Assembly (NCBI GenBank): GCA_026014745.1
Contig: JAOZHS010000002.1
Coordinates: forward strand, 1 to 64,000
DNA from: Candidatus Bathyarchaeota archaeon
GTDB lineage: Archaea > Thermoproteota > Bathyarchaeia > Bathyarchaeales > Bathycorpusculaceae
DNA: 64,000 nt
Direction: 5' to 3'
Shown here: positions 1 through 64,000 of the stretch, piece by piece
How the letters are laid out: the number at the start of each line of letters is the position of its first letter
Position numbering within the stretch: position 1 is the first letter of the stretch
Position numbers and translations under genes: made by a program
Notes under the pieces: model-generated
Told to the model about the DNA's origin: nothing
Seen by the model: only the letters and a program-made list of their open reading frames with translations
The model's database searches: none

Positions 1-1
1 C

Positions 2-1969
2 TGGGAAATCGTTGACCTCTACACAGGAGACGAAATATCCAGAAACTACACCGAAACCAGACCATCATTTGGCCAAGTCTACAACTACGAATCACCCAAC
101 CAACACGGCGCATTCAGCTACCTTTGGCGAACATCTGGCGTTGTCTTACCTGAAATTGTACAGATACCTAGCGCAACACAATTCGTAAACGGCTCAGTAG
201 TTGCACTCGGAGCAGCCTATGGTGTAAACACAACTAGTGGAACCTTCACAAGAAATTCAACTGCGGTTTCAACAAGCTTTGGAACAGTTTGGGAAATGCT
301 TGACGGCTACACAGAACAAACAGTCTGCTACATCGCCAACGTAACCCAAACCGAAAAACGAACAGGCGCCCCATCCGCAGGTGTAACAACAGGCGCTACT
401 GGAACTGCAGTTTATGGCCAAGACGGAAGCATCCTAAGATACAACGTCGTAAACCTCGGCAGCACCGCAAGCCCACAATACTTCCTACAAGTCTGGAACA
501 CCTCAGCAGGAACCATGCCCTCTAGCCAACTTGGAACAGGCTTGTGGCAATGGAGACCAGCAGGCGGAACCTTCGGCGGTTCACCAGCATACTTAGGCAC
601 TCTTGCATACAACTACGTACATAACGGAGCTAACTTCTTCTCACTAAACGCATCAATCCCAAGCATCACAGGTACAGCTAACAACATCGCTAACCAAACA
701 GCCAGCATACAAGTAGTCAAAGAAGGCGAATACGTCGTCCTCGTTGCCCAAGGATTCAACAACGGTACAAGCACAGTCCCTGGTTTCATCCTTACACTCA
801 GCCTTAAACCAGGAGAAGAAGGTCGACAGATTTCACGCGTCGAATTCACACCCCCATCAACTGAAGGAGGCACCGAAGCAGCAACTCGCACCGGCGTCTA
901 CCCAGAAGAAGGCATAATAATCTTCCATAAAACCAAGACCCTGTCACGATACGGCTACAGCATGGACACAGGAAAATTAGTTTGGACAAGTGACCCTGAA
1001 GTACAATTCTCATACTACGGCATGTACTCAAACTACTACAACGGCACACTCCTAAGCTACGGCTACGGCGGAGTCATCACATGCTACGACATAAAAACAG
1101 GCAATGTTAACTGGATCTACTCAGCTGACAGCATCGGCACAGAATCCGCATACGGCGGAACCTACCCAATCGGCGTCGTCGTAATCGGAGACGGAAAACT
1201 ATACACAGTCACAGGCGAACACTCACCCACACAACCCCTAATGCGAGGACCTAACCTACGCTGCCTTGATGCAGCTACAGGTGAAGAAGTCTGGAAGATC
1301 CTAGGATTCTTCGGCGGCATGTCCCCTACATCGTCCAACATAATCATGGCAGACGGCATCCTAGTCGGACTCAACTACTTCGACATGCAACTCTACGCAT
1401 TCGGCAGAGGCCCAAGCGCAGTCACCGTCGACACACCAACCGTATCAACCCTAGGACACAAAGTCATGGTTACAGGCACAGTCACCGACCAATCCCCCGC
1501 AGGCGAACGCGACACCAACGACGTCATGGACACCCCACTCAAAGGCACACCAGCCATCTCAGACGCAGACATGCAAGCATGGATGGAATACCTATTCATG
1601 GAACAAGTCAAACCCGCAGACGCACAAGGCGTAACCGTAACCCTAAACGCAATCGACCCCAACGGCAACTACGTATCCATCGGCGAAACCACAAGCGACA
1701 TAAACGGCAACTGGGGATGCTCATTCCAACCAGAAGTCCCAGGCGACTACCAAATCATCGCAAACTTCGCAGGCTCCAAAGCATACGGACCATCCCAATC
1801 AACAACATACCTAACCGTAGAAGACGCACCAACCGCAACATCAGCACCAACAAGCCCACCAGAATCAGTCGCAGACATGTACTTTGTCCCAGCAATCGCC
1901 ATCCTAGCCATCCTAATCGTAGTAGTCGGCGGAGTCTTAGGATTCCTCCTCCTCAGAAAACGCCCATAA
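2..1969 (+). CDS. Secreted PQQ-like beta-propeller protein, membrane anchored (5' end outside window)
   Basis: The reading frame is open from base 2, so the gene begins left of the window and only its C-terminal 655 residues are seen. The visible part has repeats typical of PQQ-type propeller blades, for example WEIVDLYTGDEI at the left edge, then DTGKLVWTSD, DIKTGNVNWIYS and DAATGEEVWKIL. A beta-rich Ig-like domain follows, then a Thr/Pro/Ser linker, one hydrophobic helix and the tail RKRP. This is the layout of an archaeal surface protein anchored by its C-terminus. Such propellers usually serve binding; no PQQ-dehydrogenase catalytic context is visible. The ligand is unknown. The first in-window ATG at base 296 is internal, because blade-like sequence continues upstream of it. 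Confidence 0.85.
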   Translation, partial: WEIVDLYTGDEISRNYTETRPSFGQVYNYESPNQHGAFSYLWRTSGVVLPEIVQIPSATQFVNGSVVALGAAYGVNTTSGTFTRNSTAVSTSFGTVWEMLDGYTEQTVCYIANVTQTEKRTGAPSAGVTTGATGTAVYGQDGSILRYNVVNLGSTASPQYFLQVWNTSAGTMPSSQLGTGLWQWRPAGGTFGGSPAYLGTLAYNYVHNGANFFSLNASIPSITGTANNIANQTASIQVVKEGEYVVLVAQGFNNGTSTVPGFILTLSLKPGEEGRQISRVEFTPPSTEGGTEAATRTGVYPEEGIIIFHKTKTLSRYGYSMDTGKLVWTSDPEVQFSYYGMYSNYYNGTLLSYGYGGVITCYDIKTGNVNWIYSADSIGTESAYGGTYPIGVVVIGDGKLYTVTGEHSPTQPLMRGPNLRCLDAATGEEVWKILGFFGGMSPTSSNIIMADGILVGLNYFDMQLYAFGRGPSAVTVDTPTVSTLGHKVMVTGTVTDQSPAGERDTNDVMDTPLKGTPAISDADMQAWMEYLFMEQVKPADAQGVTVTLNAIDPNGNYVSIGETTSDINGNWGCSFQPEVPGDYQIIANFAGSKAYGPSQSTTYLTVEDAPTATSAPTSPPESVADMYFVPAIAILAILIVVVGGVLGFLLLRKRP

Positions 1970-2000
1970 AAAGGGCCTTTTCCTTTTTCTTTTTTTATTT
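1967..2000 (+). terminator. Probable terminator after the PQQ-propeller gene
   Basis: The stop codon is followed directly by the self-complementary AAAAGGGCCTTTT and then by an almost pure pyrimidine run (CCTTTTTCTTTTTTT). Oligo-T tracts terminate transcription in archaea, and the hairpin is an extra sign. Confidence 0.6.
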
Positions 2001-2254
2001 AGGCGTTAAATCAGTTCTCTAAGACGAAGAATACAAGAAGCTTCACAAAAGCATAATTCCCTAATTAATTCTGATTTCAGTATGGGGGATAGTACGGAAC
2101 CCTCATACCAGTGGTAATATCACCCGCGCACATCCCCTTTTTGTTGGTAATATTTACTATTGCTCGATTACGTAGGTAGTCCGTTTTAGACTGACTAGTT
2201 GTTAAAAGACCATCCGAACTAAAGGGAAGTTACGGAAAGGCTGGAGGTGAATGT

Positions 2255-2773
2255 ATGAAAAAAGTGGCAATAACTCTGGCATTAACTTTGGCTTTGCTTG
2301 CGGGGCTCTTCGTTACATTACCAGTTATGGCTGATCCGACAAATGGTCAAAAGGTTCCAGTTAGAATCACATGGTCAGAGGTTGGAAGAGCAGTTTTTGG
2401 CGATATCTTATACTCTGATGGACTATCTCATAGACCCATAACAAGAGAGTGGACCGTTGCCATTTACATCGATGGTGCTACGACACCTAGCATTACAGGA
2501 ACCGCACACTCCGAGGGGTTAGTTCTTTGGGCTTATTCCAAGTTGGAAATGGCGAATTACAATGATTATTTTGAGCTATCATTCCCCGATGGTGGATTTG
2601 AAGGCAATGCACACTTTTTGCTCACTAACTATGATGCAACCACTAGAACGTATGATATCCGCATAAATGCGCTGTTCCAAGGTACCGGTATTTATGATGG
2701 ACAAACGTTGAACGTAGGGAGAGACAAGGGCCCCGGTAGCTATGATTGGTTCGGCTATCTATTGAAACCGTAA
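2255..2773 (+). CDS. Small secreted protein of unknown function
   Basis: A 172-residue protein starting at ATG behind a strong Shine-Dalgarno site (GGAGGTGA, 2243-2250). The first 26 residues form a clear signal peptide (Lys-Lys, hydrophobic core, then PVMADP as a likely cleavage site). The rest has no membrane segment or cysteine, so it is probably released or surface-associated. It is rich in beta-prone stretches, which suggests a small beta-sandwich. I do not recognise a family. It is monocistronic: an oligo-T stretch follows at 2799-2806, and the next gene is a regulator with its own Shine-Dalgarno site. Confidence 0.75.
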   Translation: MKKVAITLALTLALLAGLFVTLPVMADPTNGQKVPVRITWSEVGRAVFGDILYSDGLSHRPITREWTVAIYIDGATTPSITGTAHSEGLVLWAYSKLEMANYNDYFELSFPDGGFEGNAHFLLTNYDATTRTYDIRINALFQGTGIYDGQTLNVGRDKGPGSYDWFGYLLKP

Positions 2774-2833
2774 ACAACTCGCTTCAAATTATCTCCTTTT
2801 TTTGAGAAATAAAATACATCGGAGCAAAATAAC

Positions 2834-3175
2834 TTGAGTCTCAATAGAATAACAATATTGCTTAACGCTTTGGGGTTTTCTATTATTGAGGCTAAAGTCT
2901 ATATCTATGTAGCTAAGCTTGGCCCTTTGTCGAATGAAGAGCTAGCAAGTCAACTTGACGTTAAACCAATGGACCTTTGCCAAATTCTTGAAGAGCTCGT
3001 AAAAAGGGGGGTAATAACTCCTACTATTAAGAATGAACTTAGGTACACCGCCTTGCCCTTTGAAGAACTTATTGATAACATAATAAAAACAGAAATCAAT
3101 CAAACTGAGGAAGTTAAAAAAAACCATCAAGAACTAATTTTGACCTGGAAAAAATTAACGCGGATTAACGAGTAG
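2834..3175 (+). CDS. Short TrmB-type winged-helix protein without sensor domain
   Basis: A 113-residue protein starting at TTG with GGAG nine bases upstream. Its sequence aligns along its whole length with the first ~110 residues of the next gene, including the phrase 'LNALGFSIIEAKVYIYVAKL', which is the first helix region of TrmB DNA-binding domains. TrmB proteins normally carry a C-terminal sugar-binding or phospholipase D-like sensor; here the protein ends right after the winged helix and a short helical tail. It may dimerise with, or compete with, its larger neighbour. It could also be a remnant of a tandem duplication, but the frame is intact. Confidence 0.75.
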   Translation: MSLNRITILLNALGFSIIEAKVYIYVAKLGPLSNEELASQLDVKPMDLCQILEELVKRGVITPTIKNELRYTALPFEELIDNIIKTEINQTEEVKKNHQELILTWKKLTRINE

Positions 3176-3260
3176 TAGCCTCAAGTGTGTTCCTCGAAAA
3201 TGTTATCTATAAATTATGTCATAATTGATTTCTGTCAAAGGCACTAAACGTGGAAATTGT

Positions 3261-5318
3261 TTGAGCCAACAAAAAATCCTCAATACACTTCAAAATCTTG
3301 GTCTGTCGTCTCTTGACGCTGAGGTGTATTTGTTTTTGGGCAAGAAAGGACCCAAGAAGGCAAGCGAAATCGTCCAATCCCTCAATATTCCCAAACAGCA
3401 ACTTTACACTATTTTAAAGGGTTTGCAAAGTAAAGGAATCGTTAACGCTACCCTTGAGCATCCAGCAAGGTTCTCCGCAGAACCCTTTGAGAAAGTACTA
3501 GACTTATTTGTAAAAGCAAGAATGGAAGAAGCACAACAATTACAGGGTAGCAAAAACCAGATACTAACAGATTGGCAATCAATTAAATTAGACGAAGATA
3601 AAGACAAACCATCAACGTTTAAAGTGCTTGAAGGCAACAACTACATTTACCCTAAACTTAAACAGATGACTGAAGAGGCACAAACTCAGCTTTCAATTGT
3701 ATTCACTATTCCAGAACTGATAAGAATTTATCAAAGTGAAGCGCTCGATGAGTTGTTCACCAAAATATCTACATCATCAGTTAGCCTAAGAATTCTCACA
3801 GACATCTCATCTGAAAACTGTAAAATTGTCCACAAATTTTTTCATCAAAGACATAAAAATCTGGAAATAAGAGCACCTGACCTTGGATTAAAGCTTCCAA
3901 ACTCTATGATTATTCGTGACGAAGCTGAGGTTGCTTTTATAATTGATTCAAACGAAAACCACCAGGACAAACAACATAATACTTGTCTTTGGACCAACTG
4001 TAAAACTCTTGTTCATTCATTTAATTCAGTTTTCGATAATTCATGGCATAATGCAGTCGAAATACAAAAAAAGTTAATGGAAATCAAGACAGGGAAACCG
4101 ACAGCAAAGACCTGCGTTATTGCTGAAACGAAAATAGCCAAGGACCAATATGATCACGCTATGCGCAATGCTAAAAGAAAAATCATGATTATGACCTCCG
4201 CCAATGGGCTTATCGCCCTCAAAGAAAGTTTGCCAACCCTGAATGCATTAGTCTCCAAGGGAGTGTTGGTCAATGTTATGGCTCCTATTGTTAATGAAAA
4301 TCTCGATGCTGCCCAACAATTGATGAAATATTGGGAGGTTAGGCATATACCAGAAGCATATTGTGGAGCAACAAGTATTGATGGGCAGTACTTCTTCCAA
4401 TTCAAAAAGCCTGCTTCAACTTTGGGTGACACTAATCCGTTAGAATCCTTCAAAAACACCTTCTACACTGACGATGCTGAATATGCTGGAAAAATGGAGC
4501 AGATGCTTAGTAACATCTGGAATAGCGCCCAGCGCCCCTCGCTCATAGCGCTAAAATCATTAATTCACCCAATCCTTCCATTAAATCCCGTTGAGGATTA
4601 CGTATTCACTCAACATCAAAATGAATTAAAAAAAATCGCAGGGTTCAATTATGTAGTTGAACCACAAAAGGGTGCAATAACTGAAAAAGAGATACAGGAC
4701 CAAATCGCAACAGCCCATAGAACCCCTGCTAAGGACCCTAAAAAAGACATTGTCCGCTTATACGGTACGCAAGCTAATGCTGTTATTTATCCGCCAAAAA
4801 AACTCAATTTGCCGAACTTTATAATTTTCGTCTCACAAAATAACGGAAAATCATCATTTGGAATTGAGAACTCAATGCACATTTTTACGCAAGTAAAGAT
4901 TGCCGAGGAGGAATCTTATTTTTCGGCAGTCTTTGTCACTGACAGCGCTCGAGGCTATAGATACCGAAAAGCTATGCAAAAAATCCGCGACCTAAATGAG
5001 GTAGCGCTTCTTTTAAAAAAGGATGAGTTAAACATCCAAATTCATGACAAAAAACTCGTTGCGGGTTGGAGTGTACCCATACCCTTGCTTGCACCAAAAT
5101 ATATTCTTCCACCTGCCTGTATAATCTTCGAAGGATACGGCGAAACAAAAACGTATTCGAGCAAAATGATTGGACCGGTTAATCCAATATTGACAAACGA
5201 GTTTAACATGACAGATGCGTTCGTTACTTTTATTCATCCGTCTTCCCACTATCATGGACCTGGCTCTGACGGAATCTTGCTTAAAGAAAGAATTATGACT
5301 GGATATCCGTCTGATTAA
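3261..5318 (+). CDS. Large TrmB-family transcriptional regulator
   Basis: About 685 residues. The N-terminal ~70 residues are a TrmB winged helix (LGLSSLDAEVYLFLGKKGP, then an HTH around 'PKKASEIVQSLNIPKQQLYT'). The following ~330 residues resemble the phospholipase D-like sensor found in many TrmB proteins, and a further ~230-residue C-terminal region is unrecognised. I start it at TTG 3261 rather than TTG 3225, because the resulting MSQQKILNTLQNLG aligns exactly with the start of the upstream paralogue. TrmB proteins usually control sugar transport or metabolism. No such genes sit next to it, so its target is unknown; the ECF-type gene that follows is convergent. Confidence 0.8.
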   Translation: MSQQKILNTLQNLGLSSLDAEVYLFLGKKGPKKASEIVQSLNIPKQQLYTILKGLQSKGIVNATLEHPARFSAEPFEKVLDLFVKARMEEAQQLQGSKNQILTDWQSIKLDEDKDKPSTFKVLEGNNYIYPKLKQMTEEAQTQLSIVFTIPELIRIYQSEALDELFTKISTSSVSLRILTDISSENCKIVHKFFHQRHKNLEIRAPDLGLKLPNSMIIRDEAEVAFIIDSNENHQDKQHNTCLWTNCKTLVHSFNSVFDNSWHNAVEIQKKLMEIKTGKPTAKTCVIAETKIAKDQYDHAMRNAKRKIMIMTSANGLIALKESLPTLNALVSKGVLVNVMAPIVNENLDAAQQLMKYWEVRHIPEAYCGATSIDGQYFFQFKKPASTLGDTNPLESFKNTFYTDDAEYAGKMEQMLSNIWNSAQRPSLIALKSLIHPILPLNPVEDYVFTQHQNELKKIAGFNYVVEPQKGAITEKEIQDQIATAHRTPAKDPKKDIVRLYGTQANAVIYPPKKLNLPNFIIFVSQNNGKSSFGIENSMHIFTQVKIAEEESYFSAVFVTDSARGYRYRKAMQKIRDLNEVALLLKKDELNIQIHDKKLVAGWSVPIPLLAPKYILPPACIIFEGYGETKTYSSKMIGPVNPILTNEFNMTDAFVTFIHPSSHYHGPGSDGILLKERIMTGYPSD

Positions 5319-5346
5319 ACAGGTGCATAAAATAATAGCTCACCAA

Positions 5347-5940
5347 CTATAGCAGGCGACTTCCCTCTAATGCCAGAATCCTGATTGCCCGTTTTGCTAT
5401 AAAATATGCAATCGGAACGGCATATAATGCGCTTGTTATATTGTAGATAATAAATGCAGGGACTAATCCCATAACATACGTAACTGGAATAACTCTGCCA
5501 AGAACAACCGGTAACAGAATTTGATAGAGGACAAAAAAATCGACGACAGGCATGATTGAGCCTCTAAATGCCACGGCGAATCCCGTCGAATAAATCGTTG
5601 CCTTTTTTTCACTTGCTGGGCGCGCCACAGCGGATTTGCGGGCCAGACACTTTTTTGCTGAATAAATACCAAAGACCATAAGAGGCACGACCAAAAGACC
5701 CATTGGATATACTACTATGCCGCCTGGTCCTACGGGGAAAAATATCACTTGACCTATGATTTGTATTGCTTCAACTAAGATGCCAATCTTAAAGCCGTAG
5801 AGGAGAAAGGCTATGATTACGGGTATATCAGATAAGGTATAGAACCATCCGGGCCAATAAAATGTCGGTATCCTGATGGCGTTTAACACTATAGCTAACG
5901 CAGCAAAGGTTGCTATTAATGCAATTGATTTTGCATTCAT
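5347..5940 (-). CDS. ECF transporter S component-like membrane protein
   Basis: A 197-residue integral membrane protein with about five to six hydrophobic helices. Its start (MNAKSIALIATFAALAIVLN) and the following 'PIVIAF..GFKIGILV' pattern are typical of substrate-binding S components of energy-coupling factor vitamin transporters. In that family the S component captures a vitamin and works with a shared EcfA/EcfT module, none of which is encoded nearby. The substrate cannot be read from the sequence. A TATA-like stretch (TAATTAAATATAAAG on the minus strand) lies close upstream of the ATG, so the message is probably leaderless or nearly so. Confidence 0.7.
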   Translation of the reverse strand: MNAKSIALIATFAALAIVLNAIRIPTFYWPGWFYTLSDIPVIIAFLLYGFKIGILVEAIQIIGQVIFFPVGPGGIVVYPMGLLVVPLMVFGIYSAKKCLARKSAVARPASEKKATIYSTGFAVAFRGSIMPVVDFFVLYQILLPVVLGRVIPVTYVMGLVPAFIIYNITSALYAVPIAYFIAKRAIRILALEGSRLL

Positions 5941-6099
5941 CTAAATTCTGGCTTTATATTTAATTAAACTTTATTTAAAATTATGCGAGATTTAAATTAT
6001 GTTCCAAAAGCGTCAGTAAGTTGTTTTAAAAGGCTCGGCTAGCGCGCCACAAATCATTAAAAATTTGAGTTAATTTTCAAAATCATGGGTAGAGGTGGT

Positions 6100-6174
6100 G
6101 AGGCCGCTGGGATTTGAACCCAGGATCGCATGCGCCCCAGGCATGTATCCTAATCCATGCTAGACGACGGCCCC
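6100..6174 (-). tRNA. tRNA-Pro (anticodon GGG)
   Basis: The minus strand folds as a full cloverleaf of 75 nt. It has an acceptor stem GGGGCCG/CGGCCTC with one G-U pair, a D stem GTCT/GGAT, an anticodon stem CATGC/GCATG closing the seven-base loop CTGGGGC, a five-base variable loop, and a T arm CTGGG-TTCAAAT-CCCAG. The loop places GGG at positions 34-36, so it reads CCC and CCU proline codons. No intron is present and the CCA end is not encoded. A TATA-like CTTAAATATT lies about 50 nt upstream (6220-6230), implying a short 5' leader. Confidence 0.93.
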
Positions 6175-6333
6175 ACGGTCATGGTTTCTGGGGGATTACG
6201 AACCACTGGAACGACTTATCAATATTTAAGTTTTCTGAAAAGACTAAGCCGTCTTTATCAGCCATCACAAGTCAAAACCTTACTCAACGGCATCCTCCTT
6301 AAGGGAGGCGGGGCTTTTTGAGGGAAAGAAAAA

Positions 6334-7860
6334 TCAGCTTTTACGGAGCCGCATAACCATAATTGCTACTACAACAACTACAATTACAACTACTATAGCG
6401 GCTATAATGATAAGTAAATTGTTGTCAGCGTTTGCAGGCGTGTTTTGAGTTGGCTGAGTTGCTGTTGGGTTAGTTGACGGCGCAACAGTTGGTGTAGATG
6501 TTGAAGCTGTGGGTGTCGGGTTGTCGGTTTGTGGCTGGTAGGTTCCCAGTATTGTGCCGCCGGTGGTCACTGTGAAGTCAGCGTTTTTCTGGTTAAGAAT
6601 CCCCGTGGTTGAAGCCCAAACAATTATGTTGTCAGCTGTCAAGTTTAACGGGGACATAAAGTTGTAACTGTGCATGGTACCTTCGTCCCAAATAAAAGAG
6701 ACAGGTAACGCCCCCGCAGTGTAGTTGACTTGGTCAACTGTGAGCACTGTTCCATTGTATGAGTCAGCGCCTACCTGTGCGAAAGTAATAGTATATGAAG
6801 AGGTGAGGCGGGCGCAGAGGAGATTACCTGCGTCAATGTAAGTTATGATTGGGTTGCCTGTTGGGCTTAAAGCTAAGGATACTTGTCCGCTTTCATAGGG
6901 TGACTGAGCGGAGGCGACTGTTTGGGTTTCCCAACTCGAACCTGACCACTTGGCGTACTTCAATTCTGCGCTGCTAGCTCCAAGATAAGCTATACAGGGG
7001 TTGCCTTGGGAGTCCAGCACTAAATCAGCGTAAGAGTAGGCATTGGTGTCGACAACTTGAATGTTCCACTCAGTGCCAGTCCAAGTTGCGTATTTTAGGT
7101 CATTTTGGGTTGTGTCGCAGTAGGCGATGCAGGGGTTACCATTGTTGGTTAAAGCAAGGGAAACAAATCTGCCGACTTCACCCGTTGAATCCACTGTTTC
7201 AGTAGCCCAGGATGAACCGGTAAATTTTGCATATTTTAGATCTTTGTTAGTAAAATCCATGTAAGCGATATGTGGTTTGTCTGAATTGTCAAAAGCTAAA
7301 GAAGCAAATATACCTGTTGAACCCGCTGAATCAACGATTTTTGTAGTCCAGACGGGGTTAGCTTGCTTGGCGTATTTTAGGTCTGTAGCGCCACCGCAGT
7401 AAGCTATGCAGGGGTTGCCAGTGCTGTTTAGTGCAATAGAGGTAGTTTCAGCAAGAGCGTCAGCATCAACTATTTCACTACTCCAAGCTGCTCCGTCGAA
7501 GTTAACGTATACTAAATCGGTGTTAGTTTTGTCAAAGCAACTTATGTGAGGTAAATTATTGCTATCCAATGCTAGCGAAGTAAATCTGCCGATGTCACCT
7601 GAGGATAAAACTGTTTGTGTCTCCCAATCTGCACCGTTAAAGCTGGCGTACTTTAAGGCTGTATTAGCACTATCAAAATAGCTGACATGGGGGTAACCTT
7701 GACTGTCCAAAGCCAAAGAAGAATAGCCGCCTTCAGCGCCAACGGCATCTACAGTTTGAATCTTCCAAGCAACCGTCTCAGCCCCGCTCTGATCCACGAC
7801 ACTAAAAAAGGTAAATAATAACAAAACTAAAGCCAAACTTGCAAGAGCTTGCTTCTTCAC
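6334..7860 (-). CDS. Secreted repeat protein with C-terminal membrane anchor
   Basis: A 508-residue protein with an N-terminal signal peptide. It then has about seven repeats of roughly 45-50 residues built on a core like 'SLALDSQGNPHISYFD...LKYA...WETQTVDS', which resembles BNR/sialidase-like or kelch-like propeller blades. After residue ~350 comes a small beta domain, a Thr/Pro/Ser-rich stretch, one membrane helix and the tail MRLRKS. This is the same signal-domains-stalk-anchor plan as the surface proteins at both ends of the window. No catalytic motif is visible, and binding of a polymer at the cell surface is the most likely role. Confidence 0.8.
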   Translation of the reverse strand: MKKQALASLALVLLLFTFFSVVDQSGAETVAWKIQTVDAVGAEGGYSSLALDSQGYPHVSYFDSANTALKYASFNGADWETQTVLSSGDIGRFTSLALDSNNLPHISCFDKTNTDLVYVNFDGAAWSSEIVDADALAETTSIALNSTGNPCIAYCGGATDLKYAKQANPVWTTKIVDSAGSTGIFASLAFDNSDKPHIAYMDFTNKDLKYAKFTGSSWATETVDSTGEVGRFVSLALTNNGNPCIAYCDTTQNDLKYATWTGTEWNIQVVDTNAYSYADLVLDSQGNPCIAYLGASSAELKYAKWSGSSWETQTVASAQSPYESGQVSLALSPTGNPIITYIDAGNLLCARLTSSYTITFAQVGADSYNGTVLTVDQVNYTAGALPVSFIWDEGTMHSYNFMSPLNLTADNIIVWASTTGILNQKNADFTVTTGGTILGTYQPQTDNPTPTASTSTPTVAPSTNPTATQPTQNTPANADNNLLIIIAAIVVVIVVVVVAIMVMRLRKS

Positions 7861-8020
7861 AAGGACACCGCTGTATTGTTAAATCGTGGAGTTAAAAGAC
7901 TTTTGCAGACCTTACGGGTGAATTAACCCCATAATCAAATGAATCGGCGATAAAACAGCCTATTTGGCTGCTAATATTCAAGCTATGCTGAAAACGATAG
8001 AGGGGGAGGGGCTGGGCGGG

Positions 8021-8136
8021 CATATTTGGATCCTATTAGAGGTTCTATGCAGAAACCTAAGGGGGGTAGTCACTATTGACGTAAAAACAACCCATTAAAA
8101 TGTTGAAAATCAGCAGATATTCCCGCTAAAAATATG
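8021..8136 (+). repeat. Dispersed intergenic repeat, copy A
   Basis: One of four copies in the window (others near 22.2, 37.8 and 41.1 kb). It contains the 20-bp core GGTTCTATGCAGAAACCTAA (8041-8060), which is identical in all copies. The core can form a hairpin (GGTTCT / AGAA-ACC with one bulged A), followed by a second small hairpin ACCTA...TAGGT in other copies. Similarity to copy C runs on to about 8136. The usual 5' part ('CCTATTTGGC', here near 7959) is separated from the core by ~60 bp of unrelated sequence, as if interrupted. Confidence 0.85.
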
Positions 8137-8173
8137 GTCTGACGGCAAGTCTGTTGCCAATGTGTTGTTGCTG

Positions 8174-8446
8174 ATGTACAGTCACGCACACATTATACCC
8201 TCAATGTCCACCTCAAAGGATGGAGTGAACCGTTTTATGCAAGCTGCAAGTTTTACCGATAGGCAAGGCATGGAAATCTGCGAGAACGTCGGGCGCCTGC
8301 TCGTGGATGAACTTGACAAGCCAGAAATCTGGAGTCGCGTCGAAGCATTGGTAAAAAACTACCTTAAGAACAACCGTATAGACGAAGATGCAGCTGAATT
8401 GACCGAAAAGCTCGAGTGGTCGGTAAAGGTTAGGCTAAAAAGATAG
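8174..8446 (+). CDS. Small hypothetical protein
   Basis: A ~90-residue protein rich in charged helices, with no signal peptide and no membrane segment. I do not recognise a family. The start is uncertain: GTG 8162, ATG 8174 and ATG 8204 (giving MSTSKDGVNRF) are all possible and none has a clear Shine-Dalgarno site. It lies just downstream of repeat copy A, and a second tiny frame follows 14 bases after its stop. Coding potential is supported mainly by amino-acid composition and absence of a better frame on the other strand. Confidence 0.5.
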   Translation: MYSHAHIIPSMSTSKDGVNRFMQAASFTDRQGMEICENVGRLLVDELDKPEIWSRVEALVKNYLKNNRIDEDAAELTEKLEWSVKVRLKR

Positions 8447-8460
8447 ATGCCAACTGTGGG

Positions 8461-8634
8461 GTGCTGGTTTTGGTTGATGAGAAAGACAAAGGACAATTTG
8501 TGATTGAAGAGAAAAAGAAGAAACGCGAAATAATCGAGGAAGCAAACCACAAAGTGGAGTTGCCCCCAGATGTGGGGGACCAAGAGAAGGAGGCGCTGCA
8601 GGAAACTGGGGAAGACGCCACCGAAGGCTGGTGA
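8461..8634 (+). CDS. Tiny acidic/lysine-rich protein (possible)
   Basis: A 57-codon frame starting with GTG, immediately after the preceding small gene. The product is strongly charged (a run EEKKKKREIIEEA, then an acidic C-terminus ending DATEGW) and would be helical and soluble. No family is recognised. Support is its codon-like composition and its tight spacing to the upstream gene; the lack of a clear Shine-Dalgarno site keeps confidence low. It ends nine bases before the stop of the convergent radical SAM gene. Confidence 0.35.
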   Translation: MLVLVDEKDKGQFVIEEKKKKREIIEEANHKVELPPDVGDQEKEALQETGEDATEGW

Positions 8635-8642
8635 CAACACGT

Positions 8643-9773
8643 TTAGGGTATGATTTCGGCTCCGTTGTACTTTAGGTAATCAAAATCCGCCAACGAAAGC
8701 TTACCTGACGCGATTAGCCGCCGTATTCGAGGCAACTCCGCCTCCACCGAAGCAACAAGTTCTCGAACAGTATGGCAAACCTTATCATACTCTTCATCGG
8801 GCCATCGTTTAACGATGTTAGTGTAGAGACAGCGTCCACCGCAAATCCCAAGCGTGGGGCACTCACAACAGGGTTTTTGATCCACAAACAGCTTCCTCAA
8901 ACGCATCGGGTCAGCGTCTTTTATGTGACCAAGGTAATATTTTTTCATACCCCACATGGTTGGGCAAGGCAAGATGAACCCGTCAGTTTGAATAGAATAA
9001 TTAATCCAGCCACTACCGCACCGCATCAAAGTGTTCTTTTCGTTATGTAGCAGGGATTCGGCGATGCCTAAGATGGGGTAGAGCTTTAGTACTTTGCCTT
9101 GTTGCTCCATTTGGTCCACCCAAAACCGCGTTAAGGCTTTTACGCCGGGGATGTAGCTGGTTTTTGTCCATTCCTCAAAGTTGCGGCGTTGATAATCGTT
9201 GCCCCAGAAACCCGCGTTAAGCTGCCAATGGATTGAGGTAAAGGGGAATTCGTTGTTTGAGAGGAGCCATTTGACCTGTTTTTCGATGTCTGTTTGCTCC
9301 ATAATCGTCATGCGCGCGATTAATTCGCCGCGATAGCCGTTTTGTTTTATGAGCTTGAGGTTGTCGATGACTTTGCGAAAGATTCCTTTGCCGCGATAGT
9401 AATCGGTTAGGGCTTCTTCGCCGTCAATTGAGACCAAAAGCGTGTGGAAACGGTTAACGTATTTGGGTTCGAGTTTGTCAAGGAGCATCCCGTTGGTCTG
9501 CATCATGTAATGTTTGGGCGAGACTTTGTCCATGATTTGACGCAGCTTTTCAATCTGCATAAGGGGTTCGCCGCCATAGAAGGTTAAAACGCAATCAGGA
9601 TCGCGGCGGCAAAAATTGTCCAGCAAACCTATGTCATAGTTGAGTTTGCGGGGGAGTTCATAGTCGATTTCTATGTCGTCTCCGAATTCTTCGTCGAAGT
9701 CATCGAGGCTTTCTCCGAAGCAGTATTTGCATTGAAGGTTGCAGTCGCTGGTGAGGATCACATGGAAGAACAT
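8643..9773 (-). CDS. Radical SAM/SPASM peptide-modifying enzyme, AF1577-like
   Basis: A 376-residue radical SAM protein. The [4Fe-4S]-SAM motif CxxxCxxC is C11, C15, C18 (TSDCNLQCKYCF), followed by the TFYGGEPL motif that contacts SAM. The C-terminal ~110 residues are cysteine-rich (RCGSGW..., LPCP, KPCCECPTLGICGGRC, KVC) and match the SPASM/twitch layout that holds auxiliary Fe-S clusters in peptide- and protein-modifying enzymes. The overall sequence resembles the archaeal AF1577 family, described as putative peptide-modifying. Its gene follows an MFS gene by 25 bases and is probably cotranscribed with it. Two tiny genes for peptides ending in GGWY lie 1.5 and 2.7 kb away and are candidate substrates. 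Substrate and reaction are inference. Confidence 0.85.
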   Translation of the reverse strand: MFFHVILTSDCNLQCKYCFGESLDDFDEEFGDDIEIDYELPRKLNYDIGLLDNFCRRDPDCVLTFYGGEPLMQIEKLRQIMDKVSPKHYMMQTNGMLLDKLEPKYVNRFHTLLVSIDGEEALTDYYRGKGIFRKVIDNLKLIKQNGYRGELIARMTIMEQTDIEKQVKWLLSNNEFPFTSIHWQLNAGFWGNDYQRRNFEEWTKTSYIPGVKALTRFWVDQMEQQGKVLKLYPILGIAESLLHNEKNTLMRCGSGWINYSIQTDGFILPCPTMWGMKKYYLGHIKDADPMRLRKLFVDQKPCCECPTLGICGGRCLYTNIVKRWPDEEYDKVCHTVRELVASVEAELPRIRRLIASGKLSLADFDYLKYNGAEIIP

Positions 9774-9798
9774 GAACTCATATCAGGGGCGGTCTGGC

Positions 9799-11157
9799 TT
9801 AATAGTATTTTTCCGCGAGTTTTCGAGCTTCCTCGAATTCTTTGCTGTTTTCGGTTTTTGAAGGCTCCTCTTCAGGAGAGGCTTCTGTGTCGTCTTGAGG
9901 CTTCTGTTTAATTTTTTGGCTTTCTTTTTGCACCTTCTTTTGGGCATTTTCTATGTAGTTTTTGAGGTCTCGGTCCTTCATTGTTTTCTCAGACAAAGTT
10001 TCAGGTGCATAAATCAAGGGTAAAATGGCGATGAATAGGAAGACGCTTGCGAAAGAGAAGATTGTTCCTAAAGATATGCCCGATAATAGGGGTGTAAAGA
10101 ATAGTTGGATAACGTATGATGATAGGAAGGGTAAGGCGCCTAAAAAGTAGAATTTGTCACTGTAATTGCCTTGAGCTAGGTCGCCCCAGAGGGTAAATAA
10201 GAAGAGTACGTTGAAAATTCCCCAAGTTATCCCATCGGTTATGGTGTATATTATGGTTCCGATGAAGGGGTACACGTCGCTGGTAAGCCCTACAACAGCG
10301 TAACCGATACCCAACATGACAAAGCCAATTATGGTTAAGCGTTTGCGCCCCCATCGGTCTGCGATGAATCCGCTGATAACAGCTGTTATTGCGACAATTA
10401 CATATTCCCATGAAGAGAAAAAGTTGTAATTGCTTTCGGGGTTGCTAATTAGAATTGGGAGGGTCATGTAATTAATTAGAGTAATCATTAGCCAGGGGAA
10501 GAAATATAGCAGGAATGATTTGTTGCCGACAACGGTTTTGAAATGCACAGTCTTTTTTCCCGTGTAGGGTTGTTCTTGTCGGCGCATAAACAAGAAAATT
10601 ATCAGGCCTATCACTTTTACAAGAGCTAAAGCTAAACAAGTTAAGATGAAATTGTCAAAAATTAGTAATGAGACAAGTGCAGAACTGACTCCGATTATTA
10701 GGAAGGTTAAGCCGCCGACTTTTGCGCGGTCTTCAGTTTCCACTAAACTCGAGTGGAATCCCATTGTCGCGGGCATGCCTATGCCGAAGTATAAACCGAA
10801 AATTAGGGAAACAAGGACTAATGAGTTTAAATCTAGTGCAGTAAAGGCTATTGGCGCAAGGGACAGAACTATACCCAAGCTTAGCCAAACGAAGAGGAAG
10901 CGTTGGCGACCCTTTAATTTGTCAACTATGAATGAACCGAGTAAGCTGGAAAGGATGATTGCGCTTAAGTTGACTCCGAAAACCAAAATTGTGTTGTTGG
11001 TTGCTAGGCTTAGGTTGGTAGCGTCTATTCCTTCAAGCCAACCTTTCAGGGCGTTAAATGCTATCAGGTACCAAATAAAGGCGCTAGCTAGTAGGATTAC
11101 GTTACCTGCAGATAGCTTGAAGCTTTCTTTGGTTTTTCCGAACGGCATGTGGAACAT
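9799..11157 (-). CDS. MFS transporter with charged C-terminal tail
   Basis: A 452-residue protein with about twelve membrane helices and the MFS signature-like loop after helix 2 (DKLKGRQR) and its echo after helix 8 (DRWGRKR). A cytoplasmic tail of ~60 residues, rich in Lys and Glu, follows the last helix. It is the first gene of a probable two-gene operon with the radical SAM enzyme. It is transcribed divergently from the 14-residue GGWY peptide gene across a 150-bp gap. In this setting export of a modified peptide is a reasonable guess, but MFS substrates cannot be inferred from sequence alone. The start could be either of two ATG codons (11157 or 11148). Confidence 0.85.
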   Translation of the reverse strand: MFHMPFGKTKESFKLSAGNVILLASAFIWYLIAFNALKGWLEGIDATNLSLATNNTILVFGVNLSAIILSSLLGSFIVDKLKGRQRFLFVWLSLGIVLSLAPIAFTALDLNSLVLVSLIFGLYFGIGMPATMGFHSSLVETEDRAKVGGLTFLIIGVSSALVSLLIFDNFILTCLALALVKVIGLIIFLFMRRQEQPYTGKKTVHFKTVVGNKSFLLYFFPWLMITLINYMTLPILISNPESNYNFFSSWEYVIVAITAVISGFIADRWGRKRLTIIGFVMLGIGYAVVGLTSDVYPFIGTIIYTITDGITWGIFNVLFLFTLWGDLAQGNYSDKFYFLGALPFLSSYVIQLFFTPLLSGISLGTIFSFASVFLFIAILPLIYAPETLSEKTMKDRDLKNYIENAQKKVQKESQKIKQKPQDDTEASPEEEPSKTENSKEFEEARKLAEKYY

Positions 11158-11241
11158 CAGCTACAAGCATACTATTGGTTGAAGTCTTCAAATTAAGGGT
11201 TGAGAATTTAGAAACAATATTTTTGATATACAGAAAATCGC

Positions 11242-11303
11242 GTATGAATCATACCGAAAAATTTTAAAGCATACTAGTAGAACAATAATACAAGTTGGAG
11301 GAG
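11242..11303 (+). promoter_or_regulatory. Promoter and possible operator of GGWY peptide gene 1
   Basis: A 13-bp perfect palindrome with a 3-base centre, GTATG-AAT-CATAC (11242-11254), is followed at once by a BRE/TATA-like CGAAAAATTTTAAAG (TATA 11262-11269). The transcript would start near 11290-11295, just before a perfect Shine-Dalgarno site GGAGGAG (11297-11303). The palindrome's position upstream of the BRE suits an activator or repressor site, and it could serve the divergent MFS gene too. Confidence 0.6.
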
Positions 11304-11310
11304 AGTTAGA

Positions 11311-11355
11311 ATGAAGGCAAACAACAAAGTAATCCGCACAGGCGGATGGTATTAA
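11311..11355 (+). CDS. GGWY mini-peptide 1 (14 aa), candidate RiPP precursor
   Basis: ATG at 11311 is preceded seven bases upstream by a perfect Shine-Dalgarno site GGAGGAG and by a good TATA box. The frame encodes MKANNKVIRTGGWY and a TAA stop. The peptide is basic, has no signal sequence, and ends in Thr-Gly-Gly-Trp-Tyr, exactly like the 17-residue peptide encoded 1.1 kb away on the other strand. Two independent tiny genes with good start signals and the same C-terminus make chance unlikely. A C-terminal aromatic pair recalls mycofactocin, where a radical SAM enzyme acts on a C-terminal Val-Tyr; Trp also recalls ComX. The stop overlaps the stop of the prenyl-synthase-like gene on the other strand. 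Function is inference. Confidence 0.72.
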   Translation: MKANNKVIRTGGWY

Positions 11356-12356
11356 ACCGTAAAATAGAGAAGAGGAGCTAAGAGCAAGTCTTCAAGTTCT
11401 TCTCTCATCTTTCCCTTTATTTTGACCAAGCTTTCTACACCCACCTTTGAGTTTGAGACCAAAAAATGATGCAGAGCATCCGCTTCGGGCGAATCAAGAA
11501 CAGCATCAACAAATTTTTCATGCAACTCAGCAGTTAATGCGCCCTCTTTGAGCATAGGAAGCAGAATTGACCTTTTTTCGGGGTTTTGCAAGACATAGAT
11601 CACGGGTAAAGGAAGACACTCGTTTTTTATTCGATGAGTAAATTCTTCAAAATCAAACAGGTCCAAGAATTCTTCAATTATAATGGAATTAACTCCGTAA
11701 ATCCTGCCAAAGTTTCCCAAGTCATCAATAACCTCGGAATCGCCGTTGCCTAAGAGGGCACCGATTCTAAAAGCAAGTTCCGGCACCACCGCTTTTAACT
11801 TAATCACATCATGCACATCATTAGGCGTTAAATCTAAACGCCCCCGAAGACGAGTCTCTAAGGCTTCTGCGTTAGAAATCTCAAAAATTGCACCATTGGT
11901 TAACTCCAAGATTTTAGCGGATGAGTGCGGATTAATTGACCGCGAGGCTTCAATTAATTGCTTAACACCTTCCACTAACAAAATGTCTCCCGCCAATATC
12001 GTGGTGCCTACTCCGAATTTACCTAGAACAGTCTGCTTTGAACCCTTACTGAGCGATTGGTCAATCACGTCATCATGCAAATCAGCAGCTGCACTTATCA
12101 AAACGATAGCTTCCCCAAAGGGAGTCACTTTTGCCCCGTCGCCCCCAACAGCCTCACAAGACATAGAAATCAAAGCCGGAAAAACAGGCAATGCACCTTG
12201 AAGAGTTACTTCAGCGAAGTATCGTAGAGCTTGAGAAATGGCATAGTCGTCTCTAAATTGGGAGAGTATTTTTTTCTGGGTGTTTGCTAAGGCTTCATCG
12301 CCTCTTTGGTGGAAGCCTTTTTTGATTTCCATTAATTTGGAGTCGTCTGAAGACAT
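11352..12356 (-). CDS. Isoprenyl diphosphate synthase homologue with degenerate motifs
   Basis: A 334-residue all-helical protein of the trans-isoprenyl diphosphate synthase fold. The first aspartate-rich motif is intact (HDDVID, D95/D96/D99) and is followed by the family pattern TVLGKFGVGTTILAGD. Two features are off. The Arg-Arg-Gly that normally follows the first motif and helps bind isopentenyl diphosphate is replaced by SLSKG. The second aspartate-rich motif (normally DDxxD) reads EEFLD (228-232). The gene lies between the two GGWY peptide genes. ComQ, which prenylates the Trp of the ComX pheromone, is a divergent member of this fold, so a peptide prenyltransferase is a serious option; an ordinary lipid-chain synthase with relaxed motifs is the alternative. 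Upstream on the minus strand CTTATACAAA may be its TATA box. Confidence 0.8.
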   Translation of the reverse strand: MSSDDSKLMEIKKGFHQRGDEALANTQKKILSQFRDDYAISQALRYFAEVTLQGALPVFPALISMSCEAVGGDGAKVTPFGEAIVLISAAADLHDDVIDQSLSKGSKQTVLGKFGVGTTILAGDILLVEGVKQLIEASRSINPHSSAKILELTNGAIFEISNAEALETRLRGRLDLTPNDVHDVIKLKAVVPELAFRIGALLGNGDSEVIDDLGNFGRIYGVNSIIIEEFLDLFDFEEFTHRIKNECLPLPVIYVLQNPEKRSILLPMLKEGALTAELHEKFVDAVLDSPEADALHHFLVSNSKVGVESLVKIKGKMREELEDLLLAPLLYFTV

Positions 12357-12478
12357 CGGCTAAGCCCTCGTTAGCTTCAATAGATGTCGAGTTTGTATAA
12401 GTGCTTTTAGAAAACAAAATAATAAACAAAAAGTGTTAGTTGGTTGATAGATTACCGGTTAAGTGGAGCAGTACTTTT

Positions 12479-12532
12479 TTAGTACCAGCCGCCGGTTGCG
12501 GGTTTTGCTTGGACGATTCTTTTTGCATTCAT
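12479..12532 (-). CDS. GGWY mini-peptide 2 (17 aa), candidate RiPP precursor
   Basis: On the minus strand ATG 12532 follows GAGGTG by six bases and encodes MNAKRIVQAKPATGGWY, ending at a TAA. A GTG nine bases upstream is a less likely start. The last five residues TGGWY equal those of the 14-residue peptide on the plus strand, and both N-terminal parts are short, basic and lack a signal peptide. The gene sits in the gap between the secreted protease and the prenyl-synthase homologue, all on the same strand, so a shared transcript is possible. The stop codon lies inside a small hairpin (GTACT-AAAAA-AGTAC), which may end or slow transcription. Confidence 0.72.
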   Translation of the reverse strand: MNAKRIVQAKPATGGWY

Positions 12533-12538
12533 GTTTTT

Positions 12539-12571
12539 CACCTCTTCTTGCAAGCTTACCTTAAATTTAAG
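12539..12571 (-). promoter_or_regulatory. TATA box and Shine-Dalgarno of GGWY peptide gene 2
   Basis: On the minus strand CTTAAATTTAAGG (12560-12571) overlaps the stop codon of the protease gene and lies about 30 bases before the peptide ATG. GAGGTG (12539-12544) is the Shine-Dalgarno site. The spacing would start transcription very close to the Shine-Dalgarno site, so the peptide may instead be translated from protease read-through. Confidence 0.45.
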
Positions 12572-13391
12572 ATAGGTAATTGTTGAGCCAACCCAATATC
12601 GTGGCCACGTCAAGTCTTGTGTGGTAGGTAACTCCGTTGCAGTTGACGTTGCTAACAAAAGCGTTTACCGCAACTACAATTTCTTCTCCAGAGCTGTCGG
12701 TGTAGATTACTGGTCCGCCTGAGTCGCCAAAGGATATTCCGCCTTTATCTTGAGCCGAGTTAGCGGTTAATTTGAGATATAGATCGCTGCCTTGAAAGTT
12801 AGATGCAATTAATTGTGCCTGAGCACTGTTGCAGGAGAGACTTCCTATCCATGAGTCCATGACGCCGTTGTTTTTCGGGGTAACTTGGGTTTGGAATCCA
12901 TAGCCGATTACGGTTAGGGCGGTTTTTTGAGGTAGCGTTTCTGTGAAACCAGCCGTGGGTAAGGTTGGAAATTCGGTTACGCCACTGACGGGTGTGTCCA
13001 GCAGAATTAAGCCTATGTCGCTGGTTGCGAATTCTTGGTTGCCGGATAAGGTTGGGAAGTAGCCTGGATAAGCCACGGGGGTGCCATCGTATATTGGCTC
13101 GTCTCCGTTGTAGCTAAGTGTGCCGTCGGGATTTAAGGCGAAGTTAATGGGTCCTTTGTCGAAGCAGACGCTAACAGCTGCTGCGCCAAGTAAACTGTGG
13201 CCTGCTGTAACCATTACGTTGTGAGAAATCAAAAAGCCAGTTGAGTAACTGATGGGTTGCGTTTTTGCGGCGTCGCTGAAGGCAACAACGATGCCGACGT
13301 AGGGTGTGGAGTCGGGGTTGTAGTTGCCAGTTATTGCGGTGGCTACGCCTGTGAATAAACCTATAATCATGGCGAGTGAAATAAGGAGCAC
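12567..13391 (-). CDS. Secreted trypsin-like serine protease (S1 family)
   Basis: A 274-residue protein. Residues 1-20 form a signal peptide (hydrophobic core ending VATAITG). The chymotrypsin-fold triad is complete: H65 in VTAGHS, D125 in SDIGLILL, and S224 in FGDSGGPV. A Tyr/His-rich C-terminal part closes the domain; there is no membrane anchor, so it probably acts outside the cell. The start is GTG 13391; an in-frame stop lies 14 codons upstream and no ATG lies between. S1 proteases are uncommon in archaea. It lies immediately upstream of GGWY peptide 2, which raises the possibility that it processes an exported peptide or a receptor, but general proteolysis is equally possible. Confidence 0.85.
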   Translation of the reverse strand: MLLISLAMIIGLFTGVATAITGNYNPDSTPYVGIVVAFSDAAKTQPISYSTGFLISHNVMVTAGHSLLGAAAVSVCFDKGPINFALNPDGTLSYNGDEPIYDGTPVAYPGYFPTLSGNQEFATSDIGLILLDTPVSGVTEFPTLPTAGFTETLPQKTALTVIGYGFQTQVTPKNNGVMDSWIGSLSCNSAQAQLIASNFQGSDLYLKLTANSAQDKGGISFGDSGGPVIYTDSSGEEIVVAVNAFVSNVNCNGVTYHTRLDVATILGWLNNYLS

Positions 13392-13459
13392 AGTTGCTAC
13401 TACATGGTTTTTTGGTATTCGGTATCCCCTCTACTAGAATATGATGTCGTGTATCTTCA

Positions 13460-13467
13460 TATATAAA
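13460..13467 (-). promoter_or_regulatory. TATA box of the S1 protease gene
   Basis: The minus strand reads GTTTATATATGAAG at 13456-13469, a near-consensus archaeal box A. Transcription would start about 25 bases downstream, leaving a leader of roughly 45 bases before GTG 13391. Confidence 0.55.
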
Positions 13468-13564
13468 CATGTTTAGTTTGCAACCAACCAACCCGACTGT
13501 TTAACAAAACTACATACACAGACAAGCAAAAGTCTTAATAGCACAGGCTCGACTCAGAAGGCTT

Positions 13565-16447
13565 ATGAGCCAAACCAAGCAACTCGAGCAAAAATGGCAG
13601 CAACGATGGGAAAACGCCCATCTCTTCGAAGCCGACCCCGACCTCAACCGCGAAAAAAAGATGGTTACCTTCCCTTTTCCCTACATGAACGGCCCCCTTC
13701 ATGTCGGACACACCTTCACCGCGTCACGTGTGGATGCGTATGCACGGTTTAAGCGAATGCAGGGCTACAATGTGCTGTGGCCTTGGGCGTGGCATTGGAC
13801 CGGTCAGCCGCTGCTTGGAGCTTCCCAAAGAGTCGCAAGGGGCGATGCGGCGTTCATTAAAGTGCTCCGAGAAGTCGACGGCGTCCCCGAAGCGGCGCTG
13901 GAGAGGTTTGTTGATCCTCATTTTATGGCTCAATATTACACTGACGAAGGCCGCAAAGCCGCCAAAAGCATAGGTTTTAGTGTTGATTGGCGTCGCGAAT
14001 TCACTACAATAACGCCCACTTTTGAAAAGTTTATCGAGTGGCAATACAAGAACCTCAAAGAAAAAGGCTACGTCACCCGCGGCACCCACCCAGTGGTTTG
14101 GTGCCCCAAAGACCAATCCCCCACCGGCGACCATGACCGCCAAGTCGGCGAAGGCGTCACACCCGAAGAATACACCCTTATCAAATACCGCTTACCAGAC
14201 GGCACCGTCTTGCCCGCGGCAACTTTTCGTCCTGAAACAATTTATGGCATCACTAACATGTGGCTAAACCCCGACGCCACCTATGTTGAAGCAGACGTAA
14301 ACGGGGAAACATGGATTATTAGCCAAGAAGCCGCAGAGAAACTCAAGGAACAAGAACGCAAGGTCACGGTGAAACGCAGCTTCCAAGGAAGGGAACTTAT
14401 CGGCAAAACGTTTGAGAATCCTGTAACGGGGCTAAAGTTTCCGATTTTGCCCGGTTGGTTTGTGGATTCTAAAACAGCTACAGGCGTAGTTTACAGTGTC
14501 CCCGCTCATGCGCCCTTTGACTGGCTGGCGCTAAGAGATTTACAGCAAAAACCCGAAGTGCTCACCCAATTCGGCATCGACCCCGCCATGGTACAGGCAA
14601 TCAAACCCATATCTATCATCAAAATGGAGGGCTTTGGCGAATTCCCCGCGGTGGAGATTGCTGACCAGATGGGCTTGAAAGACCAAAACGACCCCAAAGC
14701 CGACGAAGCCACCAAAGAACTCTACAAAAAAGAGTTCCACGGCGGCATCCTCAAACCTAACTGCGGCCCATACGCTGGCAAATCAATTCGGGAAGCCAAA
14801 GACATACTCATAGCCGACTTCAAAAAGCAAGGCGCCGCCGACTCCATGTATGACCTCTCAGAGCAAGTAGTATGCCGCTGCATGACGCCCTGCCTTGTCA
14901 AGATTCTCTCAGACCAGTGGTTCCTCGATTACTCTGAACCAAAATGGAAAGAACTAGCACACCAACTCATTGAACAACTCACCATCTACCCCGACTCCGC
15001 TAAGCCATGGTTTAACACGGTTATTGATTGGCTACGAGAGTGGGCTTGCGCACGCACGACTGGCTTTGGCACCCCGCTACCGTGGGGGAAAGGCTGGATA
15101 ATCGAGACGCTAAGCGACTCTACAGTCTACATGGCATTCTACACCGTAAACAAACACATCAAACAAAACAACATCCCACCCGAAGCCTTAACGCCTGAGG
15201 TGTTTGATTTTCTCTTTTACGGCAAAGGCACCGCGGCAGAACTCGAGAAAGCCGTCGGCATCAAAACGGACCTGCTAAACGTGATGCGTAGCGAGTTCCT
15301 CTACTGGTATCCATTAGACTTCCGCAACAGCGCCAAAGAACTCGTCCCCAACCACCTCAGCTTCTGCATCTTCCACCACGCCGCGCTTTTCCCACCTGAA
15401 CATTGGCCCAAAGCCATCGGCGTCAACGGCATGCTCATGGTTGAAGGACAAGGGATGCATAAAAGCAAAGGCAACTTCATCACCATGAAAGGCGCCGTCG
15501 AAAAATACGGAGCCGACGCCACCCGATGCGGCTTGCTCTTGGGCGCAGAGGGCATGGATGACCCTGACTGGCGAGCCGAAAACATCAACGACCTCAAAAC
15601 CAAATTTGAAGCTGTAATGGGTTTCGCAGGCGGCATCATTGCTTCCGCTAAAAAGGATGAAGATACGCCTTTGGAGCGGTGGCTAATAAGCAAAATGCAG
15701 AGCCGCATCCGAGACGTCACCGCAAGCCTTGAGGAACTTAAAACGCGGACTGCTTTGCAAACGGCGTTGTTTGAGGTTTGGAATGACCTGCGCTGGTACA
15801 TTCAACGTAAAGGCAACACCGAAGCCAAAGCCTTAGCCGAGGCAGTTAAAGACTGGCTTAAGATGCTGGCACCCTTTGCGCCGTTCATGTGTGAGGAGCT
15901 CTGGAGTCAGACTGGTGAGGAGGGCTTTATCAGCGTTGCCAAATGGCCCGTCTATGATGCTACGAAGGTTAATGTGGCTGCGTTGGAGCAGGAGAACCTC
16001 GTAACCGACGTCATGGATGACACTAACAACATCTTAAAAGCCATGAAAATCGCGCCCAAACGCATCTGCTACTACACAGCGGCGCCTTGGAAGTGGCAGG
16101 TCTACATTAAAGTGCTTGAAAAAACCGCTGCGGGCAACCCCAACATCGGCGAACTCATGAAACTCTTTGCCTCCGACCCAACACTAAAACCCCACATGAA
16201 AGACATCAGCGGTATGGTGCCTCGCATTATCAAAGCCTTAACCAAAGTTTCAGGCGACCGTAAAGCTAACATGATAAAAATCGGCGTCACAGACGAAAAA
16301 GCCATCCTTGACTCCGCCGCCACGTTCCTACATGACCGCTTCAACGCCCAAGTCACCGTCTACACCGAAGAGGACCAGCAACGTTTCGACCCCAAAAACC
16401 GCGCCGCCATGGCAGCACCCTATCAACCCGCAATATACATCGAATAA
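13565..16447 (+). CDS. leuS: Leucyl-tRNA synthetase, archaeal type
   Basis: A 960-residue class I aminoacyl-tRNA synthetase that charges tRNA-Leu. The HIGH motif reads HVGH (46-49) in the context PYMNGPLHVGHTFTASR, and the KMSKS motif reads MHKSKGNF around residue 635. A large connective (editing) domain interrupts the Rossmann fold, including RPETIYGITNMWLNP. The C-terminal anticodon-binding region has WYIQRKG and a final domain typical of archaeal and eukaryotic LeuRS rather than bacterial. Length is normal for the archaeal enzyme. GTCTTAATAG at 13531-13540 may be its TATA box, about 25-30 bases before the ATG, so the message is probably leaderless. Confidence 0.96.
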   Translation: MSQTKQLEQKWQQRWENAHLFEADPDLNREKKMVTFPFPYMNGPLHVGHTFTASRVDAYARFKRMQGYNVLWPWAWHWTGQPLLGASQRVARGDAAFIKVLREVDGVPEAALERFVDPHFMAQYYTDEGRKAAKSIGFSVDWRREFTTITPTFEKFIEWQYKNLKEKGYVTRGTHPVVWCPKDQSPTGDHDRQVGEGVTPEEYTLIKYRLPDGTVLPAATFRPETIYGITNMWLNPDATYVEADVNGETWIISQEAAEKLKEQERKVTVKRSFQGRELIGKTFENPVTGLKFPILPGWFVDSKTATGVVYSVPAHAPFDWLALRDLQQKPEVLTQFGIDPAMVQAIKPISIIKMEGFGEFPAVEIADQMGLKDQNDPKADEATKELYKKEFHGGILKPNCGPYAGKSIREAKDILIADFKKQGAADSMYDLSEQVVCRCMTPCLVKILSDQWFLDYSEPKWKELAHQLIEQLTIYPDSAKPWFNTVIDWLREWACARTTGFGTPLPWGKGWIIETLSDSTVYMAFYTVNKHIKQNNIPPEALTPEVFDFLFYGKGTAAELEKAVGIKTDLLNVMRSEFLYWYPLDFRNSAKELVPNHLSFCIFHHAALFPPEHWPKAIGVNGMLMVEGQGMHKSKGNFITMKGAVEKYGADATRCGLLLGAEGMDDPDWRAENINDLKTKFEAVMGFAGGIIASAKKDEDTPLERWLISKMQSRIRDVTASLEELKTRTALQTALFEVWNDLRWYIQRKGNTEAKALAEAVKDWLKMLAPFAPFMCEELWSQTGEEGFISVAKWPVYDATKVNVAALEQENLVTDVMDDTNNILKAMKIAPKRICYYTAAPWKWQVYIKVLEKTAAGNPNIGELMKLFASDPTLKPHMKDISGMVPRIIKALTKVSGDRKANMIKIGVTDEKAILDSAATFLHDRFNAQVTVYTEEDQQRFDPKNRAAMAAPYQPAIYIE

Positions 16448-16618
16448 AAAGACGTGGGCAGTACCTCTCAAACCTACCCCCCTCCCTTATTTGTAGTCTC
16501 AAAAGTGCAGAAGGGCAAAGTGATGGGTAGGTACTTCTGGGCAGGGAGACTTCTATTCATGCAAGTGTAAACAGATGCTTTTAGGTTCTAGGCGTTTGCT
16601 CTGCTTTTGAAGCATTGG

Positions 16619-17557
16619 TTAAATTAGGGGGTTAATTTTCAGCAGGCCGCTTATCATGAGGCTTAGCGTGAAGATTATGGCGACGATGACGAAGTCTCGG
16701 GCCAAGATTTCGCCGAGTTTGAAGAGTCGTTTGGAGTCGGCGGTTTCGGGTTGGAAGAGGGTTTTGCGTTTTTGGATGAGGCGCAGGGTGAGGAAGATTG
16801 CGAGTCCGCCTAATGCTGCGTAGTAGATGAGGGGCAAACTGAAAAGATAGCCGACAAGCACCATCAGGGGCAGCATAATGTAGCCCATGGCAACTGTGAA
16901 GAGCAAACCACGTTTGAACCCAAGGATTATGGGTACGGTGCGGGAGCCGCTGCCTAAGTCGGAGGCGTAGTCGGCGAGGTCTTCCCAGAGGCTGTTAATT
17001 GCGGTGGTGACGCCGATAAGCAAGGTGAGCACGACGATGTTTAGGCTAAACACGTTAAGGAAAGCCGCTACTATCATGATGGGGACGGCGCCGACGGTGA
17101 AGTTGACTATGGGTTTGTAGGGGGTTTTGCGAAGTCTGAAGGGCGGCACCGAGTAGAGGACGCCAAAGAGGATGCCTACGCCCACAAAGAGCACCACATA
17201 GGGCATCAACGTCAACGCACCCAACGCCAGAGATAGGGCTGTGAAGCCAAGCGTGATGAGTAAGCCGAATCTGCCCAGCTTCCTTGTGAACCTTGCCCTG
17301 TTCGGGTCCGAGAGCACATCCAAATCGACGTCGCAGAGGTTGTTCATGGCGTCGACGGCGCTCCAGATGCAAAACACTATCCCGCCAAGAAAGAGGGCTT
17401 GAGGCCAAGCTGCGGCGCCTCCGGCAAGGAAGGTAGCGCCAACCACGATCATAAAGAGCATTAATCCGCGTTCCACGGATATGAACTGGGCAAAGCCCTT
17501 CAAATCTTCAAACATAGGGTCAGAAGCAAAATGACCATTCTTAAGGTTTCCCCACAA
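16619..17557 (-). CDS. UbiA-family prenyltransferase
   Basis: A ~300-residue protein with about eight or nine membrane helices. The first Asp-rich motif is NNLCDVDLDVLSDP and the second is DYASDLGSGSRTVP, the two sites that bind magnesium-diphosphate in UbiA enzymes. Members transfer isoprenyl chains to aromatic rings, sugars or glycerol ethers; in archaea roles include lipid, quinone and other membrane cofactors, and the acceptor cannot be named here. TTG 17557 opens the frame, but ATG 17515 with a TATA-like CCTTAAGA about 26 bases upstream could be the true start of a leaderless message. It converges on leuS. Confidence 0.88.
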   Translation of the reverse strand: MWGNLKNGHFASDPMFEDLKGFAQFISVERGLMLFMIVVGATFLAGGAAAWPQALFLGGIVFCIWSAVDAMNNLCDVDLDVLSDPNRARFTRKLGRFGLLITLGFTALSLALGALTLMPYVVLFVGVGILFGVLYSVPPFRLRKTPYKPIVNFTVGAVPIMIVAAFLNVFSLNIVVLTLLIGVTTAINSLWEDLADYASDLGSGSRTVPIILGFKRGLLFTVAMGYIMLPLMVLVGYLFSLPLIYYAALGGLAIFLTLRLIQKRKTLFQPETADSKRLFKLGEILARDFVIVAIIFTLSLMISGLLKINPLI

Positions 17558-17635
17558 TAATACTTAATTTTGCCTGAAAAAACGTATGCAACATCAAAAG
17601 GGATGCATGCTTTACAAAACGCAAGCAAAGGTTTT

Positions 17636-18031
17636 TTAGTTGATTTCTGCGGTTTCTTCGCGGTTCTTTAGTTTTTCTTCGAGCAGAATCAACAGTTCCT
17701 GTGGCTTAACAGGTTTGACAAGGTAGGCGTCTGCGCCTTCATCAAGGGCTTTTACTCCTGTTTCCAGCGAGGGAAAACCCGTAATCATGATTTTTACGGT
17801 GTGCTGTAGGGGTATCTTGAGTTTAGCCAACAAATCGGTGCCATCCATGTCGGGCAGACGAATATCGACTAGTGCGAGGTCATAGTGGCGAATCTCGGTT
17901 TTCTCAATCGCTTCTTTGCCGGTCTCAGCAGTATCAATTTCATAACCGCTTTTCTGTAAAATCCGCGTAAATGTTCTAAGGATAGATTTGTCATCGTCAA
18001 CAACGAGTATGTTCTTTTTAGATGATGCCAC
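17636..18031 (-). CDS. Stand-alone response regulator (CheY-like receiver)
   Basis: A 131-residue receiver domain with no output domain. It has the acidic pair after strand 1 (VVDDDKS), the phospho-acceptor Asp in DLALVDIRLPDMDG (~D56), the Thr of MITGFP and the Lys of YLVKPVKP. It starts at GTG 18031 behind GAGG. Phosphorylation by a histidine kinase is expected, but no kinase is encoded in the window. It may act on a partner protein or on a kinase elsewhere in the genome. Confidence 0.92.
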   Translation of the reverse strand: MASSKKNILVVDDDKSILRTFTRILQKSGYEIDTAETGKEAIEKTEIRHYDLALVDIRLPDMDGTDLLAKLKIPLQHTVKIMITGFPSLETGVKALDEGADAYLVKPVKPQELLILLEEKLKNREETAEIN

Positions 18032-18325
18032 CTTTCATTACCTCAATTACCACGGCTTTTTGTTTCTTCAAAAGCCGCCTGCCGCATTGTCTTTGAACTT
18101 CAACCAAACCAGAAATTTGATTTGGACACAAAGACTTTTTCCCGTTGCCTTCGGGCATTTCTAAAGATGTTTTTCGAGATTAATAAACGCTGTCCTCTTT
18201 GAGGTTTCTGCTTAAAAATTTATCGTTTTTCTGCAGTTTTTGCATCAGTGTTGCTGTGCAGGGTATGTACATAAGGCATATAAAAGTCTGAAACGCTTGG
18301 GATATTCTAGGTTTTGAGGCTCGAC

Positions 18326-19780
18326 ATGAGTCAACCTGTTTTTTATAAAATCAACCCTGAAGTTCCACCCAGCTACTACGAGAAACTATTCGACTTCATA
18401 TACACCCAGTATCTGGTCCCCCAAAAGCAGCGTTTCACAAACATTACAAGAGAATCCAGCAACCAACTCAACCTGCTCTCCTACATAGTCACCGACGAGG
18501 AAGGCAGATACCTCATGCATGTGGAAGTCACAAGCGGCACCCCCTTCGAGCTAAAAATCACGCCTCTTGACGCCTCGGTATCTCAAACATCTATCGAAGA
18601 AGCAAAACAGGACATACTCATCGCGACACAGATTTTTTCACAAAACTCCAAAAGCGCCACAGTCTATTTTTCTTGGCGTGAAGGCGAAGAAATCGCTCCC
18701 GAAGTCTACACAAAACCCGAAAAATCGTTTAACAGGTTTTTCCTCGAAACGCAAATCATGTTTTTTGTGGTCTTCATCGTTTTCGGCATGGCAATATTCA
18801 TCACCATAGCCAGCTTTTACCCCGACGGTTTCTGGATTGCACCGCTTGTCCTTATCGGCATACAGTTCGGATTCGTCTTCTTCGCCAACCGATTCATCGG
18901 TCGCTCAGCTGAATGGCACATCACAAAAAATAATCCAACCATCCATTTCTTAGAGTACTATTTGCCAGTAGGCGAAAAAGACGATTTCAACAAAACCTAC
19001 CCCAAAGAAACCCTCATAGCCATAAAAAAAGACATCTATGAGCAAGTCATCGCGAAGAAGGGCGAAATTGACCTTGAAGAAGCCAAAGCGGTGTTTCTAA
19101 AGCATGGCGTGCCCTGTGAGATGGGCAATCTTAAAGCCAAAAAAGTCAACGTGTACAACATAGTAAAGGGCATTGCGGACAGGTTCAAGTTTCCGATGCC
19201 TGAAGTGGTGGTTTCAAACACGTTGGTGCCAAACGCGGCGGCGTCGGGTCCCAGCCCCAAACGGGGGTTAGTGCTTATAACCACGGGGCTTTTGGTTCAG
19301 CTAGATGAAGATGAGATACGTAGCGTGCTGGGGCATGAGTTTGGACATCTGCGCGGACGCGACCCCCTTATCTTATACGGCTTGGTCTCCGCTGAGTTCC
19401 TCTTCCGATTCTACGTCTTGTTCCCACTGTTGCCCATCATCTTCTCCACATTTCTGTTCTTTGTCTACTTCTGGGCCATAATGGTGGTCATCTTTTTCAT
19501 AGCTAAATTCTTTGAAGCCCGTGCCGACCTCGTCTCCGCCATGATGATAGGCACGCCACAGATTCTGGCGGGGTCACTGGAAAAAATCGGGTTCCAACGG
19601 CTCCTTTATGAGCGGACGCCGTCATTTCGCATCCAAGAATGGCTCGGGCTAGACCCGCATCCGCCCATCTACTTCCGCGTGGACAGATTGGAGAAACTAT
19701 CGCCTCAGGACATCAAGCATCCCCTGCTGCAATCTATAATTGATGTGACCCGCGGCTTTATTGCGACGCTGAGAAGCTAA
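18326..19780 (+). CDS. M48-family membrane metalloprotease (HtpX-like)
   Basis: About 484 residues. A soluble N-terminal part of ~140 residues precedes two membrane helices. A linker then leads to the protease domain with the zinc motif HEFGH (LGHEFGHLRGRD), another pair of hydrophobic segments, and the downstream Glu in FFEARADLVSA as third ligand. HtpX-type proteases degrade misfolded membrane proteins from the cytoplasmic side. ATG 18326 is chosen because GAGG lies six bases before it; the TTG twelve bases upstream overlaps that Shine-Dalgarno site. The long N-terminal extension is unlike bacterial HtpX (~290 residues). Confidence 0.9.
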   Translation: MSQPVFYKINPEVPPSYYEKLFDFIYTQYLVPQKQRFTNITRESSNQLNLLSYIVTDEEGRYLMHVEVTSGTPFELKITPLDASVSQTSIEEAKQDILIATQIFSQNSKSATVYFSWREGEEIAPEVYTKPEKSFNRFFLETQIMFFVVFIVFGMAIFITIASFYPDGFWIAPLVLIGIQFGFVFFANRFIGRSAEWHITKNNPTIHFLEYYLPVGEKDDFNKTYPKETLIAIKKDIYEQVIAKKGEIDLEEAKAVFLKHGVPCEMGNLKAKKVNVYNIVKGIADRFKFPMPEVVVSNTLVPNAAASGPSPKRGLVLITTGLLVQLDEDEIRSVLGHEFGHLRGRDPLILYGLVSAEFLFRFYVLFPLLPIIFSTFLFFVYFWAIMVVIFFIAKFFEARADLVSAMMIGTPQILAGSLEKIGFQRLLYERTPSFRIQEWLGLDPHPPIYFRVDRLEKLSPQDIKHPLLQSIIDVTRGFIATLRS

Positions 19781-19851
19781 ATCGGGTTCGCGAAAGCCTT
19801 ATCCACCACTTTTTTATTATTTTCCCGCAGAATTCTTTGAGGTTTCCAGCC

Positions 19852-20796
19852 ATGAGTTATACCGTGCAGTTGATTACTCCTCAAGAGAAAGAGGCACTCT
19901 TTGAAGCTTACAAAACTAAACTACTCTACACCAGCAAAGCCGACATTTACGGATGCTGCATAAAAATCCTAACCGACTCAGAGGATACCAAAAACAAGTG
20001 GGAAGACAACTTTTTCACCGCTAACGAGAACAACCGTTCCCATGGTCGCCTAGTCGTTGTCTCCGAGCAGGGGCAGCCCCTAACCGTGAAGTATGACCCG
20101 TACACGAAAACGGCGTTTCTCATCAACGTGGACTATTATGGTTGGGTAAAAAGCATAGCTTTAGCCGTTACAGGCGACATACTAGAAGATGAGCACCACA
20201 TTTATTCCGTGCATGGGGCAGCGATTGACCTTGGTTGCCTTGGCGTTTCGATTATTGCGCCGTCAGGCACAGGCAAAACCACTCATTCTTGGGGGCTACT
20301 CAGGATTCAAACGGCGCGGTTAGTTTCTGATGACTGGTACTTTGTGCGGTTAAGCAACCGTGAACCCCTCGCATTTGGCAGCGAAAAAAACACTTACATC
20401 CAAGCCGACATAGGCAAAATCTGGAACGAATACGAACGCCTCATCGACAAGGCACAGTTTGATAACCGAGGAAGAGCGATTGTGAATGTGCGTTGGATTG
20501 TGGGCAGCGGAGGCGTAATTCCCCTCACAACTATTAACAAAATCATAATGCTCAAACGTGACCCCGCCGACAAAAACGTCGTCACAGAGCTAACCGTAGA
20601 AGAAGCCCTCAACTATCTGTTAGCGCACAACTTCTGCAACCCTCACCAACTGGTTAAGGACGAGCGCAAGATTGAGTTGCGGACAAACTTCTTTAAGCGG
20701 CTGTTTGAGCAAAGCGACATTTACTTAGTGAACACGACGGGGACACCGCAGAGTACGCAAGAAGTAATCCGCGGGTTGCTTGGGGTAAAACAATAG
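19852..20796 (+). CDS. HPr kinase-like P-loop protein
   Basis: A 314-residue soluble protein. Its middle reads VHGAAIDLG...GVSIIAPSGTGKTTHSWGLL...RLVSDDWYFV, which follows the order of HPr kinase/phosphorylase C-terminal domains (His-Gly, Walker A, then a conserved Asp-Asp). The N-terminal ~130 residues are unrecognised. Archaea of this kind have no sugar phosphotransferase system, so the target is not classic HPr; related P-loop proteins phosphorylate small molecules or other proteins. ATG 19852 with GAGG upstream is preferred over TTG 19837. apgM follows after 13 bases, so the two are probably cotranscribed and functionally linked. Confidence 0.75.
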   Translation: MSYTVQLITPQEKEALFEAYKTKLLYTSKADIYGCCIKILTDSEDTKNKWEDNFFTANENNRSHGRLVVVSEQGQPLTVKYDPYTKTAFLINVDYYGWVKSIALAVTGDILEDEHHIYSVHGAAIDLGCLGVSIIAPSGTGKTTHSWGLLRIQTARLVSDDWYFVRLSNREPLAFGSEKNTYIQADIGKIWNEYERLIDKAQFDNRGRAIVNVRWIVGSGGVIPLTTINKIIMLKRDPADKNVVTELTVEEALNYLLAHNFCNPHQLVKDERKIELRTNFFKRLFEQSDIYLVNTTGTPQSTQEVIRGLLGVKQ

Positions 20797-20809
20797 TTAT
20801 AAGGGAATA

Positions 20810-22126
20810 ATGCAAATAAAGACACGATTTAGCACTAACTTAGAGGCAGCTAATTTGAAGTTGATTTACGTTGCAATCGACGGCATGGGTGATTTACCCG
20901 TCAAAGCTTTAGGTAACAAAACACCCCTTGAAACAGCCCCAACCCCCAACCTTGATATGCTTGCCGCAAGCGGCGAAACTGGCTTAATGTACACTGTGGG
21001 CAGAGGCATAGCTCCTGAGAGCGACGCCGCCGTCATCTCTCTTTTAGGCTATGACCCCTTCAAATACAGCACTGGCCGAGGCGTAATCGAAGTCGCAGGC
21101 GCAGGCTTAGACATGAAAGACGGCGACTTAGCTGTGCGATGCAACTTCGCTACCTTAGGAGAGGACAAAAAAATCCTTGACCGACGCGCAGGCCGCAACT
21201 TAACCAACGCGGAAGCCACCGAACTTAGCCGCGTCGTCAACCAACAACTCAAACTAACTTCTTACCCAGCCACATTCCAATTCAAAAACACACTGGGCCA
21301 CCGAGCCATACTACTAATTAAAAGCAAAGCCGAGCCACTATCTAGCCACATAACAAACAGCGACCCCGCATACACAGTAATTAACGGCATCGGCGTAGCC
21401 CTCAAAGACCCTCCGATGGTGCTTAAAACCTGTGAACCAACCGACGGCACCCAAGCCGCCAAAGTCTCCGCAGGCTTAGTTAACGAGTTCATAGAAAAGT
21501 CTCATCAGCTTTGGGAGAACAAACCCGTCAACATCAAACGCACAGAGGAAGGCAAACTAAAAGCAAACGCAGTGATAACCCGCGATGCAGGTCACCTGCT
21601 GCCAAGGTTCTTTAACATTAATGAGCGGTACGGAGTAAAATTTGCCTGCCTAGCAGACATGCAAACCGAAAGCGGCATAGCCAAACTGGCAGGGATGCAG
21701 GCGTCACTTCTTCCACCCCCCTCAGGCAACCTGCAGCATGACATGGAACTCCGCGTCAAAGCCCTCCTTGAAGCCCTACCCAAATTTGACTGCTTCTACA
21801 TTCACCTCAAAGGCCCCGACGAACCAGGTCACGACGGGAACTGCCAACTAAAAACCGACATCCTCGCAGCCATAGACAAATACTTCTTTGGCCCACTCCT
21901 GCAGCACATCTCACTCAAAGACACAGTAATCTGCGTCACCGCCGACCACGCCACCCCATGCGAACTCAAAAACCACAGCGACACCCCCGTCCCACTGCTA
22001 ATTTCAGGCACCAAAACAGGCGGCAAAGGCAAATTCTCTGAGCGGGAATGCGCCAAAGGCAACCTCGGCACACTGGAACACGCCTACGAATTAATGCCCA
22101 AACTCATGACAATACTCAAAAAATAA
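20810..22126 (+). CDS. apgM: 2,3-bisphosphoglycerate-independent phosphoglycerate mutase, archaeal type
   Basis: A 438-residue enzyme of the alkaline-phosphatase superfamily that interconverts 3- and 2-phosphoglycerate in glycolysis and gluconeogenesis. The metal-binding start is YVAIDGMGDLPV, followed by the typical TPLETAPTPNLDMLAASG and PESDAAVISLLGYDP. The C-terminal metal ligands are in KGPDEPGHDG and VTADHATPC. The region TGRGVIEVAGAGL matches the archaeal ApgM subfamily. The gene follows the HprK-like gene by 13 bases. It is followed by a GC-rich pyrimidine-ending hairpin (GCCC...GGGC around 22131-22148) and repeat copy B. Confidence 0.95.
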   Translation: MQIKTRFSTNLEAANLKLIYVAIDGMGDLPVKALGNKTPLETAPTPNLDMLAASGETGLMYTVGRGIAPESDAAVISLLGYDPFKYSTGRGVIEVAGAGLDMKDGDLAVRCNFATLGEDKKILDRRAGRNLTNAEATELSRVVNQQLKLTSYPATFQFKNTLGHRAILLIKSKAEPLSSHITNSDPAYTVINGIGVALKDPPMVLKTCEPTDGTQAAKVSAGLVNEFIEKSHQLWENKPVNIKRTEEGKLKANAVITRDAGHLLPRFFNINERYGVKFACLADMQTESGIAKLAGMQASLLPPPSGNLQHDMELRVKALLEALPKFDCFYIHLKGPDEPGHDGNCQLKTDILAAIDKYFFGPLLQHISLKDTVICVTADHATPCELKNHSDTPVPLLISGTKTGGKGKFSERECAKGNLGTLEHAYELMPKLMTILKK

Positions 22127-22177
22127 TGCGCCCTCTTTCTTTTTGGGCAATAGACGCCTCTTTTATGTTATAACCAA

Positions 22178-22287
22178 CCTATTTGTAGCATATTTGGATG
22201 CTATTAGTGGTTCTATGCAGAAACCTAAGGAGGGTAGGTCCGTATTGACGCAGAAACAGCCCATTAACATGTTGAAAATCAGTAGAA
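22178..22287 (+). repeat. Dispersed intergenic repeat, copy B
   Basis: This is the most regular copy. It starts CCTATTTG, has TATTTGGATGCTATTAGTGG, the invariant 20-bp core (22209-22228), the GGGTAGGTCCGTATTGACG block, and ends in ATGTTGAAAATCAGTAGA. It lies between the 3' ends of apgM and a convergent membrane-protein gene. Confidence 0.88.
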
Positions 22288-22303
22288 AAGGAAGAGGGGA
22301 TAG

Positions 22304-22927
22304 TTAGGTTGCGACAGGAGCGGCTGCAGGAGTAGGCTGCACCGCGGGGGTTTGCTGTTGTTGGAGTTTCTCGAATTTCTTGGTGAGCCTAGGGTGATAG
22401 ATTCGGGCGACAATGCATAGGACAGCGGCGGCGATGGCAAATCCGAAGGGCAACATAAATGCAGCAACCACACTAACGCTTATGCTTACTCCAAATTGTG
22501 ACATCAAAAACTGCGGCAAAGACACCTCTGCGGAACCCATCAGGGGAACGTTTACGCCGACAAAGCCTGCAACCAACACCAGCACCACCAGTCCAACAAC
22601 GAAGCCTACAAGGGCGTAGATGGGTTTGCGATAGGAGAAGTCTAACAGGTCCTTAGCGTAGGGTTTAGTTGGGATAAGCGAATAAAGCAGCATAACTGCG
22701 CCGCAGGCTACGTAAGTTAGGATTAAAGTAATATTTAACGCCCAAAGCAGGGGAACCGTAAACTGCGAACCTAAAAGACCAAACCCAAAGTAGACAGGGG
22801 AAGCATTAACTGTGAATAGGTCTTCGCCTATGACAAGTTTCCACCAGGGCATATATAGTGAAATCGCAACCATCAGCAAGGTAACGATGCCAGCTGCAAC
22901 ACCCACCCAATTAATAATACGAGCCAT
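22304..22927 (-). CDS. Membrane protein with four helices, function unknown
   Basis: A 207-residue protein with hydrophobic segments near residues 7-27, 60-85, 105-127 and 145-172, and a cytoplasmic-looking Gln/Pro/Ala-rich tail. The loop after helix 1 contains an aromatic PWWKL motif. I do not recognise a family. Its ATG lies one base after the stop of the upstream gene on the same strand, so the two are almost certainly translated from one message and may act as a complex. Confidence 0.75.
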   Translation of the reverse strand: MARIINWVGVAAGIVTLLMVAISLYMPWWKLVIGEDLFTVNASPVYFGFGLLGSQFTVPLLWALNITLILTYVACGAVMLLYSLIPTKPYAKDLLDFSYRKPIYALVGFVVGLVVLVLVAGFVGVNVPLMGSAEVSLPQFLMSQFGVSISVSVVAAFMLPFGFAIAAAVLCIVARIYHPRLTKKFEKLQQQQTPAVQPTPAAAPVAT

Positions 22928-22928
22928 G

Positions 22929-23495
22929 CTATGAGCCTCCAGAGGGCATTTGAAGCGAACTCAAATCCAACGCGCCTAAATCAAGGCTGTCAAGATGGAA
23001 ATGCACACCCGCAACGATTGCATCCACGTTTTCAACTACAACGTTGATGCGACCATTGGAGCCATATTGTTCTTGAAGCCGGTTTATGGTCTCTTGGCTA
23101 AGAGTCCCTGCAAGATCGATAATGCCGTTTTCTCCGGGGGCGATGTTGATGGGTCCTGCAAGTTCGATGTTTCCGAGGTCCAGGTTGCTTCCGCTGGATT
23201 TGAGGTCTGCAGAGAAGCTATCCACCGAAATTGGAGTTGAAAGCGGATTAGTAAAGTTAAAGTCCACATTAAATTCGCCGGTGTCAGGATCATATTTAGG
23301 GGGGCTGGAAATCGTTGGCGGTTCGAAGTCAGACGCTGTGATGTTGCCTACGATGCCTTCTTCTGCGATGTTGTTGAGTTCAGGCGGCAACACCATCCCC
23401 AAAAGGTTATCGCGGTAAACAAACGCCATACAAGCCACGGGACCAATCGCGATTAGTATGGTTAACACTGTCAAGGCAATTTTAACTTTTGACAT
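22929..23495 (-). CDS. Membrane-anchored LEA14/WHy-like protein
   Basis: About 188 residues with one N-terminal membrane helix (residues ~5-25) and an outside beta-rich domain. The stretch FNVDFNFTNPLSTPISVDSFSADL is the pattern of the LEA14/WHy fold, a water-stress-associated Ig-like domain that also occurs in archaeal membrane proteins. It is the first gene of a tight pair with the four-helix protein (one-base gap). TTG 23501 and ATG 23495 are both possible starts. The role is unknown; membrane or envelope maintenance is plausible. Confidence 0.7.
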   Translation of the reverse strand: MSKVKIALTVLTILIAIGPVACMAFVYRDNLLGMVLPPELNNIAEEGIVGNITASDFEPPTISSPPKYDPDTGEFNVDFNFTNPLSTPISVDSFSADLKSSGSNLDLGNIELAGPINIAPGENGIIDLAGTLSQETINRLQEQYGSNGRINVVVENVDAIVAGVHFHLDSLDLGALDLSSLQMPSGGS

Positions 23496-23531
23496 ATTCA
23501 ACCAGCGTTAAACTATTGTTGAATTCGCCTT

Positions 23532-24278
23532 TTAACATTTGCTTGGTTCAGATTCAGAGGAACCAGCGTCGTGATAAGGCGTAGTCAACACAGCCTTCAC
23601 ACGATTGGTAATAACAGGACCCAACCCATCCACCGCCTTTGGCCAATCATCCACATTAATCAACGCATTCATAGGCGTCTGATACGAATCCAAAATCGCC
23701 GTCGCCTTCTCACGCCCAATACTAGGCAAACTCGCCACAAAATACACCTGCGAATCCGCAAGCGTATCACACTTCTTAAACGCATGCACCACTGCACTGC
23801 GCTTCTCCACCACTTGCTCCTGCCGCGCCGCCGTATAGAGGAAATCCACGGTTTCTTTCTGGCTACCAGTGTTGACTATGGCTATGCCGTTTTTGGCAAG
23901 GTTAAACATGGCTCCCCAGATCGCCTGCGGCGAAATGCTACTGTACTTGTAGATAATGGGCAAATAGCCCTCCAAGACAATGAGGCTTTTGGGGTAGACG
24001 TCTTTTAGGCGGAAAAGCTGCTCGAAAAGGAAGCGGCGGGTAAGAGTGTAGACAAAGTCGTTGACGGTTTTGCGTTCCACAGCACATTGGTCAGAGAGGA
24101 TGTAGTCGCCTTTTTCGAGAAGCTGAGTTTTTGTAATGGCGCCTTTCTCGTTGAGGCCAGTGACGATTTTTTTGGCGCTGCTTGCTTCGCGACTATCCAC
24201 GATGATTGTGGGTTCGCCGTCTTTGTTTTTTTCTTTAACGAAGGGAAGCAACGATTCCGAGCCAGACATAGACTTCAC
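23532..24278 (-). CDS. XPF/ERCC4-type nuclease with helix-hairpin-helix domain
   Basis: A ~248-residue endonuclease. The active-site motifs are IIVDSREASS, GDYIL and VERKTVNDFV (the ERKx3D core of XPF/Mus81/Hef). A tandem helix-hairpin-helix region follows (SLPSIGREKATAILD and VDGLGPVITNRV). XPF-type enzymes cut branched DNA in repair and stalled-fork processing. This one has no fused helicase, as in the short crenarchaeal XPF that works with PCNA. No obvious PCNA-binding box is seen at its C-terminus. GTG 24278 or ATG 24269 is the start; both lack a Shine-Dalgarno site. Confidence 0.9.
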   Translation of the reverse strand: MKSMSGSESLLPFVKEKNKDGEPTIIVDSREASSAKKIVTGLNEKGAITKTQLLEKGDYILSDQCAVERKTVNDFVYTLTRRFLFEQLFRLKDVYPKSLIVLEGYLPIIYKYSSISPQAIWGAMFNLAKNGIAIVNTGSQKETVDFLYTAARQEQVVEKRSAVVHAFKKCDTLADSQVYFVASLPSIGREKATAILDSYQTPMNALINVDDWPKAVDGLGPVITNRVKAVLTTPYHDAGSSESEPSKC

Positions 24279-24379
24279 AGGGTGCGGTTACGTGGAAGCG
24301 GTTAATGATGCTTTCGCTTGCACACGAAAAAAGGAAAAAGGGCGGAATAGCCGAAAGAAGGGGTGACAAAAAAGGCGAG

Positions 24380-26953
24380 TTATTTTTGAGATTTATTGTT
24401 TCTCTTGTAAGCGACAACCACACCTGCAACAATAACAAGTACCAACCCGATAATCGCTATGAGCACGATATTGTCTTTGAACCAGTTTCCAGTTAAGGGC
24501 TCAATTGTTTGTGGTCTTACGCCTAACTCCATGGTGATTCGGTGTTCACTGTGAGAATAGCTCAACGTTATGAACCACGCATCACCTTGGTCTTGGCTGC
24601 TAAATGAGACTTCAGCTCCATCAACAAAAGCGCGCAAGTTGGATATGTCGCTTATGAGGGTTTTTGGAACGTACACTTCAACATAGCCATGAGTGCCAGA
24701 CTGCCCGGAGGCAGTGAAGGCTAATTCGTTGCTAGTCGAGTTGAAAGCTAATTGGCTGATGGTGGAGTTGGAGTTAACGGAGAAAACGTTGCTTTCAGCG
24801 TCTGGTGATAAGACTAAGGTGACGGTTTTGCTGGCTGCCCCATAAGTTGAGGAGGCATCCACCGCGGCTTTAATTAGGTAATTGCCTGTAACGTCAGGAG
24901 TCCAGACAGCGGCGAAGTTGCCGGATGCATCAGTCTTGACTAGCGTCAGGCTTTGCCATGAGGACCCGCCAGTTATGCTATAAGAAAGCAGAACCGATGT
25001 GTTAGAGAGGGGTTGGCCGCTTAGTTTTAGGTCGCCGTTTATGTTAACTTTTAATCCGTTTAATGTGGTGGTGCCTTTACAGGACACGTCAATAGCTGGG
25101 GTAGGTAAGTTGGGGTTTGAAGTGGGTGCAGCGGTTGGCGCGGGCGTGTTAGAGGATGAGGAACTTGTCGATGTAGACGTGGGCTTGTTGATGACTGGAC
25201 CATCAACGGTTATTTTGACGGTGATGCGGGTTTCGCTATCTTCGACTTCGACATAGTGGTTGCCTCCGCTAGCAGTGGGTATTGTTACGTTGGTTGCGAA
25301 GGAACCGTAAGCGTTGGCTGTTGTTGTCCCTATGATTTGGGCATTGCGCCACTCGTCAGAGGTCACGGTGTCGACTACATAGATTCCGTCAAATCGTATG
25401 TATACAACACCCGGGTGGAACCATTTACCTGAAATAAACATGCTACTTCCCGGTGTCACATTGACGTCATAGGAAAGGTTAGTGCCGTTGCCAAATAGAG
25501 CATATGCAGTTCGGCCAGCCACCTGATTTAGTCCACGCCAATTCTGCGTATAATCAGCGTAAGAACAGGGAACGTTGTTAACTTCCGTTCTAAAACAGAT
25601 GGGTGACGAGTAGTTACTATATTCATCGTTGTAGCATGCTTTCTTTAGGTCAGGGATTTCTACTGTGAAGTTGATTCTTCCTGATGCATCAGATGTAGTA
25701 GTTTCCCAAGGGCTCCATGTATAATAGTCAGGGTCTTCGCAAGATAAAGTGACCGTTGAGGACGGAGGATAACGTTCACCAGTGAATTGGACGGTCGCTC
25801 CGCCGGTGCCGCTAGAAGGCGAAAGCGATAGGGTTGCGTTAAAAACAAAGATTTGGACGGTTATGCGGGTTTGGGAATCTTCAATGGCTATGTAATGTAG
25901 ACCGGCAACCGCGTTTGGAATCTGTACTGTGATACTGAAGGAACCATTGGAGTTTGCAGCGGTAGTACCGATAATTTGTGCGTTGTTCCATTCATCAGAT
26001 GTAACGGTATCAACAACGTTAACGCCGTCAAATCTGATATAAATCACGCCGGGATGGAACCATCTGCCTGAAATGGGAAGATTGTCACCAACCATGAAGG
26101 TAGTGGTGTATATGCTTGTTCCATTTCCATAGAAAGGAGAAATTTCTGCATCCGAACCAACTTGATTTAGGCCTCTTAAGTATTGGTTGTAGAAGCCAGT
26201 ACTGTAAACAGTGTTGCCGTAAATATCAGTGACTCTGTAGGAAAGACTATTGAAGCTTTCAACTCCGCTTGTTCCGACGGACTTCTTTAGGTCAGGGACT
26301 TCAAAGGGGACGCTAATTTGCCCAGACTCATCTGAAGTAACGTTAGTTAAAAAGTTCCATCGGTCAAAGTCGGGGTCATAGTAGAAAATAGACAAATCAG
26401 TGCTGTTTGGATAATTGTAGCCGCTAAAGGTGACGTTTACTCCGCCAGGTCCAGAGTCAGGGGAAATATTGAGGACAGCTGGATAATATTGGGAGTTGAC
26501 GGTAATGTAGGTATCAGTTACAGCCACTGTGTAAAACTGGTCAACTGCTTTGATGTAATAGTTACCTAAAGCGATTGTTCGGGGCAGAGTGCCGTTTACC
26601 CAGTTACTGCCAACAAGCCAAGTTTGGTTATTGAAGTTATAAACAGATACCTTGGTAGTGTTTGCAAGGTCAGATGCTAAGATACTTGGCGTGCAAACAA
26701 TATCCGAAGTTGAATATTGATTATCGTGGTTTTGGCTTATAAAAATGTAAAATGCTTCGTAAGACCAAGTTACGCTTCCGAAGTAGAGGTTAATGTTGCC
26801 TCCAGCCATCACGGTTTGCCCCGTGGGGCTGGTGGTGGTGCTGTTGATTCGGATGTTTCCCGTCGAGGAGGAAACAGATGAGAAATAAGTTGGAATAGCA
26901 AGCATCACAATAAGAGCTACAATAAAAAGTAAGGATAGCCTACGTTTCAACAT
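24380..26953 (-). CDS. Large surface protein with duplicated Ig-like modules and membrane anchor
   Basis: An 857-residue protein with a good Shine-Dalgarno site (GAGGG) and a signal peptide. Two tandem copies of a ~200-residue unit follow: each has an IPT/TIG-like domain (SPDSGPGGVNVTFSGYNYP versus SPSSGTGGATVQFTGERYP) and a second beta domain (KWFHPGVVYIRFDGIYVVDT versus RWFHPGVIYIRFDGVNVVDT). After a Ser/Thr/Pro linker comes a ~200-residue module beginning IDVSCKGTTTLNGLKVNI, which recurs in the protein encoded at 28.6-29.5 kb. One membrane helix and a basic tail close the protein. It is probably a cell-surface adhesin or polymer-binding protein. Confidence 0.85.
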   Translation of the reverse strand: MLKRRLSLLFIVALIVMLAIPTYFSSVSSSTGNIRINSTTTSPTGQTVMAGGNINLYFGSVTWSYEAFYIFISQNHDNQYSTSDIVCTPSILASDLANTTKVSVYNFNNQTWLVGSNWVNGTLPRTIALGNYYIKAVDQFYTVAVTDTYITVNSQYYPAVLNISPDSGPGGVNVTFSGYNYPNSTDLSIFYYDPDFDRWNFLTNVTSDESGQISVPFEVPDLKKSVGTSGVESFNSLSYRVTDIYGNTVYSTGFYNQYLRGLNQVGSDAEISPFYGNGTSIYTTTFMVGDNLPISGRWFHPGVIYIRFDGVNVVDTVTSDEWNNAQIIGTTAANSNGSFSITVQIPNAVAGLHYIAIEDSQTRITVQIFVFNATLSLSPSSGTGGATVQFTGERYPPSSTVTLSCEDPDYYTWSPWETTTSDASGRINFTVEIPDLKKACYNDEYSNYSSPICFRTEVNNVPCSYADYTQNWRGLNQVAGRTAYALFGNGTNLSYDVNVTPGSSMFISGKWFHPGVVYIRFDGIYVVDTVTSDEWRNAQIIGTTTANAYGSFATNVTIPTASGGNHYVEVEDSETRITVKITVDGPVINKPTSTSTSSSSSNTPAPTAAPTSNPNLPTPAIDVSCKGTTTLNGLKVNINGDLKLSGQPLSNTSVLLSYSITGGSSWQSLTLVKTDASGNFAAVWTPDVTGNYLIKAAVDASSTYGAASKTVTLVLSPDAESNVFSVNSNSTISQLAFNSTSNELAFTASGQSGTHGYVEVYVPKTLISDISNLRAFVDGAEVSFSSQDQGDAWFITLSYSHSEHRITMELGVRPQTIEPLTGNWFKDNIVLIAIIGLVLVIVAGVVVAYKRNNKSQK

Positions 26954-27165
26954 GGTTGACCCTCAAAGGAGTATGGATTCGAGCGCTTATTAATTCTTCG
27001 ATTATATCCTAAATAGGACCTATTGGTTTTCCTTTGAAAAAGCTTTTTTAAAATAGTTTAGAAAATGAAAAAATCACGGCAAAAAGCTGGAAAACGTAGA
27101 TGGGCCGGCATGGTTGTAGGAAAATCTTATGTTAAACAGCCGAAATAGCATACAAGGGGCAAACA

Positions 27166-28521
27166 ATGAAAAAGGCGATAGTCGCAGCAGCTACAATTGT
27201 AATAGTCGTTGTCGCGGTTTTTGCCGGAGTCTTGATAACTCAAAGTTTAGCACCTGCTGGACCACCCAAAGCGTATGTTGGCGTGGCCTACTGTGGCAAC
27301 ACGGTGGCAGACGGAAAAGCCATGATAGACAAAGTCAAAGGTTACACAAACCTCTTTGTTTTGAATTCAGGGCTGCTGCAAAGAGACCTAAAAAGTGTAG
27401 AAGAATTAGGTGACTACGCGATTGCAAACGGATTAGATTTCTTACCATACTTTGGTCAAGTTACCTCCACACGTGTTGCATGGCTGGAGCAAGCCAAACA
27501 GAGATGGGGCGACCACTTGGTGGGCATCTATTACGCCGATGAACCGGGTGGCAAAATGATTGACGGCTACGTAGAATTCAGATACAACAACACAGGCGAC
27601 ACCATAACTAAGACCACCTATGGAGATTTAGTGTTCCAGAAACAAAACGGCATAGTGATTAATTATCAAGTGGCAGGAACCATACTTTTAGACCAGCCAA
27701 CAGCGCAGGGCAGCGATTCATACATGAGTGAAGCAAAGTTTTACCCTAACGGCACAATACAGGTAATCAAACCTGCCCCTAACGGCTTTACATACAAGAG
27801 CTATCAAGAACTCCAAAACATTAAGCCCTTCAAAACCATAGAAGACACCGCGCAGCAATTCCTTGCCCGCGATAATGCCAACATTGACGCCTTAAAAGTA
27901 AATGGCACCAAAGTCTTCACTTCTGATTACACGCTTTATTGGTTTGATAATTTGGCGGGTTACGATGTGGTTTTGGGGCAAGTCGGCTGGAACTTAACCC
28001 TAAATCAGCAAATTGGGCTTATGAGGGGAGCAGCCACCGTTCAGAATAAAGAGTGGGGTATAGTGATAACTTGGAAGTACCAGCAGCCGCCGTACCTTGC
28101 GAATGGCACCGAAATTCTAAACCAGCTACGCACTGCCTATGAATGCGGCGCGAAGTATCTGGTTTTCTTTGATTACTATTTTGAAGAAGACAATAACCCC
28201 TATGGAACCATGACGGAAGAGCATTTTCAAGCGTTACAGACATTCTGGACCGATGTAATCCAAAGCCCTAAGGACACGTGGAATTCAGTTAAAGCAAATT
28301 CGGTGCTGGTGCTGCCTCAAAATTATGGATGGGGCACCCGAGCGCCATGGGATAAAATTTGGGGCATATTTGTTGCCGACGAAAAAACCCAGCAGATATG
28401 GGATTTCATGCAGAACAAACTGCAAGAACACGACTACAACATCGACATCGTAGTCAAAGACTCGCGGTATCCTCTGCCCGAGCAATACCAAAACGTCTAC
28501 ACAACCGAGGACTTGGGATAA
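27166..28521 (+). CDS. Membrane-anchored extracellular protein, possible glycoside-hydrolase-like barrel
   Basis: A 451-residue protein starting at ATG behind AAGGGG. Residues ~4-28 are a signal anchor. The rest alternates strands and helices in a way that suggests a TIM barrel (FVLNSG, LDFLPYFG, HLVGIYYADEPGG, GIVITWKYQQPP, YLVFFDYYFEEDN). The acidic residues at 'YYADEPGG' and 'FDYYFEED' could be catalytic, as in some hydrolases, but no known family signature is clear. It lies between two surface proteins that share a C-terminal module, so a role in handling extracellular polymers is plausible. Function is not established by sequence. Confidence 0.75.
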   Translation: MKKAIVAAATIVIVVVAVFAGVLITQSLAPAGPPKAYVGVAYCGNTVADGKAMIDKVKGYTNLFVLNSGLLQRDLKSVEELGDYAIANGLDFLPYFGQVTSTRVAWLEQAKQRWGDHLVGIYYADEPGGKMIDGYVEFRYNNTGDTITKTTYGDLVFQKQNGIVINYQVAGTILLDQPTAQGSDSYMSEAKFYPNGTIQVIKPAPNGFTYKSYQELQNIKPFKTIEDTAQQFLARDNANIDALKVNGTKVFTSDYTLYWFDNLAGYDVVLGQVGWNLTLNQQIGLMRGAATVQNKEWGIVITWKYQQPPYLANGTEILNQLRTAYECGAKYLVFFDYYFEEDNNPYGTMTEEHFQALQTFWTDVIQSPKDTWNSVKANSVLVLPQNYGWGTRAPWDKIWGIFVADEKTQQIWDFMQNKLQEHDYNIDIVVKDSRYPLPEQYQNVYTTEDLG

Positions 28522-28550
28522 AAAGCGTATAAAAGAAATGGGGGAGGGCC

Positions 28551-29513
28551 CTACGAGTAGGTGGGGCGGTTCTCTTTTAGGATGGCGGCAACACTTGCAG
28601 CGGTTTTGCGTCTTCGTCTGACAACCACCACTACGGCTACAACGACAATTAGCGCGACTACGGCAATTATGGCGGTAATCAATGGGGTTTGGTCAGGAGT
28701 TAGCACCTGCATAAAGGGAACCTGAACCGTGAAAGCGTGCGTGCTTTGAGTGTAAGTGCAAGAGATGCGCCATGCGTCATCTTGGGATTCGCTGGTGAAG
28801 GTTGTTGGTTTCCCGTCAATGTTTAAGACGAGGGATTGGGCATCACTTACGAGCGTCTTAGGGATAAATACGTAGAGGTAGCCTGTTGTGCCCGTGGTTC
28901 CATTGGTGTTGAAGCTTAGTTTTTGGGTTTCCGCGTTGTAGTTTAAGCCTGTTATGGTGGAGTTGGAAACGACAGAGAAGACATTACCTGATGAATCAGG
29001 GGTTAAAGCCAAGCCTAAGGTGGCATTCATCCAGTGCAACGTCGAGTTTCCATCCCAATAAGCATTGATAAGATAGTTACCTGATGCGTTAGGAAGCCAA
29101 ACAGCATTATAGCCGCCGTCACTGCGTGTTTGGACCAACGAAAAGCTCGTCCAGTTGAGGCCAGCATCGTTGCTGTAACTGAGGATTACTGACGCGTTAG
29201 GGATAGCGGTTTTGTTGTAGAAGAGAGTTCCAGATACTTCTACTTTGAGGTTGTCTGCTGAGGCAGTGTTTTTGCAGGATACATCTATGTTGGGTTTAGC
29301 GCTGGGTTCAGGTCGTGGTGTTGGTACAGGTGTGGGGGTTGGTTCGGGGGTAGGGGAAGGGGAGGGTGAAGGAGTAGCAAAGGGATTGAAATCATCCGCC
29401 AGAGGCGTATAGGAAATATCAGCTGCATTAACTGCGTAGCAGCCTGCAAACAAGGCTATACTTGACGCGAAGAGAACGATGAAAAGTAAGCCTAAAAGGT
29501 TGTTTTTAGTCAT
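28551..29513 (-). CDS. Surface protein sharing a C-terminal module with the 24.4-27 kb protein
   Basis: About 320 residues: signal peptide, then a Pro/Ser/Thr linker (PSPSPSPTPEPTPTPVPTP), then a ~200-residue module, a membrane helix and a basic tail. The module (IDVSCKNTASADNLKVEVSG, LLSYSNDAGLNWTS, VFSVVSNSTITGL, VFIPKTLVSD) matches the last third of the 857-residue protein almost feature by feature. The first half of the module is Ig-like, the second half a second beta domain. ATG 29513 fits the signal peptide better than TTG 29525. Function is unknown; shared use of the module suggests a common attachment or display role. Confidence 0.8.
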   Translation of the reverse strand: MTKNNLLGLLFIVLFASSIALFAGCYAVNAADISYTPLADDFNPFATPSPSPSPTPEPTPTPVPTPRPEPSAKPNIDVSCKNTASADNLKVEVSGTLFYNKTAIPNASVILSYSNDAGLNWTSFSLVQTRSDGGYNAVWLPNASGNYLINAYWDGNSTLHWMNATLGLALTPDSSGNVFSVVSNSTITGLNYNAETQKLSFNTNGTTGTTGYLYVFIPKTLVSDAQSLVLNIDGKPTTFTSESQDDAWRISCTYTQSTHAFTVQVPFMQVLTPDQTPLITAIIAVVALIVVVAVVVVVRRRRKTAASVAAILKENRPTYS

Positions 29514-29525
29514 GGAAACACCCAA

Positions 29526-29976
29526 TTTATCACTTGTTTGTTATCTCCGTGATATTGGATGGTCTGAATTTAAGGTTTATTGAATTTACAAAAGTACAAA
29601 AGACTAAAAAGAGGATGAGTCTTTGCTTGCATGAAATTGAGTGGTTTTTTCTCGAAATCAAACAGAGTTTATTCATATCGAGTTAGGAAGAGGGGCTTTT
29701 GAGCCTCTCGACGCCGGACTTCGGGGGGTACATCATTTAAAGAAGCATTTTCTATTCCGCCACTTGGGCTGATTGGACCATATTTTTCGCAAGGGGTTTT
29801 AGAGTGTTTAGTACCCAAGGACTACACCACCTCAATAGCACCTTGTAAAAGCTGGATATATGGCATTGTGACTGCACACAAACACCAACACCATAAAAAT
29901 TAACAATACAAACAGAGACTGCCCTAATAACCGAAATAAATGCTAAAAGAAATTAAAAAACAAAAGTGAAAAGGGT
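29526..29976. other. 451-bp gap between surface protein and EF-1A genes
   Basis: I see no convincing protein gene here. A GC-rich hairpin GAGGGGC..GAGCCTCTC (about 29690-29720) is followed by GACGCCGGACTTCGGGGGG. The rest is AT-rich. The minus-strand terminator of the EF-1A gene occupies its right end. Confidence 0.4.
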
Positions 29977-29990
29977 TTATGGACCCTTTT
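29951..29990 (-). terminator. Terminator overlapping the EF-1A stop codon
   Basis: On the minus strand AAAAGGGT-CCATA-AACCCTTTT forms a hairpin whose loop contains the TAA stop of the EF-1A gene. It is followed by a T-rich tract (CTTTTGTTTTTTAATTTCTTTT). The last codons (Lys-Lys-Gly-Pro) thus double as the terminator stem. Confidence 0.65.
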
Positions 29991-31275
29991 TGGTTACTTC
30001 TTTGACTGCGCCTGCTGCGACGGTGGTACCCATGTCTCGGATTGCGAATCTGCCGAGTTCGGGGTAGTCTTGGAAGGTTTCGATAGCGATTGGGTGGAGT
30101 GGTTCCATGCGTACCCAGGCTGCATCTCCTGTTTTGAGATAACTTGGGTGCTCTTCAGATACTTGGCCAGTGCGTGGGTCGATCTTCTTTAGGAGTTCAG
30201 TGAAGCGGCATGCGATTTGGCCTGTGTGGAAGTGGAGAACGGGGGTATATCCTGCTGCGATTGCGGTTGGGTGGTAGATGACGATGATTTGTCCGATGAA
30301 TTCTTTTGCAACGGTTGGTGGGTTGTCTACTGGTCCGGCTACGTCTCCGCGGTGGACATCGTTTTTGGCGATGCCTCGGACGTTCATGCCGATGTTGTCG
30401 CCTGGTTCAGCCATTGGGATGCTGGTGTGGTGCATTTCGATAGATTTGACTTCAGCGGTCTTGTTAGATGGCATAAAGACTATGCTTGCGCCGGGTTTGA
30501 GAATGCCTGTTTCGACGCGTCCGACTGGGACGGTGCCGATGCCGGTGATGCTGTATACGTCTTGAATTGGGATGCGGACTGGTTTGTTGGTTGGTTTCGC
30601 TGGGACCTCAAGAAGGTCGAAGGCTTCCATCAAGGTTGGACCATTATACCAGGACATATTGGGGCTTTTCTTAATCAGGTTGTCGCCTGTCCAGCCTGAA
30701 ACTGGAACGAAGTTGACTTTCTCAACTTTGAAGCCAACCATTCTTATCATGCGGCTGACTTCGTTCTTTACTTCTTCGTATCGTTCTTTGCTCCAGTTGG
30801 CAGTGTCCATCTTGTTAACTGCAACGATAAGTTGGCGGATACCTAAAGTGAATGACAAGAATGCATGTTCACGTGTTTGTCCGCCGGGGCCGATGCCTGC
30901 TTCAAATTCGCCTTTTGAGGCAGAAGTGAAGAGAACGGCTGCGTCTGCTTGGCTTGCGCCAGTAATCATGTTTTTGACGAAGTCTCTGTGGCCGGGTGCA
31001 TCGATAACGGTCATGTTATATTTCTTAGTTTGGAATTGGAGGAATCGAAGGTCAATTGTGACACCTCGTTCTCGTTCTTCTTTGAGGTTGTCGAGAACCC
31101 AGGCGAACGCGAAGGTGCCTTTGCCCATTTTTTCGGCTTCTTCTTGGTAGGATTTGATTGTTCGTTCGTCGATTGCGCCTGCTAAATAGAGTAAGTGTCC
31201 AGTAGTGGTGGATTTGCCGTTGTCAACGTGCCCCATGATGATGATGTTTAAGTGGGGTTTATCGCTTTTACTCAT
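29977..31275 (-). CDS. tuf: Translation elongation factor 1-alpha (aEF-1A)
   Basis: About 432 residues. It delivers aminoacyl-tRNA to the ribosome as a GTP complex. G1 reads [10 protein letters not shown]3 reads DAPGHRDF, G4 reads NKMD, and the switch region has [10 protein letters not shown], all hallmarks of EF-1A. Domains 2 and 3 are beta-barrels with [12 protein letters not shown] and the conserved ending [13 protein letters not shown]. Of two close ATG codons, 31275 ([10 protein letters not shown]) is chosen because GAAGGA sits six bases before it, whereas 31281 would touch the Shine-Dalgarno site. It is monocistronic with a strong terminator, as expected for a highly expressed gene. Confidence 0.97.
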
Positions 31276-31480
31276 TTTCATTCCTTCTATTAATTTTACC
31301 TAATTTTGTAAATTCGTTAACACATCAGTCCTTCCAATTATTTTAATATTGCGATGATGGTTATAAGCGAAATATGGCTAAGAAACAGCCAACCCATCGC
31401 AAAAAACAGGCAGAAATCAAAGTCTGAGCGCCTCTATAGAGCAAAAATAGAATATAACAGCTAAACAAATAAGATTGAAC

Positions 31481-32152
31481 ATGAGCAGTGACAGCGCAGC
31501 ATCAAACGGCGTTTCAGTTGTAACAACAACTTGGAATGAACGCGAAAACATAGAACAACTGATTAGTAGAATCCGCGTTACACTGCGTAACGTAAAACAT
31601 GAAATTATTGTGGTTGATGACAGCTCCAAAGATGGAACCCTTGATGCCGCAAAACCCCTTGCAGATGTGGCAGTCAGCAAACACCGCGAAGGGCAAACTA
31701 AAGGCTTACTCTACGGCGCAAAACTCGCTCGATACCCAATTGTTGTTACCATTGATTCTGACTTGGAAAACAGCCCCGAACTCATCCCCGCGTTATTGGA
31801 AAAAGCAACCTCATTCGATGTTGTGGTGGCTTCGAGAACCGTTCTGCCGCGAATCTCTGAGCGTTGGGCAGCTAAAACTTTAGGGCGGCTATGTGGAGTG
31901 CATGATTTTTACTCAAATTTTAGGCTGTTTAAGCGTGAAGCACTCATAAAAGAATTGAAAAGTGGAGAAACATTTGGGGGTGAGTTGCTGGTTTGGGCTA
32001 AGCGGAGGGGATTTAGGGTTGGGGAGGTGTTGTATGTGGCACCACCGAGGCGGAGCAGACCTCGAATCGGGGGAAACGTTAAAGCGAATGGGCGGATAAT
32101 TGTGGCTTCTTTGAGATGTTTTTGGCGCTATTGCTGCATTAGCAAACGATAA
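31481..32152 (+). CDS. Family 2 glycosyltransferase (dolichyl-phosphate-sugar type)
   Basis: A ~223-residue GT-A fold enzyme. The nucleotide-sugar site reads VVTTTWNERENIEQLI, then IIVVDDSSKDGTLD, and the metal-binding DxD is DSDLE. The sequence resembles polyprenyl-phosphate mannose/glucose synthases, but it ends at about the catalytic domain with no membrane helices; the C-terminus is very basic and aromatic. Such enzymes make lipid-linked sugars for glycosylation of surface proteins, which are abundant here. ATG 31481 lies about 25 bases after ATATAAC, fitting a leaderless message. It is divergent from EF-1A and followed by a beta-mannosidase gene. Confidence 0.82.
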   Translation: MSSDSAASNGVSVVTTTWNERENIEQLISRIRVTLRNVKHEIIVVDDSSKDGTLDAAKPLADVAVSKHREGQTKGLLYGAKLARYPIVVTIDSDLENSPELIPALLEKATSFDVVVASRTVLPRISERWAAKTLGRLCGVHDFYSNFRLFKREALIKELKSGETFGGELLVWAKRRGFRVGEVLYVAPPRRSRPRIGGNVKANGRIIVASLRCFWRYCCISKR

Positions 32153-32291
32153 ATTGCTTGCAGAATTAACGATAGTTTAAGCATATAATTTACGCAAATT
32201 ATTATTTTTACCAATTTTTTTTAAACAGTTTTTGTTTAAATAGCTAGAGATATTAGCTTCGAAGGGTTCATTTTTGTGGGGTTGAGCGCAG

Positions 32292-34814
32292 GTGATATAT
32301 GAGCAACCCTTAACGGGTCTTTGGAAGTTTAAAGGATTCAAAGGATGCGATGGCGAAGAACAAAAAGCATACGCAACCCAAACCGAGGTTGATGACTGGC
32401 TCTTAGCTGAGGCACCTCTTACGGCTCACACCAACCTGCTAGCTAACAAAGTCATCCCCGACCCCTTTATGGGTGTCAATGAACGTGAAGTCCAATGGGT
32501 AAACGAAAGCGAATGGTGGTACCGCAAAGAAATCACCCTCACCCCCGACGAGTTAAACATGGATGCATTAGAACTTGCCTTTGAGAGCCTTGACACGTAT
32601 GCCACCATTTGGGTCAACGACGTCAAAGTCGGCGAAGCAAACAACATGTTCACCCCTTGGCGCTTCAACATCAAAACCGCCGCCAAACCAGGCAAAAACC
32701 TCATCGCCATCCGATTCAAACCAGTCACCAAAGTCGCCGGCGAACTTGAACAACAACATAAAGAAAAATACGCTTGCCTAAGCGCAGACAACTTCTCCGC
32801 GCGACCCTACGTCCGAAAAGCGCAGTATTCGTTTGGTTGGGATTGGGGACCAACTTTGCCAACGGCGGGGATTTGGCGGTCAGCCAAAGTTGTTGCCTAT
32901 AATGTGGCACGGTTGGGGTATGTGTCGGGTCTGCCAGTTGAGGTTTCTGCTCAAAGAGCACATTTGAAAACTACTGCAGAGATTCATGCCACTAAAGAAG
33001 CAGACCTCAAAATTAAATTCAGCCTTGAAGGGTACGGACAAAGTCTGCAAGAAGTAGTCGAATCTAGTGTTTCTAAGGGACGTAACTTTGTTGACTGCGA
33101 GTTCGATTTGCAGCAACCAAAGCTGTGGTGGCCCCGCGGTTACGGAGAAGCAAACCTCTACGACGCTTCAGTTCAAGTTTACACGGACAATGAATTGCTT
33201 GACCAAGCAACAACCAAAGTTGGGGTGCGAAGCATAAAACTTGTGCAGGAACCTGATGAGGAAGGCAAAACATTCATTTTTCAAGTAAACGGACAAAACA
33301 TATTCTGTAAAGGCGCCAACTGGATACCTGCCGACTCATTTCTCCCCAAAGTTAACTATGAACGTTACAAAAAACTTCTCAGCTACGCCGCGGAAGCTAA
33401 CTTTAACATGCTCCGCGTCTGGGGAGGAGGCGTCTACGAAGCCAACGAATTCTATGACCTATGCGACCAACTCGGCATTATGATTTGGCAGGACTTCATG
33501 TATGTCTGCGCAGGTTACCCCGAAGAAGAATGGTTCCTACGAGAAGCAGAACGCGAAGCCATGGAAGCCGTCCTACGGCTGCGAGGTCACCCCAGCATCG
33601 TTTTATGGTGCGGCAACAACGAAAACCAATGGCTCCACTCAGTTTTGTGGCGTACCCGCGATAAAGTAGACAGACTCTACGGGTCACAGATATTTGAGTC
33701 CCTGCTGCTGCGGGTGTCACAATTTTTAGACCCCAGTCGACCCTATCGACCCAGCACACCCTTTGGCGGGACAGATTCAAGCGGCAGACATGAAGGCGAC
33801 CGACATAACTGGGAAGTCTGGAGCCAAGGCATGGACTACCCCGCCTACCTCGACGACAACGGACGATTCATATCCGAATTCGGGTGGCAAGCTCTGCCCA
33901 GCATGGATCTCCTCTCGATTTACCTCGAAAAAGAGGACTTAAACCCCAATTCCTTCGCGTTTCGGGCACACGAAAAACAAACAGGAGGCTTAGAATTACT
34001 AAAAGCCCTCCTCGCAGCGCATTACCCTGTTCCGACAGATATGCACAGATTCGTTCTCTACAGCCAACTAAACCAAGCCGACGCACTTAAAACGGGAATT
34101 ACACATTGGCGGAGCCGCATGTTCAAAACAAGCGGATGCCTAATTTGGCAACTCAACGATTGCTGGCCAGTCGTGAGTTGGAGCATAATCGACTATGGGT
34201 TGCACCCCAAAGCCGCCTATTACATGGTTAAAAAAATCTGTCAACCAATCATAGCCCCCATAATAATTAAAGACAATACAGTCTATGGACATGCAGTTAA
34301 TGAGACAGCGCAGACTTTAGAAGCAAAGTGGGAATTTAAGGTTAAACGATTCAGCGGCGAAGTCCTGTTTGAACAAAAACAAACTTTAACATTACCGCCA
34401 TACACTGCAATTCAAATTTTTAGTTTCGATCAGGATAACTTGCCCATAACTAAAGACAGCTTCCTAATGTTGACGCTCAAAAAAGAGGAGCAGACAATAT
34501 TTGAAGATACAAAAATAGTTTCCGAACCTAAAGGCACTCGGTTTCCTTTGCCTCAAATAAAGATAAACATAAAAAAAGAGAGCGCAAAAACTTTTGAAAT
34601 CACCCTTGAAGCATCTGTTTATGCGAAGGCAGTTTACTTAGAACTGGAAGGATTGAAGGGGGAGTTTAAGGACAACTTTTTTGACCTAACAGCAAACCAA
34701 CCTAAAACTGTGCTGTGCCGCCTCAATGAAGAAGCCTCAATCAGTGGACTTGAGCGGGCGCTGAAGTGTCAAGCGTATCCCTATGAACCTGATTCAGCAG
34801 CCCTGACGGCTTAA
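32292..34814 (+). CDS. Beta-mannosidase (glycoside hydrolase family 2)
   Basis: An 840-residue GH2 enzyme without signal peptide, so probably cytoplasmic. The N-terminal jelly-roll domain has SLDTYATIWVNDVKVGEANN and FGWDWGPTLPTAGIW, typical of beta-mannosidases. The TIM barrel carries the acid/base Glu in WCGNNENQW (about E444) and the nucleophile Glu in FISEFGWQALPS (about E528). C-terminal Ig-like domains follow. It would remove terminal beta-mannose from oligosaccharides. The start is GTG 32292, closely behind GCGCAG. Its 3' end overlaps the convergent membrane-protein gene by 74 bp, so the final ~24 codons are read on both strands. Confidence 0.92.
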   Translation: MIYEQPLTGLWKFKGFKGCDGEEQKAYATQTEVDDWLLAEAPLTAHTNLLANKVIPDPFMGVNEREVQWVNESEWWYRKEITLTPDELNMDALELAFESLDTYATIWVNDVKVGEANNMFTPWRFNIKTAAKPGKNLIAIRFKPVTKVAGELEQQHKEKYACLSADNFSARPYVRKAQYSFGWDWGPTLPTAGIWRSAKVVAYNVARLGYVSGLPVEVSAQRAHLKTTAEIHATKEADLKIKFSLEGYGQSLQEVVESSVSKGRNFVDCEFDLQQPKLWWPRGYGEANLYDASVQVYTDNELLDQATTKVGVRSIKLVQEPDEEGKTFIFQVNGQNIFCKGANWIPADSFLPKVNYERYKKLLSYAAEANFNMLRVWGGGVYEANEFYDLCDQLGIMIWQDFMYVCAGYPEEEWFLREAEREAMEAVLRLRGHPSIVLWCGNNENQWLHSVLWRTRDKVDRLYGSQIFESLLLRVSQFLDPSRPYRPSTPFGGTDSSGRHEGDRHNWEVWSQGMDYPAYLDDNGRFISEFGWQALPSMDLLSIYLEKEDLNPNSFAFRAHEKQTGGLELLKALLAAHYPVPTDMHRFVLYSQLNQADALKTGITHWRSRMFKTSGCLIWQLNDCWPVVSWSIIDYGLHPKAAYYMVKKICQPIIAPIIIKDNTVYGHAVNETAQTLEAKWEFKVKRFSGEVLFEQKQTLTLPPYTAIQIFSFDQDNLPITKDSFLMLTLKKEEQTIFEDTKIVSEPKGTRFPLPQIKINIKKESAKTFEITLEASVYAKAVYLELEGLKGEFKDNFFDLTANQPKTVLCRLNEEASISGLERALKCQAYPYEPDSAALTA

Positions 34815-35826
34815 GCGAGTTTAGGTTGAATTTGATTATTGATTTTGCGCCTATCCACTCCACCAAAGGATAGCCGACGAGTATTTGGCACCAGAAAGTT
34901 AACAGGCGAGCGAGAGTTGTTGCGACACCCGCGATTGCGAGGGGGACACCGTAGAGAGAAAATAGGCTAACCATGGTTACTTCCACGGCGCCGACGGGTA
35001 ACCCTGCAGTTATGGTTTCAACCGTTGTTACGATGCAGTATACTGTGGCTAAATCAAAAATTGAGATAGCCGTGAAATCTAGCGAGTAAAAGATCATCAA
35101 GTAAACGACGAGGTTAAAGACCCATGCGGTTATGGCGTAGAGGGTGGGTTTTATGAGTTGGCGAGGTTGGTCTTTGAAGGTGCGGAATACGCCGCTAAAG
35201 GAAGTTAGTGATTGGCGTATTTTTTGGTCAAATGCTTCAAGTTTTTGCGGATTCTTGATTAGGCGTTTTGCTGCCCAGCATATGCCGTTGGCGATTTTGT
35301 CGGCGGCGCCCTGCTTGTAGGCGATGACGAAGATGCAGGCAACGATGGAGCCGGTTCCGATGGCCACCAATATGACGGGTGTGATGAGGTAAACGGGGAG
35401 CTGATGCATGAAAAGCAACAGCATAACACCGATGAATAATCCGCTAGTATAGACAAAGGTGCTGATGAGTCTGGATCCTATGACGGTGGCTGCGGCGAGA
35501 CCTGTGTCATGTTTTGTTTCGCGTTGGGCTAGTGCTATGCGGGCGACTTCGCCTCCGATGGTGGCGCTGGGGATAATTAATTCGACAAAGTTTCCGATCC
35601 AGTTGTAGAGGACTATTTTGCGGAGCTTGATTTTTATGGACAGGGTTTCTAGCAGGCTGTGCCAAATCATTGAGTCGAAAACGACGCCCAAGAATAGTGC
35701 GGCTACTGCTAGAGAGAAGAAGAGGGAGTATTGGTAGACGTTGAGTTTACTTAGCAGGCTGAAGAGTCCATCGAAGCCTACGAATAACCATAAGTATAGG
35801 ACGAAGGCTACTAAACCAATAACCAT
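34741..35826 (-). CDS. Flippase-like integral membrane protein (LPG synthase TM/AglD family)
   Basis: A 361-residue protein with about eight membrane helices. The pattern FVELIIPSATIGGEVARI and the later ITAGLPVGAVEVTMVSLFSLYG are the conserved glycine/glutamate motifs of the lysylphosphatidylglycerol-synthase transmembrane / UPF0104 family. Archaeal members include the membrane part of AglD, implicated in protein glycosylation, and are thought to move or modify lipid-linked substrates. Nearby GT2 and mannosidase genes fit a sugar context. The 3' end is antisense to the end of the beta-mannosidase gene. Confidence 0.85.
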   Translation of the reverse strand: MVIGLVAFVLYLWLFVGFDGLFSLLSKLNVYQYSLFFSLAVAALFLGVVFDSMIWHSLLETLSIKIKLRKIVLYNWIGNFVELIIPSATIGGEVARIALAQRETKHDTGLAAATVIGSRLISTFVYTSGLFIGVMLLLFMHQLPVYLITPVILVAIGTGSIVACIFVIAYKQGAADKIANGICWAAKRLIKNPQKLEAFDQKIRQSLTSFSGVFRTFKDQPRQLIKPTLYAITAWVFNLVVYLMIFYSLDFTAISIFDLATVYCIVTTVETITAGLPVGAVEVTMVSLFSLYGVPLAIAGVATTLARLLTFWCQILVGYPLVEWIGAKSIIKFNLNSLKPSGLLNQVHRDTLDTSAPAQVH

Positions 35827-35887
35827 GAAGGCAAGGGATTTTCGTCCAAGTAAACGCAGTTGAAGTCACCTTTCTGTCAATCGTTGT

Positions 35888-35999
35888 GGCGCCCAGAACG
35901 AACAGCGCCCGCAAGACCGTTTACTGTTCCCTCTCGGCTAGGCGTCGATAGTGGATTTACCACACGGCACCGTTCATCCTTATGGTTCGTCTCCGACGC
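35888..35999. ncRNA. GC-rich structured element, possible RNA
   Basis: A GC-rich block inside an otherwise AT-rich 360-bp gap. It contains GCGTCG (35942-35947) pairing with CGACGC (35994-35999), enclosing a perfect hairpin GTGG-ATTTA-CCAC (35951-35963). Next to it GAACAG (35900-35905) pairs with CTGTTC (35924-35929). If transcribed on the minus strand it would be the leader of the flippase-like gene, whose start lies 60 bp away; a TATA-like CTTAATTAATATG abuts that end. I recognise no known RNA family or riboswitch. The rest of the gap (35827-36186) shows nothing else. Confidence 0.4.
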
Positions 36000-36186
36000 A
36001 TATTAATTAAGTGGCGAGGAAAAGCCAAAAGAGCCCAATCATAAGCCAGATTGTCTTTTAAAGCTAAAAATCAAGCGCTATATACCATCAGACCTCAAAT
36101 TGCCCCTTTAACGAGTTAGCTAATGTTTGTTGTTGCGTATAACCAGTATTTGCCAACTGGCACCAAGAAATAACAGGGTTAAAAGG

Positions 36187-36582
36187 TTAGGATGAAAAGG
36201 TGTCAAGTAAATCGTTAAGTTGGGCAAATAGCTCCAAGAAGCGGTATCCACGCTCGGTGGTGAGGTACTTGTTTACTTTTTTTGTTAAGAGCCCCTGCGC
36301 GGTGAGGGCTTCCATATGGTTTTTTAGCTGAGAATAATTGAGGTTAGTGTTATACATTATGCTGGTTTTGGTTTTTTGTTGTTCACAAAAAAGCAGGATC
36401 TCAGCGATTATGTCAAGTTTGCCTCGTCTGACTCCTTTGAGGTTGCTCCATTCCCGTTCATGCTTTAGAAGAGCAAATTGGAGCTCATGAGAATTGAGCT
36501 TGGCTGCCCCAACGGTGTTGCTAGTCAAGGAAAGTTCCCCATAAATCAACTGGATTAACCGCTTCTGTGTTGATAAACGCAT
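36187..36582 (-). CDS. Winged-helix DNA-binding protein
   Basis: About 131 residues. The C-terminal ~85 residues follow the archaeal winged-helix type: RRGKLDIIAEILLFC, then TSIMYNTNLNYSQLKNHMEAL as the recognition region, then a wing ending YLTTERGYRFLEL. The N-terminal ~45 residues are an extension not usual for the family. I start at ATG 36582; the frame stays open further upstream but would then run into the RNase HI gene on the other strand. It is divergent from rnhA. Likely a small transcription regulator with an unknown target. Confidence 0.72.
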   Translation of the reverse strand: MRLSTQKRLIQLIYGELSLTSNTVGAAKLNSHELQFALLKHEREWSNLKGVRRGKLDIIAEILLFCEQQKTKTSIMYNTNLNYSQLKNHMEALTAQGLLTKKVNKYLTTERGYRFLELFAQLNDLLDTFSS

Positions 36583-36674
36583 GTGGTTGTAACTCAGCAA
36601 CAACAAACAACCGACGCTACGGTTAATTCTTAACGGTTTAAATAAGCAATCAAATACACAGATAGTGGTTAGCG

Positions 36675-37103
36675 ATGACGCAAGAGCTTCTATTATTTTC
36701 TGACGGCGGCGCAAGGGGCAATCCGGGTCCAGCAGCCATAGCCTTTGTAGCCCAAAACGCCCAAGGCGAAACAGTCCACACAGACACCCGCTACCTCGGC
36801 GTGCGCACCAATAATCAAGCCGAATACGAGGCACTTCTTTTAGCCCTATCCTACGCCGCGGAGCAAGGAGCAGTAGAAGTTGTTTGTCATCTTGACAGCG
36901 AACTAGTCACCAAACAGGTCAACGGGGAATACAGCGTGAAGAATGCTCAGCTCTGGCAGCTTTGGCGGCGTGTGCAGGAGCAGAAGCGCGTGTTTGCTAA
37001 AATCAGGTTTGTGGGTGTTCGGCGTGAGAATCCGCAGATTCAGCGTGCTGATGAGCTTGTGAATAAGACTTTGGATGAACAGGCGAGAAATAGGTTAAGA
37101 TAA
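36675..37103 (+). CDS. rnhA: Ribonuclease HI
   Basis: A 142-residue type 1 RNase H that cuts the RNA strand of RNA-DNA hybrids. The four acidic metal ligands are visible: D10 in FSDGGARGNPGP, E50 in TNNQAEYEAL, D74 in HLDSELV and D125 in RADELVNK. It lacks the basic protrusion of the E. coli enzyme, as archaeal single-domain forms often do. It starts at ATG with no strong Shine-Dalgarno site. Confidence 0.93.
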   Translation: MTQELLLFSDGGARGNPGPAAIAFVAQNAQGETVHTDTRYLGVRTNNQAEYEALLLALSYAAEQGAVEVVCHLDSELVTKQVNGEYSVKNAQLWQLWRRVQEQKRVFAKIRFVGVRRENPQIQRADELVNKTLDEQARNRLR

Positions 37104-37121
37104 TTTGGTTAACGCAGGGGG

Positions 37122-37562
37122 TTATTCGTAGAAGCGGGGGCGTCCTCGTTTGGTGTATTCTTCGATGGCTTTGTCGCGTTCGGCTTCTTCGCGGTCTTTT
37201 TGTTCGGCTTCTTTCTCGGCGGGTTCTGCCACGTTTTTGTCGAAGTCGCCATCTACATTGCGGTAGCTGCCTTCCAGCGCGGTTATGTAGATTTTAAAGT
37301 CGTCTATGGTGCTCTCAGCCCGCCGATGCGATGTATGCACCTGTTCCGAGAGCAAAATCACCAAATCCAACATACTACGCAGGGTCTGTTTGTCAGTTTC
37401 CGCGGCATGATCATAGTAACGTTGAAAAACGCTTAGCAAATCCATGAACATGTCATCGACCTCTTTGGTTTCCCTTTTGAAGAGATTCTCAGAAGTCAAA
37501 GACTTAGTTTTTAGATATAGCATCAGATTTTTCAGAACGGCACCATCAGAACGAGAAGACAA
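37122..37562 (-). CDS. Helical hypothetical protein
   Basis: A 146-residue soluble protein, mostly helix. The central part (RSMLDLVILLSEQVHTSHRR) is amphipathic, and the C-terminal ~35 residues are a charged Glu/Lys/Arg tail that may be a coiled coil, ending RGRPRFYE. No family is recognised. The start is TTG 37562. It converges with rnhA with an 18-bp gap. Confidence 0.65.
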   Translation of the reverse strand: MSSRSDGAVLKNLMLYLKTKSLTSENLFKRETKEVDDMFMDLLSVFQRYYDHAAETDKQTLRSMLDLVILLSEQVHTSHRRAESTIDDFKIYITALEGSYRNVDGDFDKNVAEPAEKEAEQKDREEAERDKAIEEYTKRGRPRFYE

Positions 37563-37698
37563 AACAAAAACCCTAAATGGTCTAGTGTTTGCGGCGCAGT
37601 TATATTTTTTGGTTAGCAGATACGGGGGGGCTTTTTATGGAGTTCGGGCTCGTTTGTGTGTTGCAGAGGTGACCTGATAGGGGACCTACCGCCAACCC

Positions 37699-37824
37699 TT
37701 ATTTTTGGCGGGGATATCTACTGATTTTCAACATGCTATTGAGCTTGTTTTCTGCCAATAGTGCCTACCCCTCTTAGGTTTCTGCATAGAACCCCTAATA
37801 GCATCCAAATAGACGCCAAATAGG
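37699..37824 (-). repeat. Dispersed intergenic repeat, copy C
   Basis: On the minus strand it reads CCTATTTGGCGTCTATTTGG, then the invariant 20-bp core (37774-37793), GGGGTAGGCACTATTGGC and ATGTTGAAAATCAGTAGATA. Its tail CCCCGCCAAAAATA extends the similarity with copy A past the end of copy B. It lies in a 402-bp gap (37563-37964) between two minus-strand genes; the remainder of the gap shows no gene. Confidence 0.87.
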
Positions 37825-37964
37825 TTCAATGATAGCAAAAGAAAGCAAAGCCATCACACAATGCAGCGGGCACTATCAGGGCCCGTCTAAAACTTCATCG
37901 ACAAAACACCATTCAATCCACCCAACCCAAAAAGTGGATGAGGGGTTGTTTAGCATAGGGCAAT

Positions 37965-38432
37965 TTACTTTCTGTTTAAAGCAACCAGTATAACGCCTGC
38001 GGCGACAAGCAAAGCGCCTACTGCAAAATTAGCATAACTAACTAGGATAGGAGTAGTCGGGTAAGTAAAAGAGTACTCTATCGTTTGCCCGTTATCGCTG
38101 CTTAGGTTGTGAAAAGTGGCAGTGTATGACCCCGATGTTTGTGCATTAAAGGAGAATTCAACGGCGCTGTAAACGGCTCCCCCGTTATAGACAGTTTCGT
38201 TGGCGGGGTTTTCTACCTTAACACTAATGCCTTCGTTTCCGTTTAGCAGGGTAACAGCGCCTTGGACCTTATCGCCTTGACCTAGCTCAAGGGTAACTGT
38301 TAAGTCCTCTGAAACTGGGATGGTTTTGGTTTCGGTTTGGGTGGTTGTGGAGGTGTAAGCGATTGCGCCATACACTAATGCCACTATGCCAATTACGGTT
38401 AAGATTATACCTGCGGTTTTTTTGGTGTTCAT
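37965..38432 (-). CDS. Two-helix membrane protein with outside beta domain
   Basis: A 155-residue protein with helices at ~6-26 and ~132-152 and about 100 residues between them on the outside. The central domain (AVEFSFNAQTSGSYTATFHN) looks like a small beta-sandwich of the GOLD/emp24 kind. No catalytic motif is seen. It starts at ATG with GGAAAGGA upstream. Function unknown. Confidence 0.72.
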   Translation of the reverse strand: MNTKKTAGIILTVIGIVALVYGAIAYTSTTTQTETKTIPVSEDLTVTLELGQGDKVQGAVTLLNGNEGISVKVENPANETVYNGGAVYSAVEFSFNAQTSGSYTATFHNLSSDNGQTIEYSFTYPTTPILVSYANFAVGALLVAAGVILVALNRK

Positions 38433-38661
38433 TTTTCCTTTCCGAAGGTGAATTAGGCGGGATTTCTTTTAAGCATTTTCGCTGATTCTGCGCTTTGGCG
38501 TATCAGGGCTTTTCTCGCGTTTACATGCAGAACCAAGCTGCCGACAAAAAGACAAACATCGCGCCCAAAGCCAAAGTAGCGACAAAATTCAAAGGGAAAC
38601 AATCTCGCTGAAATCTTGAGCGAAGGCATATTAAACCGTACAACAAACTGTTGAGTCTTAA

Positions 38662-39366
38662 GTGACCCCTTTGGTTTCAAAAAGAAAAATTGCAACCATC
38701 ATAACAATAATAGCAATAATCGCAGTTGCTTCCTCAGGAGCAATCATTTTCTTCCAATTCATACAAGAGGGTAACTCTTCGGTAGCGCCACCTCAATTTT
38801 GCACAAAAGACTTTGTGAACTTGGATAAAATAGAACAAATATCCCTTTTTAGATCCTTCCAAGGGCACGACTACTCCGATTCCTATGAAGATAACCTTTC
38901 TATGAAGCACTACTTTACACCATACTCTACTGTTGAGTCAGTTGAGATCTATTGCCCAGTGGATGGCACTATCTCCAATATTTTCGAGGAACAAAACGGA
39001 GTCGGTTACCAAGTCCAAATACGAGTTACAAACCACCCAGAATATACCATAAACATTTTTCACATCAACGTTACTGAAAGCTTAATGGTCGGTGAATCCG
39101 TTGAGGCTGGTCAACAGATCGGAACAGCAAGCGCAACACAAGGGACAGATATTTCGGTTCGGAAATCCGTTATTTTTGGCGATCGGCTCTACTCTTATTT
39201 TGATGTCATAACAGACAGCGTTTTTGCGCATTATCAGGCAAGAGGCGCCAGTGATCGAAGCGAATTTATTAGGTCAGCCGACGTTGCCAAAGAGATGTCG
39301 CAAACTTACTCTTTTAGTGTTATGCCGCCGCCCTCAGAAGAATGGATAACTCTTAATCCTCCTTAA
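38662..39366 (+). CDS. Membrane-anchored M23/duplicated-hybrid-motif-like protein
   Basis: A 234-residue protein starting at GTG 38662. Residues ~9-32 form a signal anchor. The outside domain contains RSFQGHDYSD, then IYCPVDGTISNIFEEQNGVG, VQIRVTNHP, INIFHINV and VGESVEAGQQIGTA. The order (His-Asp, 'PvdGtv', 'i.H.n', 'v.aGq.iG') matches the lysostaphin-type M23 peptidase or duplicated hybrid motif fold. Not all zinc ligands are obvious (a candidate His-Asp and the His of FHIN), so it may bind a polymer rather than cut it. Archaea lack peptidoglycan, so the target would be another cell-wall polymer. Confidence 0.6.
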   Translation: MTPLVSKRKIATIITIIAIIAVASSGAIIFFQFIQEGNSSVAPPQFCTKDFVNLDKIEQISLFRSFQGHDYSDSYEDNLSMKHYFTPYSTVESVEIYCPVDGTISNIFEEQNGVGYQVQIRVTNHPEYTINIFHINVTESLMVGESVEAGQQIGTASATQGTDISVRKSVIFGDRLYSYFDVITDSVFAHYQARGASDRSEFIRSADVAKEMSQTYSFSVMPPPSEEWITLNPP

Positions 39367-39428
39367 ATCCCCCAAATTTTGTATTCAACGTTGTTTCTAT
39401 TTGACTCTACTGTGTTCTTCTTGCTTAG

Positions 39429-40139
39429 TTAGGGTAGTAGTTTTTCTCTGCGGATAAGACGGCTAGTAGACAGCAGCAGTGCTAGTGAAGCGGCAATGGT
39501 GATGGCGGCGATTGTTAAGTCAGCGATTATGGCGTATGTGGGAAACACCATGGGAAGCAACAGGGTGGGAAACATGGGGATGATGCCTATGATGACGCCT
39601 AAGGGCTGGTTTGCGCCTGTGGGGGTTTTTTGAAGCGAACTAAACGCTACCATGCAGACGCTCACAAGAAAGACCTCCGAGATGCCGATTGCGACGGTGA
39701 GGATTGCTATGGTAGCCAGCAGGGTTAGGCTGGTTCCTAGCAGGACACCGATTGCTGTGTTTAGTATGATTGCGAAGGCAAGCAGGTAGGATGCTAAGAT
39801 TAAGGCGGCTTTGACGTAGCCTTTGAAGATGTCTAATTGGTCAAGACCTGTTGCGAGGAGATATTCTAAGACGCCGTTGTTTTTGTCATATACAAAGAGC
39901 ATGATTACGGGTAAAGAGAAGAGAACCGCTGAAAGAGACAGCAAGGCTACTGCGATGAGGGGGAAGCTGCCCATTATATCAATGGAGGGCGGGTTACCTA
40001 CTTCGGGGGGAACTATTTGGGGAATTATGGTCATGAGGTTGGAGAGAATTACGCCATAGATTGTTGTGAATAAGCCTATGATGGCGTAGCTTTTGCTTAG
40101 GCTGGTGCTTCTCTTCATGGTGACTTTCCACAAACCCAC
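39429..40139 (-). CDS. ABC-2 type permease
   Basis: A 236-residue membrane protein with about six helices, following its ATPase gene by two bases. The segment MLFVYDKNNGVLEYLLATGLDQLDIFKGY is the cytoplasmic coupling helix typical of ABC-2 permeases (as in NosY and CcmB relatives). Together they would form an exporter or a membrane-remodelling pump. The substrate is unknown. GTG 40139 is the likely start. Confidence 0.85.
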   Translation of the reverse strand: MGLWKVTMKRSTSLSKSYAIIGLFTTIYGVILSNLMTIIPQIVPPEVGNPPSIDIMGSFPLIAVALLSLSAVLFSLPVIMLFVYDKNNGVLEYLLATGLDQLDIFKGYVKAALILASYLLAFAIILNTAIGVLLGTSLTLLATIAILTVAIGISEVFLVSVCMVAFSSLQKTPTGANQPLGVIIGIIPMFPTLLLPMVFPTYAIIADLTIAAITIAASLALLLSTSRLIRREKLLP

Positions 40140-40141
40140 CC

Positions 40142-40990
40142 TTATCCCTCCTCAAAGAACTCCTGCAAGGGGTTATCCAACTCGCGAAGCTCAATCAGTT
40201 TAGCGCCCTCAGCCACAAGCTTGTTGACGATTTCAGCCACTTCCTCGGGGCTTTGAACAGTAACCACAAAATAGCCGTTCTCAAACTTGGAATGCGGAAG
40301 CATCTTTGAAATATCATTTAACGCCTTGAAACCCACACGGTACTGGCGTGTTTTGACGTTTTCTATTTTATCAAAAAAGCTCAAGGAACCATTCTTTATC
40401 ACAATCAAATACGTGCCGATTTCTCGAGCTTCATAGAGATTATGAGAAGAGTAGAGAACAAACTTGTCCTTGCTTAACTCGGCGAGGAGTTGTCTTATTT
40501 CTTTGGAGATTTTTGGGTCCACGTTGGATGTGGGCTCGTCGAGGAGGTAGAGTTCCCTTTCTCGGAGAAAGATTTTGGCGACTGAGACCCTCTTTTTCTG
40601 CCCCTGGGATAGGGAAGTAAATTTTTTGTCGCGAAGTTCTTGAAGGTTTAAGATGTCGATGACATGCTCCACATCGCCGCCTTCAATATCGGCATAATAT
40701 TTCAGAGCGTTGTAGACGGTCATTTCCTCAGGGAGCGCATTTAAGTGAGAAAGGTACGCTACCTTCTTTCTTGCTTCTTTATTGCTGAAGAGGTCAAATT
40801 CGTCTAACTTAACTTGACCTGAAGATGGCTGCAAAATTCCGCAAATAGCCCTAAAAAGTGTCGTTTTCCCCGCGCCGTTGGGTCCGAGCACGACGTAGAT
40901 TGAGGGTTCAGTTAGCTTTAGATTAATTTTGTGAATTACCTCTTCTAAACCGTAGCCTGCGCTTAGGTCTTGGAGTTCAAGCTGCCGCAA
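40142..40990 (-). CDS. ABC transporter ATP-binding protein
   Basis: A 282-residue nucleotide-binding subunit. Walker A is GPNGAGKTT, the signature is LSQGQKKRV, Walker B is LYLLDEPTSNVDP, and the switch His is in YSSHNLYEA. The C-terminal ~70 residues form the extra domain seen in ABC-2 exporter ATPases of the NosF/CcmA type. It pairs with the permease two bases downstream. The start is TTG 40990. Confidence 0.93.
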   Translation of the reverse strand: MRQLELQDLSAGYGLEEVIHKINLKLTEPSIYVVLGPNGAGKTTLFRAICGILQPSSGQVKLDEFDLFSNKEARKKVAYLSHLNALPEEMTVYNALKYYADIEGGDVEHVIDILNLQELRDKKFTSLSQGQKKRVSVAKIFLRERELYLLDEPTSNVDPKISKEIRQLLAELSKDKFVLYSSHNLYEAREIGTYLIVIKNGSLSFFDKIENVKTRQYRVGFKALNDISKMLPHSKFENGYFVVTVQSPEEVAEIVNKLVAEGAKLIELRELDNPLQEFFEEG

Positions 40991-41054
40991 TCTAACGTCA
41001 CGTTTCGCTAATTAGAGTCATCGACTTTTAAGGCTTGCTTAAAATCCGCTTTAG

Positions 41055-41138
41055 GACTGTTTCTTCGCCAATACGGACCTACCCCCCTTAGGTTTCTGCA
41101 TAGAACCACTAATAGCATCCAAATAGACAGCAAATAGG
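41055..41138 (-). repeat. Dispersed intergenic repeat, copy D (short)
   Basis: On the minus strand it reads CCTATTTGCTGTCTATTTGG, the invariant core (41088-41107), GGGGGGTAGGTCCGTATTGGCG and AAGAAACAGT. It then diverges, lacking the ATGTTGAAAATCAG block of the other three copies. It lies in the 200-bp gap upstream of the ABC ATPase gene and downstream of the Hsp20 gene. Confidence 0.82.
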
Positions 41139-41191
41139 CTCAAAAAGTCATCTAAAAAGGGGAAAAAACTGCCCCCGAAAAAGGGAGGCGA

Positions 41192-41731
41192 CTAGGAAAT
41201 GGGGAGCTTCTTGGTCTCTTTGGGCGTCTTCTTAGGCAAATTAATTTCGAGCAAGCCGTTGGTCAGGTTTGCTTTGGCGTCGTCGGGTCGTACTTGTTCG
41301 GGTAGGCTGATTCTTCGGGAGTAGGTTTGGTAGGATCTTTCGTGGCGCACATAGTTTTTGGTTTGCTCCTCCTCGGCTTGGCTGCGCCTTGCTCTAATCG
41401 CCACAGAATCCTCGGTTAACTGGACATCGACTTCTTCTTTTTTAAAGCCCGGCAAATCCACAGTCAACCGATACTCCGAGCCCTTATCTTCCAAATCAAC
41501 CGTAGGCATCTTAAACTCAGCAGCCACGGTGGGTCTTCGGGTTTCCAGCCTAAGCCTAGGCGATCTATCCCAGAAATTCTGAAAATCACGCTGGAACCGA
41601 TCAATCATGCTGTCAAAGTCACGCTGCATTTCCCCAAAACCATAAGAAGCATACTCATCGGAACGTTTTAGCTCGCCCGCTTTCTTTTCGCTTCCACCAT
41701 AATAATACATTTTCTTCTTATCTTCAGACAA
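41192..41731 (-). CDS. Small heat-shock protein (Hsp20/alpha-crystallin)
   Basis: About 179 residues. The N-terminal ~75 residues are disordered and aromatic (KKKMYYYGG). The alpha-crystallin domain begins near PTVDLEDKGSEYRLTVDLPG and includes the conserved FKKEEVDVQLTEDSVAIRA and ISLPEQV. The C-terminus has INLPKK and a short basic tail. TTG 41731 is chosen as start because GGAGGTG lies six bases upstream; the earlier TTG at 41746 would overlap that site. It acts as an ATP-independent holdase. Confidence 0.92.
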   Translation of the reverse strand: MSEDKKKMYYYGGSEKKAGELKRSDEYASYGFGEMQRDFDSMIDRFQRDFQNFWDRSPRLRLETRRPTVAAEFKMPTVDLEDKGSEYRLTVDLPGFKKEEVDVQLTEDSVAIRARRSQAEEEQTKNYVRHERSYQTYSRRISLPEQVRPDDAKANLTNGLLEINLPKKTPKETKKLPIS

Positions 41732-41811
41732 AAGTTTCACCTCCAAACAGCAAAAAAAGGGTTTGGTTGATTAACATATGTGATTGAATTATGCTAGCAT
41801 CAAAAGGGGGG

Positions 41812-42558
41812 TTAGGGCAGCGTGTAGCCGCCGTCGCAGACGATGCATTGCCCCGTGATGAAGCTTGCTTCTTCGCTGGCTAAGAAAACGACCAGATTAG
41901 CTATGTCGATTGGTTTGCCTATGCGTCCCAATGGTATGGTTTTGATTACCTGCGCGTACATTTCTTGATATGCGGGGTTACCTTCCGAGACGTCTGTGGG
42001 ACCCGGAGCCACTGCGTTAACGTTGATGCCGTACTGCGCCACTTCAAAAGCCAAGGACTTCGTGAAGCCAGCGATGGCGGCTTTGCTTGCAGAATAATGC
42101 GCCAAACTACTAAACGCCACCACCGCTCCTGCAATGGAGGCGATGTTTACGATTTTTCCATGCTTCTGCTTAACCATGGCGGGCAACACGGCTTTTGTGT
42201 AGTGGAAAACTCCGTTAAGGTTGACGTCTATGACTTTGTTCCAGTCCTCATTAGTCATTTCCAAGAATGGCTTTAGGGGGTAGATGCCAGCGTTGTTGAC
42301 GAGTAAATCGATTTTGCCGTATTTTTCCAAAGTTTTACTTGCGACGTTTTCTACTTGTTCAAGGTTGGAAACGTCGCATTTTAGGGGGAGCGCCTCTGCT
42401 TTTTGTGCTTCAATTTGTTGGGCTACAGTAAAAATCGCGTCTGATATGTCGGTTATGACCACGGCTTTTGCGCCAGCGCGAGCGATGGATAGGGCGATTT
42501 CTTTGCCTATTCCGCGACCCGCGCCAGTCACGATAGCCACGGCACCATTTAAATCCAC
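41812..42558 (-). CDS. Short-chain dehydrogenase/reductase (FabG-like)
   Basis: A 248-residue Rossmann enzyme. The cofactor motif is TGAGRGIG, followed by NNAGIYP. The catalytic residues are Ser in NIASIAG and the Tyr-Lys pair in YSASKAA, and the usual PGPTDV and GQCIVCDGG motifs close the fold. VVITDIS, with an acidic residue after strand 2, suggests NAD(H) rather than NADP(H). The exact substrate cannot be inferred; 3-oxoacyl or secondary-alcohol oxidoreduction is typical. The start is GTG 42558. Confidence 0.92.
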   Translation of the reverse strand: MDLNGAVAIVTGAGRGIGKEIALSIARAGAKAVVITDISDAIFTVAQQIEAQKAEALPLKCDVSNLEQVENVASKTLEKYGKIDLLVNNAGIYPLKPFLEMTNEDWNKVIDVNLNGVFHYTKAVLPAMVKQKHGKIVNIASIAGAVVAFSSLAHYSASKAAIAGFTKSLAFEVAQYGINVNAVAPGPTDVSEGNPAYQEMYAQVIKTIPLGRIGKPIDIANLVVFLASEEASFITGQCIVCDGGYTLP

Positions 42559-42613
42559 AAAAACACCACCATCATTTTAGGTCATAAGCATATTTGAACT
42601 TTGTCCGCAGCAG

Positions 42614-42850
42614 CTAAACTAACACGCCGACTAGTTTCATGCGTCCCAAGACGTCGGGGGCATGGGGGGCAATCTCCATTGATTCGGTTAGGTCGTTTCC
42701 TGCTTCGTGACCCATGTGGTCGCCTTGGAGCCACTGGTCAGATTCGGAAACGTCGTAGACTTTGCCTTGGTAGGCAAGATAGGCGGGTTTCCCGTTTTTC
42801 CCGTCATATTGACTTAGTTCGCTTAGGGTAAATTGTTTGGTTTCACTCAT
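42614..42850 (-). CDS. Small cytochrome b5-like heme-binding protein
   Basis: A 78-residue protein starting at ATG 42850, six bases after AGGTGG. The sequence TLSELSQYDGKNGKPAYLAYQG and YDVSES..W are the start of a cytochrome b5 fold, and H-M-G-H-E-A-G-NDLTESM followed by PHAP gives candidate heme His ligands. Such minimal b5-like proteins occur in archaea and bacteria and probably carry electrons or bind other ligands. It is divergent from the CDGSH gene and close to an SDR gene, forming a small redox neighbourhood. Confidence 0.8.
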   Translation of the reverse strand: MSETKQFTLSELSQYDGKNGKPAYLAYQGKVYDVSESDQWLQGDHMGHEAGNDLTESMEIAPHAPDVLGRMKLVGVLV

Positions 42851-42904
42851 GTATTCCACCTGATTGGTGAAGGTAGTTTTAGCGGTAATAAGCTATAACC
42901 TTCT

Positions 42905-43720
42905 GTGACTGTCACGACACAACCACAACTCACCGTTAACACGCTACGAGGGTTTATCAAAAAGTTAATCCCACACGCAACCTTAACAAAATATACACGG
43001 CTTCACGCCACACAGATGATTAGTTTGGTAACTCAACAACCCCAAATCAGAATCCAAAAAAACGGGCCCTACCTCGTCACAGGAAACATACCACTCATGC
43101 CCATGACCATAGAATGCGACAGCGACAAAGGCATCCCCACACGCTGGGTAATCGGCGAAAAACTCCAAACGCCCCCCACCTACGCGTTATGCCGATGCGG
43201 ACACAGCAGCAACAAGCCCTTCTGTGATGGCACCCACACAAAAATCCACTTTGACGGCACCGAGACCAACAAAAATACACCCTTCAAAGAAATGGCAAAA
43301 ACCATCGATGGCCCCACCCTGACGCTTCTAGACGCCGAAAGCCTATGCGCCTCTGCCCGATTCTGCCACCGAGGCGGCGACATATGGGATGTCATCCCCA
43401 AAACCGACGACCCAAAATGGAAGCAGAATGCAGTGACAAACGCCTGCGATTGCCCTTCAGGTCGCTTGGTGCTTAAAGATAAAGAAACGGGAAAAACGGT
43501 GGAGCCCGCGCTTGAGAGGGGCATTGGCTTCATTTTGGACCCCGCCATAGGCGGCGATGGACCCTTGTGGATTCGCGGTGGCATCCCCATTTTCTCCGCT
43601 GACGGGAAACCCTATGAGGTACGAAACCGCGTGACGTTATGCCGTTGTGGCAAATCATATAATAAGCCGTTTTGTGACAGCAGCCACTATCCCGAAGAGG
43701 ACCGAGAGGTAATTAAATGA
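42905..43720 (+). CDS. CDGSH iron-sulfur protein with two outer CDGSH motifs
   Basis: A ~271-residue protein with two CDGSH-type 2Fe-2S sites: C96, C98, C107, H111 (CRCGHSSNKPFCDGTH) and C246, C248, C257, H261 (CRCGKSYNKPFCDSSH). Between them a Cys-rich section (LCASARFCHRGG and NACDCPSGRL) matches the divergent Fe-S domain found in microbial multi-CDGSH proteins. These clusters are redox- and pH-labile and serve in electron transfer or cluster transfer. GTG 42905 opens the frame but has no Shine-Dalgarno site. The stop overlaps the next gene's ATG (ATGA), so they are cotranslated. Confidence 0.88.
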   Translation: MTVTTQPQLTVNTLRGFIKKLIPHATLTKYTRLHATQMISLVTQQPQIRIQKNGPYLVTGNIPLMPMTIECDSDKGIPTRWVIGEKLQTPPTYALCRCGHSSNKPFCDGTHTKIHFDGTETNKNTPFKEMAKTIDGPTLTLLDAESLCASARFCHRGGDIWDVIPKTDDPKWKQNAVTNACDCPSGRLVLKDKETGKTVEPALERGIGFILDPAIGGDGPLWIRGGIPIFSADGKPYEVRNRVTLCRCGKSYNKPFCDSSHYPEEDREVIK

Positions 43721-44028
43721 AAGAAGATACCGAAAACTTTGAAGAAACCATAAAAACCAAACCGAAAGCGTATGTGCTTTTTTATGCATCGTGGTGTCCC
43801 CATTCGCAGCGGTTTTTGCCCATCTTTAAAGCCTACGCCAAAACCAACCCCCAAGAGTGCTTGGCGGTCATGGTTGACTTCAAAGCGGAGCTCTGCGACA
43901 AATACAGCATCAACTATTACCCAACGGTGTTGCTGTTCAAGGAGGGTAATGTGGAAAAACGTCTAGATGCTAGCCCGGGGTTAGGGTTAACTAAAGAGCA
44001 GTTGACCGATTTGACCTCCACTGCTTAA
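43717..44028 (+). CDS. Thioredoxin-like protein with a single active-site Cys
   Basis: A 103-residue thioredoxin fold: VLFYASWCPHSQRFLPIF, then the cis-Pro in YYPTVLLFKEG. The active site is C27-P-H-S30, so the resolving Cys is replaced by Ser. A monothiol site suits disulfide reduction through glutathione-like thiols, isomerase activity or binding of a partner, more than classic thioredoxin cycling. It overlaps the CDGSH gene by four bases and is very likely its partner. Confidence 0.85.
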   Translation: MKEDTENFEETIKTKPKAYVLFYASWCPHSQRFLPIFKAYAKTNPQECLAVMVDFKAELCDKYSINYYPTVLLFKEGNVEKRLDASPGLGLTKEQLTDLTSTA

Positions 44029-44477
44029 CCGACCACTCGGGACTTTTGGATTCTATGTCGAGGGATTTTTGGGGTCACCTCGGCGGGAAGTATACGACGG
44101 TAGATTACGTTGGTTATGGGGTTTTGCTCTGGCTTCTTTTCGTGGCTTTTACATGAAGCGACGTTTTGATCTTGGTTTATTTTGCAGGTGTGAATCGTCT
44201 TGAATTTAACTTGCTCTAAGGCATCGTTGACGCGAAGCCACACATCATGTTCCCCTTGGTTAGGTGCCTCTGTGGCGAGGTCCAAGCAGAAGCCGCCTGT
44301 ACAATGCACATATTCTTTGATGGTACGGTGAGGCGGCACAAGAAACATGATTTTTATGCTATTATGTTTACATTCCCAACATGTTTTCGCCATGCGTTTC
44401 GCCCTGTTTTCGTTTTCTTGCTTGAACTGCATGGAAAAAAAGAGTTTTTGAGAAACCAAATTTGCCCGCTGGGTCAA
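44025..44477 (-). CDS. Hypothetical Cys-rich protein, possible zinc binding
   Basis: Up to 150 residues. CWECKH and later HCTGGFC could form a zinc site; a further HTCK lies near residue 108. The sequence is otherwise basic without recognisable domains. ATG codons at residues 16 and 28 (MAKTCWECKHN) are more likely starts than the first codon. The 3' end overlaps the thioredoxin-like gene by four bases on the opposite strand. Confidence 0.55.
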   Translation of the reverse strand: MTQRANLVSQKLFFSMQFKQENENRAKRMAKTCWECKHNSIKIMFLVPPHRTIKEYVHCTGGFCLDLATEAPNQGEHDVWLRVNDALEQVKFKTIHTCKINQDQNVASCKSHEKKPEQNPITNVIYRRILPAEVTPKIPRHRIQKSRVVG

Positions 44478-44553
44478 CGCTAATTCGCCAATATAGGAAG
44501 CAGGCTAAACAAGTTTGTTAATTCCGCTTCGTTCATGACAAGCAGAGCCTAAC

Positions 44554-47500
44554 CTATTGTTTTGTCAATAGGTCATGGTATTCTTTGTTTATTTGTTCAT
44601 GTCTCTGGATGAGTGTGTTGTGGATTTTGCGCCAGTCCTCAGCAATGTTTACCCACATTGGACCGCCGATGACGCTTTTCTTGACGTATTCGTCGAGGGC
44701 TGGTGCCCGTTTTATGGCGCGTTTGTTCCAGTCGACATTGATTAGGCCAGAGCGCCGCAGATATTGCAAGTTGCGGGCTATCTGGTTGTTGCTTATGGGG
44801 TAGGCGATGACGCTTTTGAGGTCCTCAGTTAAAGATTCAACAGAGAATTCATCGTCTCCGCGGAGGCTGATGGTAGCAATCATATCTTGCATGAGCTTCG
44901 CGGTTTTGGTTACGTAGAGCGTCCGTTTAGGAACTAATACCTGTTCGAGACGGTAGGCGTTGCGTTTGTAGAACCAGTTCTTGACTAACTCGGTAACTGC
45001 CAAGTAGGAAACTAACAGAACCGCCAAAAGCGCATAGAATAGCAACGGAGGCTGAACGAAACCAAAGATTTCACCCAACATCGTAAAGGGCACCAGCAAA
45101 GCAAACGCAACAATGGCAATGCTGCTGATGACAAGGTACTTGCTGGGTTTGCTCTTCCAGAAGGGGGTGCGGCGGGTTCGGATGACGAAAACTACCAGTA
45201 CCTGCGAGACGAGGGATTCAGTGAACCAAGCGGTTTGGAATAATTGCTCAGGATAATGCGGATTAGCGGCTAAGAGCGCTGCGGGTATTATGGGTAGGAA
45301 CACAAAGAGCATAGTGAAGAACGTTAGGAAGTCAAATAGTGAACTAACAGGCCCAAGCGAAACCATGAATCGCCTAATGAATGAGATATCCCAGCGTTTG
45401 GGTCGCTCAACGTATTCCTCGTCTACCTTGTCGGTGGTGATTGTGGACTGGGACATGTCGTAGAGCAGGTTGTTTAACAGGATTTGTACAGGCAACATGG
45501 GCAAGAAAGGCAAAAACAGAGATGCCCCTGCGACGCTAAACATGTTACCAAAGTTGCTGCTAACGCCGAGTTGGACGTATTTCATGGTGTTGCCGAAGGT
45601 TTTGCGTCCTTCCAGTACTCCCTTTGCTAAGACTGTAAGGTCGTTTTGGGACAAGATGATGTCGGCGGATTCCCGTGCAACGTCAACTGCATTATCTACG
45701 GAGACACCTACGTCAGCTGTTTTCAGTGATGGAGCATCGTTGATGCCGTCGCCCATGTAGCCCACGACGTGTCCGTTGCGTTTGAGCAGGGCGATTATGC
45801 GGTCTTTTTGTACGGGGTTGACGCGGCAGAATACGTTAGCTTCCTCAACAACCGCTGTGAGTGCTTCATCGGACATGTTGGCGATGTCATTGCCCACCGC
45901 GATGCCTTTTATTTCGAAGCCTAAAACGTCGCAGACTTTTCGGGTGACCAATTCGTTGTCGCCGGTGAGGATTTTGAGTTCGATGCCCGCTTTAGTCAGT
46001 AACTGTATGGATTCTTTGGCGGTTTCTTTAGGCGGATCCAAGAAGGCAACAAACCCTAAGAACACCATGTCGCTTTCGTCGTTAATCGAGTAAACTGCCT
46101 TGTCCTCTTTGAGCCGCTTATAGGCGATACCTAAAACGCGAAGACCCTCAGCGCTGTAATCTTGATATTTCAACTCGATTTTTCGGCGCATCTCATCCGT
46201 TAGGTCAGCGACGGTTCGGCGTAACTCGTAGTAGGAGCAGACTTTGAGGATTTCTTCAGGAGCGCCTTTGGCAATGAAGTAGCGTTGCTTGTTTAGTTCT
46301 ACAACGACGGAGACCCGGCGACGGATAAAGTCGAAGGGGACCTCATCGATTTTTTGGTAGTTGGAGACGTCTACTTCTTTGTGTTTGAGGATAGCTTCGT
46401 CTAGGGGGCTTTTGAGGCCTGTTTGGAAGTTGCTGTTAAGGAACGAGTTGAGGAAGACTTTTTCATCTTCTTCGCCTTCGAGGTCAACGTTTAGGATAAG
46501 CTTGATTTTGTTCTCAGTGAGGGTACCTGTTTTGTCAGTGCAGAGCACGTTCATGCTGCCAAAGTTCTCAATAGCTGACAGCCGTTTGACGATTACGCCT
46601 TTTTTAGACATCGCCATGGCGCCGCGGGACAGGTTAATGGTGATAATCATGGGTAACAGTTCAGGAGTTAACCCCACTGCGAGCGCCACCGCAAAGAGCA
46701 GTGCCTGCACTACGCCATTTGTGGTGGGGTTGCGCAGTGAGATGATGAAGAACACAAACATGACAAGCAAGAAGGTGACTTGCATGATGAGAAAGCCAAA
46801 GTTGCGGACGCCCCGTTCAAATTCGGTTTCGGGTGCTTTCTCGATTAGTTTTTTGGCGATTTTGCCATATTCAGTGGCGCTGCCAGTTTTCACAACCACC
46901 GCAGTTGCGGAGCCGCTGACAATGGAGGTGCCCATAAAACAGTAATTGCTCCAGTCAACCATACCGCCGCCTTTACCCTTGAGGGCTCCAGAGATTTTTT
47001 CTACAGGAAAAGATTCACCAGTCAAAGCAGATTGATTAACGAAAAGGTCTTTCGCGGCGATAATGCGCGAGTCTGCAGGGGTGATGTCGCCCGCGGAGAG
47101 GAAAATGACGTCGCCGGGGACAATTTCGGGGAGTTTGATTTCTTGTTTGGTGCCGTCGCGTAAGACCGTGGCGGTGGTGGTGACTTTTTGTTTTAGGAGT
47201 TCTGCGGCTTTTTCAGCTTTAGACTCCTGGTAGTAGTCCAAGATTACGCTGATGAAAATGATTGTTAAGATTATGCCTGTGTTGGCTAATTCGCCTAATG
47301 CGCCTGTTATTCCAGCCGCAACAAGCAGGATGATGACAAGGGGACTTTTGAAGTGGAGTATGAATTCTTTGATGGCGGAGTGCTTGTGTGCTTTTGCTAA
47401 CTCGTTGGGTCCGTATACTTCGAGGCGTTCGGTGGCTTGCTGGGCGCTTAAGCCTTGTGCTGAGGTTTGTAGGCGGCTTAAGAGTTGCTCCGCTGGTAGA

Positions 47501-47586
47501 GTTACGATTTCCTCCGATGTCAGCGTAGGCTGCAGGGGGGCAACTGCTGCATTGTATGAACCGTTGCCGTTTGGTTCCTTTGCCAT
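44554..47586 (-). CDS. mgtA: Magnesium-type P-type ATPase with extra C-terminal domain
   Basis: A 1010-residue P-type ATPase starting at ATG after GCGGGAG. The phosphorylation motif is DKTGTLTENK (about D351), the actuator motif is ALTGESFPV, and the hinge is MGDGINDAPSL. NSNFQTGLKSPLDEAIL and FDFIRRRVSVVVEL match the P3B magnesium transporters (MgtA) rather than proton pumps. About ten membrane helices end near residue 875. The last ~130 residues are an added soluble domain with a winged-helix-like segment (TEDLKSVIAYPISNNQIARN), not present in bacterial MgtA of ~900 residues. It probably imports magnesium; the tail may sense or regulate. Confidence 0.9.
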   Translation of the reverse strand: MAKEPNGNGSYNAAVAPLQPTLTSEEIVTLPAEQLLSRLQTSAQGLSAQQATERLEVYGPNELAKAHKHSAIKEFILHFKSPLVIILLVAAGITGALGELANTGIILTIIFISVILDYYQESKAEKAAELLKQKVTTTATVLRDGTKQEIKLPEIVPGDVIFLSAGDITPADSRIIAAKDLFVNQSALTGESFPVEKISGALKGKGGGMVDWSNYCFMGTSIVSGSATAVVVKTGSATEYGKIAKKLIEKAPETEFERGVRNFGFLIMQVTFLLVMFVFFIISLRNPTTNGVVQALLFAVALAVGLTPELLPMIITINLSRGAMAMSKKGVIVKRLSAIENFGSMNVLCTDKTGTLTENKIKLILNVDLEGEEDEKVFLNSFLNSNFQTGLKSPLDEAILKHKEVDVSNYQKIDEVPFDFIRRRVSVVVELNKQRYFIAKGAPEEILKVCSYYELRRTVADLTDEMRRKIELKYQDYSAEGLRVLGIAYKRLKEDKAVYSINDESDMVFLGFVAFLDPPKETAKESIQLLTKAGIELKILTGDNELVTRKVCDVLGFEIKGIAVGNDIANMSDEALTAVVEEANVFCRVNPVQKDRIIALLKRNGHVVGYMGDGINDAPSLKTADVGVSVDNAVDVARESADIILSQNDLTVLAKGVLEGRKTFGNTMKYVQLGVSSNFGNMFSVAGASLFLPFLPMLPVQILLNNLLYDMSQSTITTDKVDEEYVERPKRWDISFIRRFMVSLGPVSSLFDFLTFFTMLFVFLPIIPAALLAANPHYPEQLFQTAWFTESLVSQVLVVFVIRTRRTPFWKSKPSKYLVISSIAIVAFALLVPFTMLGEIFGFVQPPLLFYALLAVLLVSYLAVTELVKNWFYKRNAYRLEQVLVPKRTLYVTKTAKLMQDMIATISLRGDDEFSVESLTEDLKSVIAYPISNNQIARNLQYLRRSGLINVDWNKRAIKRAPALDEYVKKSVIGGPMWVNIAEDWRKIHNTLIQRHEQINKEYHDLLTKQ

Positions 47587-47694
47587 GAACGCTCCCGCCT
47601 TAAACCGTACAATAACACGTTGCCTTTAAAGGAGTTTCTCACCAGTCGCACATTAACCCACCAAAAACGTATGCATAGAGAGTGCTGCTTGTGG

Positions 47695-47844
47695 CTACCC
47701 TTTTTGGTGGCAATCCATGCAGACAGCCACGATTTTCACGTGTTCTAGGCGCTGCTGCATACCCATCAATCCTTCAGCAAGCACAGAAACGTAGCCGATG
47801 GGTTTTCCGCATTTTTGACAACAAATAGGCTGCGTGTTACCCAT
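47695..47844 (-). CDS. Small zinc-ribbon protein (49 aa)
   Basis: The minus strand encodes MGNTQPICCQKCGKPIGYV and a second knuckle CMDCHQKG before the stop. Two CxxC pairs (CQKC and CMDC) fit a single zinc ribbon. A TATA-like CCTTATAAG lies about 35 bases upstream, consistent with a short leader. No partner gene is evident; such tiny zinc ribbons often bind nucleic acid or larger proteins. Confidence 0.6.
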   Translation of the reverse strand: MGNTQPICCQKCGKPIGYVSVLAEGLMGMQQRLEHVKIVAVCMDCHQKG

Positions 47845-47918
47845 ATTCTGTCACAAAAAAGAAGGAGGAAAAACGGCTCTTATAAGGTGAACTATAAAAT
47901 TGGTCACCGATGAGTTAT

Positions 47919-48422
47919 TCATGCCCTGCGTGACCTAATGTATCTATCAGTCAAGCCTGCTACAAGGCAGAAACTTGCGAAAAAACCAAATGAAAGATTC
48001 ATCAATAGAAGAAATATGTCAGCCTCAATGTAGCCTCCTTGCATTAGCGCATTGGAAAGAAAAGCAACAAAACCACTGCACAGCAGCGAAGCGATGATTA
48101 TGGCGGAACCTAACCAAGGTCGTGACCCTCCTTTTGTTGGTCGTACAGACATTCGGGCGGCTATTATCCCTATGAGTGAACCCAAAATGAAACCTGCTAT
48201 AGCGCCTCCAGTCATAAATTGCCAGAGCAAGCGGTAGCGTCCCAGCCAAGTCAGGAATATAAAAAAGAAGCCAACTGTTGCGGAAAGACCTAGCCATGGA
48301 AATGGGGACGTTTGTTTTTTTGTGTTTGTTGTGATTACTGTTTTTGTATTTACGCTTACTTTGTCGTTTTCTTTAGGAAACCATCCTCGGACTGATTTTT
48401 TTAGGGCGGTTATGATTTTCAA
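47919..48422 (-). CDS. Membrane protein, function unknown
   Basis: A 167-residue protein with an N-terminal basic/Thr-rich cytoplasmic part of ~40 residues and about four membrane helices (near 44-61, 67-90, 105-125 and 135-158). TTG 48422 is preceded by GGAG at good spacing. No family recognised. Confidence 0.65.
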   Translation of the reverse strand: MKIITALKKSVRGWFPKENDKVSVNTKTVITTNTKKQTSPFPWLGLSATVGFFFIFLTWLGRYRLLWQFMTGGAIAGFILGSLIGIIAARMSVRPTKGGSRPWLGSAIIIASLLCSGFVAFLSNALMQGGYIEADIFLLLMNLSFGFFASFCLVAGLTDRYIRSRRA

Positions 48423-48594
48423 GGGTTCAACTCCGAGTTAGTTCCATAACATTTGTAAATAGTCAAATGTTTACGTAATTAAATTTTTCCATACCCCAAA
48501 TCCTTAATTGACAATACACCCACAAAACCGCTTGAAAATCAAAAACGCAAATGACTATACCAAAAAATAGAAAAGAAAAGCGCTTCTGATAGCG

Positions 48595-49344
48595 CTATTT
48601 CCAGTTGGTGAGGATTTCTTCGCGTTTAAACGTCTCTTTGCTCAAGTAGAAAAGTGCGACGTCGGCGAGGGCCAAGCCAAAGATGACGATTCCGGCTAGC
48701 AACAGTGATGCGGCGGTGAATATGGAGCCAAACAGGACGACAAATATCAGGGGCAACACGACTAATCCGCCGAGTTGTTGGGCTGCTCGGATGTCGCTGA
48801 CTTTGGAGGAGACGATGACGTTGGCTAAGACGCTCATGACGCAACCCAAGGGTGTGATGACAAACATTAGTAGCACCCAGTAGAGGTTGGGTAGCAAGAT
48901 GACGCCAAGGGTTGTGTAGGTCCAGTAGTCCATGATGGGCACGTATATGGCGGCTGCTAAGTAGGTGACTGCCATGCAGGGCACAAACGAGGCTAAGCTT
49001 TTGCCTAGGAGCAATTCGCCGTCGGTTGTAGGCGTTGCCAGTAGCGGTTCGAGGCTTTTCTCAATTTTTTCGCCCACAAAACTGTATGAGGCAATGATTG
49101 AGGGCAGGATGGCGGGTATGAGCACGAAGTACATTGAACCTAAGTTCACAACTTGCTCCACGGCCTGCATCATTTCTGTGCCGCTTAGTTGATCGGCGCC
49201 TGCGCCTAAACTGAAAATGAAAGCTATAGGCAAAACGACACCTAACACTATGGGCATCGCTATTAAGCTGTAGAGCACGTATTTGTTGCGTTTAATTACG
49301 CTTAGGTCTTTTTTGGTTACTATCCACGATTTCCAAAGTCTCAT
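48595..49344 (-). CDS. ABC-2 type exporter permease (copy 1)
   Basis: A 249-residue protein with about six helices and the large outside loop after helix 1 typical of ABC-2 permeases related to antibiotic and sodium exporters. The coupling segment SFVGEKIEKSLEPLLATPTTDGELLLGKSLA is nearly the same as in the permease at 61.7-62.5 kb. It overlaps its ATPase gene by four bases. The substrate is unknown. Confidence 0.88.
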   Translation of the reverse strand: MRLWKSWIVTKKDLSVIKRNKYVLYSLIAMPIVLGVVLPIAFIFSLGAGADQLSGTEMMQAVEQVVNLGSMYFVLIPAILPSIIASYSFVGEKIEKSLEPLLATPTTDGELLLGKSLASFVPCMAVTYLAAAIYVPIMDYWTYTTLGVILLPNLYWVLLMFVITPLGCVMSVLANVIVSSKVSDIRAAQQLGGLVVLPLIFVVLFGSIFTAASLLLAGIVIFGLALADVALFYLSKETFKREEILTNWK

Positions 49345-50267
49345 GCAGATACCTCCCGAATGAGTTTTAGATAGACATCTTCAAGCGTAGACCGCAGCTC
49401 CGTCACATACTGGACGCTGCCGCCTGCTTCCACGATGGCACGCACCACCGCAGGGTTATCACGCTCAGGGTTCTCAATGTCTAAAATCAACTTGTTATCG
49501 CTGACCCGAACATTCTCCGAAACACCTAAACCCTGCACCGCAGCCACCACGCTCGCTGGAACGCTGGTTAAGTGCACGATGGTTTTTCGGTTGTAGAGGC
49601 TATGCTGGAGATTTTGGGGAGAATCCACGGTGATTAGTTTGGTTTTGAGGATGGCAATGCGGTCGCAAAGGCGCTCGGTTTCGGTTAAGTTGTGGGTGTT
49701 GATGAATATGGTGCGTTTTTCTTTTTTGAGTTCTAATACGAAGTCGCGGACGGTTTTTGAGGCTTCAGGGTCGAGGTTGGCGGTGGGTTCGTCAAGGAAT
49801 AGGAGCTGTGGGTCGTGGATGAGGGCGCGTGCTATGGCGAGTTTTTGCTTCATGCCTTTGCTAAAGGTGGCCACTGCGTCGTCTCGGCGGTTCCAGATGC
49901 CTAAAAGCGTGAGGAGACGTTGGATGTTTTCTTTTCGTTTGGCTTCGGGGACTTCGTAGAGTTGTCCGTAGAAGTCGAGGTTGCGGTACGCGCTTAGGCT
50001 GTCGTATAGGCCTACGTTTTCGGGTAGGAAGCCAACCATTTTTCTGATGTTTAGGCAGTCCGCTTCTTTGCTGACGTTGTAGTTGCCTATGGTGGCTTCG
50101 CCGCTTGTTTTGCCTATGAGACAGCAGAGCATGCGCACCGTGGTGGTTTTTCCTGCGCCGTTGGGGCCTAAGAAGCCGAAGACTTCGCCGTCATTTACGT
50201 GTAGGGTGAGGTCTTCTACAGCGGTCAGGTTGCCGAATTTTCGGGTTAGGTTTTGGGTGTCAATCAT
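49341..50267 (-). CDS. ABC-2 exporter ATP-binding protein (copy 1)
   Basis: A 308-residue ATPase. Walker A is GPNGAGKTT, the signature region FSKGMKQKLAIARAL, Walker B LLFLDEPTANLDP and the switch is INTHNL. The C-terminal ~80 residues form the usual exporter accessory domain. A strong Shine-Dalgarno site GAGGAGG precedes the ATG. The closest relative in the window is the ATPase at 62.5-63.4 kb, with which it shares long identical stretches. Divergent from a winged-helix regulator gene that probably controls it. Confidence 0.95.
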   Translation of the reverse strand: MIDTQNLTRKFGNLTAVEDLTLHVNDGEVFGFLGPNGAGKTTTVRMLCCLIGKTSGEATIGNYNVSKEADCLNIRKMVGFLPENVGLYDSLSAYRNLDFYGQLYEVPEAKRKENIQRLLTLLGIWNRRDDAVATFSKGMKQKLAIARALIHDPQLLFLDEPTANLDPEASKTVRDFVLELKKEKRTIFINTHNLTETERLCDRIAILKTKLITVDSPQNLQHSLYNRKTIVHLTSVPASVVAAVQGLGVSENVRVSDNKLILDIENPERDNPAVVRAIVEAGGSVQYVTELRSTLEDVYLKLIREVSA

Positions 50268-50290
50268 GCCTTTTGCCTCCTCAGAGGATA

Positions 50291-50310
50291 TTTACTATGG
50301 ATACGGTAAG
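50291..50310. promoter_or_regulatory. Candidate operator between ABC exporter 1 and its regulator
   Basis: TTTAC-(10 bases)-GTAAG lies in the 78-bp divergent gap, just upstream of GTATTTAAG, the likely TATA box of the regulator gene (whose ATG is ~25 bases further, fitting a leaderless message). A nearly identical TTTAC-(9)-GTAAA lies upstream of the second exporter at 63.4 kb. Confidence 0.5.
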
Positions 50311-50345
50311 TAAGTATTTAAGTTAGACGAAACCGTTTTCATCAT

Positions 50346-50870
50346 ATGAAACTCCTTAAAATTTTGGACTCCCAAAGCGCCAAGCTCGTCACCGACGTCA
50401 TCAACCAAGCAATCCTCAAAGAACTCGTCAACCAACCCCAATCCGTCTCCGACCTCACCGTAAAACTCAACATTCCCACACTCAAACTCTGGCGGAGAAT
50501 CCAAAAACTCCAAAAAGCGAACCTCATCGAACAAACCGGCACCCAAAAAAAAGGCAACCTCGAAAAAAAACTATATCGCTCAACCGCCACCTACTTCGCG
50601 CCACAACAATTCTTAAACTTCAAACCCAAAAATCCCCAGTTAACAACGGCATTTGAAATTTACTCAGAAATCCAAAACATCCTCATGACTAAAATGGCTG
50701 CTTACAACGAGGTCCCACAAGACGCCGACCCTGTGGACTACTCGCTCTATGCCAACATGGTGGTGTTCGCGGACATCTGTGGCCAACCCCGTGTCCAAGC
50801 ACGAATCGTCGAATTAGAACGCGAGCTTACCAAATTCAAAGAACAAGGCGGCTACAAACCCAGCAGTTAA
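50346..50870 (+). CDS. Winged-helix transcriptional regulator
   Basis: A 174-residue protein. The N-terminal ~80 residues are an ArsR-like winged helix (VINQAILKELVNQPQSVSDL, then KLNIPTLKLWRRIQKLQKANL as recognition helix, then a basic wing). The C-terminal half is helical and may dimerise or bind a ligand. Its position divergent from an ABC exporter suggests it represses the exporter and itself, as is common for drug or toxin exporters. The 3' end overlaps the next minus-strand gene by four bases. Confidence 0.8.
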   Translation: MKLLKILDSQSAKLVTDVINQAILKELVNQPQSVSDLTVKLNIPTLKLWRRIQKLQKANLIEQTGTQKKGNLEKKLYRSTATYFAPQQFLNFKPKNPQLTTAFEIYSEIQNILMTKMAAYNEVPQDADPVDYSLYANMVVFADICGQPRVQARIVELERELTKFKEQGGYKPSS

Positions 50871-51226
50871 GAGCTTTCGTATTTGGATTCTTCGATATGT
50901 TTGCGTTCCAGCTCCTCGTCGCTTAACCGTTGGGCTGGCTCGGCTGATGAGGCACTTTTTGGATAAGTGAGGGGGTCTTTGACGTAGCTATTCATGAAGC
51001 TGGATTTGCCGCAGGCAGGACATTGCAACATCCTGAAAGGCCCGATATGAACTCCACTAAAACTGTGTGAAGCATCAAAGACGGCGTGGCATTTGGAACA
51101 TTTCGCACGCATGCCACCGCTGCGCATCATGTAGAGACGAAAAACTACAACTACGACTACTGCAATGACCACTATTACTATTCCAAAGTAGGGGCTGTCT
51201 AAAGCGTCAGTGATAGTTTGAGACAT
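50867..51226 (-). CDS. Membrane-anchored zinc-ribbon protein
   Basis: A 119-residue protein. Residues ~13-32 are one membrane helix, then a zinc ribbon with CSKC and CPACGKSS, then an acidic tail LSDEELERKHIEESKYESS. The ribbon and tail match the soluble 91-residue protein encoded 70 bp upstream, so these are a membrane-bound and a soluble paralogue. A Shine-Dalgarno site AGGTGG precedes the ATG. Function unknown. Confidence 0.75.
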   Translation of the reverse strand: MSQTITDALDSPYFGIVIVVIAVVVVVVFRLYMMRSGGMRAKCSKCHAVFDASHSFSGVHIGPFRMLQCPACGKSSFMNSYVKDPLTYPKSASSAEPAQRLSDEELERKHIEESKYESS

Positions 51227-51297
51227 GCAACCACCTGCAAGATGTATTGCTGGTTAACTGTTTCCTCAAAGATAAATCTGCCTAAACACAAAGAAGG

Positions 51298-51564
51298 TTA
51301 GGGTTTTTCGTATTTAGAATCTTCTATACGCTTAGCCTCTAGTTCTTCTTCTGAGAGTTCCTGTGGCGCAGCTGTTTGCTTTTGAGCTTCTTCAGGCGGC
51401 CAAGTAAGGGGGTCTTTGACAGAAGAGTAAACGTTTAGCCAACTGTGTTTTTTACAGGCAGGACAACGGATATAGTGAAGAGGCCCAAGATGGGGCGCCA
51501 AAACTGCTCCGCCTAATCCTTGCTCAAAGACTGCACCGCATTTTTTGCATTTAACCCGAGTCAT
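51298..51564 (-). CDS. Soluble zinc-ribbon protein, paralogue of the membrane-anchored one
   Basis: About 88 residues. CKKCGAVFEQG...YIRCPACKKHSWLN is a zinc ribbon, followed by KDPLTWPPEE and the tail LSEEELEAKRIEDSKYEKP. All three blocks recur in the neighbouring 119-residue protein, which differs by an added membrane helix. ATG 51564 is preferred over GTG 51573. The acidic SKYE tail is a notable shared feature and may be a contact site. Confidence 0.75.
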   Translation of the reverse strand: MTRVKCKKCGAVFEQGLGGAVLAPHLGPLHYIRCPACKKHSWLNVYSSVKDPLTWPPEEAQKQTAAPQELSEEELEAKRIEDSKYEKP

Positions 51565-51685
51565 AGCAATCACGAATTAGAAACTCCTACACAGTTAACG
51601 TATTAAAATCCTCGCCAAAAAAATCAAAAATCCGCATTATCATCTGTTGGATTGTTTTTATATGGGGCATTCAATGTGTTGGGCT

Positions 51686-52927
51686 ATGACAAGTAACATG
51701 TTTTGGAGCCGAAGCCTCCTTGACAATAACCTCCGAGTGCTGCTCTACCCCAAAGAATCCGCCAACACCACCCAACTATCACTCGCTGTTGAGTATGGCT
51801 CCAACCATGAACCTCCAGAAAACGCAGGCGTAGCCCACTTCATCGAGCACATGCTAGCAGGCGGCTCCCAAAAACGTATTGCCCTGTCACGAAAAGCCGA
51901 AGATTCAGGCGGCGTCATGGATTTCTTCACTGACCACGAATACATGATGAGCACCATAGACGTCCTACCCAACAAACTAACCGAGGCAGCCGACATCCTG
52001 TCAAAGGTCTTTTTTGATGAAGACTTTGAACAACAAAAATTTGACAGCGAACAAAAAATCATACTCAACGAACTCGCAGAAGTCGCCGATGAACCTAACG
52101 AGCAAGTCGAAGAAATGCTTCTAAGTTCGCTGTTTAAGAATCACCCCGTTAAGCGACCCGTCGGCGGCTACCCTAAAACCGTGAAGAAAATCACGCTAAA
52201 AAAACTCAAAGAAGCCTACCGAACCAATTACGTCGCGGAGAACATGATTTTGATTTTATCAGGTAACTACGCCGAGGAAGATGCGCAGACAGCTCTGGGC
52301 GTATTCAGTGACAAGGCTAAAGGGCAGGCGCCTAAAAGGGCTGAAAGGAAACCTGAGACAAAAGCGCCTAAAGAGTTGGTGGTCAAAGAAAAAGCGGGAT
52401 TAACCCAGTCCTACCTTAACGTCGGCGCCCGAACGGTATGTTGCAGTCACAAGGACGCGGTGGTCCTTAATTTGGCGGGTGTAATTCTTGGTGGCGGAAC
52501 CAGTTCTCGCCTGTTTGCGGAGTTACGCGAAAACCACCCCATAACCTATGATGTTAACGCAACGCACGTCAAAGGCTTAGATTATGGGTACTTGGGCGTT
52601 AGCTGCGCAGTAGCCGCCAAGAATGTAGGTAAAGCCCGCAAATTAATCAGCAAAGAATTCGTTAAACTTCGCACGCAAGCCGTACCCGCTGAAGAGTTGG
52701 AAAAGAGCAAAAACATGATTGTAGGCGCCGCCTTACGGGGGCTAGATAGTTTAGAGGATACCCCGGACATTTTGGCGTATATGGAGATTCATTTCCGAAA
52801 CGAAAACGCGCTTCTAAAATACATCGATGAAGTTAAGGCGGTGACTGAGGCGGATATTTTGCGTGTTGCTAACCGATATCTCCAAGAAGATCAATTTGCC
52901 ACGGCGATTCTAAATCCTGCAAAATAG
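51686..52927 (+). CDS. M16-family zinc peptidase
   Basis: About 413 residues. The inverted zinc motif HxxEH is HFIEH, with the third ligand Glu ~75 residues later in ILNELAEVADEPNEQ. Two homologous halves are present, with the conserved GGGTSSRLFAELRE in the second, as in processing peptidases and PqqF/YmxG-type enzymes. ATG 51686 lies about 25 bases after GTTTTTATATGG, a good TATA box, so the message is probably leaderless; the longer frame from TTG 51647 would place the TATA box inside the gene. Substrate unknown. Confidence 0.9.
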   Translation: MTSNMFWSRSLLDNNLRVLLYPKESANTTQLSLAVEYGSNHEPPENAGVAHFIEHMLAGGSQKRIALSRKAEDSGGVMDFFTDHEYMMSTIDVLPNKLTEAADILSKVFFDEDFEQQKFDSEQKIILNELAEVADEPNEQVEEMLLSSLFKNHPVKRPVGGYPKTVKKITLKKLKEAYRTNYVAENMILILSGNYAEEDAQTALGVFSDKAKGQAPKRAERKPETKAPKELVVKEKAGLTQSYLNVGARTVCCSHKDAVVLNLAGVILGGGTSSRLFAELRENHPITYDVNATHVKGLDYGYLGVSCAVAAKNVGKARKLISKEFVKLRTQAVPAEELEKSKNMIVGAALRGLDSLEDTPDILAYMEIHFRNENALLKYIDEVKAVTEADILRVANRYLQEDQFATAILNPAK

Positions 52928-52984
52928 GCTGCATAGCTTCGGCTAAAAAAATAAAAAGGGAAAAAGAGGCGCTCGGATTGCTGT

Positions 52985-53761
52985 TTAGTGTTTTTTCATG
53001 ACTGTAGCTATCGAGATGCCGACTGCGACCAAGCTTAATGCGACTGCTACGTATTCATAGGTTGGGTCTGCTGGTGTTCCTGGCGCGCCGGTTGCGCCTA
53101 CTTCTCCTGCTACGCCAGTTTGGCCTGTTGCTCCAGTGGGTCCAGTGAGGTCTGGAACGCTTATGTCAACGGATGCGTCTGCTGTGCTTGTTTCGGCGCC
53201 GAGTGTGTAGTCTCCGCTGAGGCTTGTGGGAACAATGACTGTCACGGTGAAGTTGCCATATTCATCTGTGGTTATAGTGTCGGAGAAGGTGTAAACTACT
53301 TCGGAGGTGTCGTTTAAGGTGAGGGTCACGTCTTCTTCAGCGTTAAATCCTGTACCGGTAACTGCGAGGATGTTGCTGTCGTCAGGTGTCGCCGTTAGAG
53401 TTGCAGAACCAGAGAGGGTGTATTCATCGTCAGCAGAAGCATCGGAGGTTTCAGCGGTTAAATCAAAGGTTCCATAGATACCGCTTGGTATAGTTAGGTT
53501 TGTGTCAAATGCGCCTTCGCTGTCAGTGGTTACGTCTTCAGTAAAGGTGTACGCAGTAGAACTATCCGTTTGATTTATGAGGGTTAATGTTACGGTTTCG
53601 TCAGCGTCAAAGCCTGTGCCGGTAACGTTAATCATATTGGTGTCATCGATGTCAGTGATAGTAATCGATGTTGTTGCCGCGTTTACGGTGGATACAAATG
53701 CGACCGCAAGGACTCCACAAAGCATGATTAAGAGCGCGATGTTTTTGTGTTGTTGCTTCAA
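52985..53761 (-). CDS. Surface protein with Ig-like repeats, collagen-like stalk and anchor
   Basis: A 258-residue protein starting at TTG behind AAGGAG. After a signal peptide come two ~85-residue beta domains with matching phrases (VTGTGFDADETVTLTLI and VTGTGFNAEEDVTLTLN), each close to bacterial IPT/Big-type modules. Then follow about eight Gly-x-y triplets (GPTGATGQTGVAGEVGATGA), which is a short collagen-like segment, and one membrane helix with a basic end. The triplets would need trimerisation to form a helix. Likely displayed on the cell surface. Confidence 0.82.
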   Translation of the reverse strand: MKQQHKNIALLIMLCGVLAVAFVSTVNAATTSITITDIDDTNMINVTGTGFDADETVTLTLINQTDSSTAYTFTEDVTTDSEGAFDTNLTIPSGIYGTFDLTAETSDASADDEYTLSGSATLTATPDDSNILAVTGTGFNAEEDVTLTLNDTSEVVYTFSDTITTDEYGNFTVTVIVPTSLSGDYTLGAETSTADASVDISVPDLTGPTGATGQTGVAGEVGATGAPGTPADPTYEYVAVALSLVAVGISIATVMKKH

Positions 53762-53910
53762 GGTTTCAACTCCTTAAAACAACGGTCGACTAGACAGTAA
53801 ATAAGAATATTTCAGAATATCTGCCTAATCGTGACCCAATAAAACCCTTAATTAGCCCAAATTTGACCAAAAAACAGGTAACTTACTAAAAGATTAATTG
53901 TGAGGGCGAG

Positions 53911-54039
53911 GTGCCGTTTGGCAGACACTCTGCAAACCGTGGAAGGATGCCCAGAACGGCACATTTGGGAGCCTAAGCCCCATAGTGTAGACCTGGAAAC
54001 AGAGCCTCGATACGACTGCAGCGATCTGCCAAACGACGC
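53911..54039 (+). ncRNA. Candidate structured RNA with two alternative folds
   Basis: A ~129-base GC-rich block in an AT-rich gap. Ends 53911-53925 and 54025-54039 form a 15-position helix with one mismatch. The same 5' strand can instead pair locally: GTGCCGTT (53911-53918) with AACGGCAC (53955-53962), enclosing GCAGA-CAC-TCTGC (53921-53933). Further hairpins are TGGG-A-GC-CTAA-GC-CCCA (53966-53982) and CTG-GAAA-CAG (53993-54002) with a GNRA loop. The sense strand is not certain; plus is chosen for the GNRA loop and a weak TATA-like stretch 25 bases upstream. No known family recognised. The rest of the gap 53762-54147 shows no gene. Confidence 0.55.
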
Positions 54040-54147
54040 ATGTTACATATCAAAGGGATCGGAGGAAAAAACGTGAAAAAGGGGATTTAAGCCAACAGAT
54101 AGCGGGTTTGTAAGAAGCCTTCATAAGTGTGATGATGAAAAAATCTT

Positions 54148-54444
54148 CTACCACCGCGACGTTTCAATTTGTTCGCGGAGCGAATTAATGTCTGTTACTT
54201 GCTCTTTTAAGACTATGTCGTCGCCGGTTATTGGACCTACTACGTTGCTGGGTAGCGGCACTACAGATTTAGACATAAATCCGCTTTTAGTTCCGTAGAG
54301 CTTTGCTACTTCATCAGTTAACTTAACGTCTACTTTTGTCACAGTCCACGTGTTGTCGTCTAATTCGACGTCTTCTACTTCGCCGATCCTCATGCCGTTT
54401 TTAGCAATCACCTTTTTGCCTTTTATTTCCTCAATTTTTACCAA
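54148..54444 (-). CDS. PRC-barrel domain protein
   Basis: A 98-residue protein made of one PRC-barrel: VKIEEIKGKKVIAKNG, then GEVEDVELDDNTWTVTKVDV and a hydrophobic end. PRC-barrels bind RNA or proteins in ribosome maturation and photosynthetic reaction centres; archaeal single-domain forms are common and of unknown role. TTG 54444 is chosen, six bases after AGGTGGTG; the longer frame from GTG 54456 overlaps that site. A second PRC-barrel gene lies at 60.2 kb. Confidence 0.82.
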   Translation of the reverse strand: MVKIEEIKGKKVIAKNGMRIGEVEDVELDDNTWTVTKVDVKLTDEVAKLYGTKSGFMSKSVVPLPSNVVGPITGDDIVLKEQVTDINSLREQIETSRW

Positions 54445-54705
54445 AATTATCACCACCTAAAATTAGCTGCCTAAATATTTTCAATTCAGCCCCGATTAAA
54501 AAGCTTTGTAGCATCCCTAAAACTACTACAGCCAAAGGGCTACTTACACGTCTAAGGGCACAAATGCAACTTTTGGGTGCTTAACAAAAAACCAGCCCAA
54601 CCCACAGTAAAACAGGGAGCTTAGCCTGTCGCTGTTGCTATAACCTGTTTACCACAAACGCTTAAGAACACGCCATGTTTGTTGATATTTGTTCACTTGC
54701 TACGT

Positions 54706-55038
54706 GTGGAGGTGAACTGTATTTCTAGGACTTTAGCAAACATTGGATTCATATTGGCGCTCATAGGCAGCCTCTTTTTGATAATCATTGGCATAGCGGG
54801 TATGCTGGGGATTTTTGTATTAATTTTTGCACCTTTTTTTGCTTTAGGCTCATTTTTTTACGGCATTGTCATGTTCATCGTTGGGATACTTGGAGTGCTC
54901 TCTTCAAGATTCGTGTATAACCCAGGCGCTGCAATCTGGATGCTTTTACTTGCAGTAATCGCAGGATTATTTGGGGCAGTGTTCGCTGCGTGGCTTCTTG
55001 CTATCGGCGGAATACTTGGGTTACTTTCAAGACTCTAA
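54706..55038 (+). CDS. Small membrane protein with three to four helices
   Basis: About 105-111 residues, almost entirely hydrophobic (IGFILALIGSLFLIIIGIAG, and three later segments), with Gly-rich helix starts. No family recognised. The start is unusual: the only good Shine-Dalgarno site (GGAGG, 54708-54712) is followed after eight bases by ATT (54721), while GTG 54706 and 54712 overlap the site itself. It lies just upstream of the ligand-gated channel homologue, whose TTG start is 67 bases beyond its stop. Confidence 0.65.
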   Translation: MEVNCISRTLANIGFILALIGSLFLIIIGIAGMLGIFVLIFAPFFALGSFFYGIVMFIVGILGVLSSRFVYNPGAAIWMLLLAVIAGLFGAVFAAWLLAIGGILGLLSRL

Positions 55039-55105
55039 CAAAAAACCGCGTAGCCTTCCGCTTGATACCCACTCCACCTACAAATGCTGGTTAGGAAGAA
55101 ACGTC

Positions 55106-56140
55106 TTGTTTAAACCACATTTTTGGAAATCATGCTTTTTAGCCTTCATTTTGGCTTTGATAGTGGCAACCTTAGTCATCACTGCCTGCGCAGGGAGCTC
55201 AAGCAAAGAAACCCTCATCGAACCAGACGCGCCTGAACCCTACACGCTGGCTCAAACAACAAATGAAACGTATGAAAATAATAAGGTGTACATGGGAGTT
55301 TGGCTAAACAACATATACAGCTATGAATACACCAAAGGCACCTACACTCTTGATATTTTTTTGTACTTTTTTTGGATAGACCCAAACATAAAAGAAATCG
55401 ACTGGTACTTGATGAATGGATACCCTGTTAATCCCGCAACCATCGAAACCTTAAACAACGACACAACAGGCGAAGTAAAAAATCAGATTTTTAGAATAAC
55501 CGCAGTTTGCAGCACCACTCCCGATGCTTCATCTTTCCCTTTTGACCCCATTCAGATGGAAGTAGTCATCGAACTGATAACCCGCGGCTATCATGCCGAA
55601 ATCGTCTGGTTAGAGAATCAAACAGGTGTTGACCCAAGCTTTGATAACGCTGGGTGGGTGACCAGCAATATAGAACTAATAAGTTCTTACCGTGTGTACC
55701 CTTTAGGTGTGGAGTTACCCCGCGCAGAGATGATTCTAACTCAGTATCGTCTACAACTCTGGACGGGCATCCAAGCGCTCATCCCCCCACTGATTTTTGC
55801 GTTAGTTTCTGCGTTTTCATTTTTGTTTAGTCTCCGTGACGCGGCGGCTGTGGGGTTGCGGTTGGGTTTGGATACTTCGATGCTGGTAACAACCTTGCTG
55901 TTTAACTTTACAGTAAACGCGACGATTCCGCCGTCTTCAACAATTACGCTCTATAGCCTGTTTATGCTGTCGATTTTGATTTTTATGGTCATGAATTTGG
56001 TTGTGACGGTGATAGGGTTTGTGCAGTGGTTCTATTATAAAAACGAAAGACAAACAAAGCGGACGAACCGTTGGGGCTTTGTTATTTCGTTGCTGGTACT
56101 TTTTGCGTTCTTTATACTGCTATATTTACTGAGAGTATAA
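55106..56140 (+). CDS. Pentameric ligand-gated ion channel homologue
   Basis: About 344 residues starting at TTG 55106, seven bases after AGGAAG. After a signal peptide, VYMGVWLNNIYSYEYTKGTY, LFYFFWIDP and FPFDPIQ (residues 144-150) follow the beta-sandwich ligand domain of prokaryotic pLGICs such as GLIC. Four helices come next: M1 with LIPPLIFALVSAFSFLF, M2 with GLDTSMLVTTLLFNFTV, M3 and a C-terminal M4. FPFD is the hallmark at the tip of the Cys-loop; only C135 is present, so the disulfide is absent, as in bacterial channels. Five subunits would form a gated pore. Ligand and ion are unknown. Archaeal members are rare. Confidence 0.85.
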   Translation: MFKPHFWKSCFLAFILALIVATLVITACAGSSSKETLIEPDAPEPYTLAQTTNETYENNKVYMGVWLNNIYSYEYTKGTYTLDIFLYFFWIDPNIKEIDWYLMNGYPVNPATIETLNNDTTGEVKNQIFRITAVCSTTPDASSFPFDPIQMEVVIELITRGYHAEIVWLENQTGVDPSFDNAGWVTSNIELISSYRVYPLGVELPRAEMILTQYRLQLWTGIQALIPPLIFALVSAFSFLFSLRDAAAVGLRLGLDTSMLVTTLLFNFTVNATIPPSSTITLYSLFMLSILIFMVMNLVVTVIGFVQWFYYKNERQTKRTNRWGFVISLLVLFAFFILLYLLRV

Positions 56141-56252
56141 CGTTATTGATACTCGATTCTGGGGTATGTAAGCCTCTAGTCACAACCACATAACTTTATT
56201 TTCACTTTTTAACCTCAATTCAAACAGGTTTCTAAGAAAAAGAGTGTTATTT

Positions 56253-58604
56253 ATGCCCCTAAATGAGTATAAACCAGGTACCCGATTCTCTGGACTTATC
56301 GGCCGCACCGTTGACCAATCAAGCCCGGCTTGGCCTATGCCGCTAAGAGCCAAAGAAGGTGCCCCCAACGTGCTTTTCATAATCCTCGACGACACAGGAT
56401 TTGGCCAGATAGGCTGCTATGGAAGCCCAATCGAAACACCCAACCTTGACAGCCTAGCTGCAAACGGGCTCCTATACACAAACATGCAAACAACCGCTCT
56501 ATGTTCTCCTACCCGCTCCTGTATCCTAACGGGTCGCAACCACCACGCCAATGGCATGGCTGGAATTACCGAAATATCCACTGGCTACCCTGGCTACAAT
56601 GGCTACATTCCCTTTGAGAACGGTTTTATCTCCGAAATTCTTCGACAGAAAGGCTACAACACCTACGCAGTAGGCAAATGGCATCTCACCCCCGCTAACG
56701 AAATCTCTGGTGCAGGTCCCTACAATCGTTGGCCGCTTGCCCGCGGTTTTGAGCGCTACTATGGGTTCCTTGGGGGAGATACCAACCAGTATTACCCCGA
56801 TTTAACTTTTGACAATCACAGCGTAAGACCTCCCAAGACGCCCCAAGAAGGCTACCACTTAACCGAAGACCTCGTCAACACCGCAATATCCTTTATTGCC
56901 GATGCTAAGCAGGTTGCCCCTGACAAACCGTTCTTCCTGTATTTCTGCACTGGAGCCATGCATGCGCCCCATCATGTTCCCAAGGAGTGGGCAGACAAAT
57001 ACAAGGGCAAATTCGACGATGGCTGGGAAGCCTATCGAGAAAAAGTCTTCCAAAAACAAAAAGAACTCGGCATAATGCCCTCCAACGCTGAACTCTCCCG
57101 CCATGACCCCGACGTCAAACCCTGGAACGAATGTTCCGCTGAAGAGAAAAAGGTGTATTCGCGCATGATGGAGGTCTTTGCGGGTTATCTCTCCCATACC
57201 GACTATCACATCGGCAGACTGCTTGACTTCTTAAAAACCATAGGAGAATTCGACAACACCCTCATAATGGTGCTCTCTGATAACGGTGCAAGCGCAGAAG
57301 GCGGACCTCAAGGCTCCATAAATGAGAGCCTCTTCTTCAATAACGTTCCCGAAGAGTTAGCGGACAACATAAAAATGCTTGACAAAATCGGCGGCCCCGA
57401 AACCTTCAACCATTACCCTTGGGGCTGGACTTGGGCGGGCAACACGCCTTTTCGCCGCTGGAAACGCGAAACCTACCGAGGCGGCGTAAGCGACCCCTTC
57501 ATTGTTCATTGGCCAAAAGGCATCCAAGCAAAAGGGCAAATCCGAACCCAATACGCCCACGCAATCGACCTGTTACCCACAGTACTTGAAGCATTAGAAA
57601 TGGAAGCGCCAGAAACGATTCAAGGTGTCACACAATCACCAATTCAAGGCGTAAGCTTCGCCCACACCTTCAACGACGCCAACGCAGAAACCAAACATCA
57701 CACACAGTACTTCGAGATGCTGGGACATCGCTCTATTTATCAAGACGGCTGGCGCGCAGTCTGCCCCTGGCCTGGTCCCTCGTTTGCGGAGGCAGGAAAA
57801 CCGTTCGGTATGCCTATTTCTGCAGAAGAACTCACCCAGTTGGACGCTAAAAGCTGGGAACTCTATCACATCAGCGAAGACATTGCGGAAAACCACAACA
57901 TCGCAAACGAAAACCGACCGCTCCTTATCGAAATGATTGCCCAGTGGTATGTTGAAGCAGGTAAATACAACGTTTTGCCGGTCGATGGCAGGGGAACCCA
58001 ACGTTTCGCTGAACAGCGACCACAGATAAGCACAGAACGCTCGACCTACGTGTACTATGCTGAAACGCAGCCAATCGGCTCGGAGGTGGCGGTTAATGTG
58101 CTCAACCGAACTCACAGCATAACGGCAGATGTAGAAATAACCGCTAACGCTACGGGGCTTCTATTGTCACAGGGTGCAAACGACGGCGGTTACGCGTTGT
58201 ATGTGAGGGAGGGCAAACTAAATTACGCCTACAACTACTTAGGCAAAGCCATATACCACGTTGAATCCGAAAAACAAATCCCGATTGGACGCCACAAACT
58301 ACGCTTTGCGTTTGAAGTAACAGGAAAGCCTGACCCGTCCGCAGGAAAAGGCGCCCCTGGGCAAGGAAAATTCTACATAGACAGCGAACTTGTTGGGCAA
58401 GGTGAGATACCTGTAACTATCCCCATCATAATGGGTTTGAGCGGCAAATTCACCGTCGGAGAAGCCCCCAGTGCACCCGTAACCCCCGATTACAGTGGAG
58501 CCTTCAAGTTTACTGGAAAAATCTACAGCATAACCGTGGATGTAAGCGGTGAAAGCGTCGAGGACGCTAATGCGAAGATGCGTCACGTCATGGCTCGACA
58601 ATAA
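56253..58604 (+). CDS. Arylsulfatase (formylglycine sulfatase)
   Basis: About 783 residues. The catalytic signature is CSPTRSCILTGR with the Cys that must become formylglycine, and metal ligands lie in IILDDTGFG and VLSDNGASAEGG. Long C-terminal beta domains follow, including a LamG-like part (GRHKLRFAFEVTG). There is no signal peptide, so the enzyme is predicted to be cytoplasmic, unlike most sulfatases. It removes sulfate from aryl or sugar sulfate esters. Cys-type sulfatases need a maturase (FGE or a radical SAM enzyme); none is encoded beside it. ATG 56253 follows GTG 56244 by three codons; neither has a clear Shine-Dalgarno site. Confidence 0.92.
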   Translation: MPLNEYKPGTRFSGLIGRTVDQSSPAWPMPLRAKEGAPNVLFIILDDTGFGQIGCYGSPIETPNLDSLAANGLLYTNMQTTALCSPTRSCILTGRNHHANGMAGITEISTGYPGYNGYIPFENGFISEILRQKGYNTYAVGKWHLTPANEISGAGPYNRWPLARGFERYYGFLGGDTNQYYPDLTFDNHSVRPPKTPQEGYHLTEDLVNTAISFIADAKQVAPDKPFFLYFCTGAMHAPHHVPKEWADKYKGKFDDGWEAYREKVFQKQKELGIMPSNAELSRHDPDVKPWNECSAEEKKVYSRMMEVFAGYLSHTDYHIGRLLDFLKTIGEFDNTLIMVLSDNGASAEGGPQGSINESLFFNNVPEELADNIKMLDKIGGPETFNHYPWGWTWAGNTPFRRWKRETYRGGVSDPFIVHWPKGIQAKGQIRTQYAHAIDLLPTVLEALEMEAPETIQGVTQSPIQGVSFAHTFNDANAETKHHTQYFEMLGHRSIYQDGWRAVCPWPGPSFAEAGKPFGMPISAEELTQLDAKSWELYHISEDIAENHNIANENRPLLIEMIAQWYVEAGKYNVLPVDGRGTQRFAEQRPQISTERSTYVYYAETQPIGSEVAVNVLNRTHSITADVEITANATGLLLSQGANDGGYALYVREGKLNYAYNYLGKAIYHVESEKQIPIGRHKLRFAFEVTGKPDPSAGKGAPGQGKFYIDSELVGQGEIPVTIPIIMGLSGKFTVGEAPSAPVTPDYSGAFKFTGKIYSITVDVSGESVEDANAKMRHVMARQ

Positions 58605-58647
58605 CACGATTACTAAGACGGCAAGTTAGAGACCTACCGCAGACCCA

Positions 58648-59055
58648 GTGAAAAATACGTCTGGTTTTGGTATTTTGAGTGTCGAAGAGGTATTTTCAAA
58701 CGTCGCTTCTGGAATTAAACTAATTGCTGAGATGTCTAGTGTTGCCCTAATTGCTGTAGGGTTAGTGGTTGCACTATATTTTTTGGTCAGAGCCCTGATT
58801 ACGAAAGAAAAAAGGCAGTACATTAGACTTAGGTTGTCTTTGGGGCGATTTCTTGTTGTTGCCCTAGAGCTTCAATTAGCCGCTGACATCATTGAGACCG
58901 CTATTTTACCCAGCTGGGAACATATTGGTCAACTTGCAGCGATTGCCTTGATTAGAACGTTTCTAAATCACTTCCTTAACAAAGAAATCGAGGCAGAAGA
59001 AAAAGAGAAACGGGAAACCGAAATGACCCAAACCCAGAAGAACATGAAAATGTAG
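58648..59055 (+). CDS. DUF1622 membrane protein
   Basis: A 135-residue protein with two membrane helices and a conserved stretch (RLSLGRFLVVALELQLAADI, then ETAILPSWEHIGQLAAIALI) that defines the DUF1622 family of unknown function. A charged Lys/Glu tail follows. It starts at GTG and is followed by two small genes with their own Shine-Dalgarno sites. Confidence 0.8.
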   Translation: MKNTSGFGILSVEEVFSNVASGIKLIAEMSSVALIAVGLVVALYFLVRALITKEKRQYIRLRLSLGRFLVVALELQLAADIIETAILPSWEHIGQLAAIALIRTFLNHFLNKEIEAEEKEKRETEMTQTQKNMKM

Positions 59056-59150
59056 GAAAAATGGCGATGTGGGCACAGCTGCGCAGTCACAGACATTTAA
59101 TATGCACTTCCCCAACAGTCACATGTTAAAAAATCAAGAAGTGAATAAAA

Positions 59151-59666
59151 ATGGTTATGTCCAGTGAAACAGTCTTGTATGGTCCGATGCAAATTTTCGT
59201 TATTGGCTTTCCGGGCAACCAATTTAGCGGCGAGATTCTTCCAGCGTTAAACGAAGCAAGAGACAAGAACCTCATTCGCATGATTGACTATCTTTTCATC
59301 AGCAAAGATGAACAAGGCAACATTTCAACCCTTGCAGGCACAGATTTAGGCAGAAAAGAAATCAGGCAATTAGACTCTGTAATTGGTGCGTTGTTAGGTT
59401 TTGGGGCAGGCGGCAAAGAAGGCGCAAAGAAAGGAATGGAAGCAGGGTTGAAGTTTAGCGAAAACGACAGGGGTCTCTCAGAAAGTGAAATTAGGGAAAT
59501 CGCAGAGAACATCCCTGACAACAGTTCAGCGTTAATGATGATTGTTGAGCATCTGTGGGCAAAGAAGGTCAAAGAAGCTTTAGTAAACTCCAACGGCGTC
59601 ATGCTTGCTCAGGGTATGTTGACTCCCGAGTTAGTTGTCAGAATAGGCGAAGCACTCAAAGCTTAA
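59151..59666 (+). CDS. DUF6325/DUF1269-like protein
   Basis: A 171-residue protein. It begins with YGPMQIFVIGFPGNQFSGEI and has IRMIDYLFISKDEQG, the pattern of the DUF6325-like family. A glycine zipper (GALLGFGAGGKEGAKKG) lies mid-way, which would insert into or pack near a membrane. It is commonly found next to SHOCT proteins, as here. Function unknown. Confidence 0.75.
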   Translation: MVMSSETVLYGPMQIFVIGFPGNQFSGEILPALNEARDKNLIRMIDYLFISKDEQGNISTLAGTDLGRKEIRQLDSVIGALLGFGAGGKEGAKKGMEAGLKFSENDRGLSESEIREIAENIPDNSSALMMIVEHLWAKKVKEALVNSNGVMLAQGMLTPELVVRIGEALKA

Positions 59667-59757
59667 ACAGGAAATCAAGTTCTAAATTTTTTTGTTAGCC
59701 TTTGGCGTATTTTCTCTTTTTTTAGTTAACGGTTTTAACCTTCAAGAGGTGAAAAAT

Positions 59758-60057
59758 TTGAGTTTTGGACCCTTAGGTCGTGGCGGAGCAAGAAGAAGAA
59801 CCCGACGCAGAATGAATAGACGAACCGCTTTGATGATGATGTCTATGCAGCAGAAGCAGCAGATTCAGAAGCAAACGGGCAAGAACCCTGAGCAGATGAG
59901 TGAGGATGAGTTGAATGCTGCAATGGAGAAAACTGGCGTTGAGCCCAAGAGTGATACCGATATTGAACAGCTCGAGAAGTTGGCTGATTTGAAGGATAGA
60001 GGTATCATTAACGAGCAGGAGTTTGAGGCTAAGAAGAGCCAGATCCTCAAAATGTAG
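59758..60057 (+). CDS. SHOCT-domain protein
   Basis: A 99-residue protein starting at TTG 59758 behind AGAGGTGA. The N-terminus is very basic (GRGGARRRTRRRMNRRT). Residues ~35-60 are a Gln/Met-rich helix. The C-terminal ~30 residues (QLEKLADLKDRGIINEQEF, then EAKKSQIL) are a SHOCT domain, a short oligomerisation or tethering module. It probably works with the DUF6325-like protein encoded just upstream. Confidence 0.8.
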   Translation: MSFGPLGRGGARRRTRRRMNRRTALMMMSMQQKQQIQKQTGKNPEQMSEDELNAAMEKTGVEPKSDTDIEQLEKLADLKDRGIINEQEFEAKKSQILKM

Positions 60058-60212
60058 CTACCTATAGAAGTGTATGCATAGCAAAGTGCGCTAAGATGCA
60101 AGAGTTTACCGCTTTATTGTCTAATATTCAATTTTTTTAGTGCTAAATATTACTACAGAAAATTTATTACCTTGAACGAGAATTATTTTTTGATAATTTT
60201 CGGGGAATTTTT

Positions 60213-60533
60213 TTGGTTAGTGCAGATGAACTTTCTGGAAAAAAAATCGTCAGCCTAAAAGGAGACGAAATCGGCGAAGTTAGGGATGTAGAGGTTGATC
60301 CGCTAAAATGGCAAGTAACTCACCTCCAAATGAAACTAAGTAGCAGAGCAGCAGTTTCGCTGGGTTTCAAAAAAACCATCGGCAGTTACACTGTATGCAT
60401 GCCAATTGAGTTAGTTTCATCCATCGGCGACGTGGTAACTATAAACAAAACCTTGCTCGACATCGCTGCAACCACAGATATAAAAGAATGCCCAACAAAA
60501 AGTGTACGACGACGCATAAACGTAAGCCTCTAA
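60213..60533 (+). CDS. PRC-barrel domain protein (second copy)
   Basis: A 106-residue PRC-barrel protein: ADELSGKKIVSLKGDEIGEV, then EVDPLKWQVTHLQMKL. It starts at TTG 60213. Its fold and length match the PRC-barrel protein at 54.1-54.4 kb, but sequences differ clearly, so they are not a recent duplication. The C-terminus is basic. Confidence 0.78.
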   Translation: MVSADELSGKKIVSLKGDEIGEVRDVEVDPLKWQVTHLQMKLSSRAAVSLGFKKTIGSYTVCMPIELVSSIGDVVTINKTLLDIAATTDIKECPTKSVRRRINVSL

Positions 60534-60803
60534 ACCGATCGGATAACCCAAAAATCAGTCTAAACCCATCAGTCTACTCCCGACCCCTCAGGGAGGGCAA
60601 AGAACCGTCGATCCACTTCTTCTATGCCATGGCTAAACCTACAGGCTTAAAATGTAACCTTAGCGGCGCTTACATATTTTTAAAGCCTCTATCTCAACGC
60701 ATTTTTTCAAAACAAAATAAGCCATGCTACAGACCAGCCGCTGATATAATAAAAAAATCGATGAGACAGCCGAATCTTATTTAGAGGAGAAACAAAAATA
60801 CAC
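60534..60803. other. 270-bp gap before a hypothetical gene
   Basis: No gene or structured element is supported here. A plus-strand frame through it lacks a start signal and has the composition of noncoding sequence. TACATATTTTTAAAGCC (60671-60687) could be a TATA box, but no gene starts at the right distance. Confidence 0.35.
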
Positions 60804-60815
60804 GTGCGGTTCAGC

Positions 60816-61691
60816 ATGTCTAAAAGCAGCGCCTTACAGGAAAAAGCCATCGCATATGACAAAAACGGTTTCATCAAACGTGAAGTCGACAACGCCGTAG
60901 TAACCCTAAAAGAGTTTAGACAAAAATACCCCTTCGCGGAAAACCGCGCCTCCATCGAGTGGCTTGACCCTGACAAACTCTTCAAACTTAACCCTGACGA
61001 AGTAGGTGAATTCTTCCGTTTCTTAGAAGCCTATTTTAAACCGCTGGGCTATGCAGTGCCCAACAGCACTAACGTCTACCGCAATGCAAGGCTCCAAATT
61101 AGCGACCTACGCAACCTTCTCCGCGTCGCGGTGGACGAAAGAAAAACCTTAGCGCAAAAAGTTGATGCGCCCTGGGAACGAATCGGCGGACTGGGGCAGG
61201 ATAAACAGCTTGCGAAAAAAATCATATTTTGCTTCAACTACGAAAACGGCAACGTCTTGCCCATATTTAGCAACCACCATCTGAGGCATTTTGTAAACCG
61301 CGTCTCCGATGCTCCCAATGGTCAGACGAAGTATTTTTCACTGGGCCAAGAATATGAACACTTCACTGCTGAGCTGTTAACCGCCAAAAACAGTGTTTCA
61401 CTAACGCGGGGGTGGGGTGTTTCATATTTTGCTCGCTTTCTGTACAACACTTTTCCGCCGCCGGACAGTGAACCCGTCGGAGTCAACGCCCATGAAGGCA
61501 GACGAGCGGGTATGGCAGTCACTAACGAACAACTGGACATGCAGGGTTTCATGAAGCTGCTCGGCGAATTACAAAAAAGACAAAAAATCACGGGGGAACA
61601 GTTCCGTGAGCACCGTGCGGTATGGATGCTGCAGCCCAGCGACCGCGACGCCCTCATTGTTCGTCTTAAGAAACTCTTAGAAGACGCCTAA
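60816..61691 (+). CDS. Hypothetical protein of 291 residues
   Basis: A soluble protein without signal peptide. The first ~150 residues are helical (FRFLEAYFKPLGYAVPNSTN, LLRVAVDERKTLAQKVDAPW). FCFNYENGNVLPIFSNHHLRHF in the middle may hold conserved His and Asn residues. The C-terminal ~60 residues are a separate helical segment. I do not recognise a family. ATG 60816 is more likely than GTG 60804. It converges on the second ABC exporter. Confidence 0.7.
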   Translation: MSKSSALQEKAIAYDKNGFIKREVDNAVVTLKEFRQKYPFAENRASIEWLDPDKLFKLNPDEVGEFFRFLEAYFKPLGYAVPNSTNVYRNARLQISDLRNLLRVAVDERKTLAQKVDAPWERIGGLGQDKQLAKKIIFCFNYENGNVLPIFSNHHLRHFVNRVSDAPNGQTKYFSLGQEYEHFTAELLTAKNSVSLTRGWGVSYFARFLYNTFPPPDSEPVGVNAHEGRRAGMAVTNEQLDMQGFMKLLGELQKRQKITGEQFREHRAVWMLQPSDRDALIVRLKKLLEDA

Positions 61692-61724
61692 CCTTCTTTT
61701 GGCAAAAAGATAATGGAGGTAGGG

Positions 61725-62474
61725 TTATCTCCATTTTGTCAAGATTTCTTCTCGCTGGAAGGTAGCTTTGCTTAGGAAGAAGAGGAGCACGTCAACTACC
61801 AAGATTGCGGTTGAGATGAGCAGCAGGTTGGTTGTGTTTAGGTTTATGATGCCGGTTTCGCCTGCAACGTAGATGATTACGAATGGAAAGGCTAGGACGC
61901 CTCCGTATTGGTTTGCGGCTCGGACGTCGTTGATTTTGGCTGAAATTAGGACGGCAACTTCCACGCTGACGAGGCACACCAGAGGCACCACCGCAAAGAG
62001 GGTTACTGCCATACTGATGTTTGGGAAGTAGAGGTAGCCTAAGGTGGGGGCTGTTGTGACATCAATTAGTGTTGCGAAGATGGCTGCGCCTCCGTAGGTT
62101 GCAAGTAGGGCTGGAAGGAAGGCAGCGATGCTTTTTCCAAGCAAGATTTCGCTATCGGATATTGGGGTTGCCAGTAGGGGTTCGAGGCTTTTTTCGACTT
62201 TTTCGCCGATGATGCTGTAGGATGCGATGCCGCCCGAGATGAATATCACGCCTATTATGAAGAAGAACATGAAAGAGTTGATTACGCCTGGAAGCGCAAA
62301 GTCTGGAATGCCCCCCGAGATGGTTTGCCCCAGCACGCCTAGGAACAGAGGAAATCCTATGCCTACCAAGACGGGAAATAGGATGGTTGAATAGAGGAGG
62401 CTCTTTTTCTTTGAGTATGCCCCTAACTCTTTGCTTGCGATCGTCCAAACATTTTGAAAGTCCATGTTTTTCAA
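61725..62474 (-). CDS. ABC-2 type exporter permease (copy 2)
   Basis: A 249-residue six-helix permease, the same length as copy 1 at 48.6 kb. The coupling segment SIIGEKVEKSLEPLLATPIS and the ending FFLSKATFQREEILTKWR match copy 1 nearly residue for residue, while the outside loops differ. It overlaps its ATPase gene by four bases. The different loops suggest a different substrate or partner. Confidence 0.88.
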   Translation of the reverse strand: MKNMDFQNVWTIASKELGAYSKKKSLLYSTILFPVLVGIGFPLFLGVLGQTISGGIPDFALPGVINSFMFFFIIGVIFISGGIASYSIIGEKVEKSLEPLLATPISDSEILLGKSIAAFLPALLATYGGAAIFATLIDVTTAPTLGYLYFPNISMAVTLFAVVPLVCLVSVEVAVLISAKINDVRAANQYGGVLAFPFVIIYVAGETGIINLNTTNLLLISTAILVVDVLLFFLSKATFQREEILTKWR

Positions 62475-63382
62475 CTCCGAACTAATTTTAGGTAAACATC
62501 CTCTAAGGTCGGGGTGGTTTGTGTGACGGATTGGATGCGACCGCCTGCTTTGCTGATTGCATCCAAAATCTCTGGGTTTTCCTTTTCGGGGAGGCTGACA
62601 GAGACGATTAGTTTGTTGCCGGATATCTCAATTTTCCACTGCCCCCGCTTGACTGCAGCGACAATAGTTTCGTTGATGTTTTCAAGCCCGATAACGGTTT
62701 TTGTGCCCCAAAGCGACATTCGCAGATCTTCAGGAGTGCCCTCAGAGAGCAGATTGGTTTTGAGCACACCGACGCGGTCACAGATGCGTTGGGCTTCATC
62801 AAGCAGATGAGTGTTTATGAATATGGTGCGTTTTTCTTTTTTGAGTTCTAAGATGAATTCGCGGACGGTTTTTGCTGCTTCGGGGTCGAGGTTGGCGGTG
62901 GGTTCGTCGAGGAAGATTACTTGGGGGTCATGGATGAGGGCGCGGGCGATGGCGAGTTTTTGCTTCATGCCTTTGCTGAAGCTGCCTGCGGGTCGGTCTT
63001 TTTTCTCCCAGAGTCCAAGCATTGTTAGGTAGCGTTGGATGCGTTCTTGGCGTTGGGTTTCGGGTAGTTTGTAGATTTTTCCGTAGAAGTCGAGGTTTTT
63101 GTAGGCGCTTAAGTCTTCGTATAGGCCGACGTTTTCGGGTAGGAGGCCTGTGATTTTTCTGATTTTTTGTGTGTCTGCTTTGTTTCCTATTTCGTAGTCG
63201 CCTATTCGGGCGTTGCCGCTGGTTTTGCTTATGAGGCAGCAGAGCATGCGTATTGTGGTTGTTTTGCCTGCGCCGTTGGGGCCTAGGAAGCCGAAGACTT
63301 CGCCTTCTTTTATTTTTAGGGTGAGGTTGTTTACGGCGGTGGTGGTTTCGAATGTTTTTGTTAGGTTTTCTGTTTCTATCAC
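62471..63382 (-). CDS. ABC-2 exporter ATP-binding protein (copy 2)
   Basis: About 303 residues. Walker A is GPNGAGKTT, the signature region FSKGMKQKLAIARALIH, Walker B VIFLDEPTANLDPEA, and the switch INTHLL. GTG 63382 (VIETENLTKTF) is chosen as start because GGAGGAAG lies just upstream and it then aligns with the start of copy 1 (MIDTQNLTRKF). The two ATPases are clearly duplicates. No regulator lies beside this copy. Confidence 0.95.
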   Translation of the reverse strand: MIETENLTKTFETTTAVNNLTLKIKEGEVFGFLGPNGAGKTTTIRMLCCLISKTSGNARIGDYEIGNKADTQKIRKITGLLPENVGLYEDLSAYKNLDFYGKIYKLPETQRQERIQRYLTMLGLWEKKDRPAGSFSKGMKQKLAIARALIHDPQVIFLDEPTANLDPEAAKTVREFILELKKEKRTIFINTHLLDEAQRICDRVGVLKTNLLSEGTPEDLRMSLWGTKTVIGLENINETIVAAVKRGQWKIEISGNKLIVSVSLPEKENPEILDAISKAGGRIQSVTQTTPTLEDVYLKLVRS

Positions 63383-63400
63383 ACACACTTCCTCCAAACA

Positions 63401-63426
63401 TTTACCAAAATACAGTAAACATTTAC
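63401..63426. promoter_or_regulatory. Candidate operator upstream of ABC exporter 2
   Basis: TTTAC-(9 bases)-GTAAA (63401-63419) followed by another TTTAC (63422-63426), then CTTAAATGC. The arrangement is the same as upstream of exporter 1 at 50.29 kb, suggesting control by one regulator. Confidence 0.5.
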
Positions 63427-63490
63427 TAGCTTAAATGCTTTGTGATAAAACAAAAAAATAGATAAAACAAAAACAACAAAAAAATAGAAA

Positions 63491-64000
63491 CTACAACTTC
63501 TGACGAAGCAAATCCCGAATCTCCCGAAGAGTCACCAAAATATCATCATCCAACCCCTCCAACTTCGGAACAGGCTCCTCAGTAGGATAAACAACCTCCG
63601 TACCCGTAACATAAGGCTCCCTAAACTTCCTAAGCTCCCTCAAAATGAAATCCCGCACCTCTTCATAGAAAACAATGCCATTGAGGTTCTCCTCAGGACC
63701 CTTCTGCGCACCCGAGTACCCGGCAGTTTCAATATGAACTGACCCGATCCTGAAGAGCCTATCGAAGGGACCTGCTTGGCTGGAGATGTTGGTTATGGTT
63801 CGGAAGGGGACATGTCGTCGAGTAACGGTGAAGATGCCTCGTTTGGAGTAGATTTCGGGCATGGTGTCGCCGGATTCTGCTTTCACGGAATACTCGATGC
63901 TTTTAACGTAATAGGGTAGCAAGATTAGAGTTGGAATAAACCACGCAAGATTAGTTATCAGATTCCAGAGGTTAACAGGAGCCCAGTAGTCATTGATTAA
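63491..64000 (-). CDS. PH-like domain (bPH2/YdbT type) membrane protein, 5' end outside window
   Basis: The frame is open to base 64000, so the gene starts to the right of the window; 169 codons are seen. A hydrophobic segment (LAWFIPTLILLPYY) precedes a domain with YSVKAESGDTMPEIYSKRGI, TRRHVPFRTITNISSQAGP and GSVHIETAGYSG, the usual pattern of bacterial PH-like (DUF304) membrane proteins. A short linker and a helix (DDILVTLREIRDLLRQKL) end it. The TTG at 63922 is internal. Confidence 0.8.
   Translation of the reverse strand, partial: LINDYWAPVNLWNLITNLAWFIPTLILLPYYVKSIEYSVKAESGDTMPEIYSKRGIFTVTRRHVPFRTITNISSQAGPFDRLFRIGSVHIETAGYSGAQKGPEENLNGIVFYEEVRDFILRELRKFREPYVTGTEVVYPTEEPVPKLEGLDDDILVTLREIRDLLRQKL

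Follow-up and report, generated by a model that had tools for sequence, protein, structure and literature searches.

Evidence for a co-evolving archaeal cassette of ultra-short peptides, an isoprenyl-diphosphate-synthase-like enzyme and a transporter, a possible ComQ/ComX-like signal system of Thermoproteota

Do two minute genes whose products both end in TGGWY, together with the enzyme, transporter and protease genes around them, constitute a single pathway, and what might such a pathway produce? For the window, the whole stretch of 64,000 nucleotides analysed here, a sequence-only reading had proposed one pathway with parallels in ComQ/ComX and mycofactocin. The genes that it named are present, and both mini-ORFs are real and preceded by ribosome-binding sites; it had given no strand for the second, which lies on the minus strand. 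The locus contains the following features.

8643..9773, minus strand: TIGR04084 radical SAM/SPASM enzyme (306 bits, cut-off 225), a syntenic neighbour most likely outside the system
9799..11157, minus strand: MFS transporter (MFS_1), co-evolving with the IPPS-like enzyme and the peptide
11262..11291, plus strand: promoter of the type I peptide, with TATA box, operator-like element and AATAC
11262-11269, plus strand: TATA box TTTTAAAG of this promoter
11276-11284, plus strand: its operator-like element, aGTAGAACA
11287-11291, plus strand: its AATAC
11297..11302, plus strand: Shine-Dalgarno (SD) site GGAGGA of the type I peptide, read from the sequence
11311..11355, plus strand: type I mini-precursor peptide MKANNKVIRTGGWY, 14 residues, core TGGWY after Arg
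11352..12356, minus strand: isoprenyl-diphosphate-synthase-like (IPPS-like) enzyme (PF00348 polyprenyl synthetase, 1.2e-18), a probable peptide prenyltransferase
12479..12532, minus strand: type II mini-precursor peptide MNAKRIVQAKPATGGWY, 17 residues, core TGGWY, immediately 3' of the S1 protease gene
12567..13391, minus strand: secreted trypsin-fold (S1) protease (Trypsin), a candidate peptide-processing protease and an optional part
13565..16447, plus strand: leucyl-tRNA synthetase (LeuRS), the conserved flank of the cassette slot, ~80% identical within the genus

The type I and IPPS-like genes are convergent in the window, with stop codons overlapping at 11352-11355, and GAGGTG precedes the start codon of the type II gene. 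Across the 2.7 Mb genome, a GGWY-stop pattern matches these two mini-ORFs and nothing else.

By a strict screen, a type I mini-ORF occupies the antisense slot between the IPPS-like and MFS genes in 61 of 64 relatives' loci, compared with a mean of 4.8 and a maximum of 11 (of 64 loci) after Markov shuffling; control searches gave 2/64 on the opposite strand and 7 in random windows. About 60 of these are real on inspection, the regex matches in L080 and L181 being spurious; L080 has a genuine type I peptide with a weak SD site. Mini-ORFs in this slot are not chance. The curated set comprises 79 type I peptides with 74 different cores and extends to another class of the phylum, and its 79 loci are alike in slot, SD site, basic leader and [IV]R-core arrangement. 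Precursors are 10-23 residues long and consist of a basic leader, P-[IV]-R and a hypervariable core of 2-9, mostly 3-5, residues, usually with Trp. Tryptophan is found in 61/79 cores, yet in 1/79 leaders. Eighteen of the 79 cores are without Trp (for example, MAKRVKKVPIRAGP of L085) and seven are without any aromatic residue; Trp therefore cannot be a universal target. Type I peptides were not found in L163, L164 and L168 (three loci of one genus), in L214, L216, L218 and L240, or beside the more distant IDS-like paralogs L223-L226, with a weak candidate in L223. Searched viral contigs contained no close relative and one 24% match, and PHROGs and PADLOC gave no useful match for the IPPS-like enzyme, the MFS or the S1 protease.

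Outside the window, the GGWY-stop pattern gave chance-level matches only in 61 relatives. Conservation thus resides not in the letters GGWY but in a basic leader followed by P-[IV]-R and a variable, mostly Trp-containing core. The sequence-only reading had treated TGGWY as the defining motif, which is not supported given the hypervariable C termini of the 79 peptides. In relatives the GGWY frames that it named did not recur, while the clustering of a mini-ORF with the IPPS-like and MFS genes did.

All 79 IPPS-like enzymes retain the DDxxD of the FARM (D95, D96 and D99 in the window). Compared with L222, the canonical synthase encoded in the same genome, the IPP-site motifs examined as a test of chain elongation are not intact: the Lys of GGKxxRP and the Gln of FQxxDD each occur in 0/79 enzymes, and the second Arg of RRG is variable. 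The Gln located just before the SARM is absent in 79/79, with I, T, L, N, A, S and others in this column. An AF2 model (pLDDT 93.7) predicts an IDS fold, with structural matches that include GGPPS and the Trp farnesyltransferase Ord1, and among solved structures P. horikoshii GGPPS (1wy0, E 1.9e-39) is the closest relative. The retention of DDxxD combined with the loss of IPP-binding motifs is a sequence pattern that probably fits a peptide prenyltransferase.

Peptide promoters carry a TGTWSWACA element, of which the 8-mer GTWSWACA is present in 62/79 type I promoters, compared with 1.1% of control windows. A divergent pair of PadR genes adjoins the cassette in 35 loci, and the element also occurs at PadR promoters, both beside the cassette and elsewhere in the source genome. 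This common element suggests an autoregulatory circuit. The source genome contains nine TWSWACANNAATAC sites, compared with one in the control, and the strict element with AATAC is in a clear regulatory position at peptide and PadR genes. A wider operator regulon was considered and rejected, with the remaining TWSWACANNAATAC sites mostly resembling chance occurrences in coding sequence; one site lies 5' of an aIF6-like gene. PadR genes are absent from the window locus. Clustering of neighbours over all loci recovered PadR and MinD/ParA families, and no histidine kinase recurs beside the IPPS-like gene.

The S1 protease is encoded in only 11/257 genomes of the class, adjoining an IPPS-like gene in 8 of the 11, and a type II mini-gene follows it in 8/8 of these IPPS-linked loci. 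Type I and type II peptides end in nearly identical cores in the window, L074, L075 and L236, that is, in four loci compared with 0.28 (maximum 2) when tails were dealt at random; the type II peptides are without Arg at the equivalent place. These observations support an association of the S1 protease with the type II peptide. Trypsin-like cleavage after Arg is not supported for this enzyme because position 189, placed by its spacing to GDSGG, is Gly instead of the Asp of trypsin.

Covariation was quantified as Mantel correlations of distances, with LeuRS as the species marker. Values ranged overall from 0.3 to 0.9 among cores, IPPS-like enzyme and MFS: core distance correlated with the IPPS-like enzyme (0.31; 0.58) and with the MFS (0.34; 0.61), and the two proteins correlated with one another (0.77-0.90). 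No covariation of the core was observed with the radical SAM enzyme (0.08, p 0.11) or LeuRS (0.01). Alleles of the cassette are replaced between conserved flanks, and in a few genomes the MFS is kept with no IPPS-like gene and no peptide detected. Computationally, conservation, layout and covariation support that mini-peptides, IPPS-fold protein and MFS are one co-evolving unit.

Could the mini-ORFs, instead of encoding peptides, act on the convergent IPPS gene as cis-regulatory leaders or non-coding RNAs? The type I gene is antisense to, and overlaps or abuts, the 3' end of that gene in the window, but its distance to the IPPS 3' end ranges from ~0 to >200 nt among loci, SD sites are present, some loci have tandem precursor copies, and a second gene at the locus encodes the same core ending. 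Moreover, ~47% of nucleotide differences between closely similar type I pairs are in synonymous codons, compared with 22% expected (7:0 for L155/L165). We thus give this explanation almost no credence. It is very unlikely, too, that the radical SAM/SPASM enzyme and the IPPS-like enzyme modify the same peptide. The gap of ~25-30 nt between the radical SAM and MFS genes, in the window and in many members of the genus, makes co-transcription probable, but the radical SAM tree does not follow those of the peptide, the IPPS or the MFS, and no covariation with core or leader is left after accounting for IPPS. The enzyme stays beside LeuRS in cassette-free genomes (L093-L097), occurs without a strong IPPS-like match in ~17/61 genomes, and is missing from G041, G049 and G060, which have the cassette. 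Because covariation links core, IPPS and MFS but not the flanking radical SAM and LeuRS genes, the radical SAM enzyme was rejected as a pathway member and is most probably a mere bystander. The proposed single pathway thus stands for peptides, IPPS-like enzyme and MFS, with the S1 protease accompanying type II, and loses the radical SAM enzyme.

Two further explanations concern the product. The IDS-like enzyme might modify the peptide elsewhere than at Trp, whether at the invariant Arg by N-prenylation, at a terminus or at a backbone atom, or might catalyze a non-prenyl reaction. Arg is present in 79/79 peptides and Trp in just 61 cores, the Trp-recognition Gln is missing, and enzymes paired with Trp-less cores mostly have His at residue 164 (14/18), those paired with Trp cores mostly Glu (52/61). 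However, Arg was part of the rule by which most type I peptides were found, type II peptides carry the same core without Arg at that place, Trp is concentrated in cores rather than leaders, and the characterised trans-IDS-like peptide prenyltransferases all use Trp (PMC13290415). We consider this explanation rather unlikely. Still a little less plausible, and unlikely in our judgement, is a prenylated or otherwise modified antimicrobial RiPP directed against close relatives, with the MFS providing export and immunity and core diversity reflecting an arms race. Hypervariable cores, replacement of cassette alleles, tandem precursor copies and the MFS genes kept where IPPS-like gene and peptide were undetected agree with it; the promoter element common to the peptide and the divergent PadR pair, with its clear regulatory sites in the source genome, suggests autoregulation instead, and no separate immunity gene recurs.

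By a narrow balance, we favor a ComQ/ComX-like cassette of Thermoproteota archaea for a prenylated peptide signal. One or two ultra-short precursor genes would be translated into a basic leader with a C-terminal core. The IDS-fold enzyme would bind an allylic prenyl diphosphate at DDxxD and, without an IPP site, may prenylate the core, most likely on Trp where present. A protease, possibly the S1 enzyme where present, would remove the leader at a putative processing site, and the MFS protein would carry the product across the membrane, presumably outward. PadR-type regulators may close an autoregulatory loop by binding TGTWSWACA elements at the peptide promoter as well as at their own genes, and variable cores changing with enzyme and transporter could yield strain-specific signals, as in ComQ/ComX. 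Several observations fit this signal cassette poorly: the 18/79 Trp-less cores, the missing pre-SARM Gln, the lack of a histidine-kinase receptor, the lack of PadR genes in the window locus, Gly for Asp in the S1 protease, and the MFS without a detected neighbouring IPPS-like gene in a few genomes, which is odd for a pure exporter.

The cassette is widespread and fast-changing, combining a tiny peptide, an IPPS-fold enzyme and a transporter, often with a protease and a regulator pair. Its precursors are well below the length that standard gene finders report, which would account for their having been overlooked, and the literature searched yielded nothing comparable to ComX-type signals in archaea. 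It is conceivable, and we suggest it tentatively, that prenylated signals from 10-23-residue precursors, PadR-type intracellular sensing, swappable specificity cassettes and an enzyme that evolved separately from ComQ out of archaeal prenyl synthases together represent archaeal quorum sensing in Thermoproteota. For an abundant group of uncultured archaea, the locus provides a system open to experiment: genes, a promoter element, a candidate regulator and ~80 natural peptide variants, each paired with its own enzyme. The enzyme family adds new candidates for peptide prenyltransferases, many of them with substrates that contain no Trp.

Among known systems, mycofactocin and other SPASM RiPP systems are similar in the adjacent SPASM radical SAM gene and, in the window, the Trp-Tyr peptide ends; the radical SAM gene neither co-occurs nor co-varies with the precursor, and the mycofactocin parallel of the sequence-only reading thus falls away. 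As in RiPPs generally, a precursor with leader and core is encoded beside a candidate modifying enzyme. Archaeal GGPP and polyprenyl synthases (PF00348) have the same fold and overall sequence, but their IPP-site residues (the GGKxxRP Lys, the second Arg of RRG and the Gln of FQxxDD) are lost here. Ord1 (PDB 9v4g, 9v4h, 9v4i) is among the best matches other than diphosphate synthases (profile E ~1e-27, TM 0.70-0.79), although the canonical archaeal GGPP synthase 1wy0 outscores it; Ord1 modifies free Trp, and its conserved Gln216 is missing in the archaeal enzyme.

In trans-IDS-like Trp prenyltransferases (ComQ, the ChrPC P domain and PalQ), the FARM is kept and the IPP site lost or the SARM repurposed, as here, but the Gln just before the SARM that recognises Trp (PMC13290415) is absent here. 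PalQ of Paenibacillus alvei, also an IDS-superfamily enzyme, prenylates at a C-terminal Trp (PMC10853753), and its assayed PalX peptide, DNVRRFFW, resembles several archaeal cores in having Arg and then aromatics. Unlike the archaeal cassette, this system has a long NHLP-type precursor (PalX) and a histidine kinase (PalP), and the Trp-recognising Gln that PalQ carries at -3 of the SARM is found in 0/79 archaeal enzymes.

The archaeal cassette is not a member of ComQXPA, of which a census found none outside Firmicutes (PMC4008528). ComQXPA precursors have 52-73 residues, with Trp within the last 5-10 (PMC4008528), compared with 10-23 residues here; the archaeal precursor gene is on the strand opposite to the enzyme gene; and no kinase ComP or response regulator ComA adjoins it, the accompanying genes being those for an MFS, for two PadR proteins and, in some loci, for an S1 protease with a second precursor. 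Nevertheless, ComQ/ComX is the best available parallel, as the sequence-only reading had suggested. In both, an IDS-superfamily enzyme with its FARM kept and its SARM region altered adjoins a hypervariable precursor that is tiny and has Trp close to its C terminus, cores are short (the RO-E-2 pheromone has five residues; PMC4008528), and enzyme and peptide vary together.

The window's two mini-genes lie among four larger genes, as follows.

11311-11355, plus strand: type I mini-ORF MKANNKVIRTGGWY, antisense between the IPPS-like and MFS genes
12532-12479, minus strand: type II mini-ORF MNAKRIVQAKPATGGWY, 3' of the protease gene
8643-9773, minus strand: TIGR04084 radical SAM/SPASM enzyme
9799-11157, minus strand: MFS transporter
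11352-12356, minus strand: PF00348 polyprenyl-synthase-fold protein (IPPS-like)
12567-13391, minus strand: trypsin-fold protease (S1P)

Both mini-ORFs are present as the sequence-only reading had them, except that the second lies on the minus strand. Relatives of the IPPS-like gene occur in MAGs that carry the name Candidatus Bathyarchaeota (PLYI01000081.1, QYYE01000068.1, JAOZHZ010000028.1 and others) and are close to the window's host. The IPPS-like and MFS genes adjoin in almost all loci examined, flanked in the window's family by LeuRS and the radical SAM gene. A strict rule required a basic N-terminus, [IVLMPAT]R among the last residues and an SD. By this rule, 61/64 loci have a type I mini-gene in the interval from the IPPS stop codon to the MFS start codon, on the strand opposite to these two genes, compared with 4.8/64 (maximum 11) in Markov shuffles, 2/64 on the other strand and 7 in random windows. 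Two of the 61 matches were spurious, and in one of the loci concerned there is a genuine peptide preceded by a weak SD; the corrected figure for type I is therefore about 60/64 loci.

The curated type I set (n = 79) comprises 77 distinct peptides of 10-23 residues with 74 distinct cores, for example, MKPIRPIRGAWW, MKKKGKIPVRYWWY, MKNNKPIRLAGSWI, MKKNNKIIRSAGWM and MAKRVKKVPIRAGP. A leader with about 4.9 Lys/Arg versus 0.3 Asp/Glu is followed usually by P-[IV]-R and then by a C-terminal variable core of 2-9 residues. The Arg is present in 79/79 partly by construction, because it belonged to the search rule at most loci, although several loci had yielded their peptides ahead of the rule. Between similar type I pairs, 54/114 nucleotide differences were in synonymous codons versus 22% expected (the pairs are not independent), and L155 and L165 encode an identical peptide with 7 synonymous differences. 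Nearly identical tandem copies occur in L104 (G020), L208, L212 and L215, the G020 repeat falling at a contig break. In another class of the same phylum, all 10/10 loci of family f30 have MKSYNPTPVRLWVPG-like peptides in the equivalent slot, some in tandem.

S1P homologues were found in 11/257 genomes of the class; eight adjoin an IPPS-like gene and another sits at the end of a contig. A type II peptide lies directly 3' of S1P in 8/8 IPPS-linked loci; some starts are TTG, and the L203 frame was picked by eye from the DNA.

Type II peptides, and cores of the two types where both occur
Window: MNAKRIVQAKPATGGWY; TGGWY/TGGWY
L074: MNKRVIRGKPITTGWY; PTGWY/TTGWY
L075: MNKKIIKAKPALTGWY; LTGWY/LTGWY
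L201: MSNKRNIRAKPVPTSVGMWW
L202: MNKKAKIQAKPTPTVVGMWW
L203: MVKKRAVRVKASPASFVMWW
L204: MAKKRAVRAKAQPAFYMWW
L181: MAKRAVRAKGGVQPTVVSVWW
L236 (without S1P): SAGWM/SAGWM

Type I and type II cores agree wherever both occur. The two peptides of one locus matched in core at 5 loci versus 0.28 (maximum 2) under the null, the fifth, L217, being a tandem type I copy. A single core borne by two different leaders points strongly to the core as the functional part of the precursor, and this bears out the earlier impression that the two GGWY tails go together. A second precursor, MKNQKMKRSLKPMSAGWM, lies upstream of IPPS at L236:5866-5922 (minus strand) in a locus without an S1P gene, and its core is identical to the L236 type I core.

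In rank Mantel tests (2000 permutations), core distance correlated with IPPS (0.31) and MFS (0.34) but not with radical SAM (0.08, p 0.11) across 45 loci, and with IPPS (0.58) and MFS (0.61) but not with the species marker LeuRS (0.01) across 26. IPPS against MFS gave 0.77 and 0.90, nearly unchanged once radical SAM or LeuRS was removed. Thus, set between flanks that are conserved, the peptide, IPPS-like enzyme and MFS behave like one allelic cassette that can be exchanged. The radical SAM enzyme, previously proposed as a pathway member, does not covary with the core, is kept in genomes without the cassette (L093-L097) and is missing from G041, G049 and G060, which have it; we therefore treat its gene as a neighbor that may be co-transcribed. 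A second, partial TIGR04084 copy with two in-frame TAG codons (G005:C130:16938-17216) is probably a pseudogene. At L098, L100, L101 and L103, an MFS homologue stands beside the radical SAM gene with no IPPS-like gene detected; no type I peptide was found in L098, L100 or L101, and L103 is a contig break whose IPPS is probably on L104. These MFS-only loci could be receivers, cheaters or remnants. In other families, a MinD/ParA-like ATPase lies 3' of MFS in 19 loci, with a winged-helix partner in 16. This ATPase and its small (TrmB-like) partner are convergent with MFS at L155, L157, L212 and 16 other loci, and in f6, f7 and f30 the pair takes the place that the radical SAM gene has in the window's family.

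The AlphaFold model of the IPPS-like protein has a confident all-helical IDS fold (pLDDT 93.7). The best solved relative of the protein is P. horikoshii GGPPS (1wy0), and the best that is not a synthase is the Trp farnesyltransferase Ord1. By comparison with the canonical synthase of the window's genome (L222), the family (n = 79) retains the DDxxD motif (79/79), a SARM-like acidic motif [DE][DE]xxD (last Asp 79/79), Glu167 (78/79) and Lys188 (75/79). It has lost three IPP-binding residues of trans-IDS enzymes, namely the GGKxxRP Lys, the second RRG Arg and the FQxxDD Gln. Because DDxxD is retained while these residues are lost, the donor site appears to be kept and the acceptor site remodeled. 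The same genome (G000) has two further divergent IDS-like genes, L223 (G000:C1:1055491-1056375) and L221 (G000:C2:823501-824433), each close to an MFS-like gene; a weak candidate for a mini-ORF, MRRNTIRKDKTTLSALW, lies at the corresponding antisense position in L223, and L221 also lacks canonical IDS motifs.

Type I promoters have in common a TATA box, 3' of it GTWSWACA, and then AATACA. The 8-mer lies ≤62 nt from the start in 62/79 promoters versus 1.1% of control windows, and in 23 promoters it occurs twice, the additional copy often preceding the TATA box. At 35/79 loci, from other genera and families, the IPPS-like gene has PadR-family genes (PF03551) on its 5' side, in most cases as a divergent pair, and the element recurs between these genes and ahead of them. 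The nearest PadR relatives encoded by the window's genome sit away from the locus: two divergent genes at G000:C3:439009-439792 (71% identity), one of which has the element on its 5' side, and a relative at G000:C1:946231-946440 (68% identity, two element copies nearby). The element's presence at PadR genes supports, without proving, binding of the element by PadR proteins and their regulation of the peptide. An aIF6-like gene is preceded by an operator-like element, TTCTACATTAATAC (G000:C2:234717-234730, L264), which may be there by chance.

The analysis shows the genes, layout, covariation, motif pattern and common promoter element; we infer every biochemical step and the signaling role of the cassette. 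In the reading that we favor, a precursor made from the mini-gene would be prenylated in its core and relieved of its leader, and the product would be transported by MFS and sensed by PadR, with feedback on the peptide promoter. For the chemistry, the main rival is a non-Trp target or another reaction. Trp occurs in 61/79 type I cores, an aromatic residue in 72/79, and Trp in only one leader; 18/79 cores are Trp-less, and in the motif comparison the family lacks the Gln that has been linked to recognition of Trp in ComQ-like enzymes. IPPS-like position 164 is mostly His with Trp-less and Glu with Trp cores, in a tally that ignores relatedness. For the function, the main rival to signaling is an antimicrobial RiPP.

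In the literature searched, ComQXPA is described only in Firmicutes (PMC4008528), and ComQ, ChrPC and PalQ are the only trans-IDS-like peptide prenyltransferases described (PMC13290415); within open-licence literature, we found no description of an archaeal mini-peptide/IPPS-like/MFS system. Because the archaeal cassette differs from ComQXPA in the defining precursor length and ComP/ComA, we do not class it as a member. It nevertheless resembles ComQXPA in the logic of the system, ComQX pherotypes in behaving as an allelic cassette that is exchanged while its flanks are conserved, and ComQ and PalQ in the apparent combination of a kept donor site with a remodeled acceptor site.
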